Assembly: GCA_003218375.1 (NCBI GenBank)
Contig: QHNH01000010.1
Span: forward strand, 249,887 to 313,886
Source: Verrucomicrobiota bacterium
Lineage (GTDB): Bacteria; Verrucomicrobiota; Verrucomicrobiia; Chthoniobacterales; UBA10450
Length of the DNA: 64,000 nucleotides
Direction: 5' to 3'
The notes below the pieces were generated by a model. It worked only from the letters and a program-made list of their open reading frames with translations, was not told the origin of the DNA and ran no database searches. Below, in pieces: positions 1-64,000 of this stretch (position 1 is the first letter of the stretch; every line of letters starts with the position of its first letter). The position numbers and the translations under genes were made by a program.

Positions 1-1
1 G

Positions 2-469
2 CCGCTGATTTCCAAACAGTTCGATCTTTCGTCAAAGGTGGCGAACCGGATCGGGGAATTGCATCAGGCGATCAATGAAATTCGCAACGTGAAGACGCAG
101 ATCCAGGGATTGCACAAGCGCTTCGGAGACGACGAGCGTTTGAAGCCGGCCCTCAGCGCCGCGGACGATCTCGCGAAGAAAATGGCCGCCGTGGAAGAGC
201 AGTTGATCCAGGTGAACATGAAAGGCTCGGAGGGCAACCTCGCTTTCCCGAACATGCTGAACGAAGCCTACTACTCGTTCAGCCGCACAATTGAGTACGC
301 CGACTACGGGCCGACCCAGCCGCAATACGAAGTGCTCAAGTCGCTCGAGACGCGGCTCGACGAACAGTTGAAAAAGTGGACCCAACTCAAGACCGAGGAA
401 GTGCCGAAGATCGCGGCGTTGATCCGGCAGGTCGAGTTACCTGCGATCTCAATCGGGGAAAAACCTTGA
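2..469 (+). CDS. C-terminal part of a BNR/VPS10 (sortilin-like) repeat protein, 5' truncated
   Basis: The reading frame is open from the window edge to a TGA, so only about the last 155 residues are visible. The segment is helical and charged. It contains SEGNLAFPNMLNEAYY followed by a YADYGPTQPQYE stretch and a final amphipathic helix. This matches my memory of the C-terminal tail of roughly 1000-residue exported 'glycosyl hydrolase' proteins with BNR/VPS10 propeller domains, common in Acidobacteriota and Verrucomicrobiota. The propeller itself lies outside the window, so the substrate and even enzymatic activity are unknown. A GTG at 38 is only an internal codon. The gene ends just before a palindromic repeat. 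Confidence 0.55.
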   Translation, partial: PLISKQFDLSSKVANRIGELHQAINEIRNVKTQIQGLHKRFGDDERLKPALSAADDLAKKMAAVEEQLIQVNMKGSEGNLAFPNMLNEAYYSFSRTIEYADYGPTQPQYEVLKSLETRLDEQLKKWTQLKTEEVPKIAALIRQVELPAISIGEKP

Positions 470-487
470 ATGCCGCCCCGCGAAGGA

Positions 488-550
488 CCCTCATCCTAAC
501 CTTCTCCCTCGGGGAGAAGGAACTTCCCCTCCCACTCGGAGAGGGCTCAG
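488..550. repeat. Double-hairpin intergenic repeat, copy 1
   Basis: Two short hairpins lie side by side. The first is CCTTCTCCCTCGGGGAGAAGG-like at 500-520 and the second is a CCCTCCCACTCGGAGAGGG-like stem at 527-545. A close relative in the same orientation occurs at 26195-26255. Both copies sit between the 3' ends of convergent genes, so a bidirectional terminator role is possible. Confidence 0.7.
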
Positions 551-948
551 GTTTTGTCGACGCTGTATTTGCCGGGACCGACGAAAAGAATGCCGGCGAG
601 CACGAAGCACATTTCGATCGACGGCAACGCGGTGCGGAAGCCGCTTCCGTGTTTCACGCCGATAGCGTGCGCGATGGCCAGAACGAGAAGGACCAGGATC
701 CCCGGCCGAAAGAACAAACCGAAAATGACGAGCACGCCGCCGATGCAACCGAGGAGCGCGGCGAGAAAACCCCACACTTGAAAATGCGAGTGAATGCCCC
801 AGCTGCGCATGCCCGCGCCGAACTGCGCCCAGGCCGATGTCCCGCCCATTAGCGCCGGAGCAGTGTAGAGAATGAAGAGGATGCCGATGCTAAGCCGAAG
901 CAGGAGAAGGCCGAAGTCAGAGTATTTCGCGAGGAATGCCATTCGCAT
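547..948 (-). CDS. DoxX family membrane protein
   Basis: A 133-residue protein with four hydrophobic segments and the DoxX-type N-terminus (DFGLLLLRLSIGILFI). The central GMRSWGIHSHFQVWGFLAALLG segment and the glycine-rich GGVLVIFGLFFRPG segment also fit the DoxX/SURF4 superfamily. Members are small inner-membrane proteins linked to quinol oxidase or thiosulfate:quinone oxidoreductase subunits, but most are uncharacterised. I start at the ATG at 948; the next ATG at 942 is equally possible, and the longer upstream reading frame has no membrane-protein character and would overlap the divergent neighbour. No clear ribosome binding site is visible. It is divergent from the nucleotidyltransferase gene, with 29 bases between. 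Confidence 0.75.
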   Translation of the reverse strand: MRMAFLAKYSDFGLLLLRLSIGILFILYTAPALMGGTSAWAQFGAGMRSWGIHSHFQVWGFLAALLGCIGGVLVIFGLFFRPGILVLLVLAIAHAIGVKHGSGFRTALPSIEMCFVLAGILFVGPGKYSVDKT

Positions 949-977
949 GGCCGGAGGTTGATTAGGCCGGCTTTCAA

Positions 978-1694
978 ATGCAAACGAACATTGCCAAGGC
1001 AGTTCTTCTCGCCGCGGGCCGCGGAACACGGATGCGCGATCTCACTGAAGCGCTTCCGAAACCGATGCTCGACGTGCGCGGCAAGCCGGTCCTGCAGCAC
1101 ATCGTCGAAGGTTTGCGCGACACTGGCCTAACGAATCTCTTGATCGTCGTTGGCTGGCGGGCGGAAGTGGTAAAAGAATTTTTCGGCGACGGCACAAAGC
1201 TCGGCGTGCGCATCCAATACGAAACCCAAACGGTTCAGGACGGCACCGGCAGAGTCGTGGCGCTCGCGCGCACTTTCGTTGCCGGCGATCCGTTTCTCCT
1301 GAGCTATGGCGACATTCTCGTCGCGCCGGAGAATTACCAGCGCCTCGGCGCGACCCTAGGCGATGCGGAGGCGGTCCTGACGGTGAAGCGGAGCGACGAT
1401 GTCAGCCAAGGGGGCGCCGTTTTCCTGAACGAAAAGTTCGAGCTGACCGATCTGCGCGAGAAACCGAAGCCGGGAGAGCCGAGGAGCCCGTGGTACAACG
1501 CCGGCATCTACGCTTTTCGACCGAGCATCTTCGATTACATCGCGAAGCTCCGCCCATCGCCGCGCGGCGAATATGAATTGACCGACGCCCTTCGCGATCT
1601 CGCCCTGGCCGGGAAAAAAGTTCGGGCGCTCGAGATTACCGGCGATTGGGCCGACGTCCGCGATCCGGAAATCCTCGCCCAGCTCAACCGATAG
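978..1694 (+). CDS. Nucleotidyltransferase family protein (sugar-phosphate NTP transferase)
   Basis: A 238-residue single-domain NTP_transferase. The nucleotide-binding signature AVLLAAGRGTRMRDLTEALPKPMLDV is at residues 8-33, followed by GKPVLQHIVEGL. A metal-site-like LLSYGDILV appears near residue 110 and YNAGIYAF near 180. Such enzymes transfer NMP to a sugar 1-phosphate (glucose-1-P thymidylyl-, uridylyl- or mannose-1-P guanylyltransferases) to make activated sugars for cell-envelope glycans. It lacks the C-terminal left-handed beta-helix, so it is the short form. The exact sugar cannot be decided from sequence. Its 3' end overlaps the convergent pssA by 11 bases. Confidence 0.8.
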   Translation: MQTNIAKAVLLAAGRGTRMRDLTEALPKPMLDVRGKPVLQHIVEGLRDTGLTNLLIVVGWRAEVVKEFFGDGTKLGVRIQYETQTVQDGTGRVVALARTFVAGDPFLLSYGDILVAPENYQRLGATLGDAEAVLTVKRSDDVSQGGAVFLNEKFELTDLREKPKPGEPRSPWYNAGIYAFRPSIFDYIAKLRPSPRGEYELTDALRDLALAGKKVRALEITGDWADVRDPEILAQLNR

Positions 1695-2523
1695 TTTCCG
1701 GGGATTCCTCCGCGGTCTCGGATCGCGGTTGTTCGCCAATCTCCTCTTCGATCTCGCGCTGCCAGGTTTTCGATACCCAGGGCCGCACCAATCCGTAGAG
1801 CAGATAAACAAGGAACAGAACCGCGGGCATCCATTCGTAGTTGAGCACGGTGAAAAGGAGCACGACCGCGATCACGAGAAAGCGGGAAAGGGAACGCGTC
1901 GTTCGCCAGGTGACCGCCTTGAAACTGGGGTAACGGAGCCGGCTGAACATCATCACCGAAAGGAAGAGCATCAGCGGCGGCAGGACCCATTTGAACTGAC
2001 CGATCTCGTGGTCGCGTTCGCCGAACCACCACAGCATGAAAAGAGTGATCGAAGCGATCAACCCCGCGGCGGCCGTGATTGGGAACCCGAGAAATTCTTT
2101 GCTGTTGGATGGCGTGCCGCTAGCGGCCGCGGTATTGAACCGGGCCAGTCTCAATGCACCGCAAAGCAGGTAGATGAAGGCGACGACCCAGCCGACGCGC
2201 GGAAACGCCAGCAATACAATCCGGTAGACCATCAAGGCCGGCGCGAGCCCGAAGGAAATAACGTCCGCGAGCGAATCGAACTCGCGGCCGAACGCGCTGT
2301 CGTGACCGCCCAGCCGCGCCAGCCGCCCATCCAGCACGTCGAAAATGCAGGCGCCCAGAATGAACCAGACCGCGACGTGGAAAAGCCCGGCGGCGGCGTC
2401 CGGATCGGACGCTTGGAGGAGCGCGCCCTGCACGATCTGGAGGGTGGCCGCGAACCCGCAAAAGAGGTTGCCCGCCGTCATCAGGTTCGGCAGCAAATAA
2501 ATCTTGGGATTCGGCGTGCTCAT
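1684..2523 (-). CDS. pssA: CDP-diacylglycerol--serine O-phosphatidyltransferase
   Basis: A 279-residue integral membrane protein of the CDP-alcohol phosphatidyltransferase family. The diagnostic motif D-G-x2-A-R-x8-G-x3-D-x3-D is intact (DVLDGRLARLGGHDSAFG then EFDSLAD) near residues 62-86. Several hydrophobic segments follow. It should condense CDP-diacylglycerol with serine to give phosphatidylserine at the cytoplasmic membrane. The gene lies 3 bases downstream of psd, whose product decarboxylates phosphatidylserine, so the two form a phosphatidylethanolamine operon in the order psd-pssA. The identity as PssA rather than another CDP-alcohol transferase is supported by this linkage and by the bacterial PssA-like N-terminus (YLLPNLMTAGNLFCGF). 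Confidence 0.9.
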   Translation of the reverse strand: MSTPNPKIYLLPNLMTAGNLFCGFAATLQIVQGALLQASDPDAAAGLFHVAVWFILGACIFDVLDGRLARLGGHDSAFGREFDSLADVISFGLAPALMVYRIVLLAFPRVGWVVAFIYLLCGALRLARFNTAAASGTPSNSKEFLGFPITAAAGLIASITLFMLWWFGERDHEIGQFKWVLPPLMLFLSVMMFSRLRYPSFKAVTWRTTRSLSRFLVIAVVLLFTVLNYEWMPAVLFLVYLLYGLVRPWVSKTWQREIEEEIGEQPRSETAEESPETIG

Positions 2524-2526
2524 CGT

Positions 2527-3168
2527 TCAGCGAAGCCGGGCGATCACGCTGGTCCCACCCGTGACGCGGTCGCCCACTTTCACCAATACCTCGGCATCGA
2601 GCGGTAAGTATACTTCCGTTCGCGACCCGAAGCGAATCATCCCGAAGTGTTCGCCTTTCTTCAGTTCGTCGCCCACCTTCGACCAGCCGACGATCCGGCG
2701 CGCAATCATCCCGGTGAGCTGGCGGACGACAAAAATTCCGCGCTCATTTTCGAATGCCCAGGTCATGGCTCGATTCTTCGTCGTGCAATCGGCGTGGCGT
2801 GCGTCGAGGCAAAGACCGGCGTGCGCTTTCTTGTAAATAATTTTGCCTTCAACCGGCGCGCGGTTCGTGTGCACATCGAAAACGGAAAGAAATATTCCCA
2901 CCCGCTTCTGGCGTACGTGCAAAATTTCCGACTCCTCGATTTCGACGATGTCCGCGACCGTGCCGTCGGCCGCGGCCAGGACCGCGTTGGGGTCCGCCGG
3001 TGCGACGCGCGTCGGATCACGGAAGAACCAGAAGACGTAAATCGTCAGAAGAAGAACGAGCAAAAGAAGCCACGGAAAAAACAACGCGCTCGCGACCGCA
3101 AGAAGCGCGAGAACGACCAGGATCCAGCGCGCTTCATAGAGAGTTTGGAATCGCATGAGAGAGGGCAT
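2527..3168 (-). CDS. psd: Phosphatidylserine decarboxylase, short (archaeal-type) form
   Basis: About 213 residues, matching the short Psd class rather than the longer E. coli form. Near the N-terminus lies a hydrophobic hairpin, then FWFFRDPTR. The conserved FLSVFDVHTNRAPVEG block follows, and the processing site FGSR near the C-terminus is where self-cleavage between Gly and Ser would create the pyruvoyl cofactor. It converts phosphatidylserine to phosphatidylethanolamine at the inner membrane. I chose the ATG at 3168 because GGAGG lies 9 bases upstream of it; the ATG at 3156 has no such site. An upstream extension to 3330 reads through a palindromic repeat and is unlikely. Confidence 0.9.
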   Translation of the reverse strand: MPSLMRFQTLYEARWILVVLALLAVASALFFPWLLLLVLLLTIYVFWFFRDPTRVAPADPNAVLAAADGTVADIVEIEESEILHVRQKRVGIFLSVFDVHTNRAPVEGKIIYKKAHAGLCLDARHADCTTKNRAMTWAFENERGIFVVRQLTGMIARRIVGWSKVGDELKKGEHFGMIRFGSRTEVYLPLDAEVLVKVGDRVTGGTSVIARLR

Positions 3169-3225
3169 TTTCGAGGCCTCCAGACGTGCGGTCAAGCGCG
3201 TCGGACTGCACCTCCAAATGCCTTC

Positions 3226-3276
3226 CGGAGGGACATGCTTCTGCATGTCCGGGACGTGCGGAAGCACGTCCCTCCG
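3226..3276. repeat. Nested palindrome (GGAGGGACATGC / GACGTGCGGAAGCACGTC type)
   Basis: A 51-base inverted repeat made of two adjoining hairpins, one with the ATGCTTCTGCAT core and one with the GTGCGGAAGCAC core, closed by CGGAGGGAC at the left and its complement at the right. A half copy lies at 13237-13260. It occupies the intergenic space between the divergent psd and gyrB genes, in which I see no other feature apart from presumed promoters. Confidence 0.75.
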
Positions 3277-3377
3277 AGGGCAGGGCCTCCTCCACAAGAT
3301 ACTGTGGCTGGGCCAGGCTGGAGCCCCCATTTATTGCGCAAAATAAGGTCGCAAAACCTCAAAAGATCGGTTGTTGA

Positions 3378-6038
<2,661 letters not shown>

Positions 6039-6040
<2 letters not shown>

Positions 6041-6473
6041 GGAAGAAGAACAGAATCACGCGCTCACGGAGAAGGTAATTGGCCTGGCGATGAAAGTTCA
6101 TCGGGCACTGGGCCCTGGTTTTCTTGAATCTGTCTATCGTAATGCGCTCGCCTTCGAACTTCGTCGCGCGGGCCTAACCTTGGAGCTCGATCAACATATC
6201 ACGGTGCGCTATGAGCACGTCATCGTTGGCGACTTCGTTGCTGACCTCGTCGTGAACGCGACTCTCATTTGCGAGCTGAAAGCGATCTCAACTCTAACCA
6301 AGGCGGATGAGGTCCAAGTGGTTAATTATCTCACTGCCACGAATCACGAAGTAGGGCTCTTGTTGAATTTCGGAACTTCGAGTCTGCAGTCTAAGCGCAA
6401 GCATCGCCGACCGGCGGCAATTCCCGAGACCGCTGATCTCCTCAATCCAGTAAATCCTGTTAATCCTGTCTAA
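6039..6473 (+). CDS. GxxExxY protein (PD-(D/E)XK nuclease superfamily 3)
   Basis: A 144-residue protein with the family-defining G-x2-E-x2-Y motif (GPGFLESVYRNAL, residues 25-37). It continues with the conserved GDFVADLVV and CELKA core, in which D-x(n)-E-x-K resembles a PD-(D/E)XK nuclease active site, and LLNFG. Biochemical function is unproven for the family. The C-terminus NPVNPVNPV is read from the right repeat arm, and the TTG start lies at the end of the left arm. The frame is the same as that of gyrB, and no in-frame ATG precedes the conserved region. It separates gyrB from gyrA, which would otherwise be adjacent, so it has probably been inserted. Confidence 0.85.
6444..6473 (-). repeat. 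Right arm of GxxExxY inverted repeat
   Basis: This is the reverse complement of 6011-6040 with one mismatch. It encodes the end of the GxxExxY protein and its TAA stop. Confidence 0.85.
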
Positions 6474-6483
6474 GAATTTTCCC

Positions 6484-9081
6484 GTGTACAATCCGAACGA
6501 AAAAGTAGATCTCATCAACGTGGCCGAGGAAGTCTCGAGGTCGTTCCTCGATTACTCGATGTCGGTCATTATCTCGCGGGCGTTGCCGGACGCGCGGGAC
6601 GGACTGAAGCCCTCGCAGCGGCGCATCCTCTATGCGATGCACGATCTGTCGCTCTTCCCGAACCGGCAGCACCGGAAATGCGCGAAGATTTGCGGCGACA
6701 CGAGCGGTAACTATCACCCGCACGGCGAAGCGGTGATCTACCCCACCCTCGTCCACATGGCGCAGGCCTGGGCGATGCGGGAGACGCTCGTCGACGGCCA
6801 GGGAAACTTCGGTTCCGTCGAAGGCGATCCACCGGCGGCCATGCGGTACACCGAGGCGCGCATGACCCATCTCGGCGCGGCGCTCATGACCGACATGGAG
6901 AAGGATACGGTCGATTTCGTCCCGAACTACGACGAGACCCGGACCGAGCCCACGGTTTTCCCGGCGGCGTTCCCGAACCTGCTCGTCAATGGCGGAACCG
7001 GCATCGCCGTCGGCATGGCGACGAATATGCCGCCGCACAATCTTGGCGAAGTCATCGATGGTATCTGCGCCCAGATCGACGATCCGGAGATCAGGCTCGA
7101 AGAGTTGATGAAGCACGTGAAGGGGCCGGATTTCCCCACGGGCTGCGCCATTCTCGGACTCGCCGGCATCAAACAATATCTTGAGACCGGCCGCGGCAGC
7201 ATGAAAGTGCGCGGCAAAGCGGGCGTGGAAGAGTTGAAGGGCAACCGCGAGCAGATCGTGATCACCGAGATTCCTTACAACGTGAACCGCGCCACGCTGG
7301 TCGAGCGCATCGCGTCGTTGGTGAACGAAAAGGTGCTGAGCGATATCACCGCGATCCGCGATGAATCGGACGAGAACACCCGCGTCGTCATCGAGCTGAA
7401 ACGGGACGCGAACCCGAAGATCGTCATCAACAATCTTTACAAGCACACCGCGATGGAAAGCTCGTTCGCGGTCAACATGCTGGCGATCGATCATGGCCGG
7501 CCGAAGTTGCTACCGCTTAAGCTAGCGAACCAGGCCTATATCGATCATCGGCGCGAAGTCGTGTTGCGCCGGACACGCTTCGAATTGCGCAAGGCGGAGG
7601 AACGCGCCGAGACGCTGGAAGGTTATCTCATCGCGCTGGCGAACCTCGACGAGTTCATCCGAATCATTCGCGGATCGGCGAATCGCGATGAGGCGAGGGT
7701 GAAACTGCTCGCGTTCGAATTCACCCGAAAACAGGTGGAAAAGATCGGCATCCTGATCCGCAATGAAGCGCGGCTCGTCGACGGCCGTTACGCCTTCAGC
7801 GAACACCAGGCGAACCAAATCCTGGAGCTGCGGCTCTATCAGTTGACCGGGCTCGAGCGCGAAAAGATCACCAAGGAATACGGCGAATTGATGGAGACGA
7901 TCCAGGATTTGCGCGACATCCTGGCGAAGGAATCGCGAGTCTTCCAGATCATCAAAAAGGAACTTCGCGAAATCCGGGACAAGCACGCGAGTCCGCGGCT
8001 GACGCAGCTCGTGCCGGACGAAGGCGAGATCAACATGGAGGACCTGATCGCGAACGAAGGGTGCATCATCAGCATCACCCACGGTGGATTCATCAAGCGC
8101 ACCGCGATCAGCGCGTTCCGCGCCCAACGGCGCGGCGGCAAGGGGGTGATCGGCATGACCACGCGCGAGGGCGCGACGGAAGAAGAAGAAGGCGATTTTA
8201 TCGAGCACCTCTTCACCGCGACGACCCATGATTACCTGATGTTCTTCACCGAATCGGGGCGGGCTTATGTCGAGAAGGTCTATGAAATTCCGGAGATGGG
8301 ACGCGCGGCGAAGGGCCGCTCGATCGCAAATCTGCTCGAGCTGCGGGCCGACGAAAAAATCGCGGCGACGATTCGGATTCAATCGAAGAAATCCGGCGCC
8401 GGTCCGACTGCTACCGACAATACCTGGGATCCCGAATTGCATATCGTTTTCGCAACCCGCACCGGGATCGTCAAGAAGTCGAATCTTTCCAGCTATCGGA
8501 ATGTGCGCAAAGGCGGCATTATCGCGATCAAGATCGAGCGGGATGATTGTCTAATCGCCGCCAAACTGACCACTGGTAGCAACGAGATCGTGCTGATCAC
8601 CAAAGACGGCATGAGCATTCGATTCTCAGAAGACGACATTCGCCAGACCGGCCGGGATACGGTGGGTGTATACGGCATTCGACCGAAAAAAGGCGATCAC
8701 GTCGTTGCGATCGCGCTTGTCGATGCGAGCGCAATGTTGCTCGTGGCCGGTGAGAACGGGATTGGCAAACGAACTTCTTTTGAGGTTTATCGGAAACAGG
8801 GACGCGGCGGTAAAGGCATCATCACCATGAAGACCGGCGAAAAAACAGGTAAAGTTGTGGGGGCGCTTACGGTACGAAACGAAGACGAACTCATGCTCAT
8901 CACGACCAAGGGTCAGATGGTCCGAACGCGGGTGAAGGAAATCCGCGAGACCGGGCGGAATGCAATGGGTGTGAAGCTGATGGATTTGCGCGGCGCGGAA
9001 AAGCTCCAGGCGATCGCCCCGGTGGTTAGCCAGGAGAGCGCCGAAGTGGAAGCGGATTCGGCCCCGGTGCCCACGGCATAA
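6484..9081 (+). CDS. gyrA: DNA gyrase subunit A
   Basis: An 865-residue type IIA topoisomerase A subunit. The catalytic tyrosine is Tyr122 in AAMRYTEARM, and the winged-helix region, tower and coiled coil follow. The C-terminal beta-pinwheel carries a canonical GyrA box QRRGGKG near residue 545, which marks gyrase rather than topoisomerase IV, plus five further pinwheel blades. It nicks and reseals DNA with GyrB to introduce negative supercoils. Start is GTG 6484, giving MYNPNEKVDLINVAEE. The quinolone-pocket positions 83 and 87 are Ala and Pro rather than Ser and Asp. The gene follows the GxxExxY unit by 10 bases and probably depends on the gyrB promoter or on readthrough of that unit. Confidence 0.97.
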   Translation: MYNPNEKVDLINVAEEVSRSFLDYSMSVIISRALPDARDGLKPSQRRILYAMHDLSLFPNRQHRKCAKICGDTSGNYHPHGEAVIYPTLVHMAQAWAMRETLVDGQGNFGSVEGDPPAAMRYTEARMTHLGAALMTDMEKDTVDFVPNYDETRTEPTVFPAAFPNLLVNGGTGIAVGMATNMPPHNLGEVIDGICAQIDDPEIRLEELMKHVKGPDFPTGCAILGLAGIKQYLETGRGSMKVRGKAGVEELKGNREQIVITEIPYNVNRATLVERIASLVNEKVLSDITAIRDESDENTRVVIELKRDANPKIVINNLYKHTAMESSFAVNMLAIDHGRPKLLPLKLANQAYIDHRREVVLRRTRFELRKAEERAETLEGYLIALANLDEFIRIIRGSANRDEARVKLLAFEFTRKQVEKIGILIRNEARLVDGRYAFSEHQANQILELRLYQLTGLEREKITKEYGELMETIQDLRDILAKESRVFQIIKKELREIRDKHASPRLTQLVPDEGEINMEDLIANEGCIISITHGGFIKRTAISAFRAQRRGGKGVIGMTTREGATEEEEGDFIEHLFTATTHDYLMFFTESGRAYVEKVYEIPEMGRAAKGRSIANLLELRADEKIAATIRIQSKKSGAGPTATDNTWDPELHIVFATRTGIVKKSNLSSYRNVRKGGIIAIKIERDDCLIAAKLTTGSNEIVLITKDGMSIRFSEDDIRQTGRDTVGVYGIRPKKGDHVVAIALVDASAMLLVAGENGIGKRTSFEVYRKQGRGGKGIITMKTGEKTGKVVGALTVRNEDELMLITTKGQMVRTRVKEIRETGRNAMGVKLMDLRGAEKLQAIAPVVSQESAEVEADSAPVPTA

Positions 9082-9087
9082 AGAAAA

Positions 9088-9121
9088 GGGACTCGCCGCG
9101 GCGAGCCCCTCTTCGATTTTC
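9088..9121 (+). terminator. Intrinsic terminator after gyrA
   Basis: A GGGACTCGCC / GGCGAGCCCC hairpin of about ten base pairs with one mismatch and a two-base loop is followed by a T-rich tract (TCTTCGATTTTCT). It starts 7 bases after the gyrA stop. Confidence 0.65.
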
Positions 9122-9141
9122 TAATTCGCCTGAAGCGCCGG

Positions 9142-9321
9142 CTAGTAGTTGCCGGACGAACGGGTGGTGGTCGTCTCCTGCATGACCGGCGCTGTGCTCT
9201 TCTTCGTGGTAGACGTGGTCGTGGTGGTGCTGGTCGGCGCCGGTTTCTCCACGACGGTTGTGCATGAAGTCAGAGCCAGGGCAGCCGCGAGGAGCGGCGT
9301 GAGAATGATAAGTTTTTTCAT
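9142..9321 (-). CDS. Small threonine-rich lipoprotein
   Basis: A 59-codon ORF beginning ATG at 9321. The product starts MKKLIILTPLLAAALALTSC, a clear signal peptide with lipobox LTSC (Cys20). The mature part of about 40 residues is almost entirely Thr, Ser, Lys and Pro (TSTTTTTSTTKKS) and ends SSGNY. I do not recognise a family; it looks like a small outer- or inner-membrane-anchored lipoprotein of the type often encoded near stress genes. It points toward gyrA and is isolated. The ORF is short but the signal sequence makes chance occurrence unlikely. Confidence 0.65.
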   Translation of the reverse strand: MKKLIILTPLLAAALALTSCTTVVEKPAPTSTTTTTSTTKKSTAPVMQETTTTRSSGNY

Positions 9322-9410
9322 AGTTGAGGTTGTTTCCTTCCACTGACAATTCGCCGCAGGTGTCTCAACCAGATGTATTTCTGGGGAAGATTTTCTAAAC
9401 TTTATTTTCC

Positions 9411-9758
9411 CTAATCGTCGATTCGCGACCGCAATTTCTTGGTTCGGGACCGCTGCCGTTTGGATTCCAGAATGCGCTCCTTCAGCGCGCGTGGACGTGG
9501 CGAGCGTTGGCGGCGCCGCTTTTCGCGCTGTGCTCTCTCGACCGCGTGTTGCTCGCGTTTCTTCCGCTCGAGCAATTCGCGCAATCGCTCGCGCGCAATC
9601 TTCCGGTTAGTCGCCTGCGACCTGGAATCCTGCACCGTTACGCTCAAGGCGGATGGCAGATGCCGCAGAGTCACCGCGGTCGAGACCTTGTTGACGTTTT
9701 GCCCGCCTGGCCCGCCGGAACGAGCAAATGTTTCCTCCAGATCGGATTCGCGGAGCAC
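9411..9758 (-). CDS. Release-factor-like GGQ domain protein (ArfB/YaeJ type)
   Basis: A 115-residue protein with the peptidyl-tRNA hydrolase motif GGPGGQNVNK at residues 15-24, followed by a C-terminal Arg/Lys-rich tail (KRQRSRTKKLRSR). This is the layout of ArfB-class proteins, which rescue ribosomes stalled without a stop codon by inserting the basic tail into the mRNA channel. Start is GTG 9758. The codon-recognition domains of RF1 and RF2 are absent. It lies directly downstream of the broken FMN reductase gene, in the frame of that gene's expected C-terminus, 6 bases after its expected stop. Confidence 0.8.
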   Translation of the reverse strand: MLRESDLEETFARSGGPGGQNVNKVSTAVTLRHLPSALSVTVQDSRSQATNRKIARERLRELLERKKREQHAVERAQREKRRRQRSPRPRALKERILESKRQRSRTKKLRSRIDD

Positions 9759-9764
9759 CGGTAT

Positions 9765-10236
9765 TTAGAGCGGCGGAATGTTCTCGCGTCCGTGCCGGAA
9801 AACGCGCGCCATCCAGACCAGTTCGTTCAGAAACTCCGCGTCCGAGCTCGCGGACCACCTGCACCATTTGCTCGATCACGCGCGAGCCGCCGAATGGGCC
9901 TGCCGATACGCCGACTAAACCAACCACTTTGTGAATGTATTCCTCCAGGCACATGTCGAGTGCGTGTTTCAACAATCCTGGATAACCGTGATTGTATTCC
10001 GGCGTCACGATGACCAATCCATCGGCGCGCGTAATCTTTTCCGCGTAACTGGCATCCTTCATCTCCTCGCCCGCGTCGTCGAGACGCATCTTCAGTTGCC
10101 GGACGTCGATCAACTCGGTCTCGATCTCCGGGCGCTTCTTCATTTCGCTCAGGACAAAATTGGCCACGTGCTCACTTTGCCGGCCCTGGCGCGCGGTCCC
10201 GAGAAGGAGCGGAAGATAGAGCGGTTTGTCGTTCAC
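9765..10236 (-). pseudogene. NADPH-dependent FMN reductase, internal deletion and frameshift
   Basis: The first 130 residues are a good flavodoxin-like FMN reductase: LLLGTARQGRQSEHVA phosphate loop, TPEYNHGYPGLLKHALD, and GVSAGPFGGSR. After VVRELG (junction near 9841-9850) the frame continues as an arginine-rich nonsense tail to 9607. In the alternative frame the expected C-terminus FLNELVWMARVFRHGRENIPPL appears and ends at a stop at 9765-9767. Relative to the family as I recall it, about 30 residues that normally lie between these two parts are missing, together with the frame. I read this as an internal deletion that is not a multiple of three. A sequencing or assembly error is the alternative. 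Confidence 0.65.
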
Positions 10237-10266
10237 GTTTTGAAGACTCGTTAGGCAATTTCAATC

Positions 10267-10352
10267 TGCCGATGGCCGGACTCGAACCGGCACGGGCCGT
10301 TTAAGCCCAACGGATTTTAAGTCCGTTGCGTCTGCCATTTCGCCACATCGGC
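10267..10352 (-). tRNA. tRNA-Leu (anticodon UAA)
   Basis: On the minus strand the acceptor stem GCCGATG pairs with CATCGGC, and the discriminator is A. The anticodon stem-loop is CGGA-CTTAAAA-TCCG with anticodon TAA. A long variable arm (GGGCTTAAACGGCCC) identifies a class II tRNA, and the T-loop is GGTTCGAGTCC. Length is 86 nt without CCA; CCA is not encoded. Confidence 0.95.
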
Positions 10353-10466
10353 GGCTGCGACGCCATCTTACGCAACTGGGTCCGCAGACCAAGCGGTTTT
10401 GAAAACACGTCCGCGCGGGTTGATTAGCTCGTAGTACTTAAGCGAGGTCAATCAACAGGGGAAACC

Positions 10467-11054
10467 ATGGAAAACGAACTCTCAGGAAAAAAGGTAGCGA
10501 TCCTGGTGGCGGATGGATTCGAGGAGGTCGAGTTGACGAAGCCGAGGAAGGCCCTGGATGAAGCGGGCGCGCAGACGAGCGTGATCTCGATCAAGTCCGG
10601 CAAAATCCAGGGGATGAATCACGCGGACAAGGGCGAGACGGTCGCTGTCGATCAAACTTTGGCGGAGGCTAACCCGCAGGACTTCGACGCGCTCATGATC
10701 CCGGGCGGTTTGATGAATCCCGACTCATTGCGGTCTACCGAAGAAGCGCTTGAGTTCGTCCGCCATTTTTTCCGCGAAGGAAAACCGGTGGCGGCGATCT
10801 GTCATGCGCCCTGGGTGTTGATCGATGCCGGCGTGGTGCGGAGGCGCACCCTGACTTCCTGGCCGGCGATCAAAACCGATGTGCGCAATGCAGGCGGGAA
10901 CTGGGTGGACCATGAAGTTGTCGTCGACAACGGGCTGGTCACGAGCCGCAAGCCGGACGACATCCCGGCCTTCAACGAAAAGATGATCGAGGAATTTGGC
11001 GAAGGCCGGCACAGCATGACTTCCGGGACGCAATCGGGCGAACTGGAGACCTAG
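10467..11054 (+). CDS. DJ-1/PfpI family protein (type 1 glutamine amidotransferase fold)
   Basis: A 195-residue protein with KKVAILVADGFEEVEL at the N-terminus (Glu of the DJ-1 site). The nucleophile elbow is AICHAPW (Cys near residue 112) and the C-terminus has SRKPDDIPAFNEKMIEEF. This is the PfpI/YhbO subgroup, described as intracellular proteases, general stress proteins or glyoxalase/deglycase-type enzymes. The activity is debated, so I give only the family. Start is ATG 10467. It is a single gene, flanked by tRNA-Leu and pgsA. Confidence 0.85.
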   Translation: MENELSGKKVAILVADGFEEVELTKPRKALDEAGAQTSVISIKSGKIQGMNHADKGETVAVDQTLAEANPQDFDALMIPGGLMNPDSLRSTEEALEFVRHFFREGKPVAAICHAPWVLIDAGVVRRRTLTSWPAIKTDVRNAGGNWVDHEVVVDNGLVTSRKPDDIPAFNEKMIEEFGEGRHSMTSGTQSGELET

Positions 11055-11120
11055 CGGGCAAATTGCCTTGCATCTCGGGCGGCGAGGCCGTCTAAGTTTT
11101 CATGATCGGCCCGCCTCTTC

Positions 11121-11726
11121 ATGACGACCGCGAACAAAATCACCGTGATCCGGATCCTGATGATTCCGGTGTTTGTCACGCTCGCGATCTATTACGGCGA
11201 AAGCATTCAGGAAGGTAATCCCCAGGATTGGATGCGCTTCATGGCGATCGCCGTCTTTTTATTGGCGGCGCTCAGTGACGGTCTCGATGGTTACGTGGCG
11301 CGCCGCTACAATCAGCGGAGTTCGCTTGGCGTGATCCTCGATCCCATCGCGGACAAGGGCTTGCTCCTGAGCGGAATCATCACCCTCAGTATCAGCAACT
11401 GGAGCCAGGTGGATCCGCATTACGGAAAATTCCCAGCCTGGTTCCCCGTGCTCGTCATCACGCGGGACGCCGTGATTTTGATCGGCAGCGCGGTGCTCCA
11501 TGTTTTGAACGGCACGGTGCGGGTGCGGCCGAGCTGGACCGGGAAGGTGGCGACGGTTCTCCAGATGGCCGCGATCGCGTGGGTCATGCTGCAAATGCGG
11601 ATTCCGCCGTTGATCTACATCGTTTTCGCGGCGGGATTCTTCACTTTGATTTCCGGCATGATTTACGTACGCAACGGCTTCCGCCAATTGTCGGCGCAAG
11701 GCCACGCCAACGCCAAGCTCGGCTAA
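11121..11726 (+). CDS. pgsA: CDP-diacylglycerol--glycerol-3-phosphate 3-phosphatidyltransferase
   Basis: A 201-residue membrane protein. The CDP-alcohol phosphatidyltransferase motif is intact (DGYVARRYNQRSSLG then ILDPIAD, near residues 56-78), and the N-terminus TTANKITVIRILMIPVF is typical of PgsA. Four to five hydrophobic segments are visible. It makes phosphatidylglycerol phosphate, the committed step to phosphatidylglycerol and cardiolipin. The gene der starts 14 bases after its stop, so the two are probably cotranscribed. Confidence 0.88.
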   Translation: MTTANKITVIRILMIPVFVTLAIYYGESIQEGNPQDWMRFMAIAVFLLAALSDGLDGYVARRYNQRSSLGVILDPIADKGLLLSGIITLSISNWSQVDPHYGKFPAWFPVLVITRDAVILIGSAVLHVLNGTVRVRPSWTGKVATVLQMAAIAWVMLQMRIPPLIYIVFAAGFFTLISGMIYVRNGFRQLSAQGHANAKLG

Positions 11727-11740
11727 GAGACCAGCGCGTC

Positions 11741-13144
11741 ATGGATTCGAAACAGGCCGGAGAAAGCGTCGGCACCGTTGCCATTGTCGGCCGGCCGAAC
11801 GTCGGAAAATCCGCGCTCTTCAATCGCCTTGTCGGCCGGAATATTGCCATCGTCCACGATCAACCCGGTATCACGCGCGATCGGCTGGCGGCCACTTCAA
11901 CGCGCGGCCGCCGGCCGTTCGCGGTCTGGGACACGGGGGGCATTGGCGGCGCTGGCGAAACCGAGTTGACGGCGCAGGTGCGCGGCGCGGCTGACTCAGC
12001 GATGCGGGAAAGCGACGTCATTCTTTTCGTCGTTGATGCGCAGGCGGGCCTTAATCCCATCGATCAGGAGCTGGCGAAACTTCTGCGGAAATCCAAGCGC
12101 CCCGTCGTTCTAGTGGTAAACAAGATCGATCACGAAAAACACGAAGACTTGGACGCTGATTTCACGCGGCTCGGTTTCGAAAATTCCATCCCGATAAGCG
12201 CCGCGCACGGCCGCGGTATCTCCGATCTGCTCGAAACCGTAGATCGCCTTCTTCCCCAATCCGAAATCAAAGATCAAACATCAAACATCAAAAATGTTCT
12301 TTCGCTGGCGATCGTCGGCCGCCCGAATGCGGGCAAATCGTCGCTCATCAATTCGATCCTGCGCGATGCGCGCACCATCGTGAGCGAGTTTCCCGGTACT
12401 ACTCGGGATGCGGTCGATATTCTTTATGAGCGGAGCGGGGAAAAATTTCTCCTCATCGACACGGCGGGAATGCGCGCCCGGAGTAAGCATTCAACCTCCG
12501 TGGAAGTGTTCAGCGTCATGCGCGCGGAACGCACGATTCGTCGCGCGGACCTTTGCGTTCTCGTCATCGACCTGACGAGTGGAGTTACGTCGCAGGACAA
12601 GAAAATTGCGGGCCTGATTCAGGAAGCGGAGAAGCCGTGCCTGATCGTGTTAAACAAATGGGACCTGGTGAAGCCGACGCGCGGCGGGAAGAAGGCCATG
12701 GAACTGGCCGTCACCGACGTTCGCGAACGGCTTTTCTTTCTCGAGTATGCGCCCGTCCTCGTCGCGTCGGCGCTGACCGGCGAGAATGTGGACGAGCTCT
12801 TTCGGCTGATCGAAACCGTGCGACGCGCTGCCCAGGTCCGAATCGGCACCGGGGTCCTGAATCGAATGTTACGCGCCGCGTTTGAAGAGAATCCGCCGCC
12901 GATGATTGGGACGCGGCGCTTGAAATTGTTTTATGCGGCGCAAGCGCGAGACGAGACGAACGAAGCGCTGTCAGCGATCAAGTTTGTCCTCTTCGTCAAT
13001 CAGCCAAAGCTTTTGAGCGATACCTACGCGAGATATCTCGAGCGACGCGTCCGAGCCGCCTCCCCTTTCCCCGGCTTGCCTCTCCTTTTCAGCTGCCGCG
13101 CGCGCAGCGAATCGGAGGGACGAGCGTCAGCACATTCGCGGTGA
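11741..13144 (+). CDS. der: Ribosome assembly GTPase Der (EngA)
   Basis: A 467-residue protein with two tandem GTPase domains and a C-terminal KH-like domain. Domain 1 has GRPNVGKS (residues 14-21), DTGG and VVNKID. Domain 2 has GRPNAGKS, DTAGMR and VLNKWD. Der acts in maturation of the 50S subunit. I start at ATG 11741, just after pgsA, rather than the longer frame that overlaps pgsA. The linker between the domains contains a short tandem AT-rich repeat (12259-12297) read as SEIKDQTSNIKNV. The C-terminal 25 residues after YLERRVRAA are arginine- and serine-rich and unlike the usual short end. Confidence 0.93.
   Translation: MDSKQAGESVGTVAIVGRPNVGKSALFNRLVGRNIAIVHDQPGITRDRLAATSTRGRRPFAVWDTGGIGGAGETELTAQVRGAADSAMRESDVILFVVDAQAGLNPIDQELAKLLRKSKRPVVLVVNKIDHEKHEDLDADFTRLGFENSIPISAAHGRGISDLLETVDRLLPQSEIKDQTSNIKNVLSLAIVGRPNAGKSSLINSILRDARTIVSEFPGTTRDAVDILYERSGEKFLLIDTAGMRARSKHSTSVEVFSVMRAERTIRRADLCVLVIDLTSGVTSQDKKIAGLIQEAEKPCLIVLNKWDLVKPTRGGKKAMELAVTDVRERLFFLEYAPVLVASALTGENVDELFRLIETVRRAAQVRIGTGVLNRMLRAAFEENPPPMIGTRRLKLFYAAQARDETNEALSAIKFVLFVNQPKLLSDTYARYLERRVRAASPFPGLPLLFSCRARSESEGRASAHSR
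12259..12297 (+). repeat. AT-rich tandem repeat inside der
   Basis: The text AATCCGAAATCAAAGATC runs into repeated ATCAAAC units. It has the look of the short dispersed repeats seen in intergenic DNA of this kind of genome. It encodes the variable linker between the two GTPase domains, keeping frame. Confidence 0.6.
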
Positions 13145-13236
13145 AGAATCTGGAGACGGCCTGACCTCAGGCCGTTGAGCGTTTGGTACGACGCGTCTTC
13201 TCTTCGGCACGAGGTCGTGCCGGCTCCAATGGAAAA

Positions 13237-13260
13237 GACGTGCGGAAGCACGTCCCTCCG
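13237..13260. repeat. Half copy of the GACGTGCGGAAGCACGTC palindrome
   Basis: Twenty-four bases match the right half of the element at 3226-3276, including the terminal CCCTCCG. It lies between der and moxR. Confidence 0.7.
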
Positions 13261-13311
13261 CGAGGGAGTTTGATCGAACGATCTTCCCGCGGTACCTGTC
13301 TGACCTTGCTT

Positions 13312-14298
13312 ATGAAATCGACGCAGGAGATCACGCAACAGGTGCAGGAAATGGGGCAATGGATTCCGCCCCTGCGCGAGCAGGTGGGTCGCGTCGTCAT
13401 CGGACAAAAATATCTGGTCGATCGGCTCCTGCTCGGCTTGCTCGCCAACGGTCACATTCTCCTCGAAGGCGTTCCCGGTCTGGCAAAAACGCTCACCGTG
13501 AAAACGATGGCGGCCTGTATCCAGACCGGCTTCCAGCGTTTGCAGTTCACGCCTGATCTTTTGCCGGCCGATTTGATCGGGACGCTCATCTACAACCCGC
13601 GTACTGGTGAATTTACGACCAAACTCGGCCCGCTTTTTTCGAACCTGATCCTGGCCGACGAAATCAATCGCGCTCCCGCGAAAGTGCAGAGCGCGTTGCT
13701 GGAAGCGATGCAGGAGCGCCAGGTTACCATCGGCGAAACAACGTATCCGCTCTCCGATCCATTCCTAGTGTTAGCCACCCAGAACCCGCTTGAGCAGGAA
13801 GGCACGTATCAACTTCCCGAAGCACAGCTCGATCGCTTTATGTTGAAGCTCCACATCGGCTATCCCGAAAAGGCCGAGGAACGCCAGATCCTCGATCTCA
13901 TGGCAACCTCGGCGCCGGACCTGAGTGTTATGCCCGTCGTCGATCCGCAACGGATTATCGCGGCGCGTTCCGTCGTGAACGAAATCTACATCGACGACCG
14001 GGTGAAGGATTACATCGTCGATGTGGTCTGGGCCACGCGCGATCCGGGCGCTTACAATCTGAAAATGGAAGGCTTGGTTCGTTACGGTGCATCGCCCCGC
14101 GCAACGATCTACCTCGCGTTGGCTGCTCGCGCGCACGCCTTCCTTAATGGCCGCGGCTACGTGACACCGCAAGACGTGAAGAGCATCGGCACCGATGTTC
14201 TCCGCCATCGCGTCATTGTCAGCTACGAGGCCGAAGCGGAGTCGATTACGAGCGAAACAATCGTCGATCGCATTTTCGCTGGATTGCCAGTTCCTTGA
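13312..14298 (+). CDS. MoxR-type AAA+ ATPase
   Basis: A 328-residue AAA_3/MoxR ATPase. Walker A is GVPGLAKT (residues 53-60), Walker B is LILADEINRAPAK, sensor 1 is ATQNP, and a C-terminal lid domain follows. MoxR proteins act as chaperones that help fold or activate von Willebrand factor A (VWA) proteins, which are encoded downstream here. I use the ATG at 13312. The upstream frame to 13183 runs through a palindromic repeat and is not conserved in character. It is the first gene of a seven-gene Bat operon and its TGA nearly abuts the next ATG. Confidence 0.92.
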   Translation: MKSTQEITQQVQEMGQWIPPLREQVGRVVIGQKYLVDRLLLGLLANGHILLEGVPGLAKTLTVKTMAACIQTGFQRLQFTPDLLPADLIGTLIYNPRTGEFTTKLGPLFSNLILADEINRAPAKVQSALLEAMQERQVTIGETTYPLSDPFLVLATQNPLEQEGTYQLPEAQLDRFMLKLHIGYPEKAEERQILDLMATSAPDLSVMPVVDPQRIIAARSVVNEIYIDDRVKDYIVDVVWATRDPGAYNLKMEGLVRYGASPRATIYLALAARAHAFLNGRGYVTPQDVKSIGTDVLRHRVIVSYEAEAESITSETIVDRIFAGLPVP

Positions 14299-14300
14299 CC

Positions 14301-15194
14301 ATGAGCGGGCAAACGCCGGCGGAAATCTTAAAAAAAATCCGCGCGCTCGAAATCAAGACCAAGGGCCTCGTCCAGACGATGTTCGCGGGCGATTACCACA
14401 GCGTTTTCAAAGGGCGCGGGATGAACTTCGAGGACGTGCGCGAGTACCAGCCGGGAGATGAAATCCGGGCGATCGATTGGAACGTGACGGCGCGGCTCGG
14501 GACGGCATTCGTGAAAAAATTCACGGAGGAGCGGGAACTCACGGTCGTGCTTGTCGTGGATGTGAGCGCGTCCGGGAATTTTGGAAGCGTCTCGCAATCG
14601 AAGCGCGAATTGGCGGCGGAGGTGGCATGCGTGCTCGCATTCAGCGCGATTCGTAACAACGACAAGGTGGGATTGCTTCTCTTCAGCGATCGCGTGGAGC
14701 TTTTCATCCCGCCGAAGAAAGGACGCTCGCATACGCTGCGCATCATTCGTGAGATTTTGTATTTCACGCCGGCGGGACGCGGCACCGCGCCGGCTCTCGC
14801 GCTGGATTACCTGAATAACGTTGTGACCCGGCGTGCCGTGGTCTTCTTCATCTCCGACTTCCAAACCACCGATTTTTCGCGCGAGCTTTCCGTGAGCGGA
14901 CGCCGGCATGATTTCATCGCTCTCCACATCCAGGACCAGCGGGAGGAAGCTTTGCCAAACATCGGCATCATCACCCTCGAAGACGCCGAGACCGGCGAAC
15001 AGATCGAGATCAATACCGCCGATCGGAACACGCGAGCCCGCTTCAGTTCCCTGGCGGAGACGCAACGGGCCGAGCTGAATCGCACCCTGCGGCGCAACAA
15101 CATCGATGCGATTTCGCTGCGAACGGGAGAAAATTACCTGCCTGCTCTGCGATCGTTTTTCAAGCAGCGCGAGCGCCGCCTGGCCGTGCGATGA
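14301..15194 (+). CDS. DUF58 / VWA-like protein
   Basis: A 297-residue protein with the DUF58 signature GMNFEDVREYQPGDEIRAIDW (about residues 42-62). A VWA-like fold follows, with VVDVSASG (DxSxS-like) and FFISDFQ. DUF58 proteins are constant partners of MoxR and Bat proteins. The gene starts 3 bases after the moxR stop and ends in a 4-base overlap with the next gene, indicating translational coupling. The molecular role is not known beyond the association with the Bat complex. Confidence 0.88.
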   Translation: MSGQTPAEILKKIRALEIKTKGLVQTMFAGDYHSVFKGRGMNFEDVREYQPGDEIRAIDWNVTARLGTAFVKKFTEERELTVVLVVDVSASGNFGSVSQSKRELAAEVACVLAFSAIRNNDKVGLLLFSDRVELFIPPKKGRSHTLRIIREILYFTPAGRGTAPALALDYLNNVVTRRAVVFFISDFQTTDFSRELSVSGRRHDFIALHIQDQREEALPNIGIITLEDAETGEQIEINTADRNTRARFSSLAETQRAELNRTLRRNNIDAISLRTGENYLPALRSFFKQRERRLAVR

Positions 15195-15697
15195 ACTTCT
15201 TCCTGGCCACCGCCGACATTCACGAGATCGCGCCGCCGGTTGATTATTCGCTCGTGCCGCCGTGGGTCGTTTACGCCGCGATCGCGCTGGGACTTGCCAT
15301 CCTCGGCATGATTGCCTGGTGGATTCGAAAGCGGGCCCGGCGCCCCAAGCCAGCCCGCTCGCCGCGCGATCGCGCGCTGGAGCAGCTCGAGACAATCGGC
15401 AGCGAAATGGAAATGCTCACTCCATACCAATTCAGCATCGCCGTTTCCGGTATCCTGCGGAGCTACGTCACGGAACAGTATCAACTCCCGGTCACGCGCC
15501 AGACTTCCTTCGAGTTTCTTGGGATGCTGGCGAAGAGCTCACCGTTTTCGGCGGATGAAACTTCGTTGCTGGAGGATTTCCTGGAAGGATGCGACCTGAT
15601 CAAGTTCGCTCGTTACGACGCGACTCCCGCGGACAGCCGACGCCTTTTGGAGGAAGCGATCCAATTCGTGAAAGGAGCGAAGCTTGAACCTGCGTGA
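15191..15697 (+). CDS. DUF4381-like membrane protein of the Bat operon
   Basis: A 168-residue protein with a short N-terminus containing IHEIAPPVDY, one membrane segment (PPWVVYAAIALGLAILGMI, about 24-42), and a basic stop-transfer. A cytoplasmic helical domain with QFSIAVSGILRSYV and TSFEFL completes it. This is the arrangement of DUF4381 proteins that sit between DUF58 and BatA in such operons. It overlaps DUF58 by 4 bases and BatA by 14. I infer that it is a membrane-anchored accessory of the complex. Confidence 0.75.
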   Translation: MNFFLATADIHEIAPPVDYSLVPPWVVYAAIALGLAILGMIAWWIRKRARRPKPARSPRDRALEQLETIGSEMEMLTPYQFSIAVSGILRSYVTEQYQLPVTRQTSFEFLGMLAKSSPFSADETSLLEDFLEGCDLIKFARYDATPADSRRLLEEAIQFVKGAKLEPA

Positions 15698-16742
15698 TTG
15701 GCTGCCGGCAAATGCAGCGCTGACTTTCGCGCAGCCCTGGTTCCTCCTGCTGTGGCTCGCGATCCCGCTCCTGGCCTGGCTCCGCGGCCGAAGCGGACCC
15801 GCAGCCGCGTTGACCTTCTCTTCCACCGCGGTTTTGCGCTCGCTCGGAAAAAGCAGCGCGGCCCGAGCCGGAAAATTCCTCCGCGCCGTCCTGCTCCTCA
15901 GCCTGGCCTTTTTCGCCACCGCGATGGCACGGCCACAATTAGGCAAGAGTCTCACCCAGGTCGAGGCGAGCGGGATCGATATCATCCTCGCACTCGATGT
16001 CTCGGGGTCGATGCTCACGAAAGATTTTTCGATCGGTGGAGAAGCGGCCACGCGGATCGACGCGATCCGGGAAGTGACGCGCAAATTCATCGAAGCCCGG
16101 CCTAACGACCGGATTGGCATCATCGCGTTCGCGAGCCGGCCCTATGTGGTGAGCCCGATGACGCTCGATCATGACTGGCTCCTCAAAAACCTCGAGCGCG
16201 TGAAGATCGGGCTGGTGGAAGACGGGACCGCGATCGGTTCGGGCATGGCAGCGGCAGCGAATCGTTTGAACGACAAGCGTTCCAAGAGCCACGTCATCGT
16301 CCTGCTGACCGATGGCGAAAATAACACGGGGAAAATTCCGCCGAATACCGCGGCCGAAGCCATCAAGGCGCTCAAGATCCATTTCTACGCCATCGGCGCC
16401 GGGATCAACGGCATCGCGCCTACGCCGGTGTTCAATCCGCAAAACGGTAAACCGGTTACGGACATGTTCGGCAACATCCTCTACCAAAATCAGACGGTCC
16501 ATTTCAACGAGGCCGGCCTGAAGGAGGTGGCCAAAATCGCGGACGGACAGTTTTACCGCGCGACCGACACGAAATCGCTCGAGCAAATTTTCCGCGACAT
16601 CGACAAACTGGAGAAGACCACCGTGTCGGTGAAAAAATATCAGCAGTACCGGGATTTGTTTCCGGCTTGCATCGCGACGGGACTGGGCCTGTTGCTGGCG
16701 CAACTTTTATTGGCCCAAACGATCTGGAAAAAATTGCCGTGA
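15684..16742 (+). CDS. batA: BatA-type von Willebrand factor A membrane protein
   Basis: A 352-residue protein. Membrane helices lie at residues 18-32 and about 66-82. The VWA domain carries a complete MIDAS (DVSGS at 105-109, a Thr in the middle loop, and LLTDGENN). A last membrane helix is near the C-terminus (PACIATGLGLLLAQLLLAQ). The start is TTG 15684, overlapping the previous gene; the next in-frame start would cut the first helix. BatA/BatB heterodimers are proposed to act at the periplasmic face in stress tolerance, as first described in Bacteroides. Its stop overlaps the next start. Confidence 0.88.
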   Translation: MNLRDWLPANAALTFAQPWFLLLWLAIPLLAWLRGRSGPAAALTFSSTAVLRSLGKSSAARAGKFLRAVLLLSLAFFATAMARPQLGKSLTQVEASGIDIILALDVSGSMLTKDFSIGGEAATRIDAIREVTRKFIEARPNDRIGIIAFASRPYVVSPMTLDHDWLLKNLERVKIGLVEDGTAIGSGMAAAANRLNDKRSKSHVIVLLTDGENNTGKIPPNTAAEAIKALKIHFYAIGAGINGIAPTPVFNPQNGKPVTDMFGNILYQNQTVHFNEAGLKEVAKIADGQFYRATDTKSLEQIFRDIDKLEKTTVSVKKYQQYRDLFPACIATGLGLLLAQLLLAQTIWKKLP

Positions 16743-18907
16743 TGAATTTCGGCGCGCCAGACTGGTTTTGGGGATTGCTGCTGGTTCCGTTGCTCGTGGC
16801 GCTTTTTGCCCGGGCGGAAAGACGAGCGGCTGCGCGGCTCCGCGAATTCGTGTCGGACCGGCTGCTGCCGAACCTGGCGCGAACGGTCGATCGACGCCGT
16901 CGTGGATTGCGGTTCGCGCTCACGCTGCTGGCCATGGGCCTCACCATCACCGCGCTGGCCAAGCCACGCTGGGGTTACATTTACGAAAATGTAAAACGCA
17001 AGGGCCTCGACCTGATTTTCGCGGCCGATACCTCGCGCAGCATGCTTTCCAACGACGTATCACCGAACCGCCTCCAGCGCGTGAAACTCGCCGCGCAAGA
17101 TCTTCTCAACGAGCTTCAAGGCGACCGCGTCGGCCTGATCGCCTTCGCCGGGCGCGCCTTTTTGCAGGCGCCGCTGACCATCGATTACGCCGCCGCCGTA
17201 GAGGCGATCAACGATCTCGACACGACCACGATCCCCGAGGGCGGAACGAATATTTCCGCCGCGATCGATCTGGCGGTGCAGACCTACGGCAAGAGCGCGA
17301 TCGGCAATCGCGCCCTGATCATCTTTACCGATGGCGAGGAGTTGAGCGGCGACGCGCTTAAAACGGCGAAAACCGCGGCCGACGCGGGCGTTCGCATTTT
17401 CACCGTGGGCGTCGGCACTCCCGAAGGCTCCCTCATTCCTCTCAACGCTGAAGGCGGCGGGACCGCTTTCGTCAAAGACAGCAGCGGGCAGGTGGTGAAA
17501 TCGAAGCTGGACGAAAAACGCCTGAAGGAAATCGCGGAAACGACCGACGGGTTTTATATTCATCTGGAAGATGGGCCGCGGACGATGAAACAGCTTTTCG
17601 ACGAAGGACTGGCGAAGATGCAGACGGGCGAGATCGACGACCGGATGTCGCGGCGGCCGATTGAGCGATATCAATGGCCGTTAGGCGCGGCGCTGGTGGT
17701 TTTCGGCGCGTCATTTCTTCTTCGCGAACGAAAACGAGAGCGGGAGCGGGCGGCATCGCCCGTCGAGCCGAGGCGCGCACTTGCCACCGCAGTGATGGTC
17801 TTACTTTTTGCCGTCAGTTCTTTTGCCGCCGCCCCTGGCCTGGATGCGTACCGGAACGATAACTACAGCGAAGCCTATCAACAGTTTGAGAAAACCCTAA
17901 GGGAACATCCGAATACGCACGCCGCGGACAGGATCGAGTTCGATGCGGGCACGGCGGCTTACAAGCTGGGCAATTACAACGAGGCGCTGGAATGGTTCAG
18001 CCGCTCGCTGCTTTCGAAAGACGAATCGCTCCAGGAAAAAAGTCATTACAACATCGGACGCACGCTCGAAGAGCGGGCCGACCGGGCCCAGACGAACGAG
18101 AAAGCCTTGGGCGAACTCCGCAATGCCCAATCGCATTATGAAGAAGCGCTCAAGCTCGATCCGAACGACGAGCGGGCGAAGGCAAACCTCGAGGAAGTGA
18201 AGAAGAAGATCGAGCGCTTGAAACAGAATCCGAAAAAGCAACCGACGCCTCCGCAACCACCGCCAAAAGACAAGAAGCAGGACAAGAAAGATCAGCAGCA
18301 GAAAGACCAGCAGCAGAAAGACCAGCAGCAGAAGAACGATAAGGATCAACAACAGCAACAGCAATCGAGCGGCAACGATCAGCAGCAGCAACAGGCGAAG
18401 AACGACAAGAAGCAGGAACCGAAGCCGGAAGAATCTCCCAGTCCTTCCTCCGGCGACCAGAAGCAGGAGAACCAGCCGGGTTCATCCCCCTCGCCTTCCG
18501 CTGAGAAGGGCAATGGCGCGGAGAACAAAGAAAACAAACAGCCGCCGAGCAAGGGCGAGCCGGACGTCTCGCCATCGCCGTCGGCGTCCGCCTCGCCGTC
18601 CGATGAGGGCAGTCCCTCACCTTCACCGTCACCCGGTTCAGGTGAAGGACCACAGCCTGAAGGTTCGCCGAGCGCGAGTCCCGGTTCGTCGCCCGGCAAA
18701 AAAATGTCGGGCGAATTGAAAGCGGCGGGCGATGAAAAGCCAAAGGAACCGCCGCAAAACGCGGAAGCGGTGGAAGCCGAGCCGGAGAAAGAAGGGCAGA
18801 TGAGCGAGAAGCAAGCGCAACTGCTTTTGCAATCGATGAAGGACGAAGAGCAGCGGGTGCAACTTGATGAACGCAAGGCAGCACGGCATGTCTATAAGGA
18901 CTGGTAG
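16742..18907 (+). CDS. batB: BatB-BatC fusion: VWA domain, TPR region and long low-complexity tail
   Basis: A 721-residue protein. Two membrane helices lie before residue 75. The VWA domain has MIDAS DTSRS (96-100) and IFTDGEELSG. A third helix follows at about 310-325. A hydrophobic segment near 350-362 then leads into a TPR-like region (about 365-490) with YNIGRTLEERADRAQ and YEEALKLDPNDERAKANL, the hallmark of BatC. Residues about 500-660 are low complexity: first Lys/Gln/Asp (DQQQKDQQQK), then Ser/Pro/Glu. A final charged helix ends the protein. In many genomes BatB and BatC are separate; here they form one frame. The ATG overlaps the batA stop. Confidence 0.88.
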   Translation: MNFGAPDWFWGLLLVPLLVALFARAERRAAARLREFVSDRLLPNLARTVDRRRRGLRFALTLLAMGLTITALAKPRWGYIYENVKRKGLDLIFAADTSRSMLSNDVSPNRLQRVKLAAQDLLNELQGDRVGLIAFAGRAFLQAPLTIDYAAAVEAINDLDTTTIPEGGTNISAAIDLAVQTYGKSAIGNRALIIFTDGEELSGDALKTAKTAADAGVRIFTVGVGTPEGSLIPLNAEGGGTAFVKDSSGQVVKSKLDEKRLKEIAETTDGFYIHLEDGPRTMKQLFDEGLAKMQTGEIDDRMSRRPIERYQWPLGAALVVFGASFLLRERKRERERAASPVEPRRALATAVMVLLFAVSSFAAAPGLDAYRNDNYSEAYQQFEKTLREHPNTHAADRIEFDAGTAAYKLGNYNEALEWFSRSLLSKDESLQEKSHYNIGRTLEERADRAQTNEKALGELRNAQSHYEEALKLDPNDERAKANLEEVKKKIERLKQNPKKQPTPPQPPPKDKKQDKKDQQQKDQQQKDQQQKNDKDQQQQQQSSGNDQQQQQAKNDKKQEPKPEESPSPSSGDQKQENQPGSSPSPSAEKGNGAENKENKQPPSKGEPDVSPSPSASASPSDEGSPSPSPSPGSGEGPQPEGSPSASPGSSPGKKMSGELKAAGDEKPKEPPQNAEAVEAEPEKEGQMSEKQAQLLLQSMKDEEQRVQLDERKAARHVYKDW

Positions 18908-18922
18908 GAACCCTCCCGCCCG

Positions 18923-20782
18923 ATGTTTCAGACGCCTTCTCGAACTGCCATTTTTTCGCCCGCAATCCTCGCGGCGGTTTTCGCTTTTCTTGTTGCGCAC
19001 GATGCGATCGCGGCGAGCGCGGACGTCACCGCCGTCCTCAGCAATTCGAATACGGCAGTCGGCCAGCCGGTCCAGCTTCAAATAAAAGTGACCGGCTCCG
19101 CCAGCGCCAGGCCGCCGGGCGCAATCGCAGTAGATGGATTGGACATTCGTTTCAGCGGACAATCCCAGTTACTGGAAGGCCGCAACTTCCAGTTCACCTA
19201 CAGCTACATCTACAATTACACGGTGATGCCGCTCAAGGCGGGCACGTTCAAGATCCCGCCCCAGACCGTCGAGGCCGGCGGGAGTACGTTACGAACTCCG
19301 GAACTCACGTTGCAGGTCGCGGCGGATTCGAGCACCGCGCAATCGCCCCGGTCGAAATCCTCTGCATCGATCGATCCAAGTAAAATCGCTTTCGTCGAGC
19401 TGACGCTCAGCAAGACGACCGCATACGTTGGCGAGATGATCCCGGCGGTGGTGCGGGTGGGATTCAATGTGCGCACGCCGGTGGAATCACTGGGCAACGG
19501 CGCTGAAATCACCGGCCAGGGATTCACCGCCCAGAAAATGCGCGAGCCGCGGCAGACCATCGAAACGATCGGCGGCAGGACCTACCAGGTCTTTACGTTC
19601 AAGACCGCGCTCTCGCCGGCGCGAAGCGGCAAGATCGAGGTGGGGCCCGTGCAGGTGCACGCGGTGGTGCGTATTCCCCGCCCGAATTCGCGCAGTCAGA
19701 CGATGCCGCGCGACCTCTTCGACACGAACGATCCGTTCATGGACAATTTTTTCCGCGATCCCTTGTTCATGCCCAGCACGCCGCAGGAAGTTAAAATCAA
19801 AAGCGAGCAGGTCACGCTGGAGGTAAAATCGTTGCCGCCGGGCGCGCCGCCGGATTTTGGCGGAGCGGTCGGTAACTTTACCCTCTCGAATGAAGTAAAA
19901 CCGAAAACCGCGCAGGTCGGCGATCCGTTCACGGTGACCGCGACAATCACCGGGCGCGGAAACTTCGATCGAGTCACGGCGCCGGCTTTCGAGGATGAGC
20001 ACGGGTGGCATAAATATCCGCCGTCGGCTGATTTCAAACAGGATGACGACATTGGGATCAGCGGCACGAAAAAGTTCGAGATCGTGCTGAGCGCGAATGA
20101 GCGGAAGGATCAGATTCCGGCGCAACTTTTCACCTACTTCGATCCGGCGAAGGAGCAATACGTGACGTTGCGGGCGGAACCGATTCCGGTCCGCGTGGAA
20201 GGCGGCTCAGCCCCGGCCGCGACCACGGCTCCAGCTGCGCCCCAGGCACCGACGACCGCGCCATCGCAGGCGCCACGTCAGGCATCGCAACAGGAAATCC
20301 TTCATCAGCTGACCGAGCTGCCGGCAGAAACGCAGTCGTTCACTCCGCTCTTCGCGCGCCAGTCTTTCTGGCTGGCGCAATTGATCCCGCTCATCGCGCT
20401 ACTCGGTTTCGTTGCCTGGAAAATTCGGGTCGCGCATTTGAATAACCGCGAACTCCAGCGGCGCGAGGCCTTGCAACACGAAGCGGCCGCGCTGCAGCGC
20501 AGTCTGCGGCGCGAAGATGTCTCGCCGGAGGAATATTTTTCGAAGGCTTCGCGCGCGGTGCAATTGAAGACGGCGCTTGTGCGGAACGTCGACCCGGCCG
20601 CGGTGGATGCCGACATCGCGGCCTCGACGTTCGGAATGGATGAAGCGACCCGCACCCGGCTGCGGCGTTTGTTTGAGAAAAGCGATGAAGCGCGTTACAG
20701 CGGCGTCGGAAACGGCATTCGTCTCCTGCCCGCCGAAACGCGGAACGAAGTGCTCGAGTTGATCGATAATCTGCGGTCATGA
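18923..20782 (+). CDS. batD: BatD family protein
   Basis: A 619-residue protein with a signal peptide (IFSPAILAAVFAFLVAHDAIAAS). Several beta-sandwich (oxygen-tolerance/BatD) domains follow, with repeated phrases VGQPVQLQIKV, VGEMIPAVVRV and VGDPFTVTATI at the domain starts. A Pro/Ala-rich linker (AAPQAPTTAPSQAP), one membrane helix near residue 483 (LIPLIALLGFVAW) and a cytoplasmic helical tail complete it. This is the standard BatD architecture. It starts 15 bases after batBC and overlaps batE by 4. Confidence 0.9.
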   Translation: MFQTPSRTAIFSPAILAAVFAFLVAHDAIAASADVTAVLSNSNTAVGQPVQLQIKVTGSASARPPGAIAVDGLDIRFSGQSQLLEGRNFQFTYSYIYNYTVMPLKAGTFKIPPQTVEAGGSTLRTPELTLQVAADSSTAQSPRSKSSASIDPSKIAFVELTLSKTTAYVGEMIPAVVRVGFNVRTPVESLGNGAEITGQGFTAQKMREPRQTIETIGGRTYQVFTFKTALSPARSGKIEVGPVQVHAVVRIPRPNSRSQTMPRDLFDTNDPFMDNFFRDPLFMPSTPQEVKIKSEQVTLEVKSLPPGAPPDFGGAVGNFTLSNEVKPKTAQVGDPFTVTATITGRGNFDRVTAPAFEDEHGWHKYPPSADFKQDDDIGISGTKKFEIVLSANERKDQIPAQLFTYFDPAKEQYVTLRAEPIPVRVEGGSAPAATTAPAAPQAPTTAPSQAPRQASQQEILHQLTELPAETQSFTPLFARQSFWLAQLIPLIALLGFVAWKIRVAHLNNRELQRREALQHEAAALQRSLRREDVSPEEYFSKASRAVQLKTALVRNVDPAAVDADIAASTFGMDEATRTRLRRLFEKSDEARYSGVGNGIRLLPAETRNEVLELIDNLRS

Positions 20783-21522
20783 TCAGGGTCGTTCACATTT
20801 GCGCGATGTTAGTCACAGTCGTCGTGGCCGGTAGCGCGTCGGCGGAAGAAGAAAATCTTTTCGTAAGTGGCAACGCCGCTTACAGCGAAGCCCGTTTTCA
20901 GATTGCGGTCGATCGCTACGAAGCGGTAATTCATGGAGGAAACTGGCACGCCAACGTTTTCTATAATCTGGGAAACTCCTATTACCGGCTCGGGAATTTC
21001 GGCAAAGCGATTCTGAATTACGAACGAGCGGTAGCGCTCGATCCGCATCATCCCGAAGCGGACGCGAATCTGCGGCTGGCGCGAGACGAGGCGCGGGCGC
21101 TGGAGCTGAGGAAGGACTGGATCGAGCGTTATGCGAGCATGGCGACGGTCAAGCAATACTCGATCGCGGCCGCAGTCGCTTTTTGGTTCTCGTTCTTTCT
21201 AATCGCCCACCTGTTGCTATCGCGCCGTCGTTCCGCGGGTCGCATCGCACTCATCGCGCTGAGCATGATGGTGTGCGGCGTCTCGATTTTTGCCATTTTC
21301 GCCCTGGAAAATGGGACTCGAGGGAATGCGCTGGCCATCGTGACCGCAAAAGAAATCGAGGCCCGCCTGGCGACGGCGGACAACGCCAAGAGCGTTTTGC
21401 TTTTGCCGGCCGGTAGCGAAATCAAGATCCTGAGCGAGCGCGGCGATTGGGTCTACGCCGCGTTGCCGAACGATCAGCGCGGTTGGATCCCAACGAGCAG
21501 CGCCGAGCGCGTGCGAATGTAA
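20779..21522 (+). CDS. batE: BatE-like TPR and SH3-type protein
   Basis: A 247-residue protein. The signal peptide is at residues 1-22. Two TPR units follow (NAAYSEARFQIAVDRYEAVI and NLGNSYYRLGNFGKAILNYERAVALDP), then two membrane helices (about 128-150 and 155-175). A C-terminal bacterial SH3-like domain contains LPAGSEIKILSERGDWVYAALPNDQRGWIP. This is the BatE arrangement, here with an SH3 domain. It is the last gene of the operon and translationally coupled to batD by a 4-base overlap. Confidence 0.85.
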   Translation: MIRVVHICAMLVTVVVAGSASAEEENLFVSGNAAYSEARFQIAVDRYEAVIHGGNWHANVFYNLGNSYYRLGNFGKAILNYERAVALDPHHPEADANLRLARDEARALELRKDWIERYASMATVKQYSIAAAVAFWFSFFLIAHLLLSRRRSAGRIALIALSMMVCGVSIFAIFALENGTRGNALAIVTAKEIEARLATADNAKSVLLLPAGSEIKILSERGDWVYAALPNDQRGWIPTSSAERVRM

Positions 21523-21574
21523 TTCGTTGCGGTGTCATCTCGAGCCGCGCAGACGGCGGGTGGACCGCGCGGTA

Positions 21575-21688
21575 AATGACGAAGCCCGAATGACGAATGT
21601 CGAAAGAATGACGAAACGCGAATGCCGAATCAGAGGGTGGAGCTGGGCTGTCTGATCTTCGTCATTCTTCTTTCGAGCTTCGTCATTG
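21575..21688. repeat. ATGACGAA-type dispersed repeat block
   Basis: Repeated AATGACGAA and CGAATG words occur in forward orientation to about 21630, and their complements (CTTCGTCATT) at 21657-21688, giving a loose palindrome. A related block lies at 62300-62413. The 263-base gap between batE and the next gene contains nothing else that I can identify. Confidence 0.6.
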
Positions 21689-21785
21689 GTTGTGAGCCTC
21701 CTAGCCATCTACGCGGCTCGGGATGACACGCGCCCTGGCACGTCCCGGTTGTGAAGCCAACGAATGTCCAGCATCTTGAGAGCGG

Positions 21786-23201
21786 ATGAAGGCGGAGATG
21801 GATCTCGGGACGGACAAAAAAGCGTTCCAAATTAATCTCGACGCGAAGAAGTACGGCACCTTCGCCGAAATCGGCGCCGGGCAGGAAGTGGCGCGGCGGT
21901 TTTTCCACGTCGGCGGCGCGGCGGGAACCGTGGCCAAAACGATGTCGGCCTACGACATGACCTTTAGCGACGCGATCTACGGACCGGCGGACCGTTACGT
22001 GAGCCGCATTCGCCTCCAAACGATGCTCGATCACGAATACAAGCTCTTGATCGAGCGGCTGGACAAGAAGCTCGGCAGCGTCCGCACCTTTTTTGTTTTC
22101 GCCGATACCGTGGCGGCGCGCAGTTTCAAGCAGCACAATGAATCCCACGGATGGCTGGGCGTGCGTTTCCAGGCGGAACCGCGCGGTGAGCCGAGCCAGA
22201 TCATCATTCACGTCCGGATGCTGGATGAATCGAACGTCGACCAGCAGGAAGCGCTCGGGATCATCGGGGTGAACCTGCTCTTCGGCGCGTTCTACCATCA
22301 GCAGCCGGAAAAACTGATCGCGTCACTCCAGGAAAATCTCGACCCGAACCGGATGCAGGTGGACCTGATCAAGTTTTCCGGGCCAGCTTACGCTGGAGTC
22401 GACAATCGTTTGATGAGCCTGCAGCTCGTCAGCCAGGGCCTGACCGACGCGGTGATCTTCACGGCGGACGGCGGCGAGATGGTGCAGGCGGCCGATATTC
22501 TCTACAAGAAATCCATCCTGGTGGAACGCGGCAGTTTCCGGCCGGTGACTTACGCGACCAACGACATGTTGAACGGAGCGCGGTCGGTTTTCTTGAAACA
22601 ATCGGGCTGCTCGGATGAGGACCTGGTCGTCCTGATGGAGATGACGCTGGAGAACCTGCTCGCGGAAGGACAATTAAACCACGCCGATTTTTTGGCACGG
22701 GTGGATATTCTCGGCGCCCTTGGCCGCACCGTGATCATCTCGAAGTTCGGCGAATATTTTCGCCTGGCTTCTTATCTGTCGCGCTACACGAGCCGGAAGA
22801 TCGGCTTGGTGATGGGCGTTCCGAGTCTCCTGGAAATCTTCGACGAAAAATATTATCTGACCCTGGAGGGCGGAATTCTGGAGGCGCTGGGCCGGATGTT
22901 TAAGAGCGGGCTGAAGCTTTACGTTTATCCGATGGTCGACGAGCAGAGCGGGGAGCTGGTCACGGCGAAAAAGCTCGAGGTTGCCCCGAATTTGCGGTCG
23001 CTCTACCGCTATCTGATCGAGAACGAATTCATCCAGGAGATCACCGATTACAATTTGGAATATCTGCGCATCCATCCGCCGGAGACGCTGGCCAAACTCC
23101 AATCCGGTGATGCCGCATGGGAGAGGATGGTGCCGCCGGAGGTGATCCGGATGATCAAGGAGCGCCAGTTCTTCGGATACCGGGTGGCGGGCGCGAATTA
23201 G
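21786..23201 (+). CDS. Conserved protein of unknown function, about 470 residues
   Basis: A 471-residue soluble-looking protein with no signal peptide or membrane helix. Striking blocks are YGTFAEIGAGQEVARRFFHVGGAAGTVAKTMSAYD near the N-terminus, SHGWLGVRFQ, MVQAADILYKKSILVERGSFRPVT and GQLNHADFLARVDILGALGRTVIISKFGEYFRLASYL. I recall closely similar proteins in cyanobacteria and Bacteroidetes carried under inconsistent names. I know of no demonstrated function and assign none. ATG 21786 is used; ATG 21798 is an alternative. It precedes the pilus cluster by about 100 bases in the same direction. Confidence 0.8.
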   Translation: MKAEMDLGTDKKAFQINLDAKKYGTFAEIGAGQEVARRFFHVGGAAGTVAKTMSAYDMTFSDAIYGPADRYVSRIRLQTMLDHEYKLLIERLDKKLGSVRTFFVFADTVAARSFKQHNESHGWLGVRFQAEPRGEPSQIIIHVRMLDESNVDQQEALGIIGVNLLFGAFYHQQPEKLIASLQENLDPNRMQVDLIKFSGPAYAGVDNRLMSLQLVSQGLTDAVIFTADGGEMVQAADILYKKSILVERGSFRPVTYATNDMLNGARSVFLKQSGCSDEDLVVLMEMTLENLLAEGQLNHADFLARVDILGALGRTVIISKFGEYFRLASYLSRYTSRKIGLVMGVPSLLEIFDEKYYLTLEGGILEALGRMFKSGLKLYVYPMVDEQSGELVTAKKLEVAPNLRSLYRYLIENEFIQEITDYNLEYLRIHPPETLAKLQSGDAAWERMVPPEVIRMIKERQFFGYRVAGAN

Positions 23202-23299
23202 GCGGCGTTTTCCCGGGGTTTCGCCCGTGTGCCTAAGGGTTTGCCGCAGGCAGAAAACCGCCACTGTCGGCACGCTTCCCGCTATATGGAATCAGCATC

Positions 23300-24391
23300 A
23301 TGGCGCGGCGCGGAAACTCTGTCTTTGGTATCGATCTCGGCAAGCACGTCTTCAAGGGCGTTCTCCTTCAGCGAAAGGGCGACGATCGCTTTGTCCTGAC
23401 GAGCTACGCCTCGCGCGAGGTGCCGGAGGAATTGAAGACGCCCGAGGAACTCGCGCAGCAACTCAAGCTTTTGTTCAAGGACCTGGGTGGCAGCGCCAAA
23501 GGCTGCGCCATCGCCATTTCGGACCCGGCCTCGCTCCTTCGCATCATCGAACAGCCACACACGCCCATCGATCTTTTGCGCAACGCCCTTCGCCTCAACG
23601 GGCTCGCGGTGCTGAACCAGGAATGCAGAGATTTCGTGCTTGATTGCGCACCGGTCCTCGCGGAAGAAACGAATGGCCATGGAACCAACGGCTCCAATGG
23701 CAATGGTAACGCGGCGACCGAGCAGGAGCTGAACGGCCAGAACGGGGTCGCCAAAACCAAATATCTTGTCGGCGGAATGTTGCGTCCGACCGTGAAACAA
23801 ATCTCGGAGGCCTGCAGCAAGACGCGGACGACCGCTGACATTCTTCAACTGGCGCCGGTCTGTTCCTTCAACGCCTTCGAGTTCGCCTACCCGGAGATTT
23901 TTTCCAACGACGCTTTTCTTCTCCTCGATATGGGGCACCTGCAAAGCACGGTCCTGATCGGCAGCAAGAAGGAACTGGTGCTCGTGCGCAGCATCGATTA
24001 CGGCGGCAAGGCGCTGACCCAGGCGCTGACTGCCGACGGCGCGCTCGACGCCAATGCGGCCCGGCTGATGATGGAAGAAGGGGACGCCGGCATGGCCGAA
24101 ATCTGCCGCGGCTCACTCACCCGGCTCGCCACCGAAGTGCGCAATTCGATTGGCTTTTACGAAGGCCAGCACGAGCAAAGCATTCACCGCATTTTTGTTT
24201 CCGGCGGCCTCGCTCGGACGGAGACCATTTTGCAAACCTTGAGCGACGAGCTGGGATTGCCCTGCGAAATCTGGGACCCTCTCGAAACCTGCGAGGTGGC
24301 CCTGCCTCCGGCGAAACGCCAGGCGTTGCCGAACGAATTTGTATCTCTCAACGTCGCCTGCGGCGCGGCCTTCGAGTACCTGCGGAACTGA
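23300..24391 (+). CDS. pilM: PilM-like actin-fold ATPase of type IV pilus assembly
   Basis: A 363-residue protein with FGIDLGKHVFKGVLL at residues 9-23 (phosphate-1 loop of the FtsA/PilM actin-like fold), LLLDMGHLQSTVLI (phosphate 2) and IFVSGGLARTETIL (adenosine loop). PilM is a cytoplasmic ring component that binds the PilN N-terminus. An Asn/Gly-rich insert (NGHGTNGSNGNGN, about residues 125-150) is unusual. Genes for PilN-, PilO- and PilP-like proteins follow directly, supporting the call. Confidence 0.82.
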   Translation: MARRGNSVFGIDLGKHVFKGVLLQRKGDDRFVLTSYASREVPEELKTPEELAQQLKLLFKDLGGSAKGCAIAISDPASLLRIIEQPHTPIDLLRNALRLNGLAVLNQECRDFVLDCAPVLAEETNGHGTNGSNGNGNAATEQELNGQNGVAKTKYLVGGMLRPTVKQISEACSKTRTTADILQLAPVCSFNAFEFAYPEIFSNDAFLLLDMGHLQSTVLIGSKKELVLVRSIDYGGKALTQALTADGALDANAARLMMEEGDAGMAEICRGSLTRLATEVRNSIGFYEGQHEQSIHRIFVSGGLARTETILQTLSDELGLPCEIWDPLETCEVALPPAKRQALPNEFVSLNVACGAAFEYLRN

Positions 24392-24400
24392 CGCGCGTCC

Positions 24401-25060
24401 ATGGCTCTCCATCTCAACCTCCTCCACGAGGAAATCCTCGAACAACGCCAGCGCCAGCGCGATCCGCTCAAGATCGGCATGATGGTGCTCTCTGCGCTCG
24501 GCGCGATCATGGTCGTCTATTACCTTTGGAACGCCTACAAGGTGCTCGAAATCCGCACCCGCCTCAGTCAGGCGCAGCAGAATTGGGCGAAGGTGGAGCC
24601 GAAAGTTACCGGTGCCCAAAAGCGTTCCGCGGAACTCAACAGCATCATCAGCACGACAAAGGTGCTCGATGGGATGATCGACGGCCGCTTTTACTGGGCT
24701 CCGTTCCTGGAAAAACTTTCCCGCTGCGTCGCGCTCAACGCGCAATTGATCAGCATCGACGGCACCGTCCTCGATGACGGAAAAATCAGCATCGTGATCG
24801 ACGGCCTCGCCGCCGGCCGCGAACCGCGCGCCGCCGCCGAGGAACTCCGCCAACTTCTCCTCGAGCAGCTCGGGCAGAGTTACAACGACGTGAAGGTCGA
24901 ATTCAAATCGCTCGAGGATCTCGATACGATCGTGAACATCGGCGGTTCTAACATGGCGATGGCACGCTTTGGCATCAACGCCACCTTCAACACCGTCGCG
25001 GCCAAGCCGACTCCCACGCCGGGACCGCGCACCAAGACCCGGGGGGAACCGAAGCAATGA
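24401..25060 (+). CDS. pilN: PilN-like inner-membrane pilus assembly protein
   Basis: A 219-residue protein beginning MALHLNLLHEEILEQRQRQRDPLK. The LNLL near the N-terminus resembles the PilM-binding INLLP motif of PilN. One membrane helix (IGMMVLSALGAIMVVYYLW) is followed by a coiled coil and an alpha/beta periplasmic domain. It starts 9 bases after pilM and overlaps the next gene by 4 bases. The Pro/Thr/Lys tail (KPTPTPGPRTKTRG) is not part of the usual fold. Confidence 0.72.
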   Translation: MALHLNLLHEEILEQRQRQRDPLKIGMMVLSALGAIMVVYYLWNAYKVLEIRTRLSQAQQNWAKVEPKVTGAQKRSAELNSIISTTKVLDGMIDGRFYWAPFLEKLSRCVALNAQLISIDGTVLDDGKISIVIDGLAAGREPRAAAEELRQLLLEQLGQSYNDVKVEFKSLEDLDTIVNIGGSNMAMARFGINATFNTVAAKPTPTPGPRTKTRGEPKQ

Positions 25061-25632
25061 AACGAATCCAGGTAAAGCTGAGCAAGGATCAGATTCAAAA
25101 ACTGTCGTTGAGCTCGATCGGTTTCATCGTGCTGGTCTACGTCTATTTTAGTTTCTTCCTCGGCCCGTTAAACAACAGCCGCGATACCATGCTGGCCGAG
25201 ATCGACCAGCTGCAGGACAAAGTCGCCAACTCGAAAAACGAGCTGACCAAGACGAGCAAGCTCGAACAGCAGGCGAACACGTCCACGAAACGTTTTGCCG
25301 CCCTGAAAGCCCTCAGTCCGGAAGGCGCGCCCATCGCCTGGTTCCCGCCCCGGATGAAAACCTTTTTCGCGAACCAGGAGATCGATAAAGCCACCGCGCG
25401 CCTCGAGAACAGCGTCGCTTACAAGGAAACCGATCTTGCTAACTGGATGCGTTACAACTGGATTCTCGAGTTGCCCCAGGCTGATTTTTCCACGCTCGGC
25501 AAAGCCGTTGCCGCCTTGGAAAACGCCGAGCCGCTTATGTCGATCATGCGCATCAGCATCAAGGCGCTGCCGGAAGATCCGCAGTTCCAACAGATCACGC
25601 TCAGTGCCAGCACAGCAATGGTAAAACGATGA
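25057..25632 (+). CDS. pilO: PilO-like inner-membrane pilus assembly protein
   Basis: A 191-residue protein. The short cytoplasmic N-terminus is followed by a membrane helix (LSSIGFIVLVYVYFSFFLGPL) and a coiled coil (about 45-85, ending QQANTSTKRFAAL). A ferredoxin-like periplasmic domain ends with LSMIMRISIKALPED-type strands. This is the PilO layout. It overlaps both neighbours by 4 bases, so the four pil-like genes are one coupled unit. Confidence 0.72.
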   Translation: MKRIQVKLSKDQIQKLSLSSIGFIVLVYVYFSFFLGPLNNSRDTMLAEIDQLQDKVANSKNELTKTSKLEQQANTSTKRFAALKALSPEGAPIAWFPPRMKTFFANQEIDKATARLENSVAYKETDLANWMRYNWILELPQADFSTLGKAVAALENAEPLMSIMRISIKALPEDPQFQQITLSASTAMVKR

Positions 25633-26042
25633 AAACGATCCTCGCTCTTCTCACTTTCACCGCGCTTTCGCTTCAAGGCCTTCGCGCCGAAGACGCGCCC
25701 GCCGCCATCGAGTTGAAGAACAAATCGTCCTTCACCATGGACGCCAGCGGACGCAGCCCGTTCTGGCCTATCGGCTGGAAACCGGTCGCGCGCGTCCAGA
25801 ACACCACGACCGAACACACCGGCCCCGACATTCTTCCGTCCGCCTTTGTCGTCACCTCGATCACAGTCGATCACGGCACTCGCTTCGCCATCATCAACGG
25901 TAAAGCGATGCAGGAAGGCCAGGTATTCGGCCTCCAGCTCGGCAACCAGACCTATCAACTGACCGTCAAAGCCATCGAAGACGGCCGCGTCATCCTCGCC
26001 CGCCGCGACCAGGAAATCATCGTCCCCCTCCGCCGGAAGTAG
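25629..26042 (+). CDS. PilP-like periplasmic protein
   Basis: A 137-residue exported protein with a signal peptide (MKTILALLTFTALSLQGLRA). There is no lipobox, unlike classical PilP. The body is a small beta domain with VVTSITVDHGTRFAIINGKAMQEGQVFGLQLGNQTYQLTVKAIEDGRVILAR, resembling the PilP/GspC homology region that contacts the secretin. The call rests on this and on position after pilO. No secretin (PilQ) gene follows: the next gene is the convergent cstA. Confidence 0.6.
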   Translation: MKTILALLTFTALSLQGLRAEDAPAAIELKNKSSFTMDASGRSPFWPIGWKPVARVQNTTTEHTGPDILPSAFVVTSITVDHGTRFAIINGKAMQEGQVFGLQLGNQTYQLTVKAIEDGRVILARRDQEIIVPLRRK

Positions 26043-26050
26043 TCAGCAAC

Positions 26051-26162
26051 GGAACATAGACTTCCAGTCTGTGCGCCCAGCGGAAATTCTGTCCGCTGCA
26101 ACGAAAATATTATTCAGCGGAGTGAAACTCCGCTGGCCGCACAGACTACAAGTCTATGTTCC
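26051..26162. repeat. Long palindromic element (GGAACATAGACTTCCAGTC type), copy 1
   Basis: The ends are inverted copies of about 25 bases with two mismatches (GGAACATAGACTTCCAGTC... and ...GACTACAAGTCTATGTTCC). An inner CAGCGGA / TCCGCTG pair gives a second stem. Copy 2 is at 31831-31936. Confidence 0.75.
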
Positions 26163-26194
26163 ATCGGCAAGAAGATCATCCTCCCGCCGATCCG

Positions 26195-26255
26195 CCCTCA
26201 TCCTACCCTTCTCCCACTGGGAGAAGGAATTTCCTCTCCCTGAGGGTGGGGGTCA
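26195..26255. repeat. Double-hairpin intergenic repeat, copy 2
   Basis: It matches 488-550 in layout: CCCTCATCCTACCCTTCTCC, a GGGAGAAGG return, then CCTCTCCCTGAGGGTGGGGG. It lies between convergent gene ends and is a plausible terminator of both the pil-like operon and cstA. Confidence 0.7.
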
Positions 26256-26267
26256 GTTGTGTTGACG

Positions 26268-28313
26268 TCACATCCCGGTTGATTCAGCGCGTGACAGCGG
26301 GATGAATTCGCTTTCGTGCAACACGATTCGTTTCGTGCCGCGCAGAAGCTTCCACCATTCGCGGGCGCTGCCGGCGGCGATCAGGAAAACCAGGGCGACG
26401 AAACACAACGCGACTAAAGCGTCGAAGCGCCAGATGGCGGCCTGACGGGTCATCTCGGCGGCTTTGGTGGCGTCGGGCAAGGTCGCGGCTGTTCGCACGA
26501 GCGAATCGGCGCCGCTCAGGAAACCGAGCCGCGCATCGGGCGAAAATATTTTCAGATAGGCGGCGCTGAAGGTGACGGCGGCCATGAAGCAAAGCGGCAC
26601 GAGCGTGACGAAGACGTAGCGCACCTTGCCCATCTTGATCAGCACGGTCGTGCCAAGACAGAGCGCGATGATCGAGAGCAATTGGTTCGCGAGCCCGAAA
26701 AGCGGCCAGAGACTGTTGATACCGCCAAGCGGATCGATCACGCCCTGGTAAAGGAACCAGCCCCACGCCGCGACGAGCAACACGCTCGAGAAAAGATTCG
26801 CCGGCAACGAGGCGGTGTTGCCGAGCGGTTTCCATAAATTCCCCAGCAAATCCTGGAGCAAAAATCGCCCGACCCGCGTCCCGGCATCGAGCGTGGTCAA
26901 AATAAAAAGCGCCTCGAACATGATGGCGAAGTGATACCAGAGCGCGAGCGCCGTCGGATTCGACGTGACCCGCGAAAACATGTGCGCCATTCCCACCGCG
27001 AACGTCGGCGCTCCCCCCGCCCGGTTAAACATCGTTTTCTCGCCGAGATCGGTCGCGAGCTTCTGCATGTTCGCTTCGGTAACGGGGAAACCGGCGGCGG
27101 TGATTTTCGTCACCACCTCGGTCGGCGCGCCTTTGGTGTTGATCGCGAAATATTCGCCCGGCAGCAGAACGCAGGCGGCGATCATCGCCATGAGCGCGAC
27201 CATCATCTCGGTGACCATCGCGCCGTAGCCGATATCGCGGATGCGTGACTCGCGCGCGATCATTTTGCAGGTGGTGCCGGAGGCAATCAGCGAGTGAAAC
27301 CCGGAGACCGCGCCGCAGGCGATCGTGATGCAGACAAAGGGAAAGACCGGCCCCGCGAAAATCGGTCCAGTCCCATCGATGAATTTGGTCAGCGAGGGCA
27401 TCAGAAGCATCGGGCGCAGCAGGACCACGGCAACGGTGAGTGCCGCGACGGTGCCCAGCTTCAGGAACGTGCTCAGATAATCGCGCGGCGTCAGCAGCAG
27501 CCAGACCGGCAGGATCGACGCCGCCAGCCCGTAAATCATCACCGCCCAGGCCAGCCATTTTTCGTCCTGGCGAAACCAGCTTTCGATCGCCGGATAACTG
27601 GCGAGGAATTGTCCGCCCCATACCCCGAGACCCAGACCGACAATTCCGAATATCGTCACCCATTTCACGCTGACTTTTCCGGTCCGCAATCCGAGGCCCA
27701 TGATTATCGCGACCGGAATCGTGGTCGCGATCGTGAACACGCCCCACGGACTTTTGGCAAGCGCCTGCACGACCACCAGCGCCAGCACCGCCATGATCAT
27801 GATCATGATGAGGAGCACGCTGACCAGCGCGAGCGCGCCCACGCCGCGTCCGATTTCTTCCTTCACCATTTGGCCCAGCGTTTTGCCGCGGCGCCGCACG
27901 GAACTGAAGAGAATGATCATGTCGTGGACTGCGCCGCCGAGCGTCGCGCCGATCAGGATCCAAAGCGTTCCCGGCAAAAACCCAAACTGGGCCGCGAGCA
28001 CCGGACCGACCAATGGCCCGGGCCCGGCGATAGCGGCGAAATGATGGCCGAAAACCATCCAGCGATTTGTGGGCACAAAATCTTTGCCGTCATCGTGCGC
28101 GACGGCGGGCGTGGCGCGCGCGTCATTCAGGACGAGAACTTTTGCCGCGAGCCATTTGCTGTAGAACCGATAGCTGACCGCGAACGCGCACAGGCCCGCG
28201 GTCACGATCCAGAGCGCGCTGATTTGTTCGCCCCGGGAAAGCGCCAGCACCGCCAGCGCGAGCAAACCCAAAGCGCTGACCGCGATCCAAAGCAGTTTCT
28301 TCCAGATATTCAT
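26268..28313 (-). CDS. cstA: Carbon starvation protein A (peptide/pyruvate transporter family)
   Basis: A 681-residue polytopic membrane protein with about 16 hydrophobic segments. Family blocks are NRWMVFGHHFAAIAGPGPLVGPVLAAQFG, GGAVHDMIILFSSVRRRGKTLGQM and SGFHSLIASGTTCKMIARES. CstA proteins take up peptides or pyruvate under carbon limitation. The C-terminal CstA_5TM region (FANQLLSIIALCLGTTVLIKMGK) is present, so it is full length. It is a single gene, convergent with the pil-like genes. Confidence 0.92.
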   Translation of the reverse strand: MNIWKKLLWIAVSALGLLALAVLALSRGEQISALWIVTAGLCAFAVSYRFYSKWLAAKVLVLNDARATPAVAHDDGKDFVPTNRWMVFGHHFAAIAGPGPLVGPVLAAQFGFLPGTLWILIGATLGGAVHDMIILFSSVRRRGKTLGQMVKEEIGRGVGALALVSVLLIMIMIMAVLALVVVQALAKSPWGVFTIATTIPVAIIMGLGLRTGKVSVKWVTIFGIVGLGLGVWGGQFLASYPAIESWFRQDEKWLAWAVMIYGLAASILPVWLLLTPRDYLSTFLKLGTVAALTVAVVLLRPMLLMPSLTKFIDGTGPIFAGPVFPFVCITIACGAVSGFHSLIASGTTCKMIARESRIRDIGYGAMVTEMMVALMAMIAACVLLPGEYFAINTKGAPTEVVTKITAAGFPVTEANMQKLATDLGEKTMFNRAGGAPTFAVGMAHMFSRVTSNPTALALWYHFAIMFEALFILTTLDAGTRVGRFLLQDLLGNLWKPLGNTASLPANLFSSVLLVAAWGWFLYQGVIDPLGGINSLWPLFGLANQLLSIIALCLGTTVLIKMGKVRYVFVTLVPLCFMAAVTFSAAYLKIFSPDARLGFLSGADSLVRTAATLPDATKAAEMTRQAAIWRFDALVALCFVALVFLIAAGSAREWWKLLRGTKRIVLHESEFIPLSRAESTGM

Positions 28314-28353
28314 CGATTGAATCCGAGGCGGGCTGATGAGATTTTAGGCGAAA

Positions 28354-28411
28354 GTGGCGCCGGCTGCCAGCCGGTGTTTCGATTGAATCACCGGCAGGAT
28401 GCCGGTGCCAC
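28354..28411. repeat. Palindrome GTGGCGCCGGCTGCC...GGATGCCGGTGCCAC
   Basis: A 58-base inverted repeat with two internal stems (GCCGGCTGCCAGCCGG and CACCGGCAGGATGCCGGTG) between the divergent cstA and methyltransferase genes. It ends just upstream of the methyltransferase start. Confidence 0.65.
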
Positions 28412-29116
28412 CATTTATCATGCAGTTATCCGACAAACTTCGAAAAGTGCTGAGCGGCGACGCCTACGCGAGCGCGCGCCGGCACGTGAAACAATGGGTG
28501 ATCGGCCGCGCCCCATTGCGTTTCGATGCCGCCAGGATCACGAAGACCATCGACCGCGCCAAGTTCCAGCAGATCTACGATCGCTACGCGATGAAGGATC
28601 CGGGTGACGAGTGGCCGAAATATCTCGAGATCGAGCCTTGGATGGAGATCAACTTGAAGCGAGTCCGCGATCTCGGCCTCGATCTGGGCGGCCGCAAGCG
28701 CGTCCTCGATATCGGGTGCGGCACCGGCTATTTCCTCTACATCTGCCAATACCTCGGCCACGACGTTCTCGGGATGGACCTCGATGAAGAGCGCGGCTTC
28801 GCGGAAATGATCGACCTGCTCGGAGTGAAGCGCGTGATCTGGCGGATCGAAGCGTATCAGCCGCTGCCCGATCTCGGCCCCAAGTTCGATGTGATCACCG
28901 CGCACATGATTTGTTTCAACGGGCACAAGAGCGACAAGCTCTGGAAGATTTCCGAATGGGAATTTTTTCTCGACGATCTTGCGGAACACCACCTCGAGCC
29001 CGGCGGACAGGTATGCCTCGAGCTAAATCGCGAGTATGACGACTCGCTTTACACGCCAGAGCTGAAAGCCTACTTCGAAGCGCGCGGCGCCGACATTCAC
29101 ACGCAACGCGTGCACT

Positions 29117-31765
<2,649 letters not shown>

Positions 31766-31830
31766 CGCGAGGGAATGATGCGGACGCGGTGCTGGAATGC
31801 AAAAGGAAAACCCAGCATCGCTACTCGACC

Positions 31831-31936
31831 GGAACATAGACTTCCAGTCGTGTGCCCAGCGGGCTTACAGCCCGCTGAAGGGGATTCGCAGACGGACAAA
31901 ATGTCCGCTGGGCGCACAGGTTGAAAACCTATGTTC
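31831..31936. repeat. Long palindromic element, copy 2
   Basis: It has the same left end as copy 1 (GGAACATAGACTTCCAGTC) and a right end AACCTATGTTCC. Inner stems are CAGCGGGCTTACAGCCCGCTG and CGGACAAAATGTCCG. It lies between the divergent valS and amidase genes. Confidence 0.75.
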
Positions 31937-32005
31937 CTAGCTTGATCAGATCAGGAACAACGATTACGAGCAGGAGCACGAGCTCGCCACCGCGAGTTCG
32001 TCCAA

Positions 32006-33133
32006 ATGGCGAACATGAGCACGAGAAAGAACAAGAACCGACGCCAAATTATCTTCGCGGCGCTGTGTCTTGCCTCGCTCGCGGCGATCTCGCTCGCCGA
32101 AGATTGGAATGTCGTCCGCCCGAATAACCGCCCTTACGTCAGCTTCGCGAATGTCGCGCAATTCTACCAGTTTCCGGAATACACCCGGGTCAGCCGAACG
32201 GTGTCGCTGCGGAGCGAGCACCGGACGATCCGCGCCCAGGCCGGCACCAGCGAGATCTCCATCAACGGCGTCCGGTTCTTGACGCATTTCCCGCTCCTGA
32301 ATGGCAGCAACGAAGACCTGATCTCAGTGATGGACGTGAGCAAAATCATCGAGCCGGTGTTGCGCCCGAGCCGGATCCAAAAAGCGGAGAAGATCGAGAC
32401 GGTCGTGCTCGATCCCGGCCACGGCGGCTTCGATAACGGCGCTTCGAGCAGATGGGGCAGCGAGAAAACTTTCACGCTCGATGTCGCCCTCGCCGCGCGC
32501 CGGGAGTTGATGCGCGCCGGTTACCGAGTGGAAATGACGCGCGCTACGGATACGGCCGTCTCGCTCGAGGAACGGGTCAACATTGCCAATCGTTTTCCGC
32601 GCGCCGTGTTTGTAAGCATCCATTTCAATTCCTCGTCCGGCGGCGTGGGCGTGGAGAGCTTCGCCCTGGCGCCGGAAGGCGTGACCTCGAACATGTCCAG
32701 CGAACATCACGTCTCCGCCGCCGATGTGGCGCGCCACGCCGGCAACATACAGGACGAACACAACATCGCGCTGACCGCTTCCATTCACGCGATGGTCTTG
32801 TCGCGACTGGCGGCTTTCGATCGCGGCGTGAAGCACGCGCGCTTTCATGTCTTGCGCGATGTGAAGATTCCGGCGGTGCTCGTCGAGGGCGGATTCATCA
32901 GTGACGCGTCGGAAGGCCAGCGGATCGCGACCAGCTATTATCGGCAGCGGCTCGGCACCGCCATTGCGCAGGGCATCCAGAATTACAACGCGGCGGTGAA
33001 CTATCGGACGCTGGGCGCGAACTTCGCCGTGGCGAAGGTGAACCTCCCGCCGCACAGCCGTTCCATCAGCGAACCCCTGGGGGCCGAGAGCCGAGATCAT
33101 CCGCCGTCGATTTCGATCAGCGGCGGCAACTAG
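32006..33133 (+). CDS. N-acetylmuramoyl-L-alanine amidase (Amidase_3)
   Basis: A 375-residue exported protein. The N-terminal signal is RRQIIFAALCLASLAAISLAED. An AMIN-like or copper-amine-oxidase-N-like region to about residue 120 is followed by the Amidase_3 catalytic domain. Zinc ligands appear in VLDPGHGGFD (His), SEKTFTLDVA (Glu) and VSIHFNSS (His). The catalytic Glu is in VLVEGGFISD. It should cleave the amide between MurNAc and the stem peptide in the periplasm, for cell separation or wall turnover. murI follows 4 bases later, so two peptidoglycan genes are paired. Start ATG 32006; ATG 32015 is possible. Confidence 0.88.
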   Translation: MANMSTRKNKNRRQIIFAALCLASLAAISLAEDWNVVRPNNRPYVSFANVAQFYQFPEYTRVSRTVSLRSEHRTIRAQAGTSEISINGVRFLTHFPLLNGSNEDLISVMDVSKIIEPVLRPSRIQKAEKIETVVLDPGHGGFDNGASSRWGSEKTFTLDVALAARRELMRAGYRVEMTRATDTAVSLEERVNIANRFPRAVFVSIHFNSSSGGVGVESFALAPEGVTSNMSSEHHVSAADVARHAGNIQDEHNIALTASIHAMVLSRLAAFDRGVKHARFHVLRDVKIPAVLVEGGFISDASEGQRIATSYYRQRLGTAIAQGIQNYNAAVNYRTLGANFAVAKVNLPPHSRSISEPLGAESRDHPPSISISGGN

Positions 33134-33137
33134 AGCA

Positions 33138-33956
33138 ATGGCAGAAAACGCACCGGCTTCAGCAACGCGACCGATCGGGGTTTTCGATTCCGGCATCGGC
33201 GGATTGACCGTGGTCAGCGCCTTGCGCGGGCTTCTGCCTAACGAGTCGATCTTTTATCTCGGCGACACGGCGCGAGTTCCCTACGGAGGCAAGAGCGCGG
33301 CGACGGTCCAGCGTTACAGTCTTGAAATCGCGGCGATGCTCCTCGGGGAAAACGCGAAGACGGTGGTGGTCGCCTGCAACACCGCCTCGGCCCTCGCGCT
33401 ACCGCGGCTTGAAGAAACCCTGCCTGTGACCGTAACGGGCGTCATCCTCCCCGGAGCGCGCGCCGCGATTGCGAAGACGCGGAGCGCCCACATCGGAGTG
33501 ATCGGGACGCGCGCGACGATCGACAGCGGCGCTTACGAACGTGCGTTGCGGACGCTGAACCCCGAGGTGCGCGTGACCGCGCGCGCCTGTCCGTTGCTGG
33601 TGCCGTTGATCGAGGAGGGCTGGATCGAAAGCCCCATCACCGATGAAATCATCATGCAATATCTGGGGCCGCTCCTGACGGACGGGATCGATACGCTTGT
33701 GCTCGGCTGCACGCATTATCCATTGTTGCGGAATGCGATCGCCCGGCTGCTGGGCGAGAAGATTGCCCTGGTGGATTCTGCCCAGAACTGCGCCCTGGCC
33801 GTGAAGGATCTTTTGCTCCGCGAAAATCTGGGCGCACCGGAAGGGAACGCCGGCAAGCTCCAGGTCGCATTGACCGATCCGCCGGATGCGTTTTTGCGCG
33901 TGGCGCGAGAGGCGTTGCAACTGGATGTGGGCGAAGTGCAGGTGCGCGCGTTGTAG
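33138..33956 (+). CDS. murI: Glutamate racemase
   Basis: A 272-residue racemase. IGVFDSGIGGLTVV is at residues 13-26, with the conserved Asp. The two catalytic cysteines are in VVACNTASA and LGCTHYPLL, and YLGDTARVPYG is also present. It supplies D-glutamate for peptidoglycan. It is coupled to the amidase gene upstream. Confidence 0.94.
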   Translation: MAENAPASATRPIGVFDSGIGGLTVVSALRGLLPNESIFYLGDTARVPYGGKSAATVQRYSLEIAAMLLGENAKTVVVACNTASALALPRLEETLPVTVTGVILPGARAAIAKTRSAHIGVIGTRATIDSGAYERALRTLNPEVRVTARACPLLVPLIEEGWIESPITDEIIMQYLGPLLTDGIDTLVLGCTHYPLLRNAIARLLGEKIALVDSAQNCALAVKDLLLRENLGAPEGNAGKLQVALTDPPDAFLRVAREALQLDVGEVQVRAL

Positions 33957-33961
33957 CACAG

Positions 33962-34250
33962 GATCTATCAGCGCCGAAGGCGCGGCGTTCATCACAGCCT
34001 GGGGCGACGCCCCAGGAAATCTGCGCAAGCCCCAATCATCAGCGCTGAAGGCGCGATTCATTCGGTGCCAATCTGTTTGGAACTAACGGCGAACATCCCT
34101 TGAATCGCGCTTTCAGCGCCCGTTCATCATCCGATCAGACCTGGGGCGGTGCCCCAGGCTAGTTTGAGAGCGCGCTGTTAGCGCTAGACAGGCTGGAAAA
34201 TAAACGGGCGAGACGCCTGTTGCCCTACAGGCAAGATGTCTGTGCTACAG
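33962..34250. repeat. Composite intergenic repeat array
   Basis: This 288-base gap is made of several short palindromic words. CAGCGC(C/T)GAAGGCGCG occurs at about 33968 and 34048, with a complementary form at 34106-34120. CCTGGGGC..GCCCCAGG occurs at 33998-34016 and 34140-34158. GAGCGCGCTGTTAGCGCT and a GTTGCCCTACAGGCAAGATGTC word are near the end. No coding potential is seen. Confidence 0.7.
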
Positions 34251-34592
34251 CTTCTTCCGTTTCGCTTTCGGTAGAGTCTGCACGACCAGCTCGTAGGAAT
34301 GGTCGATCATTTTTCTGATCTCCCGTTCCGGAATTACTCCGTCGAGCACGACGGTGTTCCAATGTTTCTTGTTCATGTGGTAGCCGGGCTCGACCTGCTC
34401 GTAGCGGTCGCGTAGTTCGAGCGCCAGATCGGGGTCGCATTTCAAGTTCGCCCGAGGCGGCACTTCTTCGAGCGCGAGGATCGCAAACATTTTACCTGCG
34501 ACTTTGAAGACGATGTCTTCCGGACCAAACGGCGTTCCTTCCGTTGTCCCAGTTTTGCTCAAACAATAATTCCGAAAACTTTCGACGTTCAT
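34245..34592 (-). CDS. MmcQ/YjbR family DNA-binding-like protein
   Basis: A 115-residue protein. The N-terminus VESFRNYCLSKTGTTEGTPFGPEDIVFKVAGKMFAIL and the later NKKHWNTVVLDG and HSYELVVQTLPKAKR match the MmcQ/YjbR family, which has a double-wing fold. No function is firmly established. Its ATG overlaps the stop of the upstream luciferase-like gene by 4 bases. Confidence 0.85.
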   Translation of the reverse strand: MNVESFRNYCLSKTGTTEGTPFGPEDIVFKVAGKMFAILALEEVPPRANLKCDPDLALELRDRYEQVEPGYHMNKKHWNTVVLDGVIPEREIRKMIDHSYELVVQTLPKAKRKKL

Positions 34593-35035
34593 TGCGCTTC
34601 CTGCTGGTGGGCGGCGATCCGGATCAACTCGAGCGCGGAACGAACATCCTTCTTGTCCTCAATCCAAAAGCTGATCCAGCCCGAGCGCGGAAAAATATGG
34701 TGCGGGAGCGCACGCCCATCCCGCACGAGTTCATCCCGATTGGTGCGGCCGACGAAGCAATCGAGCAAACCATTCCCGTGAATGTGGCTGGATTCTTTTC
34801 CGTGAACAAAGAAACCGATGCCGCCAAGACGATGGACGCCGGTCTGCATGCCGGGCCACCGGCTCACTTCGGTTTCCACTTCACTCATCGCCCGGAGACG
34901 CATTGGACAAAACAGGCCGGTCGAGCCGAGTAAGATGGCGTCGAAAATCTGGGGGAGACCGGGAACGACCGCGAGCCATTTCAATCGGCGAACCGCGAAA
35001 GCGAAAAACGCCCGGAGACAATCAGTCGTGGTCAA
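34589..35035 (-). CDS. Luciferase-domain (DUF5519-like) protein
   Basis: A 148-residue protein. The second half (VHGKESSHIHGNGLLDCFVGRTNRDELVRDGRALPHHIFPRSGWISFWIEDKKDVRSALELI, residues 75-138) fits the small 'luciferase' domain annotated in many actinobacterial and other proteins, for which the name does not mean light emission. The start is TTG 35035, which overlaps the TGA of the preceding gene. A later start near the MSEVETEVSRWPG segment is also possible. It is the third gene of the minus-strand cluster. Confidence 0.65.
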   Translation of the reverse strand: MTTTDCLRAFFAFAVRRLKWLAVVPGLPQIFDAILLGSTGLFCPMRLRAMSEVETEVSRWPGMQTGVHRLGGIGFFVHGKESSHIHGNGLLDCFVGRTNRDELVRDGRALPHHIFPRSGWISFWIEDKKDVRSALELIRIAAHQQEAQ

Positions 35036-35841
35036 TCGTCCGCCTTCCCGGGCTTTGCCGGTCCACTAACCGTGTCGGAGACGAGATCCACGCGGATCAT
35101 CGGATCGGTCGGCAACATAATCGGTCCTTCCCAGCGCAGGAAACCGGCCGGAATGGGATTCGTAAGCCAGATTCTTGTGTCGGGCACCCGGACAAATAAT
35201 CTCGCGATCACTGAGATCTCGGGATGAATGATGAACCGATCGCCCTTCAAAAATCGGCCGGACATTTTCATTCGGTCGAGACCGCCGTGCGAAACCTTGA
35301 CGGTGACAACCTGAGGTTTGAGGGTCGGGAAAGGTGAAAATCCCACGGCTTTGAGTTCGATTTGTTCGCCGCCAAGAAGCCGTTTGCGCAAGTTGCCGAG
35401 AGCGATCGTGAAGCCGAACCCGGCGAAAGTCCGGCCCAACTCGACGTCGATGTTTTCAGAAACATCCTTCGTCTCGTTTTCTTTGCGAATGTGCGCGCTC
35501 CCGATCCTGGTCACAAAGTCTGCGGCGAATTCGCGCTGGGGCCGTCCTCCTTTGAGTTCTCGCCACGACCATTGCTCCTGGATCAGTTCGGGTTGCTGCC
35601 GGAAGAGCGCTTTCTCCTCGTAGAGCTGGCCGTCCGGAAATCTGTAGGTAATCACGACGTGAAGCTTGTCGTCTTGCACCCATTGTCTGAATTCTCCGTC
35701 GGCAAGCTTCTTTCCATTGAGGTCGCACAAGCCCGGGTATCCGTGGGCCGCGCCTTCCGGCTCGGTTAACTCGATAGCGGCTGCCGGAGTCACTAAAGCG
35801 CTCGCACCCAGCAGCAGCGCCGCCAAAATTCTGGCGCACAT
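35032..35841 (-). CDS. Exported protein of unknown function
   Basis: A 269-residue protein with a signal peptide (ARILAALLLGASALVTPAAA). The body is beta-rich: AHGYPGLCDLNGKKLADGEF, FRQQPELIQEQWSW, and GRTFAGFGFTIALGNLRKRLL. The C-terminal half has repeated hydrophobic strands. I do not recognise a domain. I start at ATG 35841; the longer frame to 35976 overlaps the upstream oxidoreductase gene. It is the second gene of the cluster, 11 bases after the FAD/Rieske gene. Confidence 0.7.
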   Translation of the reverse strand: MCARILAALLLGASALVTPAAAIELTEPEGAAHGYPGLCDLNGKKLADGEFRQWVQDDKLHVVITYRFPDGQLYEEKALFRQQPELIQEQWSWRELKGGRPQREFAADFVTRIGSAHIRKENETKDVSENIDVELGRTFAGFGFTIALGNLRKRLLGGEQIELKAVGFSPFPTLKPQVVTVKVSHGGLDRMKMSGRFLKGDRFIIHPEISVIARLFVRVPDTRIWLTNPIPAGFLRWEGPIMLPTDPMIRVDLVSDTVSGPAKPGKADD

Positions 35842-35852
35842 CTTATTTTGTG

Positions 35853-37421
35853 TTATCCGGCGGACGCGAGGTCGGCGACGGCGGGACCGTTCAAGACTTT
35901 GCCCAGCGCGTCGAAGCGCGATCCGTGACAGGGGCAATCCCAGGTCGTTTCCGTGCGGTTCCAATGAACGATGCATTTCAAATGCGGGCAGACCGCCGTC
36001 ATTTCGTGGAGCGCGCCCGATTCATCACGATACACCGCGATCTTCTTTACGCCTCGCCGAATCACCGCCCCTTCGCCCGGTTTCAAATCGTCGGCGGAGG
36101 CAGCATCGCCGCCGGTGAAGTAATCGACGTATTGCGTCGCGACATTGATATTTTCCTTCGCGAAATCGGGAGCGGACCGCAGCGTGATTCGGCCCGGATC
36201 GTAAAGCTTCGCCCAGGCGTGATCGCCCCGCCGGATCAATTCAGGAATCAACATGCCGGCAATGGCGCCATGCGTCATACCGTTGCCGGAATCGCCCGTG
36301 ACGACATAAACGTTTTCGTTGTCTGACGGATTGCGACCGATGTAAGCGAGACCGTCGATCGGCTCCATCACCTGGCCCGACCAGTGGAAGAGGACCTCGC
36401 CCGCTTTCGGCCAACGCGCGGTCGCCCAGTCTTCGAGCCGCTGAAAGCGCTGCTCGAAATCATCCGCCTGCCCGCTCTTGTGATCTTCGCCGCCGACAAT
36501 GAGGATTTCGTTGTCGGCGCCGTCGCCTTTCGCCACGCGGACGTAATGATACGCAACCGGCCCGAGACCCGTTTCCATTCCGGCGCGCTCCGCCGTGTCC
36601 CAAAACAGCGCCCGCGCGACATCGCCCCGACGAACCTGAAGCCCGATTACGTAGGTCGTATACGGCGCCTGTTTTGTGTGGATGACGTAACGATCGTTGA
36701 TCGGCGAGTTGCTCGCCACCACCACGGCCTTCGCCGTGACGGTGAGTTTGTTCGCGGTCGTGACCCGCGCGTTCGTTCCGCCGATTGCTTCTTCGACCCT
36801 GGTACCCGTGAAGATCCTGCCGCCATCCCGGACAATCGCGTCCATCAGACCCTTCAAATATTTCAGCGGATGCATCTGTCCCTGGCGGGGAAAACGGATC
36901 GCGCGGTGGGTCTCGAATCCGTCGATCGGCGCGTTCTTCACCCACTCCACCTCCAGGCCGGCGCGCCGACAGGCCTCGAATTCCTTTTCCAGGTTTTTCA
37001 ACGACTCGTTAGGCGGCTCGAAAAGATAGCCATCGAGTCGCTCGAAATCGCACTCGATCTTTTCCTCGAAGGCGATCTTCTCGATCCGATCGATCGCCGC
37101 GCTGTGGCTTTGCGCCGCCATCCGTGCGCCATCTTCGCCGTGATATTTTTCCAGGTCGTAATAGCGATCGTCGAGCGCGTTGACCAGGTGCGCCGTGGTG
37201 CGCGCCGTCATTCCGCGCCCGATCGCCCCGTCATCGAGCACGATCACTTTCTGGCCGGTCCGGCTCAGCTCATACGCAATCGACAATCCCGCGATGCCCG
37301 CGCCGACGATGCAAACGTCCGCGCCGGCATTTTCGCGCAAGGGATGCAGCGCCGGCTCTTCCGCGGTTGCTTCCCAAAATGACAGGTTCGCGCCCGCCCG
37401 TTCTTCCTGATGAGTTGCCAT
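35853..37421 (-). CDS. FAD-dependent oxidoreductase with C-terminal Rieske domain
   Basis: A 522-residue protein. Residues 36-68 form the FAD-binding Rossmann motif (VCIVGAGIAGLSIAYELSRTGQKVIVLD) of a DAO-type oxidoreductase. The C-terminal 100 residues form a Rieske [2Fe-2S] domain with CPHLKCIVHW and CPCHGSRFD, giving the C-x-H...C-x2-H ligand set. Proteins with this fusion are common and uncharacterised; electron transfer from an amino-acid-like or amine substrate is a guess. It is the first gene of a tight four-gene minus-strand cluster. An AT-rich word (GAGGTAATTACG) lies 23 bases upstream of its start and recurs near the adjacent regulator gene. Confidence 0.88.
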   Translation of the reverse strand: MATHQEERAGANLSFWEATAEEPALHPLRENAGADVCIVGAGIAGLSIAYELSRTGQKVIVLDDGAIGRGMTARTTAHLVNALDDRYYDLEKYHGEDGARMAAQSHSAAIDRIEKIAFEEKIECDFERLDGYLFEPPNESLKNLEKEFEACRRAGLEVEWVKNAPIDGFETHRAIRFPRQGQMHPLKYLKGLMDAIVRDGGRIFTGTRVEEAIGGTNARVTTANKLTVTAKAVVVASNSPINDRYVIHTKQAPYTTYVIGLQVRRGDVARALFWDTAERAGMETGLGPVAYHYVRVAKGDGADNEILIVGGEDHKSGQADDFEQRFQRLEDWATARWPKAGEVLFHWSGQVMEPIDGLAYIGRNPSDNENVYVVTGDSGNGMTHGAIAGMLIPELIRRGDHAWAKLYDPGRITLRSAPDFAKENINVATQYVDYFTGGDAASADDLKPGEGAVIRRGVKKIAVYRDESGALHEMTAVCPHLKCIVHWNRTETTWDCPCHGSRFDALGKVLNGPAVADLASAG

Positions 37422-37505
37422 AAATTACTTCCGGGACTCCCCAGAGGTAATTACGAAACTCGCGCCGTCAGCAGTTGTAACAGATCGCCGATTCTTGTCG
37501 ATTGA

Positions 37506-38156
37506 TCAGCGTCCCAATTCAAAACAACAGCGTGGTTTTTCCCCGTACTCGCAACATTTTTTCACCGGAATTCCGATCAGACTGGAAAGAAGCGCCTCCA
37601 CGATCAGACAAGCTTCCGGATGGTTGGCCGTGACCGCAGCGAGCGGACACCCATTGCGCCCGTGGATAAATTTGTTGCCGTCGATCTCCACAAACTGGGC
37701 TGCGCCGCCGAGATCGTGCAACTGATCCAGCGCCGCCTTGATTCGTTCATGGCGGCCTAAACCCTTCAGTCGATCGACATGCTCCCTGGCCACAGCACGT
37801 CCAAGCTCTTTCATAACCGATCGCATAACCCGCGGAGTGAACCTGCGGGAAATCACGGTCACGAGATCGTTTAAGACGACGCCGTATGCTTTCGGGAAAA
37901 TGTTTTCGGCCTCGTCACTCAGTCCGTAAGCCGCGTGCGGTTTGCGTTTGCCCCGCCGGATTCCATGCTGCTGGATCAGCCCGTCCCGTTCCAGACTAAG
38001 CAACTGGGCCCGCACGGCGTTATCGGTTAGCCGCAGAGCAGCCGCCAACTCATTGACCGTCCGGTGCTCAGTGCGAAGCAAAGCCAGAATGCGTCCGCGC
38101 GTCGAAGCGAGCAGGCGCCGGTTCCATCTTGTGCGCTGCATACGAGGTCTTGTCAT
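37506..38156 (-). CDS. Winged-helix regulator with C-terminal cysteine cluster (SufR-like)
   Basis: A 216-residue protein. The N-terminal winged helix (residues 18-75) contains ILALLRTEHRTVNELAAALRLTDNAVRAQLLSLERDGLI. A central helical region follows. The C-terminus has NGCPLAAVTANHPEACLIVEALL and KKCCEYGEKPRCCFEL, a spacing like the Fe-S ligands of SufR-type repressors. I infer an iron-sulfur or metal sensor. Its neighbour is an Fe-S (Rieske) oxidoreductase. It is divergent from the DUF2231 gene, and a possible operator (38228-38239) lies in the 169-base divergent space. Confidence 0.78.
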   Translation of the reverse strand: MTRPRMQRTRWNRRLLASTRGRILALLRTEHRTVNELAAALRLTDNAVRAQLLSLERDGLIQQHGIRRGKRKPHAAYGLSDEAENIFPKAYGVVLNDLVTVISRRFTPRVMRSVMKELGRAVAREHVDRLKGLGRHERIKAALDQLHDLGGAAQFVEIDGNKFIHGRNGCPLAAVTANHPEACLIVEALLSSLIGIPVKKCCEYGEKPRCCFELGR

Positions 38157-38325
38157 ACCCGAAATTATCTCTCGTTCATCCGGTAAATAGCGGCGATGAG
38201 CTAGGCCAATAAGTCCAAAACTTTCTTGAGTTAATTACGGCCAAAGATTCCGACATCCGCGAAACTCTAAGGACTCCAGCGACTGGAGTTCATCGAAGCG
38301 AGATCCAATAACCAGATTCATTTCC

Positions 38326-38835
38326 ATGAAAGCAAAAGCCACCTCCCTCGGTCATCCGATTCATCCGATGTTGATCGTTTTTCCACTGGGTCTGCTCCCG
38401 GTGGCCTCGATTTTCGACATCGTTTATCTCTACACCCATAATGGTCGCTGGGCCGACATCTCGTTCTGGCTCATCGCGGCGGGCGTGATCGGCGGGCTGC
38501 TCGCTGCTGTCTTCGGCTTGATCGACTGGATCGGCATTCCATCGGGCACCCGGGCAAAATCGATCGGACTTGTTCATGGCCTGACGAACGTAGTCCTCGT
38601 CGTTCTCTTTCTCGTGAGCTGGGTCATGCGGCGGCCCGATCCGGCCGCACCGGAATTGCTCGCGATCATTCTCGGTTTCGTCGCGGTGGCGCTTTCATTC
38701 TTGTCCGGCTGGCTTGGAGGTGAGCTCGTTTATCGAATGAATATCGCCGTTGATGAAGGAGCGCACGCGGATTCACCGAGTTCATTATCGGGGCGGCCGG
38801 CTAGCGAGAAAGCGAGCGGGCCCCGGCCAGTTTGA
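38326..38835 (+). CDS. DUF2231 membrane protein
   Basis: A 169-residue protein with four membrane segments. The DUF2231 hallmark LGHPIHPMLIVFPLGLLPVASIFDI is at residues 8-32, and SGWLGGELVYRMNI comes near the end. The paired histidines in GHPIHP suggest heme or metal binding, which is proposed but not shown for the family. Transaldolase follows 9 bases later in the same direction. Confidence 0.85.
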   Translation: MKAKATSLGHPIHPMLIVFPLGLLPVASIFDIVYLYTHNGRWADISFWLIAAGVIGGLLAAVFGLIDWIGIPSGTRAKSIGLVHGLTNVVLVVLFLVSWVMRRPDPAAPELLAIILGFVAVALSFLSGWLGGELVYRMNIAVDEGAHADSPSSLSGRPASEKASGPRPV

Positions 38836-38844
38836 AGGAAGCGC

Positions 38845-39834
38845 GTGTCGGAGGACAAGGAGATCGAAAGCGGGCAGAATCAGCTCGAGCAGATCAAGAA
38901 ATTCACCAAGATCGTCGCGGACACCGGCGATTTTGAATCGATTCGCGAGTTCAAGCCCCAGGACGCTACGACGAACCCGAGCCTGATCTACGCGGCGACG
39001 CAGAAGGAAAAGTATGTCCACTTGCTTGATGAAGTAATTACGGATCGAAAGAGATCCGGCCTGAGTGGGAGCGAGCAGATCGACGACATCATCGACCATC
39101 TTCTGGTAAAGTTCGGCTGCGAATTTTTGCAGATCGTACCCGGGCGCGTTTCGACCGAAACTGACGCGCGCTACTCCTTCGACCCGGAAGGCGCGGTGAG
39201 GAAAGCGCGCCGCCTTATCGAACTCTACGAGCAAAAGCATATCGGTCGCGAACGTGTGCTGATCAAGATCGCTTCGACCTGGGAGGGAATCCTCGCGGCG
39301 GAGCGACTCGAGAAAGAAAGCATCCGCTGCAACATGACGCTGCTTTTCTCGCTCCCTCAAGCGGTCCGCGCCGCGGAGATCAGGGCGCAGCTCATCTCAC
39401 CTTTTGTCGGACGAATCTACGATTGGTACAAAGCGGCGAACAAACGGGACTACGCGGGCGCGGAAGATCCGGGCGTCCAATCCGTCCAGGAAATTTACAC
39501 CTACTACAAGCACTTCGGCTACGAAACCGAAGTGATGGGCGCCAGTTTTCGCAACGTAGGGCAAATCCTCGAATTGGTCGGCTGCGATCTCCTGACAATC
39601 AGTCCTGAATTGATGAAGGAGCTCTCCGAGTCCCGCCGACCGGTCGAACGGAAACTGAATCCAGAGAAAGCAAAAGGCGCCGAAGTAAAACGGCTCGAGC
39701 TCGATGAAAAGAAATTCCGTTATCTGCTAAACGATAACGCGATGGCAACAGAGAAAACCGCGGAGGGTATTCGCAAGTTTATCGCCGACATGGCGAAGCT
39801 GGAAAAATTCGTTGGCGAAAGAATGGACCACTAG
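38845..39834 (+). CDS. tal: Transaldolase
   Basis: A 329-residue TalB-type enzyme. [14 protein letters not shown] is near residue 42. The Schiff-base lysine lies in [20 protein letters not shown] (Lys about 136). [25 protein letters not shown] and [26 protein letters not shown] complete the barrel. It exchanges dihydroxyacetone units between sedoheptulose-7-P and glyceraldehyde-3-P in the pentose phosphate pathway. Start GTG 38845. It overlaps the convergent SDR gene by 4 bases. Confidence 0.93.
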
Positions 39835-40823
39835 GTTGCGATCAGAATTCCAACGACCGTCGCAATTACGGCCGCGATGCCCAAGCCAATTGCCAGACGG
39901 TGCCGGCTCATCCACCACTGCATGCTCCACGATTTCGCCCGCGCATCGAAATCGCCATGTGCGCCATGATCGCCGGGAACCGGCGCCCAAAGGTTGTGAG
40001 CGCGGTTTGGATCCTCGGCCCCGTTGTACTGCTGTGAATCAAAACCGATCCGAGCCAAAATGCGATCGAGCAGGCCGGGCGCGATTTTGTTGGCCAGGAT
40101 GGCTTTCACAGTCGCCCCCCCTAGAAAAAATTCCCGCCGCGGATGGTGGGCGGCGAAATAGATCGCGTCCGCTGCGACTTCGGGTTGAAAGATCGGCGGC
40201 ACCGGCTGCCCTTTGCGCGGGAGCCGGCTTTTTACCCAGCCGAATTGCGGAGTGTTCAGCGCCGGCAACTGCACCATCGAGATCTCGACTTTGCTCCTGT
40301 CGTGGATGAGCTCGCAGCGCAATGATTCATGGAAGCCTTGCAAGGCGTGCTTGGCCGCGCAGTAGGCCGATTGCAATGGAATGCCGCGATAGGCGAGCGC
40401 CGAACCGACCTGGACGATCACGCCGCGGTCGCGTGGCAGCATTCGTTTCAACGCCGCGAGAGTTCCATGCACGCAGCCCAGATAAGTCACTTCGGTCACA
40501 CGGCGAAACTCGTCGGCCGTCATTTCTTTTACCGGGGAAAAAACCGACGCCATTGCGTTATTGATCCAGATGTCGATCTCGCCCAGCTCGGTTTCAATCG
40601 CCGCCGCGGCCGCTTCGACTTCCTCCGCATTTGCCACGTCGACCATGGCTACCAGCGCCTTACCGCCGAGTTCTTCCACCTCTTTGCGCGCTGCTTCCAA
40701 GCCATCGCGACCACGGGCCAGCAATCCAATCCGAGCGCCATTCCTCGCAAATTTTCGAACCAGCGCGCGCCCGACACCTGCCGAAGCGCCTGTGATAACG
40801 ACAACTTCGCTCGCTTGATTCAT
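39831..40823 (-). CDS. Short-chain dehydrogenase/reductase with C-terminal membrane anchor
   Basis: A 330-residue protein. The nucleotide-binding motif is [17 protein letters not shown] (residues 10-26). [25 protein letters not shown] contains the catalytic Ser, Tyr and Lys (Y-x3-K). The C-terminus carries one hydrophobic helix ([21 protein letters not shown]), so the enzyme is tail-anchored. The substrate is unknown. It is divergent from the GH15 gene with 60 bases between. Confidence 0.85.
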
Positions 40824-40883
40824 TGTCCCGCAGCAATGTCAACGTCGACCGTGGTTGAGCAAGCGCGTTGATTCTGGACGACG

Positions 40884-42713
40884 ATGAATACCGACCCGCC
40901 GAAGATTCAGGATTATGCCGTCATCGGCGATGGCAGGTCCGCTGCGCTCGTTTCCAGGCATGGCTCGATCGATTGGCTCTGCTGGCCGCGCTTCGACAGC
41001 AGCTCCGTTTTCGCCGCGCTCCTTGATCAAAAAGTCGGTGGCCACTGGAGTATTCATCCGGCGGGAGATGCGCAAATCACGCGGCGTTATCTCCATGACA
41101 CAAATGTTCTCGAGACCGAGTTTTCCACGGCTTCCGGCAAGATCGTCTTGACCGATTTCATGCCGGTCACGTCCGAGGAGAAGAAGAAAGAACAACTGTG
41201 GCCGGAACACGAACTCATCCGGCAGGTCAGAGTCGCGCAGGGCGAAGCGCACTTGATGATCGATTTTAGTCCGCGACTTGATTACGGCCGGATCGTCCCG
41301 CAAATCAAAAATGCCGGCAAGCTTGGATGGAGAATCGACATCGGAACCTGCGTGTTTACAATTCGCAGCGACGTCGAGTTCGTCCAGGACGGCCATGGCT
41401 TATCAGGCACCGCCACACTGAAAGCCGGCGAAGTCGCTTCGTTCTCCCTCAGCTATTCGGCTGAAGCCCCCGCGGTCATTCCGCCGCTCGGAGATTTAGT
41501 CGCGCACAAATTGCAGTTAAGCATCGATTGGTGGCGGAATTGGGCGGATCAAGCGAAGTATGAAGGCCCACATCGAGACGAGGTGATCCGCAGCGCACTC
41601 GCGCTTAAACTTTTGTCTTACGCGCCCTCGGGCGCAATTATCGCGGCGCCGACAACGTCTCTGCCTGAAACAGTCGGCGGGGATAGAAATTGGGACTATC
41701 GTTTCGCCTGGCTGCGAGACGCCGCCTTCACGGTGCGCGCCCTTTTCGGCTTGGGTTACAAAGACGACGCCGAGGCATTCGTGAACTGGCTTCTGCATGC
41801 AACGCGATTGACCCGGCCGCAACTACGAGTGCTCTACGATGTTTTCGGCGAATCTCCGCCGGACGAGCGCGTTCTCGGCCATCTCCACGGCTATGCGGGC
41901 TCGCAGCCGGTGCGCGTCGGAAATGAAGCGCGCGATCAGCTTCAGCTCGACACTTACGGCGAAGTGGTTGAGGCGGCGACCCATTTTGTTGGCACCGAGC
42001 AACGGCTCGATCGCGAGATGCAACAGATGCTGCGGCAGTGTGGCGATTACGTCTGTGCCCATTGGTCCGAGCCTGACAACGGGATGTGGGAATATCGAGA
42101 TGCGCGTCGGCATTACACTCACTCGCGTCTCATGTGCTGGGTGACTCTCGATCGGCTTTTGCAATTGCACCGGCGCGGACAACTCAGTGGAATCGCGGCG
42201 GATAAGTTCGAAAAGGCCTGGAGGGAAATTCGGCAAGAGATCGAGGAGCGGGCGTGGAATGAGCACCTGCAAAGTTACACCCAGGAACTTGACGGCGAGG
42301 CGCTCGATTCGAACGCGCTCCTCCTGGCGTTGCATGGTTTCGAAGACGCGGCCTCGGCGCGAATGCAAGAAACCCACCGCCGCATTCGGGCCCGCCTCGG
42401 ACCCGCGCCCGGGCTTCTTTATCGAGATGAACGCAGCGCGGAAAAAAACGAAGGCGCCTTTGCCCTCTGCGGTTTTTGGGAAGCCGATTTCCTCGCCCGC
42501 GGCGGCGGCTCACTCGACGAAGCGCGCGGGGTTTTCAAAGCAGCGCTGGCCTTTGCCAATGACCTTGGCCTTTTCGCTGAGGAAATCGATCCGATTACCG
42601 CCGACGCACTCGGCAATTTCCCGCAAGGCTTCACCCATCTCGGAGTGATCAACGCCGCGCTCTCCTTGCGTGACAGGGAAAAGCGCGAGGGTAAATTGGA
42701 AGGGCCATCATGA
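40884..42713 (+). CDS. Glycoside hydrolase family 15 protein (glucoamylase/trehalase-like)
   Basis: A 609-residue cytoplasmic protein without signal peptide. The N-terminal beta-sandwich starts IQDYAVIGDGRSAALVSRHGSIDWLCWPRFDSSSVFAALLD. The (alpha/alpha)6 barrel has the GH15 signature LPETVGGDRNWDYRFAWLRDAAFTV and YGEVVEAATHF with candidate acidic catalytic residues. Bacterial proteins of this type include trehalases and glucan hydrolases, so the sugar is not assigned. The following gene overlaps it by 4 bases. Confidence 0.9.
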   Translation: MNTDPPKIQDYAVIGDGRSAALVSRHGSIDWLCWPRFDSSSVFAALLDQKVGGHWSIHPAGDAQITRRYLHDTNVLETEFSTASGKIVLTDFMPVTSEEKKKEQLWPEHELIRQVRVAQGEAHLMIDFSPRLDYGRIVPQIKNAGKLGWRIDIGTCVFTIRSDVEFVQDGHGLSGTATLKAGEVASFSLSYSAEAPAVIPPLGDLVAHKLQLSIDWWRNWADQAKYEGPHRDEVIRSALALKLLSYAPSGAIIAAPTTSLPETVGGDRNWDYRFAWLRDAAFTVRALFGLGYKDDAEAFVNWLLHATRLTRPQLRVLYDVFGESPPDERVLGHLHGYAGSQPVRVGNEARDQLQLDTYGEVVEAATHFVGTEQRLDREMQQMLRQCGDYVCAHWSEPDNGMWEYRDARRHYTHSRLMCWVTLDRLLQLHRRGQLSGIAADKFEKAWREIRQEIEERAWNEHLQSYTQELDGEALDSNALLLALHGFEDAASARMQETHRRIRARLGPAPGLLYRDERSAEKNEGAFALCGFWEADFLARGGGSLDEARGVFKAALAFANDLGLFAEEIDPITADALGNFPQGFTHLGVINAALSLRDREKREGKLEGPS

Positions 42714-43186
42714 ACTTCAGCAGTTGGTTGCTCTGGAGCGTTGTCAGCACCGTTGTCCTCACGTCGGTTCTCGCCGGCAGCCAGGGGATCGGGATGACCC
42801 GGATGAATGTTCCCTATCTTCTAGGCACGATCTTCACGCCGAATCGCGACCGAGCGAAATTCATTGGGATCATTTTGCATTTCGTCAATGGCGCCTTGTT
42901 TTCGCTCATCTATGTCGCCGCTTTTCAGGCCGTGGGAAAAGCGACGTGGTGGTTCGGCACTTTGATCGGCCTCGTCCAGGCGTTCTTCGTTCTCGCCGTT
43001 GGGCTGCCGGCTTTGCCGGCGCTGCATCCGCGAATCGCGAACGAGCAATATGGCCCGACCGTCGTCCGCCAGTTGGAACCGCCCGGTTTCTTCGGCCTGC
43101 ATTACGGAATCCGGACACCGATCTCCGTCATCGTCGCTCACGTAATTTTTGGTGCGATCCTCGGCGGTTTTTATTCCATTCGTTAA
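42710..43186 (+). CDS. Small integral membrane protein of unknown function
   Basis: A 158-residue protein with four membrane segments (WLLWSVVSTVVLTSVLAG, IGIILHFVNGALFSLIYVAAF, TLIGLVQAFFVLAVGL, ISVIVAHVIFGAILGGFYSI). The loop GIGMTRMNVPYLLGTIFTPNRDRA is distinctive. I do not recognise a named family. It is translationally coupled to the GH15 gene and convergent with glyS, 9 bases away. Confidence 0.7.
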   Translation: MNFSSWLLWSVVSTVVLTSVLAGSQGIGMTRMNVPYLLGTIFTPNRDRAKFIGIILHFVNGALFSLIYVAAFQAVGKATWWFGTLIGLVQAFFVLAVGLPALPALHPRIANEQYGPTVVRQLEPPGFFGLHYGIRTPISVIVAHVIFGAILGGFYSIR

Positions 43187-43195
43187 GGCGCCTAA

Positions 43196-44587
43196 TCAAC
43201 GGACACGGCTCAGTAACAATTCTTTCAAGTCGCCGATTCTTACCCGCTCCTGCTTCATCGAATCGCGCTCGCGCAGGGTGACGGTGTCGAGGAAGGCCGG
43301 ATCTTTTTCGCCGAGCGTTTCAAAATCCACGGTCACACCGAACGGCGTGCCCGCTTCATCCTGCCGCCGATAGCGCCGGCCGATCGCGCCGGTCTCGTCG
43401 TAGAAAACGTTCATGTGTGGGCGAAGCAATGCGACGATCTCGCGCGCTTTCGCTACAAGTTGCTCATTGTTTTTCAGCAACGGAAACACGCCGACTTTCA
43501 CCGGCGCGATCCGTGGATGAAACCGCATCACGATCCGCGTCTCGGACTTTCCCTTTTCGTCAGTGACAGTCTCCTCGTCGTAGGCTTCGCAGAGGAGCGC
43601 GAGAACCGTTCGATCGACGCCCGCACTCGGCTCGACCACGTGCGGGACGAAACGCTGTTTCGTTTCCTCATCGAAATAATCCAGCGGCTTCCCGCTCGCT
43701 TCCTGGTGCTGTTTCAAATCGTAATCGGTCCGATAGGCCACGCCCTCCAGCTCCTGCCGGCCGAACGGAAAATCGTATTCGATATCGTAGGTCCCCTTCG
43801 AGTAAAACGCCCGGTCCGCGTCCGGCACCGTCAGCACGTGAAGCTTGTCGCGCGCGATCCCGATGTTCTCGTAAAACTTCAGTCGCTCTTCCTTCCAGTA
43901 TTCGAGCCACTTCATCCCCTCCTCTGCCCGGCAGAAATATTCCAGCTCCATCTGCTCGAACTCCCGCGAGCGAAAAATGTAATTGCGCGGGTTGATTTCG
44001 TTCCGGAACGCCTTCCCGATCTGCGCGATCCCGAACGGCAATTTCTTCCGCGCCGTATCGAGCACGTTCTTGAATTGCACGAAAATGGATTGGGCGGTTT
44101 CCGGGCGCAGATAGGTCACGCTCTCCTCGTCTTCTGTCGCGCCGACGAACGTTTTGAACATCAGGTTAAACGCCCGCGGCTCCGTCAGATCCTTGCCGCC
44201 GCAGTTCGGGCATTGCTTGACGCCGTTCTTCTCCGGCACCTGGTCCGCGCGCAAACGCGCCTTGCATGTCCGGCAATCGATCATCGGATCGGTAAACGTC
44301 TCCTCGTGGCCGCTCGCCTTCCAGACCGCGCGGCTCATGAGAATCGCGCCGTCCATGCCGACGATGTCATCGCGTTCGCGCACCATCGTGCGCCACCAGT
44401 AATCCTTCACGTTCCGCTTCAGCTCCACACCGAGCGGACCATAATCCCAGCAGCCGTTCAGGCCGCCGTAGATCTCGCTCGATTGGAAGATGAACCCGCG
44501 CCGCTTGCACAAGCTGACGATCTTCTCCATCCTTGCCGCGCCGTAGCTGGGCGAAGGCGGGCGCTGTAAATCGGTCTTTTCGCTCAT
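43196..44587 (-). CDS. glyS: Glycyl-tRNA synthetase, single-chain alpha2 type
   Basis: A 463-residue class II synthetase of the eukaryote/Gram-positive-like GlyQS dimer form. KIVSLCKRRGFIFQSSEIYGGLNGCWDYGPLGVELKRNV marks the N-terminus. A CxxC zinc-like pair set follows (CRTCKARL and CPNCGG). The class II motif 2 region GIAQIGKAFRNEINPRNYIFRSREFEQMELEYF and motif 3-like SAGVDRTVLALL are present, and the anticodon-binding domain (APVKVGVFPLLKNN) ends the protein. It charges tRNA-Gly. A palindromic repeat lies directly upstream. Confidence 0.95.
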   Translation of the reverse strand: MSEKTDLQRPPSPSYGAARMEKIVSLCKRRGFIFQSSEIYGGLNGCWDYGPLGVELKRNVKDYWWRTMVRERDDIVGMDGAILMSRAVWKASGHEETFTDPMIDCRTCKARLRADQVPEKNGVKQCPNCGGKDLTEPRAFNLMFKTFVGATEDEESVTYLRPETAQSIFVQFKNVLDTARKKLPFGIAQIGKAFRNEINPRNYIFRSREFEQMELEYFCRAEEGMKWLEYWKEERLKFYENIGIARDKLHVLTVPDADRAFYSKGTYDIEYDFPFGRQELEGVAYRTDYDLKQHQEASGKPLDYFDEETKQRFVPHVVEPSAGVDRTVLALLCEAYDEETVTDEKGKSETRIVMRFHPRIAPVKVGVFPLLKNNEQLVAKAREIVALLRPHMNVFYDETGAIGRRYRRQDEAGTPFGVTVDFETLGEKDPAFLDTVTLRERDSMKQERVRIGDLKELLLSRVR

Positions 44588-44596
44588 CTTCAGGCA

Positions 44597-44671
44597 CTGT
44601 AGCCGTCGCCCTGTGGGCGACGCCAGATCGAACGTGTTCTCCCCACGCCGCCCACAGGGCGGCGGCTACAG
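44597..44671. repeat. Palindrome CTGTAGCCGTCGCCCTGTGG / inverted copy
   Basis: The two 26-base ends at 44597-44622 and 44646-44671 are inverted copies with two mismatches, and each contains its own GCCCTGTGGGC hairpin. It fills most of the gap between the glyS start and the osmC end. Confidence 0.75.
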
Positions 44672-44676
44672 AAGAA

Positions 44677-45123
44677 TTATTTCTCCACCGTTACCTTCGT
44701 CTTCACTGAGTTCGCGATGAAACATTCGGTGTGCGCGAAATGATGCATCTCGTCGAGCTCTTGTTCGGTCGGCTGTTTCTCGCCGGAAAACGTGATCTTC
44801 GGATGCAATTCCACGCGGGTGATCGCCATCTTGCCGTTCTCGTTCTTCTCCATGTGGCCGACCGCTTCGTCCGTGTATTCGTCCATGACGAACTTCTTTT
44901 TGCAGGCCACGGCCAGGAACGTGAGCATGTGGCAACTGGAGAGCGACGCGACAAACGCTTCTTCCGGATCGGTGTTGGCCGGGTTTCCAAGATACGCCGG
45001 CGCGGCCGAGGCCGTCATCTCGTGGCCGCCGTCGAACTTCCAAGTGTGATCGCGCGAATACTTCTGATATTCGAACGGCGTATCGCCGCGCTGCCAGGTG
45101 AGCGTAACTTTGTGTTCGGACAT
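44677..45123 (-). CDS. OsmC family protein
   Basis: A 148-residue protein beginning MSEHKVTLTWQRG. Two conserved cysteines occur in ASLSSCHMLTFLAV and HTECFIANSV, with Glu in the intervening helix, as in OsmC/Ohr peroxidases that reduce organic hydroperoxides. The longer start at 45138 adds only MYLTG. It is a single gene beside tRNA-Val. Confidence 0.88.
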   Translation of the reverse strand: MSEHKVTLTWQRGDTPFEYQKYSRDHTWKFDGGHEMTASAAPAYLGNPANTDPEEAFVASLSSCHMLTFLAVACKKKFVMDEYTDEAVGHMEKNENGKMAITRVELHPKITFSGEKQPTEQELDEMHHFAHTECFIANSVKTKVTVEK

Positions 45124-45169
45124 GCCTGTTAAATACATGCATGCCCGCGGCTGACAAGGCGGAGGATGG

Positions 45170-45241
45170 TGCGCGATGCAGGGTTCGAACCTGCGACTTC
45201 TTGCGTGTGAAGCAAGCGCTCTACCACTGAGCTAATCGCGC
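45170..45241 (-). tRNA. tRNA-Val (anticodon CAC)
   Basis: On the minus strand the acceptor GCGCGAT pairs with ATCGCGC, with discriminator A. The D arm is GCTCAGTGGTAGAGC, the anticodon stem-loop is CTTGC-TTCACAC-GCAAG, and the T arm is GCAGG-TTCGAAC-CCTGC. Total length is 72 nt and CCA is not encoded. Confidence 0.95.
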
Positions 45242-45353
45242 TTCGCGAGTTGAAGTAGAAATTAGAAACCAGAAATTACAAGCCCGGGCAACGTCGTGTT
45301 TCTCTACTCACCCCGAGCGGTCGCCGCGGCGACAAATGGACCGCGCGCTGCCG

Positions 45354-45899
45354 CTACGGCCGATCGAATTCCACTGCCCGCCACCGTTTCCCGCTGCGTT
45401 TATAGATGACTTTCACTTTGTAGACTTGCGGGCCCGACGGGATTTCTCCCTGTAAATATTTCGCTCTCTGCTCGGGAGAAATCCAGGCGGTGAGTCCGCC
45501 CGCGATGCTTTCGCGTGTACTCGGATTGAAGGTCGCATGGACCGTGACGTGGACCTCGCAGGTGGATTCGGAACGAGTAACTCGATCCACTTGGATAGCG
45601 TCGAATTTGAGGACCTCTTTCTCCTCGGGATTTACCGGGCACTGCGGGCAGTCGCCGTTTGCGCTATGGGCGGGCACTGTTTTGGTAGAGCGGAGAAAGG
45701 CAACGCAATCCTCAGCGATTTCATCTTCGGGCGGCTGTTGTGCACTTTCCTCCTGTGCTTCAGACTCGTTCGCGCGTTCCTCTTTTGGTGTGGCGACATC
45801 CAGGCTGGGTTTCGCCTCCGTCGTTACTCCGGATTTCTCGGAGCAAGATGCCGTAATGACCAGCGCGAGAAAGATGACGATGACGCGAGATATGTGCAT
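45354..45899 (-). CDS. Lipoprotein of unknown function
   Basis: A 181-residue protein. The signal VIVIFLALVITASC ends in a lipobox (Cys about 19). A Glu/Ala-rich spacer follows (KEERANESEAQEESAQQ), then a globular region with CVAFLRSTKTVPAHSANGDCPQCPVNPEEKEVL and a C-terminal KVKVIYKRSGKRWRAVEF. Three to four cysteines outside the lipobox may form disulfides. No family was recognised. ATG 45899 is used; the longer frame starts before the signal. Confidence 0.7.
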   Translation of the reverse strand: MHISRVIVIFLALVITASCSEKSGVTTEAKPSLDVATPKEERANESEAQEESAQQPPEDEIAEDCVAFLRSTKTVPAHSANGDCPQCPVNPEEKEVLKFDAIQVDRVTRSESTCEVHVTVHATFNPSTRESIAGGLTAWISPEQRAKYLQGEIPSGPQVYKVKVIYKRSGKRWRAVEFDRP

Positions 45900-45951
45900 G
45901 CCTACCGAAGTTCTCGCGCTGGAAAAGATCGCCGGGCGCAAGATTTCCGAG

Positions 45952-46338
45952 TCACCGCATGCCGCTGTCGCCAGTCCAATTCACTTTCGTGATCTGGCCC
46001 GCAACGACGTCCACTTCGAAGCGCCAATGTCCTATCGCCGCACCGGGGTCCTCCCGCAAAACGCTGTAGTGGCCTGGAGCTAACCGGATCCGAAAACGAC
46101 CCTCCGAGTCCGTCGTGAAGGATGCCACTTTCGTCTCTCCCCTCTTCACCACGAAAAGGATATTTGGCGCAGGGGCAATGCCGGGCCCGTCGATTCTCTG
46201 CGGGCCCGGGCGGTTCGGCGAAACGGAGATGACGCCTTCGACCCCGGTGTCAATCGGCGGCGGTGTCTCTGCCATGGCGGTTAGCGATAACAGACAAAGG
46301 AACACCGCTGCGCGCAGGCCGCGAACCGGTTGATTCAT
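45952..46338 (-). CDS. Small exported protein with carboxypeptidase-regulatory-like domain
   Basis: A 128-residue protein. The signal peptide is LRAAVFLCLLSLTAMAE. The beta-sandwich GVEGVISVSPNRPGP..., VASFTTDSEGRFRIRLAPGHYSVLRED and GQITKVNW resembles carboxypeptidase-regulatory or prealbumin-like domains. I start at ATG 46338 in front of the signal. It lies 52 bases upstream of the lipoprotein gene in the same direction. Confidence 0.65.
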   Translation of the reverse strand: MNQPVRGLRAAVFLCLLSLTAMAETPPPIDTGVEGVISVSPNRPGPQRIDGPGIAPAPNILFVVKRGETKVASFTTDSEGRFRIRLAPGHYSVLREDPGAAIGHWRFEVDVVAGQITKVNWTGDSGMR

Positions 46339-46422
46339 ACAACGCCTTTCGTCCAACCCCAGCCGCACATCACTGATCTGCGGCTGGGTCTGGCCCTGAT
46401 CTCGTCCGTTGAAGCCCCTGGG

Positions 46423-49266
46423 TTAAGGACAGGGGCCCGGTCCCGCCGTGTTGTCGATGAAGCCAGAAACGGTGCCACTGAATTGCGAGGAAGTGGTGGA
46501 GCCATTAACCGTGTTGACGACGACGACGAAGTTCGACGTGGGCGCCACCGTAAACGAGTAGGTCGCAGTCCCGACGGTGGTTCCCAAGCCGGAAATTCCG
46601 CTGTCGCCAAGGTAGTTCGTGCACAAAGCAGCCGGGTTATAGCTGCCCTGATACGCCGCGCTCTCGATGTCACCCGCGCCACCCAAGGCGGCGTTGATTG
46701 TCACCGTGAAGCATCGCGCAGCGCCGCTGTTGTTCGTGAACGTCCACGTCTTGTAGTTACGAGTTCCGGCCGTGCCGATTCCTCCTGGGCAGGTCTTTCC
46801 GTTGCATGTGCTCGGGTTGCCATCGCGGCCCAGCCGGTCGCTCTGGGTCGGATCGGTCAACACGATCGAGCTGAGCGGGATAGTCTGGTCGGCCCCGCCA
46901 CCGCAGGTCGGAACCGTGAGCGGAATCGACTTGCTCCCGCTCGCGTAGGTCAGATTAAGCGACAACGCGACGTTGGTGCCGCAGACGAAGCTGTTTGCCA
47001 CCGAAATTTTGAACGGGGTGACGTTCATCCCGCTGCCGTCGATGAGCATGTTCGGATACGTGGCGCTGCCGTCGATCACTGTGACGCCCGGGGTCGTCGT
47101 GGTGAGCGTCGCAGAGATTCCCGTTTCCATGGCGCAACCGTTGTTCTTGAGGCCGACGTTCAGCCGCACGCATTCGTTCCGGTTCACGATGCCGTTGCCG
47201 TTGCCGCCTGAGGTCACATCGTCAATCGTCACGCCGGTCGACTCGAGCTTCGAAGTCCCGGTCATGGTGAAGTTCTGGGTCACCGTGCCGCCACTGGTCG
47301 GGCTCACGTTGGCCGACGCAGGCGATGCGCTCGTGCAGTTGCGGGCGGCATCGGCGGCCGACGCGGTGTAGCTGCCCGCTGGGACAGAAATCGAGTAGAC
47401 GCCCAAGGCGTTACTGGCTCCGGCGTAGCCGTTGCTCAGGGTGACAGTGACTCCGGAGATGGGAGTACCCGTCTGGGATGAGGTGATCGTTCCGGTGACG
47501 GTCCCCCACGCCGCCGCGTTAGTGCAGGAGGGGAACCGGTAAGTTGCGATGCGGGTGGACCAGTTGAAGGCGCCGTTCGTCTTCAAATATTCATTGGTGT
47601 AGTAGAAGGTGCACTGGTCGATTGGGTCCAGCGACATCGCGCTGTAATCGCCCCAACGATTGCCGCCGCCGGTGGTCTGCACTCCGGTGCCGGCCGTGAC
47701 CGTAGCCTCGGCGCCCATCGTATTGATAGCATCCGTGCCGAGGCGGCCCGTGATGTAAATGCCCGGGATGACCGAGGGACTCGATTTACTGTAACCCAGC
47801 GCGATGTTGTGGTCCTTATCCATCGCGATCGAGGACATCCAACGGTAGTCGGTAGTTGGATCGAACGTGCCGGATTGGAAAACCGTAGGCGTGGCCGTGG
47901 AGTTGCCCGCGTTCCTGAACTCCATCCATTTGACGGCGCCGTGCCCCGGCGTGCTCGCGCTGCCCGCGGTGGGTCCACTGGCGACGAGAGATTCCTGGAC
48001 GGGACCCCCGCCAAAGTTGCGATAGGCCAGCCGATGCATGTAATGGAACGAAAGGTTATCGAGATCATCCGCTCCCACTGCTGGCGGAGGTTGCGGGACG
48101 CAATCGCGGCCATTGCTGTTGTTCACGCAAGGGGGCGAGACGATGCCGATCGCGATGGTATTCTGGGTTAGGGCAATCGTGGGCGTCCCTCCCCATGTCA
48201 CCTTCACCCTCGTCGAGTCGGTCCGATTGGTGAACTGAGGATCGGGTCCGAGGACAAAGGCAGCCTCGCCCGCTGGCGGGGGCGTCAAACTGTCGAGATC
48301 CGCCGGGAGAAATCCGTACTGGATCCTATTTCCATACTTCTTCAGGTCCGCACTAACCTGCCGGGCGGGCAGACCAGCGATCATTTGGGCTCGCTCGAAG
48401 ACATAGACCCGGCCGGCGAGGTAGCTCGTGCCCGCCGCATTGAAGACATGCCCTGTCATGTAATAGCCGTCCGGCCAGGTAGCGAGTTTTGGATAATCGA
48501 CGAAGTTCGTGCCGTCCGTCAGGAAATCGTAGAGGTAATATGCGCCCGTCGCGTCGGCGGTCACCGACACCGCGACGCATTGGTGCGAGTAACTTCCGCT
48601 TGGCCCGCCGACAACGAACTGCGACAGAACCCAGCGGCCCGCCAGGATGTCGTAAGAGACCACCGGGTCGCCGTCATTATGCGAAGCGCAAACGCCACCG
48701 AGCGATTGGAAGAGCGTGTTCCCGGCAGCCGGGCCGTACTGCAACGCGCCAGTGCTCTTGTCGAAAACGGCAAAGCTCGTGTTGTTCCACTGCACGTACT
48801 GCGTCGAACCGACGCGGCCGTTCGTGTCGGGAGGATTACTCGAGGGAACAAATCCGCCGAGGCCGACACCGACACCGTCCCAGCCGGTCCCAACCGGGGC
48901 TGGCGCAGAGGGTACTGGGCCCTGAACCGTCTGGAGAGGCCCATCCAGCCCGCCATTTTCTGTCGGCGGCGCGGGACGAATCGGTTCCGGATGATCATGG
49001 CCGGGAGCCATCGTGGGATGGATCGGTTTCATGTCCCGCAGCGGACGGCTGCGAACCGGCTGCACCGGGCGCAGGTCTGCGGGCGGGCCCGCGTAATCGG
49101 GAGCCGCCGAATTCGCGACGCTCGGTTTTTGGGAAGCTCCCTGTGCTTGGAGAGAGCGAACCGTGAAGGCGCCGATGATGAGCAGGACGCCCAGAAGGCA
49201 CAACGCGAATCCGAGGAGTGCGCGTGAAGTAAAGAAGGCGGATTTTGGGGATGTTTTTCTTTTCAT
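46423..49266 (-). CDS. Large secreted protein with carboxypeptidase-regulatory-like domain
   Basis: A 947-residue exported protein. A signal or anchor (ALLGFALCLLGVLLIIGAFTV) is at about 16-36. A Pro-rich stretch to 125 is followed by a large beta-propeller-like region (about 140-600) with repeated hydrophobic strands and the phrases YYMTGHVFNAAG and GDYSAMSLDPIDQCTFYYTNEYLKTNG. Next is a CarboxypepD_reg-like domain (GTVTGTITSSQTGTPISGVTVTLSNG), then Ig-like beta domains (VNRNECVRLNVGLKNNG). Proteins of this type are predicted to be extracellular, but no enzymatic motif is seen. Confidence 0.75.
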   Translation of the reverse strand: MKRKTSPKSAFFTSRALLGFALCLLGVLLIIGAFTVRSLQAQGASQKPSVANSAAPDYAGPPADLRPVQPVRSRPLRDMKPIHPTMAPGHDHPEPIRPAPPTENGGLDGPLQTVQGPVPSAPAPVGTGWDGVGVGLGGFVPSSNPPDTNGRVGSTQYVQWNNTSFAVFDKSTGALQYGPAAGNTLFQSLGGVCASHNDGDPVVSYDILAGRWVLSQFVVGGPSGSYSHQCVAVSVTADATGAYYLYDFLTDGTNFVDYPKLATWPDGYYMTGHVFNAAGTSYLAGRVYVFERAQMIAGLPARQVSADLKKYGNRIQYGFLPADLDSLTPPPAGEAAFVLGPDPQFTNRTDSTRVKVTWGGTPTIALTQNTIAIGIVSPPCVNNSNGRDCVPQPPPAVGADDLDNLSFHYMHRLAYRNFGGGPVQESLVASGPTAGSASTPGHGAVKWMEFRNAGNSTATPTVFQSGTFDPTTDYRWMSSIAMDKDHNIALGYSKSSPSVIPGIYITGRLGTDAINTMGAEATVTAGTGVQTTGGGNRWGDYSAMSLDPIDQCTFYYTNEYLKTNGAFNWSTRIATYRFPSCTNAAAWGTVTGTITSSQTGTPISGVTVTLSNGYAGASNALGVYSISVPAGSYTASAADAARNCTSASPASANVSPTSGGTVTQNFTMTGTSKLESTGVTIDDVTSGGNGNGIVNRNECVRLNVGLKNNGCAMETGISATLTTTTPGVTVIDGSATYPNMLIDGSGMNVTPFKISVANSFVCGTNVALSLNLTYASGSKSIPLTVPTCGGGADQTIPLSSIVLTDPTQSDRLGRDGNPSTCNGKTCPGGIGTAGTRNYKTWTFTNNSGAARCFTVTINAALGGAGDIESAAYQGSYNPAALCTNYLGDSGISGLGTTVGTATYSFTVAPTSNFVVVVNTVNGSTTSSQFSGTVSGFIDNTAGPGPCP

Positions 49267-49634
49267 TTTGGGGTTGGGGTTAGTTGGGACGGGGAAGCGG
49301 AGTCGCCCTTAGCGAGCGTGTGAGGCAATAAGAGTTGTGGGAGAGCGGGGAGAGTAATCGTTCGGTGGGTAAGAAAGATTTTTACCTGACGAGCGGCGGC
49401 GTGTCACGTTTTTTTTTGCTGTTTTCTTCGAAATATTTCGGAAGCAGAAAACTCCATCGCACCATCGAATCGCAGACTAGACAGGATTTACGGGATTAAC
49501 TGGATTGGATCTCGGGAATCCCAGAAATCCTGTTAATCCTGTCTGATTTCCCCGCTGCGCATGATCGACAGTGACGGCCGCAATCACCGGCAGAACCGAT
49601 TCATGTTGAAGAGGCGGCCCCCCACATCCGAGCC
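49267..49634. other. Intergenic region with promoter-like and repeat sequence
   Basis: No gene is seen in these 368 bases. They hold the presumed promoter of the large secreted protein gene, an AT-rich stretch (TTTTTTTTTGCTGTTTTC at about 49410) and an inverted pair of repeat arms at 49479-49548. Confidence 0.6.
49479..49548. repeat. ORF-less copy of the GxxExxY-type inverted arms
   Basis: The left arm starts AGACAGGATTTACGGGATTA and the right arm is the complement of AGACAGGATTAACAGGATTT, with only a few bases between them. The arms are similar (about 20 of 26) to each other and to 6011-6040. No reading frame lies between. Confidence 0.7.
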
Positions 49635-49964
49635 ATGATGAAAATGGAAAAAAAGCGACGCGGTCGTTTGCGGAAATCGACTCCGGCGCCGGTGTGTCCC
49701 GGTTGCAGGATGAAGAAGAACGAGTGGCCCGGCGAAGGCTATACCCACGAAGGCGAAACCTACTGCTGCCAGGGTTGCGCTGAAGGCACCGGTTGCACCT
49801 GCGTCACCGTCGGCAAAACCGGCTTCTCCCGCCGCGGCCAGAAACTGACGAAAGCCGAGCCGCGTCCCGGCGAGCAACGCTCCGGCGCCCCCGCCCCGAA
49901 AGGCGAACTGAGCGGCGAACGCGATAGCATCGGCACCGCCGAAGCTCTCGATCAAGGTGGTTAA
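49635..49964 (+). CDS. Metallothionein-like cysteine-rich small protein
   Basis: A 109-residue ORF. After a basic N-terminus come CPGCRMKKNEW, GEGYTHEGETYCCQGCAEGTGCTC: seven cysteines in C-x2-C...CC-x2-C-x5-C-x-C, much like bacterial metallothioneins (BmtA/SmtA type), which bind zinc or other metals. The last 25 residues (from about PKGELSGERDSIG) come from a 66-base segment that is duplicated at 50663-50730, so the natural C-terminus may have been replaced. ATG 49635 and 49641 are both possible. Confidence 0.6.
   Translation: MMKMEKKRRGRLRKSTPAPVCPGCRMKKNEWPGEGYTHEGETYCCQGCAEGTGCTCVTVGKTGFSRRGQKLTKAEPRPGEQRSGAPAPKGELSGERDSIGTAEALDQGG
49895..49962 (+). repeat. Duplicated segment, copy 1
   Basis: It shares about 85 percent identity with 50663-50730, including an exact run of 30 bases centred on CGATAGCATCGGCACCGCCG. 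It encodes the end of the metallothionein-like ORF. Confidence 0.75.
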
Positions 49965-50111
49965 GTAGCGCATGCACAGGATCGAGTAGCTCGGTCACCG
50001 TCAAGTCTGCTCCGGTCACAATGTTAAAAGTTTAAACGCGACCCCAATTTTGCGCCGATGATCGCGTCTGTCATACTTTGCAAAGTATGGCGAACGCGCT
50101 GGGAGACCGTG

Positions 50112-50629
50112 GAGACCAAGTCGCTTAACCCGTGCGGTGAAACGCAACGCCGATCGTTTTCCGAAGGATTTCATTTTTCAAATCTCTTCCCGTGAATGGG
50201 AGAACTTGAAGTACCAAATTGGCACCTCAAGTTCCGGCCATGGAGGTCGTCGTCGTCCGCCTTACGCGTTCACCGAGCACGGCGCCATCATGGCCGCCAA
50301 TGTCCTCAACAGTCCGCGGGCCGTCCAAATGAATACAACGTGCGGGGACGCCGTTGGATAGACTGCATTGCCCGTTTGGGAAACGGGCAAGCGATCGGGA
50401 GGGCGCGAGTCAACGTTTTGTTGTCCGCGCGTTTTTGAAAATGCGATCGCTCCTGGGCGACAAGCGTGAATTGGCCAGGCAACTTGCTGCTCTGGAAAAG
50501 GAATTGAAACAACGGCTCGACGTCCACGAAGCGGCCATCGTCACGATCCTACAACGGATAATGGACATCATCGATCCGCCTGCGCTTCCCCCAGCGCCTT
50601 CCAAACCGCGAATAGGATTTCGTCCCTGA
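50112..50629 (+). pseudogene. ORF6N (KilA-N-like) domain protein, frameshifted and interrupted
   Basis: Three pieces of one protein are visible in different frames. ETKSL (50112-50126) is followed, after an extra A at 50127, by RAVKRNADRFPKDFIFQIS, PPYAFTEHGAIMAANVLNSPRAVQMN (to about 50336). After about 85 unrelated bases, FVVRAFLKMRSLLGDKRELARQLAALEKELKQRLD and MDIIDPP appear (about 50421-50629). This is the ORF6N domain common in phage antirepressor-like proteins. The N-terminus before ETKSL is poor. No intact frame can be formed, so I call it a pseudogene. Confidence 0.75.
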
Positions 50630-50949
50630 ATTCTTTCAAAATCTTGTGCTGCCGGACAATGCCCCCGAAAGGCGGACTCAGCAGAGAACGCGATAGCATC
50701 GGCACCGCCGAAGCTTTGGATCAAGGCGGGTAAAGAGTGCGTTCAAGGAAGCTGGGTAAGCGCTAGTCTGTCCCGAACTCGCCTGCCATGCCGAGGCGTT
50801 GGCAATGGCGGAGAAAGCGCTTGAGATTTGCACCGAAATTTGGGAGACGGTAAATGGAAAGAGCAGCCACCGCTTTCTAAAGTTTTGCTTTTGGCAGACG
50901 AACGCACTATCAAAGCATTCTCGCCTCGCTATACCCACTCGCTGACCTG
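50630..50949. other. Intergenic region with duplicated segment
   Basis: A 320-base gap containing the second copy of the duplicated segment (50663-50730). The rest encodes fragments such as AEALAMAEKALEICTEIWETVNG in one frame without a start, possibly a remnant of a broken gene. I see no complete gene. Confidence 0.5.
50663..50730 (+). repeat. Duplicated segment, copy 2
   Basis: Counterpart of 49895-49962 in the same orientation, 768 bases downstream, flanking the ORF6N pseudogene on its far side. Confidence 0.75.
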
Positions 50950-52182
50950 ATGATATCGGAGATTACAATTCAGAACTTCAAATCCGTTGAGGATTTGACG
51001 CTGCCGCTTGGCCGAGTCACGGTCTTGATCGGCGAGAACGGAAGCGGAAAAAGTAACATTCTCGAAGCGATCGCTTTCTTAGGCGCAGCTGCCGCAAACA
51101 AACTCGACACCGAGTTTCTTGTGAGCCGCGGTATTCGGGTTACAGATGCGGCGCTCATGCGCTCAGCGTTTCCGCCGCGCAATGTGCACCCATTATCCGA
51201 TGCGAATGCAATTCACTTAACGGCTCGTAACGGAAATTCGGCAGCCGCAGATTTCCGACTGACGCCATTGCCACAAAAGGAGGGCGTCCCCGGCTGGATG
51301 TCGTTTCCGAGAAGGCCCGAACCCGACGTAAGCTCTTCTTTGTTAAAAACTACACCAGCGTCGGAAGTAGAAAAGGTCCGCAAGCTTGTAGAAGACTCTC
51401 TGAAAGGCGCGGTGCCCGAGCTATTCAATACAAAAAACGATCTCGTCGACGACATAGTCGGTCAGTTGCTGCTGGCGGAAAAGATAAACCAACAGAACCT
51501 AGAAGCAGAACAGCGGCTTGGACTCGGGAGTTTCTTAATTTACTCCCCTGAAAATACTGCGCTGCGCAGATTCGAACAAGAAGGGCAGATTCAACCAATT
51601 GGAATTCGCGGCGAAGGTCTGTTCAAGATGTTGCAGACGTTCGGAAGCAAAGACAACGTGCCTCGGTTAATAGAATTGAAACATTGCCTAGAACTTACAG
51701 GGTGGTTTCTCGATTTCCGCATCCCAGAGAATCTAGCTCCGGGTGAGTTTAGATTGCTAATTTATGATCGCTTTGTTGGCGAGAAGGTGACTCTCGATCA
51801 GCGTAGCGCGAATGAAGGATTTCTCTTTCTCTTATTCTATTTTTCGCTCTTCCTTAGTCCGCTGACGCCACATTTGTTTGCCATCGACAATGTCGATGCT
51901 TCACTTAATCCCAGCCTTTGTGCTGCGTTGATGGCACGCCTTTGCGAACTAGCGGCCAAATATGACAAACAGGTCTTGGTTACTACCCATAATCCAGCAC
52001 TTCTCGACGGATTGAATCTTGCTGACAGCGAGCAAAGACTCTTCGCGGTTTCTCGGAACGAGGATGGAAAGACAGCGATTCGACGTATCCAGCCGCCTAA
52101 GCCAAGAGAAGGCGAGGCTCCTCTGAAACTGTCGCATGCGTTCTTGCGTGGACTCATCGGCGGACTGCCGAAAAACTTTTGA
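50950..52182 (+). CDS. AAA_21-type ATPase of a putative two-gene defence module
   Basis: A 410-residue SMC/ABC-like ATPase of the AAA_15/AAA_21 type. The N-terminus is EITIQNFKSVEDLTLPLG, then Walker A GENGSGKS (residues 28-35). A signature-like SANEG is at 286-290, a Walker B-like HLFAIDNVDASLNP follows with D313 and Asn at 314 where Glu is usual, and the H-loop is TTHNPALLDG (His347). Such ATPases pair with nuclease-like partners in OLD, AbiL, Septu and PARIS-like systems. The next gene starts 1 base after its stop. Third-position A/T use is clearly higher than in the flanking housekeeping genes, suggesting transfer. Confidence 0.8.
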   Translation: MISEITIQNFKSVEDLTLPLGRVTVLIGENGSGKSNILEAIAFLGAAAANKLDTEFLVSRGIRVTDAALMRSAFPPRNVHPLSDANAIHLTARNGNSAAADFRLTPLPQKEGVPGWMSFPRRPEPDVSSSLLKTTPASEVEKVRKLVEDSLKGAVPELFNTKNDLVDDIVGQLLLAEKINQQNLEAEQRLGLGSFLIYSPENTALRRFEQEGQIQPIGIRGEGLFKMLQTFGSKDNVPRLIELKHCLELTGWFLDFRIPENLAPGEFRLLIYDRFVGEKVTLDQRSANEGFLFLLFYFSLFLSPLTPHLFAIDNVDASLNPSLCAALMARLCELAAKYDKQVLVTTHNPALLDGLNLADSEQRLFAVSRNEDGKTAIRRIQPPKPREGEAPLKLSHAFLRGLIGGLPKNF

Positions 52183-52183
52183 G

Positions 52184-52768
52184 ATGGCCTTGTCATTTGC
52201 GATCGCCGCAGAGGGCAAGACAGATCAACGTGTAATCGAGAATATTCTTGTTGGGTTTTTTCGGCGCATTGCCCCCGACATCGTGGTCGATTGGGATCAT
52301 CCGGCATACCAATCGGCCAAGCCCGACAAATCAGACTCTTGGGGCAATTGGTTGAACGTGCTTGAATACCTCCGGCGTCGGAGCTACGAAGACGCATTTC
52401 AATTTCACGAGTATTTAGTTGTTCAAATTGATACGGATTGCGCGGCCGAGCCGGGTTTCGACGTTCCTTCCGCAATTGAGAAATTCCTTTTCGCTATTTG
52501 TGTAGACAGCGTCGAGTGCTGGCTTCTCCCACTGCATTGTCCTGAGAAGGCGGGAGATGAGAGCAATTGTTTATTCAAGGTGAACGCCTGTCTCGCAAAG
52601 AGTCGGCAAGAAATTCTCCGCAAAAACCATGTTCCGAGTTATGCGAATGCCTCGGCGCCCTATAGACGTGAAAAAACAATTCGGGCGGAAGGTCCAAAGC
52701 AGCTTAGCTTGGCGCGCTTTCTTGAACTCCTGGAAGCGATTAAGCCCGTTCCCCCAGTAAAGAGTTAA
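52184..52768 (+). CDS. TOPRIM-like (RloB/DUF4276-type) partner of the ATPase
   Basis: A 194-residue protein starting ATG 52184, right after the ATPase stop. AEGKTDQRVIENILVGFF puts an acidic residue (E10) in a TOPRIM-like first motif. VVQIDTD provides D83 and D85, and VDSVECWLLPLHC gives E111 in a motif like the 'FE.WLL' block of RloB/DUF4276 proteins. This arrangement suggests a metal-dependent nuclease or toxin. I infer that it acts with the ATPase, as in AbiL- or PARIS-like pairs, but I do not recognise the exact family. The region is more A/T-rich than its surroundings. Confidence 0.65.
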   Translation: MALSFAIAAEGKTDQRVIENILVGFFRRIAPDIVVDWDHPAYQSAKPDKSDSWGNWLNVLEYLRRRSYEDAFQFHEYLVVQIDTDCAAEPGFDVPSAIEKFLFAICVDSVECWLLPLHCPEKAGDESNCLFKVNACLAKSRQEILRKNHVPSYANASAPYRREKTIRAEGPKQLSLARFLELLEAIKPVPPVKS

Positions 52769-52925
52769 CGTCCTAATTTCTTTCATTGCCTTTCATGGCG
52801 TATTGGAGGCGAAGAATGGGGTCGCGTCTAAACATTTGATATTTGCCTGCCCGAAGATCGAAAGCCACGGTCACCGAATCGCAGGCGGCAAGCCTGCAGC
52901 TACAGATCTTTCGGTTAGTACCAGA

Positions 52926-53843
52926 TTACAGCAACTCGTTAATCAGCGCTTTCGCGTGATCCGACGGGATGCTGAGGTTGCTGCGGAAGGCGAGCGGGCC
53001 TTCGCCGGTGTGGAGGACGGGTTCTTGTTCTTCGAGGGTCTCTAAATCGGTGCGACGCCAGAAGAGGCCGATGGGGATTTCTTCGCCCCACTGGTAGCCG
53101 CGGTCGATCGCTTTGTGCAAATCGGTCGGGTCGTGGCCTTGTTCTTCCAGGATCTTTACGCGCGGGTTGAACCACTGGTAGGTGTTGTCCTTGTTGTAGG
53201 TGACGCAGGGACTGAACACGTCCACGAGCGCGAAGCCTTTGTGTTGAATGGCGCCTTTGAACATTTCGACCATGTGTTTCTGTTTGCCGCTGAAGGCGCG
53301 GGCCACGTAGGTGGCGCCGCAAACGATCGCCATCGGGATCGGGTTGATCGGGTTCTCGACGCTGCCGTGCGGCGTGCTCTTGGTCTTCATCCCCTTGACG
53401 CTGGTGGGCGAGCATTGGCCGGTCGTTAGGCCGTAAATCTGGTTGTCCATCACGATGTAGGTCAGGTCGACGTTGCGGCGCATGGTGTGGACGAAATGGT
53501 TGCCGCCGATCCCGAAACCGTCGCCATCGCCGCCAGTGCAGATGACTTTCAATTCGTGATTGCCGAGCTTGACGCCGGTAGCTACGGCAAGGGAACGGCC
53601 ATGCAGGGTGTGCATGCCATAGGTGTTGACGTAGCCCGGTAAATTCGAGGAACAGCCGATGCCGCTGACAACGCAGACTTGATGCGGCTGGAGACCTAGC
53701 TCGAACATCGCAGTCTGGAGCGCGGCGAGCACAGAGAAATCGCCGCAGCCCGGACACCAATCGGGGTGGATGCGGCCGCGGTAGGTGTCTTTCGTTAAAG
53801 TGCCGGGGTCTTTTGGAGGCGCGGTTTCGGTGGCGGTGCTCAT
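52926..53843 (-). CDS. korB: 2-oxoacid:ferredoxin oxidoreductase, beta subunit
   Basis: A 305-residue thiamine-diphosphate-binding subunit. WCPGCGDFSVLAALQTA and SGIGCSSNLPGYVNTYGMHTLHGR provide conserved cysteines. The TPP motif is GDGDGFGIGGNHFVHTMRRNVD, then MDNQIYGLTTGQCSPTS. Together with the alpha subunit it oxidises 2-oxoglutarate (or pyruvate) to the CoA ester while reducing ferredoxin; substrate choice cannot be decided. It lies downstream of the alpha gene on the same strand with a 130-base gap that holds short direct repeats. Confidence 0.9.
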   Translation of the reverse strand: MSTATETAPPKDPGTLTKDTYRGRIHPDWCPGCGDFSVLAALQTAMFELGLQPHQVCVVSGIGCSSNLPGYVNTYGMHTLHGRSLAVATGVKLGNHELKVICTGGDGDGFGIGGNHFVHTMRRNVDLTYIVMDNQIYGLTTGQCSPTSVKGMKTKSTPHGSVENPINPIPMAIVCGATYVARAFSGKQKHMVEMFKGAIQHKGFALVDVFSPCVTYNKDNTYQWFNPRVKILEEQGHDPTDLHKAIDRGYQWGEEIPIGLFWRRTDLETLEEQEPVLHTGEGPLAFRSNLSIPSDHAKALINELL

Positions 53844-53859
53844 GTGTTGTTACAAGGTT

Positions 53860-53970
53860 AAATCGTTAATCGAGAATCGTTACATCGTGGTCCATTACGT
53901 CGATTCACGGCTCTCGATTCTCGATTCACGTTTCTCAATTCACGTTTCTCAATTCACGATTCACGCCAAG
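53860..53970. repeat. Short direct repeats (TTCACGTTTCTCAATTCACG)
   Basis: Between korA and korB lie variants of TCTCGATTCACG and TTCTCAATTCACG repeated four to five times over about 110 bases. No coding potential is seen on the plus strand. Confidence 0.6.
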
Positions 53971-53973
53971 CCC

Positions 53974-55785
53974 TCACGCCAACACCTCATGCACCGGAAC
54001 AGACAGGCGCGTCTTTCCGGCTAGTTGGTCTTTGACGGCTTCGACAATGTGATGGGGCATGAATGGTTCGCCGTCGTACTTGCGGATGTGACCTTGGGCG
54101 TCGAAGCCGGTCTCGCTCCGGAGATATCGGGCGAACTGGCCGCTGTAGGTGTTCTCAACCACAATGACATTCTTCTGCCAAAGGATCCGGCTGATCTCAG
54201 CGGCGTGGAAGGGAACGATCCATTTTATCTGAAGGTGGTTGGCCACGATGCCTTCTTCGCCGGCGAGTTTCTCGACGGCTTCACGAATCACGCCCTCGGT
54301 CGAGCCCCAGCCGACGAGAATGACGGCGGCGTTCTCGGGACCGAAAAGTTTTGGCGGGGCGATGTCGTTGATCGCCGCCTGCATTTTGCGGCCGCGTTTC
54401 TCGACCATCATCCGGCGCTTGTGCGGGTTGGTGAATTCATCGCTGATGATCGTGCCATCTTCGTCGTGTTCGTCCGTGGCGGCGGTGAAGATGTGGCCGG
54501 GCACGCCGGGGACAGCGCGTGGCGAAATGCCGCTCTCGGTGTTCTTGAAACGCAGGTAGGCCTTGTCGTTGTAACCGCTGCCTAGGTTCGCGCCTTCGGT
54601 GTTGCCGTTAGGCAGAATCAATTCGCCACGATCGATCTTCACGTTGAAGTCCAGCTCGTCAGGATCAATGCTCGACGTTCCTTCGGAGATGAGAAGGTCG
54701 GCGAGAACCAGGCCGGGGCATTGGTATTTGTCGCAGAGGTTGAACAGCTCGGGAATCGTCTGGAATAAGTCGAGCTGACTCGACGGCGCCACGACCAACT
54801 TCGGATAATCACCCTGCCCCGCGCCGAGCACCTGCCAGAGATCGCCTTGCTCGGTCTTGGTCGGCACACCGGTGGCCGGGCCGGCGCGCTGGACATCGAT
54901 GCAGACGACGGGCGTTTCGAGCATGCCCGCCATGCCGATGGCTTCCGACATCAAGGCAAACCCGCCGCCGCTGGTCGCGCACATCGCGCGGCAACCGGTG
55001 TGGGCCGCGCCGATCACCATGTTCATGACGCCGATCTCGTCTTCGACTTGCCGCACCATGATGCCGAGCTGCCGCGCGTGCGCCGCCATCCACATCGGTA
55101 CACCGGTGGATGGGCTCATCGGGTAAGCCGCGTAAAATTTCACGCCCGCCGCCGCGCCGCCCATCGCGGTGGCCTGGTTGCCGGTGATGACGCCGAGTGG
55201 CTTCGGTCCCACTGGTGTCTTCCACGGAAACGCTTTGAAGTTCTGCGCCGCATAATCGTAACCGGCCCGGGCGATCGAAATATTCTGGGCCACGACGGCG
55301 TCGCCTTTCTTCTTGAACTGTCGGGCAACGACCGATTCGAGCGGCTCCGATTCGATGCCAAGCAATCGAAGCGCAGCGCCGAGCGCGGCGGTGTTGATCG
55401 CCAGCTTGTTGCCCTGGGTCAACTCCTTCATTGGCATCGGGCAAAGCTGCACGCCGTCGGCGGCCTTTCCCGGCGCGATTTTCTCGGCGTCGTAGATGGC
55501 GCACGCGCCTGCCTTCAACAAATGGAGGTGGCGATCCATCGTGTCTTGATTGAGCGGGATGAAGACGTCGATCTTGTCACCCATGTTGCGCACGGGCGCA
55601 TCGCTCGCCCGAATGGTCAGGAAGGTGTGCCCGCCGCGGATGATCGACTGATAGGCGTTGTAAGCGTTGAGATGAAGCCCGCGCCGCGCGAAGATGCGAG
55701 CGAGAATATCCCCCGTGGAGGCGATGCCCTGCCCGTTCTCGCCGCCAATGCCGACTGCGAAATCTATTTTGATCGGTGCTGCCAT
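53974..55785 (-). CDS. korA: 2-oxoacid:acceptor oxidoreductase, alpha subunit (fused gamma domain)
   Basis: A 603-residue protein. The N-terminal gamma-type domain (residues 1-190) has VGIGGENGQGIASTGDILARIFARRG and AYQSIIRGGHTFLTIR. The alpha pyrimidine-binding domain follows (TGNQATAMGGAAAGVKFYAAYPMSPSTGVPMWMAAHARQLGIMVRQVEDE), and the C-terminal domain ends with VGWGSTEGVIREAVEKL. This is the usual fused KorA type found with a separate KorB. ATG 55785 is chosen; the longer frame to 55884 has no conserved content. Confidence 0.92.
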   Translation of the reverse strand: MAAPIKIDFAVGIGGENGQGIASTGDILARIFARRGLHLNAYNAYQSIIRGGHTFLTIRASDAPVRNMGDKIDVFIPLNQDTMDRHLHLLKAGACAIYDAEKIAPGKAADGVQLCPMPMKELTQGNKLAINTAALGAALRLLGIESEPLESVVARQFKKKGDAVVAQNISIARAGYDYAAQNFKAFPWKTPVGPKPLGVITGNQATAMGGAAAGVKFYAAYPMSPSTGVPMWMAAHARQLGIMVRQVEDEIGVMNMVIGAAHTGCRAMCATSGGGFALMSEAIGMAGMLETPVVCIDVQRAGPATGVPTKTEQGDLWQVLGAGQGDYPKLVVAPSSQLDLFQTIPELFNLCDKYQCPGLVLADLLISEGTSSIDPDELDFNVKIDRGELILPNGNTEGANLGSGYNDKAYLRFKNTESGISPRAVPGVPGHIFTAATDEHDEDGTIISDEFTNPHKRRMMVEKRGRKMQAAINDIAPPKLFGPENAAVILVGWGSTEGVIREAVEKLAGEEGIVANHLQIKWIVPFHAAEISRILWQKNVIVVENTYSGQFARYLRSETGFDAQGHIRKYDGEPFMPHHIVEAVKDQLAGKTRLSVPVHEVLA

Positions 55786-55819
55786 GTGGTGACTAACGGT
55801 GTACTTTGCTAGGCGAATT

Positions 55820-55835
55820 GAGCTTAGGCAAGCTC
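55820..55835 (+). repeat. 16-base repeat upstream of the tandem-domain secreted protein
   Basis: GAGCTTAGGCAAGCTC, itself nearly palindromic, followed by a purine-rich stretch. The identical word is at 57438-57453, downstream of the same gene. Confidence 0.75.
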
Positions 55836-55924
55836 GGAGGCGGAAGGCGGAGGGCAGAAGAATTTGTCTTGACCCGAACGGCACGAATCGCCAGCATCGG
55901 TTAACCTCGATCCAGGAGCTGGAT

Positions 55925-57364
55925 ATGAGACAATTGTTTCAGCTTGGGAGAAAACGAAGCCTCTTCAGGGCGTCTTTACTCGCGGCAAGTTTTGGTCTGT
56001 TGTTCGCGCTTGTCACTTTTTCTCTCGCAAAGACTCCTCCACGATATGCGAAGCAGAGCCCGGTAAGGGAAACTGCGATCACGCTGCGCACCAGCTCGGC
56101 AGCAGCTCAGGAGGCGAGTGTGACGGAGGTGCCGCCGTTTGTCGGCACTCACTCCGAAACGTGGGAAGAGTTTCCGGTGGAGAAGTTTGGCAGTTCAGAA
56201 GTCTCCATCCTCGACGGTACCGCCGTGATATCTGGTACTCGGCTCGAAACCGCCACGTCTCATATGTTTCAGCTTTGTGGCTTCTATGCGCAGCCAACTG
56301 ATGGAAAAATATTTTTTGGAGCAGATTCGACCAACGCGTTCATGACGGTTTCCTTCTCCAGGCCAGTTACCTCCTTCGGCGCCTACTGGGGAAACATGCC
56401 TGAGCATCCAGAGGGCTGCGGTGGCACCGACACAACTTTTAGCTTCAAGGATGCTGAGGGCAATTTAGTGGGCGAGGCTTCATATCCAGCGGGCAATGGA
56501 GCCATGCACTGGCACGGTTATATATTGACGACGCCCGTAAAGACCGTTGAGATCGGTGGCGTTTTTTTGGTGACAGATGGGATGCAAGCGACTGTCAGCA
56601 CTGTGAACTCCCTTTCCAACATCTCCACCCGCGGTTTGGTCCAAACTGGTGATAATGCTTTGGTCGGCGGCATTATTGTCACTGGTACACAGCCCAAGAA
56701 AATCATTGTGCGCGCGATCGGGTCTTCGTTGTCTCTTGCCGATAAACTGGCCGATCCAATTCTGGAGCTCCATGATTCTTCCGGCGCTTTGCTGGAGACG
56801 AATGACAACTGGATGGATAGCCCGAACAAGCAGGCCATCATCGATAGCACGATTCCGCCAAGCAATTCTTTGGAATCAGCCATTGTGCGCACGGTGGCGC
56901 CGGATGCTTATACCGCGATTGTGCGCGGGGTGAATAACGGGACTGGCCTTGGAGTAGTAGAAGTGTACGATCTGGATACCTCGGCTGACTCGAAGCTGGC
57001 TAACATTGCCACGCGCGGGCTCGTCCAAACAGGAGACAATGTGTTGATCGCCGGTATGATCGTAGCCGGTCAGGCTTCGCAGAAAGTGATCATTCGTGCG
57101 CTTGGCCCCTCCTTATCAGTTCCCGGTAAGCTGGCCGATCCGACGCTAGAGTTACATGATAGTAACGGCGCGTTACTGGAAGCGAGTGATAACTGGGTCG
57201 ATAACCCGAACAAACAGGCGATTATCGACAGCACCATCCCGCCGACGAACAACCTGGAATCGGCCATCGTGCGCATGCTAGCTCCGGCGAATTATACTGC
57301 CATTGTCCGGGGCGCGGGTAACACAACAGGTATCGCGGTCGTCGAGGTATACGCGCTCAATTAA
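55925..57364 (+). CDS. Exported protein with two tandem NISTRGLVQTGDN domains
   Basis: A 479-residue protein. The signal peptide is SLLAASFGLLFALVTFSLA. A first unique domain (about 65-220) has FGAYWGNMPEH and CGGTDTTFSFKD. Two repeats follow of about 120 residues at about 229-351 and 356-478. Each begins with N-I-(S/A)-T-R-G-L-V-Q-T-G-D-N and ends in AIVRG..N.TG.(G/A)VVEVY. These repeat units are very frequent in exported proteins of soil Verrucomicrobiota; their role is unknown. It starts at ATG 55925; the earlier frame starts in the repeat region. Confidence 0.78.
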   Translation: MRQLFQLGRKRSLFRASLLAASFGLLFALVTFSLAKTPPRYAKQSPVRETAITLRTSSAAAQEASVTEVPPFVGTHSETWEEFPVEKFGSSEVSILDGTAVISGTRLETATSHMFQLCGFYAQPTDGKIFFGADSTNAFMTVSFSRPVTSFGAYWGNMPEHPEGCGGTDTTFSFKDAEGNLVGEASYPAGNGAMHWHGYILTTPVKTVEIGGVFLVTDGMQATVSTVNSLSNISTRGLVQTGDNALVGGIIVTGTQPKKIIVRAIGSSLSLADKLADPILELHDSSGALLETNDNWMDSPNKQAIIDSTIPPSNSLESAIVRTVAPDAYTAIVRGVNNGTGLGVVEVYDLDTSADSKLANIATRGLVQTGDNVLIAGMIVAGQASQKVIIRALGPSLSVPGKLADPTLELHDSNGALLEASDNWVDNPNKQAIIDSTIPPTNNLESAIVRMLAPANYTAIVRGAGNTTGIAVVEVYALN

Positions 57365-57437
57365 TACTCCGGCCTGGGCCGCGCGTTCGGTTTGGTTCCC
57401 CATCTAACTATGGGCGGTTCTATTTTGCTGCCGCAGC

Positions 57438-57453
57438 GAGCTTAGGCAAGCTC
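57438..57453 (+). repeat. 16-base repeat downstream of the tandem-domain secreted protein
   Basis: Exact copy of 55820-55835 in the same orientation, again followed by a purine-rich stretch (GATGACAGAGGTCGGAGG). Confidence 0.75.
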
Positions 57454-57532
57454 AGATGACAGAGGTCGGAGGTCGGAAGTCAGAATAGAGCAGGCGCTTG
57501 TCAGGCAGGCGCGCGAACAGCATTCTTGGCCG

Positions 57533-58546
57533 ATGAACCAGGTACGCGTCGGGCTCTGCGTGGCGACGTCTCTCGCGCTCGGACTCTGCGCGGACGCCCA
57601 GCCCGAGGCGTCGGGATCGGCCATCGCACAAATCGCGAAGGAATTCGACAAGCACCCGCTCATCATGATCGGGGAATTGCATCGCTGGGAGCAGTTACAC
57701 GCCTTCATGCGAGAGATGATTCGCAATCCCGAGTTTGTCTGCCGGACGGACGACATCGTCGTCGAATTCGGAAACTCGCGCCTCCAGGAACTGGCGGACA
57801 CATACGCTTTCGGCGGGACCGTGACGGACACCCAATTGCAAAGTCTCTGGCGCGAAACTTCGGTGCCGCTCACCTGGAATTCACCGCTTTACCGGCAGTT
57901 CTGCGAAACCGTGCGCGACATCAACCGACAGCACGTCTGCGCGCATCCGATCCGGATCGTGCTTGCCGATCCGCCGCTGGACTGGTCGAAAATCAAGACC
58001 GCCAAAGACTATGCACCATGGGCCGACCGCGACGCCAGCTATGCCGATGTCGTCGAGCGGGAGGTTCTTTCAAAGCATCACCGCGCATTCCTGTTAGCAG
58101 GACAATTCCACGTTGTGAAGCAGACACCGGAAGGCGACAAAGACGGAACGCGCGCGGCCCAGCTGATCGAACGCAAACATCCGGGCGCGCTCTTTTCCAT
58201 CGTGGCCGTGCCGTCTCCCGCCGTCGCGGAAGCAATGCACATGGGGCCACCGCCCAGTTTCAGAATTGTTCGGGGAAGCGAACTGCAAAACGCGGACTTC
58301 GCGATGATCGCGACAATGAACCCCAACAAAAAATGGCCGCCCCTGGGAGACGTCGTCGACGGCCTCTTATACGTCGGCGATCAAACCTTTTTGTATCCTT
58401 CGCCGACGATCTATCTGGACCCGGCTTATCACCGGGAGCTTCGCCGCCACGCTTCGATCATTAAGGAGTTCAGTGGCCAGGATTTCATGCCGGTGATTGA
58501 CGATCTCGTCAACGAAGCCAGGAAAGCTGAGAAACAAAAGCAATAG
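57533..58546 (+). CDS. Exported protein, possible ChaN/EreA-like superfamily
   Basis: A 337-residue protein with a signal peptide (GLCVATSLALGLCADAQ). MIGELHRWEQLHAFMREMI (E48, H50, H56) is followed by DDIVVEFGNS and AFLLAGQFHVV, a pattern reminiscent of the erythromycin esterase-like/ChaN fold, in which a GExH motif builds a metal or heme site. The resemblance is weak, and I give it as a lead only. It is a single gene in a run of exported-protein genes. Confidence 0.55.
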   Translation: MNQVRVGLCVATSLALGLCADAQPEASGSAIAQIAKEFDKHPLIMIGELHRWEQLHAFMREMIRNPEFVCRTDDIVVEFGNSRLQELADTYAFGGTVTDTQLQSLWRETSVPLTWNSPLYRQFCETVRDINRQHVCAHPIRIVLADPPLDWSKIKTAKDYAPWADRDASYADVVEREVLSKHHRAFLLAGQFHVVKQTPEGDKDGTRAAQLIERKHPGALFSIVAVPSPAVAEAMHMGPPPSFRIVRGSELQNADFAMIATMNPNKKWPPLGDVVDGLLYVGDQTFLYPSPTIYLDPAYHRELRRHASIIKEFSGQDFMPVIDDLVNEARKAEKQKQ

Positions 58547-58604
58547 AAGATCGGCAAAGCGAGATATGTCTGAGGAAGTGTTTCCGTAGGACGGTCGAAG
58601 GCGA

Positions 58605-60887
58605 TTACCGTGGTTTCAGCGGTGTTATGGTTCGGGACGGCGCCGGTTTTTCGCTGCGACAATTCTGCTGGGCCTCTTCTCTGGAACCATAACATTGCGC
58701 GCCGCTGGCCTTGGCGCGCGCCTCGCTCAGCTGAGTCACTCTTCCGTTAAGACAGACCCAGCACGACTTGGGCTGCTCCTTCGGCTTGCAATTCTGCTGC
58801 GCCTCTTCCCTGGAACCATAGCATTGCGCACCGCTGGCCCTGGCTCGTGCTTCGCTGAGCTGAACCACTTTTCCGTTCACGCACGTCCAGCACTTGGTCT
58901 CGGTCGTCTGTTTGCAATTCTGCTGCGCTTCTTCCTGCGAACCGTAGCATTTGAGACGCCTGGCCTTCGCCTGCGCGGCAGTAAGCTGGGTAACACTTCC
59001 ATTTACACAGACCCAGCAACCGCCGCCCTCGGGCTTCGGTGCGCAATTCCTCTGCGCTTCCTCTTGCGAAGCGTAGCATTGGAGTTTTCTGGCTGCCGCT
59101 TGTGCCTGCGTGAGCTGCGTAACATTTCCGGCGACGCAGACCCAGCACATCTTGTCCCCGCCCCCACAATTGCGCTGGGCTTCTTCCTGGGAACCGTAGC
59201 ATTTCGCGCCTCTGGCCTTCGCCTGCGCTTCAGTCAACTGCATCACTTGTCCACCGATGCAGACCCAGCACATTCTCTCCTGGCAACTGCGCTGCGCTTC
59301 TTCCCGGGAAGTGAAACATCTTGCGCCCCTTTCCCGCGCCTGCGCCTCGGTCACCTGGACGGCCTGGTTGTCGATGCAGATCCAGCACTTCGCGCAATTT
59401 CTCTTTGCTTCGTCCGGTGAAGGATAGCATTTGAGTCCTCTTTCCCGGGCCTGCGCCTCAGTAAGCTCAGCGACTTGTCCGTCGATGCAGACCCAGCACT
59501 TCCCACCACAGTTCCGCCGCGCTTCTTCCTCGGTAGAATAGCATTTGGCGCCGCGCGCCCGGGCCTCTGGCTCGGTGAGCTCCACGACTCTCCCGTCGAT
59601 GCAAACCCAGCATTTTCCACAGTTTCGTCGCGCTTCTTGCTCGGTCCGGTAGCATGGAACGCCGCGTTCGCGGGCTTCGGCTTCGGTCGCTCGCACAACT
59701 TTTCCGTCCAGGCACACCCAGCAAAGCTTTCCGCAATTCTGCAGCGCCAACTCCAGGGAAGGATAGCACTTAAGCCGTTTGTCCCGCGCTTCGGTGTCGG
59801 TCAATTGCACCACTTTCCCGTCAAGGCAAACCCAGCAGAGCTTGCCACAATCCCTTTGCGCCTCTTCCGGCGTGGTGTAGCAACGAAGACGTCTCTCCCG
59901 CGCCTCGGCCTCCGGTAGCTGGACCACTTTTCCGTCGAGACAGACCCAGCACTTTCCGCAATTCCGCTGCGCTTCCTCCTGGGTAGGATAGCATTTGAGA
60001 TTTTTCTCCCGGGCCTGCGCCGCAGTCACCTGCACTACTTTTCCGTCGACGCAGATCCAGCAAAGTTTCCCGCACTCCCTCTTCGCCTGCTCTGGCGAAT
60101 CGTAACATCGACCACCTTTCGCCTCGCAATCGGCGCGGCTCGTCTTGATCACCTTATCGCCGACGCAGCACCAGCAGGGCTTGCAGTTCTTGATCGCTTC
60201 TTCCCGGGAAGCATAACATTGACCGCCCTTGGCCTTGCATTCCGTGTCCGGGATCAGGACGATGCGCCCGTTAATGCAGCAGTAGCAATAGTTAGGAGGA
60301 GGCGGAGGCGGCGGGCAGCCGCAGTGCGGGGGGCAGGGCAACGGCCACCACCAGCAATGGGGCGGTTGCGGCGGACAAGGCGGATGTTCCCCGGGACCGC
60401 CATGCCACTTGTAACACCCGCAGTCAGTCTCCCACCACCAGCCGCCACCTTCCTGGATCCAAACCCACTGACAACACACGTACGACCAATTCCCGCCATC
60501 GACCGGCGTTGGCGTTAGAAGGAACGCGTGTTTCTCGCCGCTATTGGTGACGCCGTCGCCAATAATGAGGCAGGAATCGCTGATCGATTTCGCCACCGTC
60601 AGGACCTTCAAGTCGGTGAGGGAAAGATCGCAGAGCGTGTTGAGATCGTACATCTGGCCGCTCACATAAAGGAAGGCATGCTCGGCGCCGTCAGTCGTCG
60701 TGGAGGAGCCGACGATCATTCCGTGCACGTTGTGCCCTGGGCCGGAGACGCCGTTCGCGGAGCTCGTCGTGCCACCGAGGGTTCCCAAGTCCGTAACGGT
60801 GTAACTCAATTGCGCTTCGGCGCGCGTAGATACGAAAAGGAGGACGGAAAAAAGCGCTCCCAGGCTGAGGTAGGTTTTGTTTTTCAT
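58605..60887 (-). CDS. Secreted protein with HAF-type domain and 14 tandem cysteine-rich repeats
   Basis: A 760-residue protein. The signal peptide is LGALFSVLLFVSTRAEA. Residues 28-125 contain YTVTDLGTLGG and two HAF motifs (EHAFLY, KHAFLL), as in extracellular HAF-repeat proteins. A Trp/Cys/Pro/Gly-rich linker covers 133-200. Residues 201-743 consist of 14 repeats, each with a 35-residue core of pattern C-W-x-C-x(19)-C-Y-x(9)-C, with typical text CWVCLDGKVVQL and EEAQRNC. Between cores lie 2 to 8 residues. About 56 cysteines are thus spaced regularly. I do not recognise the repeat. Disulfide- or metal-stabilised modules on the cell surface are inferred. Confidence 0.85.
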   Translation of the reverse strand: MKNKTYLSLGALFSVLLFVSTRAEAQLSYTVTDLGTLGGTTSSANGVSGPGHNVHGMIVGSSTTTDGAEHAFLYVSGQMYDLNTLCDLSLTDLKVLTVAKSISDSCLIIGDGVTNSGEKHAFLLTPTPVDGGNWSYVCCQWVWIQEGGGWWWETDCGCYKWHGGPGEHPPCPPQPPHCWWWPLPCPPHCGCPPPPPPPNYCYCCINGRIVLIPDTECKAKGGQCYASREEAIKNCKPCWCCVGDKVIKTSRADCEAKGGRCYDSPEQAKRECGKLCWICVDGKVVQVTAAQAREKNLKCYPTQEEAQRNCGKCWVCLDGKVVQLPEAEARERRLRCYTTPEEAQRDCGKLCWVCLDGKVVQLTDTEARDKRLKCYPSLELALQNCGKLCWVCLDGKVVRATEAEARERGVPCYRTEQEARRNCGKCWVCIDGRVVELTEPEARARGAKCYSTEEEARRNCGGKCWVCIDGQVAELTEAQARERGLKCYPSPDEAKRNCAKCWICIDNQAVQVTEAQARERGARCFTSREEAQRSCQERMCWVCIGGQVMQLTEAQAKARGAKCYGSQEEAQRNCGGGDKMCWVCVAGNVTQLTQAQAAARKLQCYASQEEAQRNCAPKPEGGGCWVCVNGSVTQLTAAQAKARRLKCYGSQEEAQQNCKQTTETKCWTCVNGKVVQLSEARARASGAQCYGSREEAQQNCKPKEQPKSCWVCLNGRVTQLSEARAKASGAQCYGSREEAQQNCRSEKPAPSRTITPLKPR
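58659..60287 (-). repeat. Tandem array of 14 coding repeats (about 105-129 bases each)
   Basis: DNA of residues 201-743 of the cysteine-rich protein. The units are divergent at the third codon position, so the array is not a very recent amplification. The last units (12-14) are the most alike, sharing CYGS(R/Q)EEAQQNC. Confidence 0.85.
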
Positions 60888-61010
60888 GGTGGGGCGACCG
60901 CGTGGTCACTGTCCCGTTTAGGGATCAGGGTGCGCGCTAGCAAGTAAAAAGCGCGGGCCGAATGGCAGCTTCCAGCGTTACCTAACGAGGAACCTAACGA
61001 CAGATCAGGT

Positions 61011-62240
61011 CTACGGCGCGGCCGAGTATGGGATCGGCATGATGCCCTGGGTGCGGGCTTCCGAGAGGTCGATCCACTGGTAACTCGGGTCGCCGGCGTT
61101 CAGCTTCTCTTTGTTCTTCGCCAGGTCTTCGGTGCCGACCTGGACCGCTTTCGCGAACGTCTTCCAATCGCGGCGAGCGCGCACGCTGGCATCGAGTTTG
61201 TCGCGGACCGCGGTCAGCGCGGCGGGATCGCCGGGTTTCTTTTCATCGGCAACGTCGGGGAGGCCGAGGATGGTGGTTTCGAGGCCGATGAACTGGGATT
61301 TGCCGGCGCCGAGATAGAAACCGACATACATGTGCCCGGGGACCGTGACGAGAAACGGCTCGATCGAGATTTTGCGCAGGAGCGAGGCGAAGAGAACGCT
61401 GCCATCGACGCAGTTGGCCTGAGTGTTGGTGAGCGATTGATCGATGAAGCGGACATACTGGCTTTGAACGGTGTCGGACCCGCCGGGCGTGGTGGTAGTG
61501 GAACTATATTGGAGGCCGCGCTTCTGCAGCGCGGACCAAAGGGCGAAGACCTGCTTAAGCGTTTCGTCGTGCTCGTGGGTCGTAACCCGGAAGCCGCTCA
61601 CGATTTTCGTCTCGAGCGCTTCCTGGAGAACCTTGTCGAGCATCGGATGGTTCTCGTTCACGTAAGCGGCGAACATCCAGCCGAGATCGGCGGAACCGGC
61701 GATGAAGTTTTCGTCGTTGAGTGTCTCCTCGGAATTGGCGACGCCGAAGGGACAATCGTTGATCGAGCGGACCTGCAAGGTCTCATATTTTTCGCCGGCG
61801 GGTTCGCCATCCACTTCGAGTTCAAAAGTGATGTTCAAAGGGACCTGCTGCGTCATCTGCCGCAGCTTTTCGAATTTGTAATTCACCTTCGGCGCGATGA
61901 AGTAATCCTTGTCTACCTCGGCCAGTTCGCCGCTCCAGGATGCCGTCGCCATCAGATCGTTCTCCTTGAGGGTGACTTTGACTTTCGAGTTTTCCGCTGG
62001 CGCTTTAACCGAAACGCCCACCAAACCAAAGCGTTCGCCGAGCAAGTAAGGGTCGGGCTTTTCCGCCTCCTGATCGTCGGGCTCGACCGGACGCACCGAC
62101 GCCGTAGCGATAATCAGCGACGGGAAAAGCTGATGATCCATGTTCGCCTCCGGTGTCCATTCGATGTCCTGGGCCCTGGAGACGGAAGCGAGGAAGAGAT
62201 AAGCGCATCCGGCAACGATCGTGGAAAGAAAGGATTTCAT
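61011..62240 (-). CDS. Exported transglutaminase-like protein
   Basis: A 409-residue protein with a signal peptide (FLSTIVAGCAYLFLASVSRAQ). The N-terminal half is beta-rich. The C-terminal half has TQANCVDGSVLFASLLRKI (candidate nucleophilic Cys) and VPGHMYVGFYLG (candidate His), the spacing of transglutaminase-like cysteine proteases. An acidic partner would be further downstream (GLETT or IDLSEA). I chose ATG 62240, in front of the signal peptide; the longer frame begins in the repeat block at 62300. Confidence 0.68.
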   Translation of the reverse strand: MKSFLSTIVAGCAYLFLASVSRAQDIEWTPEANMDHQLFPSLIIATASVRPVEPDDQEAEKPDPYLLGERFGLVGVSVKAPAENSKVKVTLKENDLMATASWSGELAEVDKDYFIAPKVNYKFEKLRQMTQQVPLNITFELEVDGEPAGEKYETLQVRSINDCPFGVANSEETLNDENFIAGSADLGWMFAAYVNENHPMLDKVLQEALETKIVSGFRVTTHEHDETLKQVFALWSALQKRGLQYSSTTTTPGGSDTVQSQYVRFIDQSLTNTQANCVDGSVLFASLLRKISIEPFLVTVPGHMYVGFYLGAGKSQFIGLETTILGLPDVADEKKPGDPAALTAVRDKLDASVRARRDWKTFAKAVQVGTEDLAKNKEKLNAGDPSYQWIDLSEARTQGIMPIPYSAAP

Positions 62241-62299
62241 CCCAGATCGTTCGCGCGCCCCGATCCAAAAGACAAGTCGAAGGCCGACCTTATGAAGAG

Positions 62300-62413
62300 A
62301 ATGACGAAATCCGAATGTTGAATGCCGAAACAATGACGAAGCTCGAAGTCGAATGACGCAATCCTAGTCATCTTTTGATCGTTCGTCGTTCGTCATTCGG
62401 AATTCGTCATTTT
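62300..62413. repeat. ATGACGAA-type dispersed repeat block, copy 2
   Basis: AATGACGAA and TCGAATGACG words are followed by their complements (TTCGTCATTCGGAATTCGTCAT), as in 21575-21688. It lies between divergent genes. Confidence 0.6.
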
Positions 62414-62450
62414 CTTGATCTTCGGCCGGGTTTCCTTCAGAAGATTCGGG

Positions 62451-63677
62451 ATGGAAATCTACGTCGGCAAGAATGGCCAACAGCTCGGGCCTTTTTCTCT
62501 TGAGGAAGTGAATCGGAAACTGGCGGACGGCACGTTCGCCGCCTCGGACCTGGCCTGGTATGAAGGCGCCGCCGGCTGGGCACCACTCTCCAGCGTAGCC
62601 GGCGTGGTAATCCCGCCCTCTGCCGCCGCGAGTCCAGCGCCGACGCCTGCCCCGACACCGGCGCCTGCGACCGTGCCATCTTCGGCCGCGCCGATACGGA
62701 CAAACGCTTCCATTGTCCAACCAGCCCAACCCGCACGCAGCACGAAAATCCTCGCGTTGGTGAGTTGGATTCTCATGGGAATTACACTCGTCGTCTCGTT
62801 CATTCCGTTCGTCGGCTGCGGCGCATGGGTCTTGGTCTGGCCGGTGGCGATCGCGGCCATCGTCATGGGAATTGTTATCGTGGCCCGAGGCGCGCCCGCC
62901 AAAGGCGGTTTCGTCATTCTCGCCGCGATCGTGATGGTGCCGGTGGCTATTTTCGGGCCCGTTTACACTACCGGGCTCGCGATCGGAGCGCTCGAGCGCA
63001 AGCAGCAAACCCAAATCCTGGAAAATCTCCGTCAGATCGACTCCGCAAAAACTAAGTGGGTCTCGGAAACAAAGGCCAGCACTGGGACTCCAGTGACGAT
63101 GGCGAGCCTAACGAGTCAGTTCGGCGGAAAGGAAATGAAATCGGCTATTGACGAAACCTACGATCCTATGCCGGTGGGCCAGCCGCCGACGGCCACAATT
63201 CCTTCCAGCAAGACTCTCGGCACGTTTAGCGGCGGTGATGTGGTCACGGCCGCGAGCCTGGAAAAAGCGCTCGCAAATAGTTCCATGTTTACCTGGAACA
63301 TTAAACCAAGCACCACCACAACCACCTCCTCCGCGAGTCCGGCCCCGCAATCATCGCCTAGGCCGAAGCCAGTTCCCAGCGTGACCGTCTCGCCGAAACC
63401 ATCGGAATCCCCCAAGCCCTCAGCTTCGCCCAAACCCAGTTCTTTCCCCCATTCTCTGATCTCGCCCCGGCAAAGCGTGGAGCCGGAGGAATCACCTTCC
63501 TCGCGACCATCGCCCTCCGCCAAGTTCGGTCCGCGCACCAACCCGCGGCAATCGCCCTCGCCTTCCGACGAAAAATCGGATTCGGAAAAATCCGGCGGCT
63601 TGAAGCAGGGACGTAAATTTCCGCGGGAATCGCCCGGCGCGACCCCGGAAAAATCGCCGGACGACGACGACGAGTGA
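62451..63677 (+). CDS. GYF_2-domain membrane protein with Ser/Pro-rich tail
   Basis: A 408-residue protein. The GYF_2 (DUF4339) domain covers residues 1-47 (YVGKNGQQLGPFSLEEVNRKLADGTFAASDLAWYEG, with a GPFS-like binding core). A Pro/Ala linker follows, then a long hydrophobic region (about 103-190) with a VSFIPFVGCGAWVLVWPVAIAAIVMGI core, and a pseudopilin-like segment (QILENLRQIDSAKTKWVSE). The C-terminus after residue 290 is low-complexity Ser/Pro/Lys (SPKPSESPKPSASPKP). GYF_2 domains mediate proline-rich peptide binding; no function is known for such proteins. ATG 62451 is used; the frame from 62415 is unlikely. Confidence 0.72.
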   Translation: MEIYVGKNGQQLGPFSLEEVNRKLADGTFAASDLAWYEGAAGWAPLSSVAGVVIPPSAAASPAPTPAPTPAPATVPSSAAPIRTNASIVQPAQPARSTKILALVSWILMGITLVVSFIPFVGCGAWVLVWPVAIAAIVMGIVIVARGAPAKGGFVILAAIVMVPVAIFGPVYTTGLAIGALERKQQTQILENLRQIDSAKTKWVSETKASTGTPVTMASLTSQFGGKEMKSAIDETYDPMPVGQPPTATIPSSKTLGTFSGGDVVTAASLEKALANSSMFTWNIKPSTTTTTSSASPAPQSSPRPKPVPSVTVSPKPSESPKPSASPKPSSFPHSLISPRQSVEPEESPSSRPSPSAKFGPRTNPRQSPSPSDEKSDSEKSGGLKQGRKFPRESPGATPEKSPDDDDE

Positions 63678-63743
63678 TCGCGCGACGAGTCCGCTGCACT
63701 TACAAAGAGTCGGATTGATTTTTTAAGCCAGCTTCCTGGCTCA

Positions 63744-64000
63744 ATGATTATTTTTCACGATCGCCGTTGCACGGAGTATTCCGCGCCGGGCCACCCGGAA
63801 CGGCCGGGGCGGATTGAGCGGACGGTTCCGTTGCTGCGAGATCGCCATCCGGAGTGGGAATGGCGGGAGCCAGTCCCAGCGAATGAAGCCGCGCTCCGGC
63901 GGGCGCATTCTCGGGAACACGTGGCGCAAATCCGGGCGGCATCACATCCTTTCGATGCGGATACGCCGGCGTACCCGGGAATTTACGAGCACGCCACGCG
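63744..64000 (+). CDS. Histone deacetylase family protein, 3' truncated by the window
   Basis: An ATG at 63744 opens a frame that is open to the window end (85 codons). FHDRRCTEYSAPGHPERPGRI matches the N-terminal HPERP block of the acetylpolyamine amidohydrolase/histone deacetylase family. RAHSREHVAQI and DADTPAYPGIYEHA follow, typical of the region before the zinc site. The catalytic part is beyond the window. Such bacterial enzymes remove acetyl groups from polyamines, acetoin-related compounds or proteins. Confidence 0.8.
   Translation, partial: MIIFHDRRCTEYSAPGHPERPGRIERTVPLLRDRHPEWEWREPVPANEAALRRAHSREHVAQIRAASHPFDADTPAYPGIYEHAT

Follow-up and report, generated by a model that had tools for sequence, protein, structure and literature searches.

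Comparison with Described Families

Kazal-type domains (PF00050/PF07648) have the disulfide pattern C1–C5, C2–C4, C3–C6 (PMC6950245). The same order (I–V, II–IV, III–VI) is predicted, solely from the co-loss of cysteines, for a repeat found in 14 tandem copies in one exported protein of the window, i.e., the whole stretch of 64,000 nucleotides from a Verrucomicrobiota bacterium analyzed here. The likeness extends to a β-hairpin followed by a helix. However, cysteines II and III are adjacent in six-cysteine repeats (C3 and C4, numbered by position in the repeat), there is no reactive-site loop, cysteine VI lies in an additional second helix, and the repeat is shorter. The Kazal Pfam profile matched neither the whole proteins nor any of 100 single repeats.

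The best local likeness in fold is to a segment of the ADAM17 ectodomain (8snl/9xy4; 29 columns, rmsd 0.9, TMq 0.63). The Foldseek match is not significant (E 2.4, prob 0.54, 24% identity), the Z-scores for the 8snl/9xy4 chains are 3.2 (over 37 residues) and 3.1, and these chains align over unlike residue ranges, 567–608 and 596–636. Plant MEG peptides (PF24153, Meg) are likewise small secreted cysteine-rich units. Whole-protein Pfam E-values for Meg, down to 1.6e-10, result from adding several weak copies; at E 0.01 the profile was found in three of 100 single repeats (best 0.0011, partial profile), which we take as chance cysteine-rich likeness. The first strand of the Cytochrome b5-like profile (PF00173) resembles CWVCxDGKVVxLT; this match covers only positions 3–27 of 74, with no stretch of the window protein significant alone and the remaining domain absent. 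More generally, the Pfam hits to Cyt-b5, Meg, NDUS4, Phage_g100, and BMC add up many weak copies, of which few contain any stretch that is significant by itself, and scans of single repeats yielded no convincing match.

In Pfam, NCBIfam, and the PDB, no family spans the cysteine repeat; querying PDB sequences with the full protein, with A2, and with A6 yielded no significant match, and the literature search returned nothing describing the repeat. The initial annotation, made from the sequence without database searches, had supposed that no such family was described, and this held. The HAF repeat protein family TIGR02913 is matched above its cut-off by the N-terminal domain; it spans part of residues 27–130 only and is uninformative on the cysteine repeats.

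Gene and Protein Layout

The open reading frame, its strand, and its limits were correctly given in the initial annotation. Features of the gene are as follows.

58605..60887, (−) strand: whole gene, 760 aa exported protein, HAF domain and 14 repeats
60813..60887, (−) strand: signal peptide, residues 1–25, MKNKTYLSLGALFSVLLFVSTRAEA, AxA-type end, read from sequence
60498..60809, (−) strand: HAF-type domain, residues 27–130, TIGR02913 match at 53–85, kept in relatives
60288..60497, (−) strand: Cys/Trp/Pro-rich segment, residues 131–200, CCQWVWIQEGGGWWWETDCGCYKWHG...CWWWPLPC...PPPPPPP, kept in same-family relatives
60183..60287, (−) strand: repeat 1, six Cys, core match, AlphaFold2 pLDDT 95.5
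60072..60176, (−) strand: repeat 2, six Cys, core match
59958..60062, (−) strand: repeat 3, four Cys (C1, C4, C24, C35), protein and DNA core
59847..59951, (−) strand: repeat 4, four Cys, protein and DNA core
59733..59837, (−) strand: repeat 5, four Cys, protein and DNA core
59619..59723, (−) strand: repeat 6, four Cys, protein and DNA core
59508..59612, (−) strand: repeat 7, four Cys, protein and DNA core
59394..59498, (−) strand: repeat 8, four Cys, protein and DNA core
59283..59387, (−) strand: repeat 9, four Cys, Phe after third core Cys, protein core
59166..59270, (−) strand: repeat 10, four Cys, protein and DNA core
59043..59147, (−) strand: repeat 11, four Cys, protein and DNA core
58914..59018, (−) strand: repeat 12, four Cys, protein and DNA core
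58788..58892, (−) strand: repeat 13, four Cys, protein and DNA core
58659..58763, (−) strand: repeat 14, four Cys, protein and DNA core
58608..58658, (−) strand: C-terminal tail, residues 744–760, short, basic, Pro-containing, from sequence

Secretion and a HAF-type start, both proposed earlier, are borne out by the signal peptide, identified by inspection, and by the NCBIfam match of residues 53–85 to TIGR02913 (52 bits against the curated cut-off of 22.65). The segment at 60288–60497 (−), with nine Cys, 10 Trp, and 18 Pro in residues 131–200, carries the motif CCQWVWIQEGGGWWWE..CxCYKWHG, is separate from the array, and belongs to no named family. We recognized no anchor of the sortase, PEP-CTERM, or transmembrane type in the protein, and thus free secretion is possible.

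The gene is under purifying selection, dN/dS being below 0.2 in comparisons with same-genus homologues over residues 28–276 (dN 0.12 and dS 0.66 for G003; dN 0.22 and dS 1.18 for G001).

Anatomy of the Repeat

The strict core C-x2-C-x19-C-x10-C occurs in 14 exact copies within residues 201–743, as had been stated initially, starting at residues 201, 238, 276, 313, 351, 389, 426, 464, 501, 540, 581, 624, 666, and 709, while 1000 shuffles of these residues gave 0.07 cores on average and two at most. At the DNA level, the core pattern matches exactly 11 times in the window but never in 100 shuffles. Linkers between repeats are 2–8 residues long. The first core cysteine is followed by Trp in 13 of the 14 repeats, so the earlier reading holds for all but repeat 1, which has Tyr; the third is followed by Tyr with Phe once, in repeat 9, exactly as described. 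The count of about 56 cysteines has to be raised to 60 for the array (71 in the whole 760-aa protein), since repeats 1–2 carry six each (C1, C3, C4, C17, C24, C35); repeats 3–14 carry four (C1, C4, C24, C35) and are devoid of C3 and C17. Among repeats 3–14, the divergence is 24% at nonsynonymous and 68% at synonymous sites, and hence they are old, selected copies rather than the product of a recent expansion at the DNA level.

Paired Loss of Cysteines

Covariation of cysteines was analyzed on an HMM alignment of 164 repeats (162 distinct) from three phyla. Two pairs are lost jointly: C1/C24 (phi 0.91, Fisher 2.6e-37) and C3/C17 (phi 0.89, Fisher 2.2e-32), both values being for the 162 distinct repeats with related repeats counted as independent; the cross pairs between the two have phi about −0.42. 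C4 and C35 are present in nearly all of the 162 and are jointly absent once, in one G589 repeat. Four cysteine classes cover 149 of the 162 distinct repeats: the six-cysteine class CWCC..C..C..C (39 repeats), GWCC without C1 and C24 (60), CWVC without C3 and C17 (45), and GWFC with C4 and C35 alone (5). Where C1 and C24 are lost, Gly typically takes position 1 and Phe, Trp, or Tyr position 24; where C3 and C17 are lost, position 3 is usually Val, Ile, or Thr and position 17 is Ala. The number of cysteines is even in 159 of the 164 repeats.

As the Fisher values ignore relatedness and so overstate significance, we place weight on the repeated, separate loss events. Paired losses arose in separate lineages, two of them within the genus of the window at the first repeat: Y...R replaces C1...C24 in repeat 1 of G001, and G...I replaces C3...C17 in that of G007, with all six cysteines retained in repeat 1 of G000 and G003 from the same genus. 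In three short Dehalococcoidia repeats (YWCC), the C17 region is missing while C3 and C24 are present, and C3 likely re-pairs with C24.

From the joint losses and the C4/C35 pair left behind, we infer the intra-repeat disulfides C1–C24, C3–C17, and C4–C35. The evidence for a C4–C35 bond would be mainly the retention of both cysteines, plus the single G589 co-loss. Disulfides in exported proteins are plausible, as the genome of the window (G000) contains four matches to the DsbA family and two to VKOR. A VKOR gene and a DsbA-family gene lying ~140 bp apart on contig C42 of G000 (280381–281300) likely constitute a disulfide-forming system.

Predicted Fold

The AlphaFold2 model of a single repeat (100 alignment rows) has pLDDT 95.5, with all five models above 91, and consists of elements E2–7, E10–15, H16–21, E25–27, and H30–36 (β-β-α-β-α). 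For three repeats, pLDDT is 88.9 and pTM is 0.57, with nearly identical elements in each copy; thus, the single unit is well defined and the mutual placement of units is uncertain. The compact fold per repeat anticipated in the initial annotation is therefore seen in the models of both one and three repeats.

Foldseek searches against the PDB and BFVD (viral) gave no match at E 0.001, and the best VIA-align Z-scores, 2.7 for three repeats and 3.2 for one, fall in the range that the tool terms unspecific. This absence of a significant match is insufficient to claim a new fold. Overall, we consider it highly probable that the disulfide pairing and the fold are as predicted.

Distribution and Repeat Number

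Profile A1 detected the gene in nine of 58 genomes of a sample of relatives, its own included and all from one family, and profile A2 in nine of 83 genomes of its own Chthoniobacterales family. An even sample of the phylum contained three positive genomes among 388, again all from this family, and the named records of the relatives' loci are Spartobacteria/Chthoniobacterales MAGs. A confinement to Verrucomicrobiota, expected earlier, did not survive wider searches: a scan of 84,980 species genomes with the DNA core pattern also found clean tandem copies in Dehalococcoidia and in one Aminicenantes genome. Profile searches were positive in 10 of 294 Dehalococcoidia genomes, in four of 297 genomes from the phylum of the Aminicenantes genome, and, in a wider sample of the Dehalococcoidia phylum, in one of 350, which is the center genome. 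The repeat family is real and patchy, and extends beyond Verrucomicrobiota.

Pattern matches in Paludibacter, Paenibacillus, Olivibacter, Gammaproteobacteria, Prevotellaceae, and Azohydromonas look like chance, being without tandem copies, stop-containing, or of low complexity. No relative was found by tblastn in plasmids and phages, and no convincing one in viral contigs.

Complete homologues in the family have six to 14 repeats. The counts are 13 in G001 and 11 in G003 from the same genus, and 13 in G031, six in G017, at least seven in G019, and at least three in G032 from other genera. In G003, the middle repeats are expanding and the end repeats are still orthologous. The G007 gene is split, the contigs at L036 and L037 both ending inside the repeat array, and hence the family is probably undercounted in assemblies.

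Neighbors and Fusion Partners

Neighbors of the window gene encode ChaN-like, transglutaminase-like, and GYF_2 proteins. Its flanks share no neighbor with those of relatives, where common flanks are seen only in the pairs G001/G019 and G032/G020. The transglutaminase-like gene (61011–62333, (−) strand) has a partial NCBIfam match, covering the N-terminal region of the anti-phage protein ProA, at 72.8 bits, far short of the cut-off of 1500. Also in the window, the C-terminal half of a 521-aa protein (55799–57364, (+) strand), with no Pfam match above cut-off, consists of two ~110-residue units starting NI(S/A)TRGLVQTGDN.

In Dehalococcoidia, a conserved gene follows the repeat gene (L165, L168, L169, L170, L171, L172, L173, L046). 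Its product has He_PIG (Ig-like) domains in all three copies scanned and a C-terminal zinc ribbon in two of these; the L169 protein has a signal-like N-terminus and a transmembrane segment in addition to its zinc-ribbon tail.

In Aminicenantes and other Dehalococcoidia, the repeat is fused to Peptidase_C13, CARDB, or TSP_3. Four GWCC repeats precede a legumain-type Peptidase_C13 in Aminicenantes (L154:6419–8389, (+) strand), and a 2005-aa Dehalococcoidia protein (L161:6200–12214, (+) strand) contains three GWCC repeats, CARDB, fn3, Big_7, FG-GAP, and a gingipain-type Peptidase_C25. A further fusion is to a putative zinc peptidase containing HEFGHH, and propeller-like and β-helix-like sequences joined to the repeat were recognized by inspection.

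Proposed Function and Alternatives

The repeat is a genuine, undescribed family of predicted disulfide mini-domains of ~35 residues, which would belong among extracellular disulfide-rich tandem repeats. We propose, with a probability of about 0.6, that it serves as a disulfide-locked extracellular binding or spacer module, present here as a multivalent array. The signal peptide would direct export of the protein, with 14 tandem mini-domains behind the HAF domain. Each copy would fold by itself, a β-hairpin (CWxCxxGxVVxx) leading through a short helix to the short strand GxCY and on to a second helix (SxEEAxxxC), and would be locked by up to three internal disulfides, C1–C24, C3–C17, and C4–C35; repeats 1–2 of the window would have all three, and repeats 3–14 would lack C3–C17. 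Such a mini-domain would be a stable extracellular binding or spacer unit, and the long array would most likely act as a multivalent stalk or adhesive surface that withstands proteases and tethers the cell, the HAF domain, or both of them to some polymer or surface. The anatomy, the distribution, the paired cysteine losses, the fold prediction, and the fusion partners are computed results, beside which the disulfide bonding itself, a surface location, a binding function, and a ligand are what we infer; a binding role for the repeat is tentative, with slightly less than an even chance.

The array might instead be a passive, fast-evolving spacer without a ligand that distances the HAF domain from the cell. 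The variation from six to 14 repeats in complete homologues, the expansion of the middle repeats in G003 between orthologous ends, and the mostly structural nature of the near-invariant residues would all suit a spacer; retention of Trp2 and Tyr/Phe25 in nearly all repeats, and the occurrence of the repeat as a single or few copies in otherwise unrelated proteins, make this unlikely.

A broader account, which we consider quite unlikely, treats the repeat as a mobile extracellular domain of at least three phyla, with the Kazal-type disulfide order and a different fold, that was recruited repeatedly as an accessory to propeller proteins and secreted peptidases, where it may serve in peptidase regulation or in docking, and was amplified to 14 copies here.

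The surface fiber suggested in the initial annotation is possible but not favored over beads on a string, given the three-repeat pTM of 0.57 and predicted bonds that are intra-repeat. Its covalent version, with disulfides between repeats or chains, draws on the abundance of cysteines, the linkers of 2–8 residues, secretion, and the few repeats with an odd number of cysteines; however, even numbers in 159 of 164 repeats and pairing within repeats leave few cysteines for cross-links, and we regard such a fiber as improbable, although the nine cysteines of residues 131–200 could still cross-link.

That the array is a string of Kazal-like protease inhibitors is distinctly improbable. The deduced pairs equal the Kazal pattern (PMC6950245), a serine protease inhibitor domain is among the weak fold matches (3pis_D), and the repeat is fused to C13, C25, and putative zinc peptidases; but with the second and third cysteines adjacent the reactive-site loop is missing, no Pfam scan gave a Kazal match, the Z-score of 2.2 for 3pis_D is far under a telling level, and the propeller, CARDB, and apparent β-helix fusions would be left unexplained.

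Finally, the metal half of the earlier suggestion of disulfide-linked or metal-binding repeats is very improbable and the disulfide half is favored, since, despite the C-x2-C opening and four core cysteines in most copies, the four ligands of a zinc-ribbon-like Cys4 site are not kept together: many relatives have six cysteines, losses as two separate pairs leave four or two, two-cysteine repeats (GWFC...C) are incompatible with tetrahedral Cys4 coordination, and the protein is exported by a bacterium with VKOR and DsbA in its genome.

Implications

Little-cultured soil and sediment bacteria thus provide a compact domain family that has been invisible to databases. Read from the aligned repeats, its pairing signal appears unusually clear: the natural paired loss of cysteines is a ready-made experiment which predicts each disulfide, so that fold and bonding are testable on one short peptide. 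The paired removal is also a clear case of disulfide-rich repeats shedding bonds with the fold retained. Moreover, the presence of the repeat in secreted C13 and C25 peptidases offers a handle on what these enzymes attach to.
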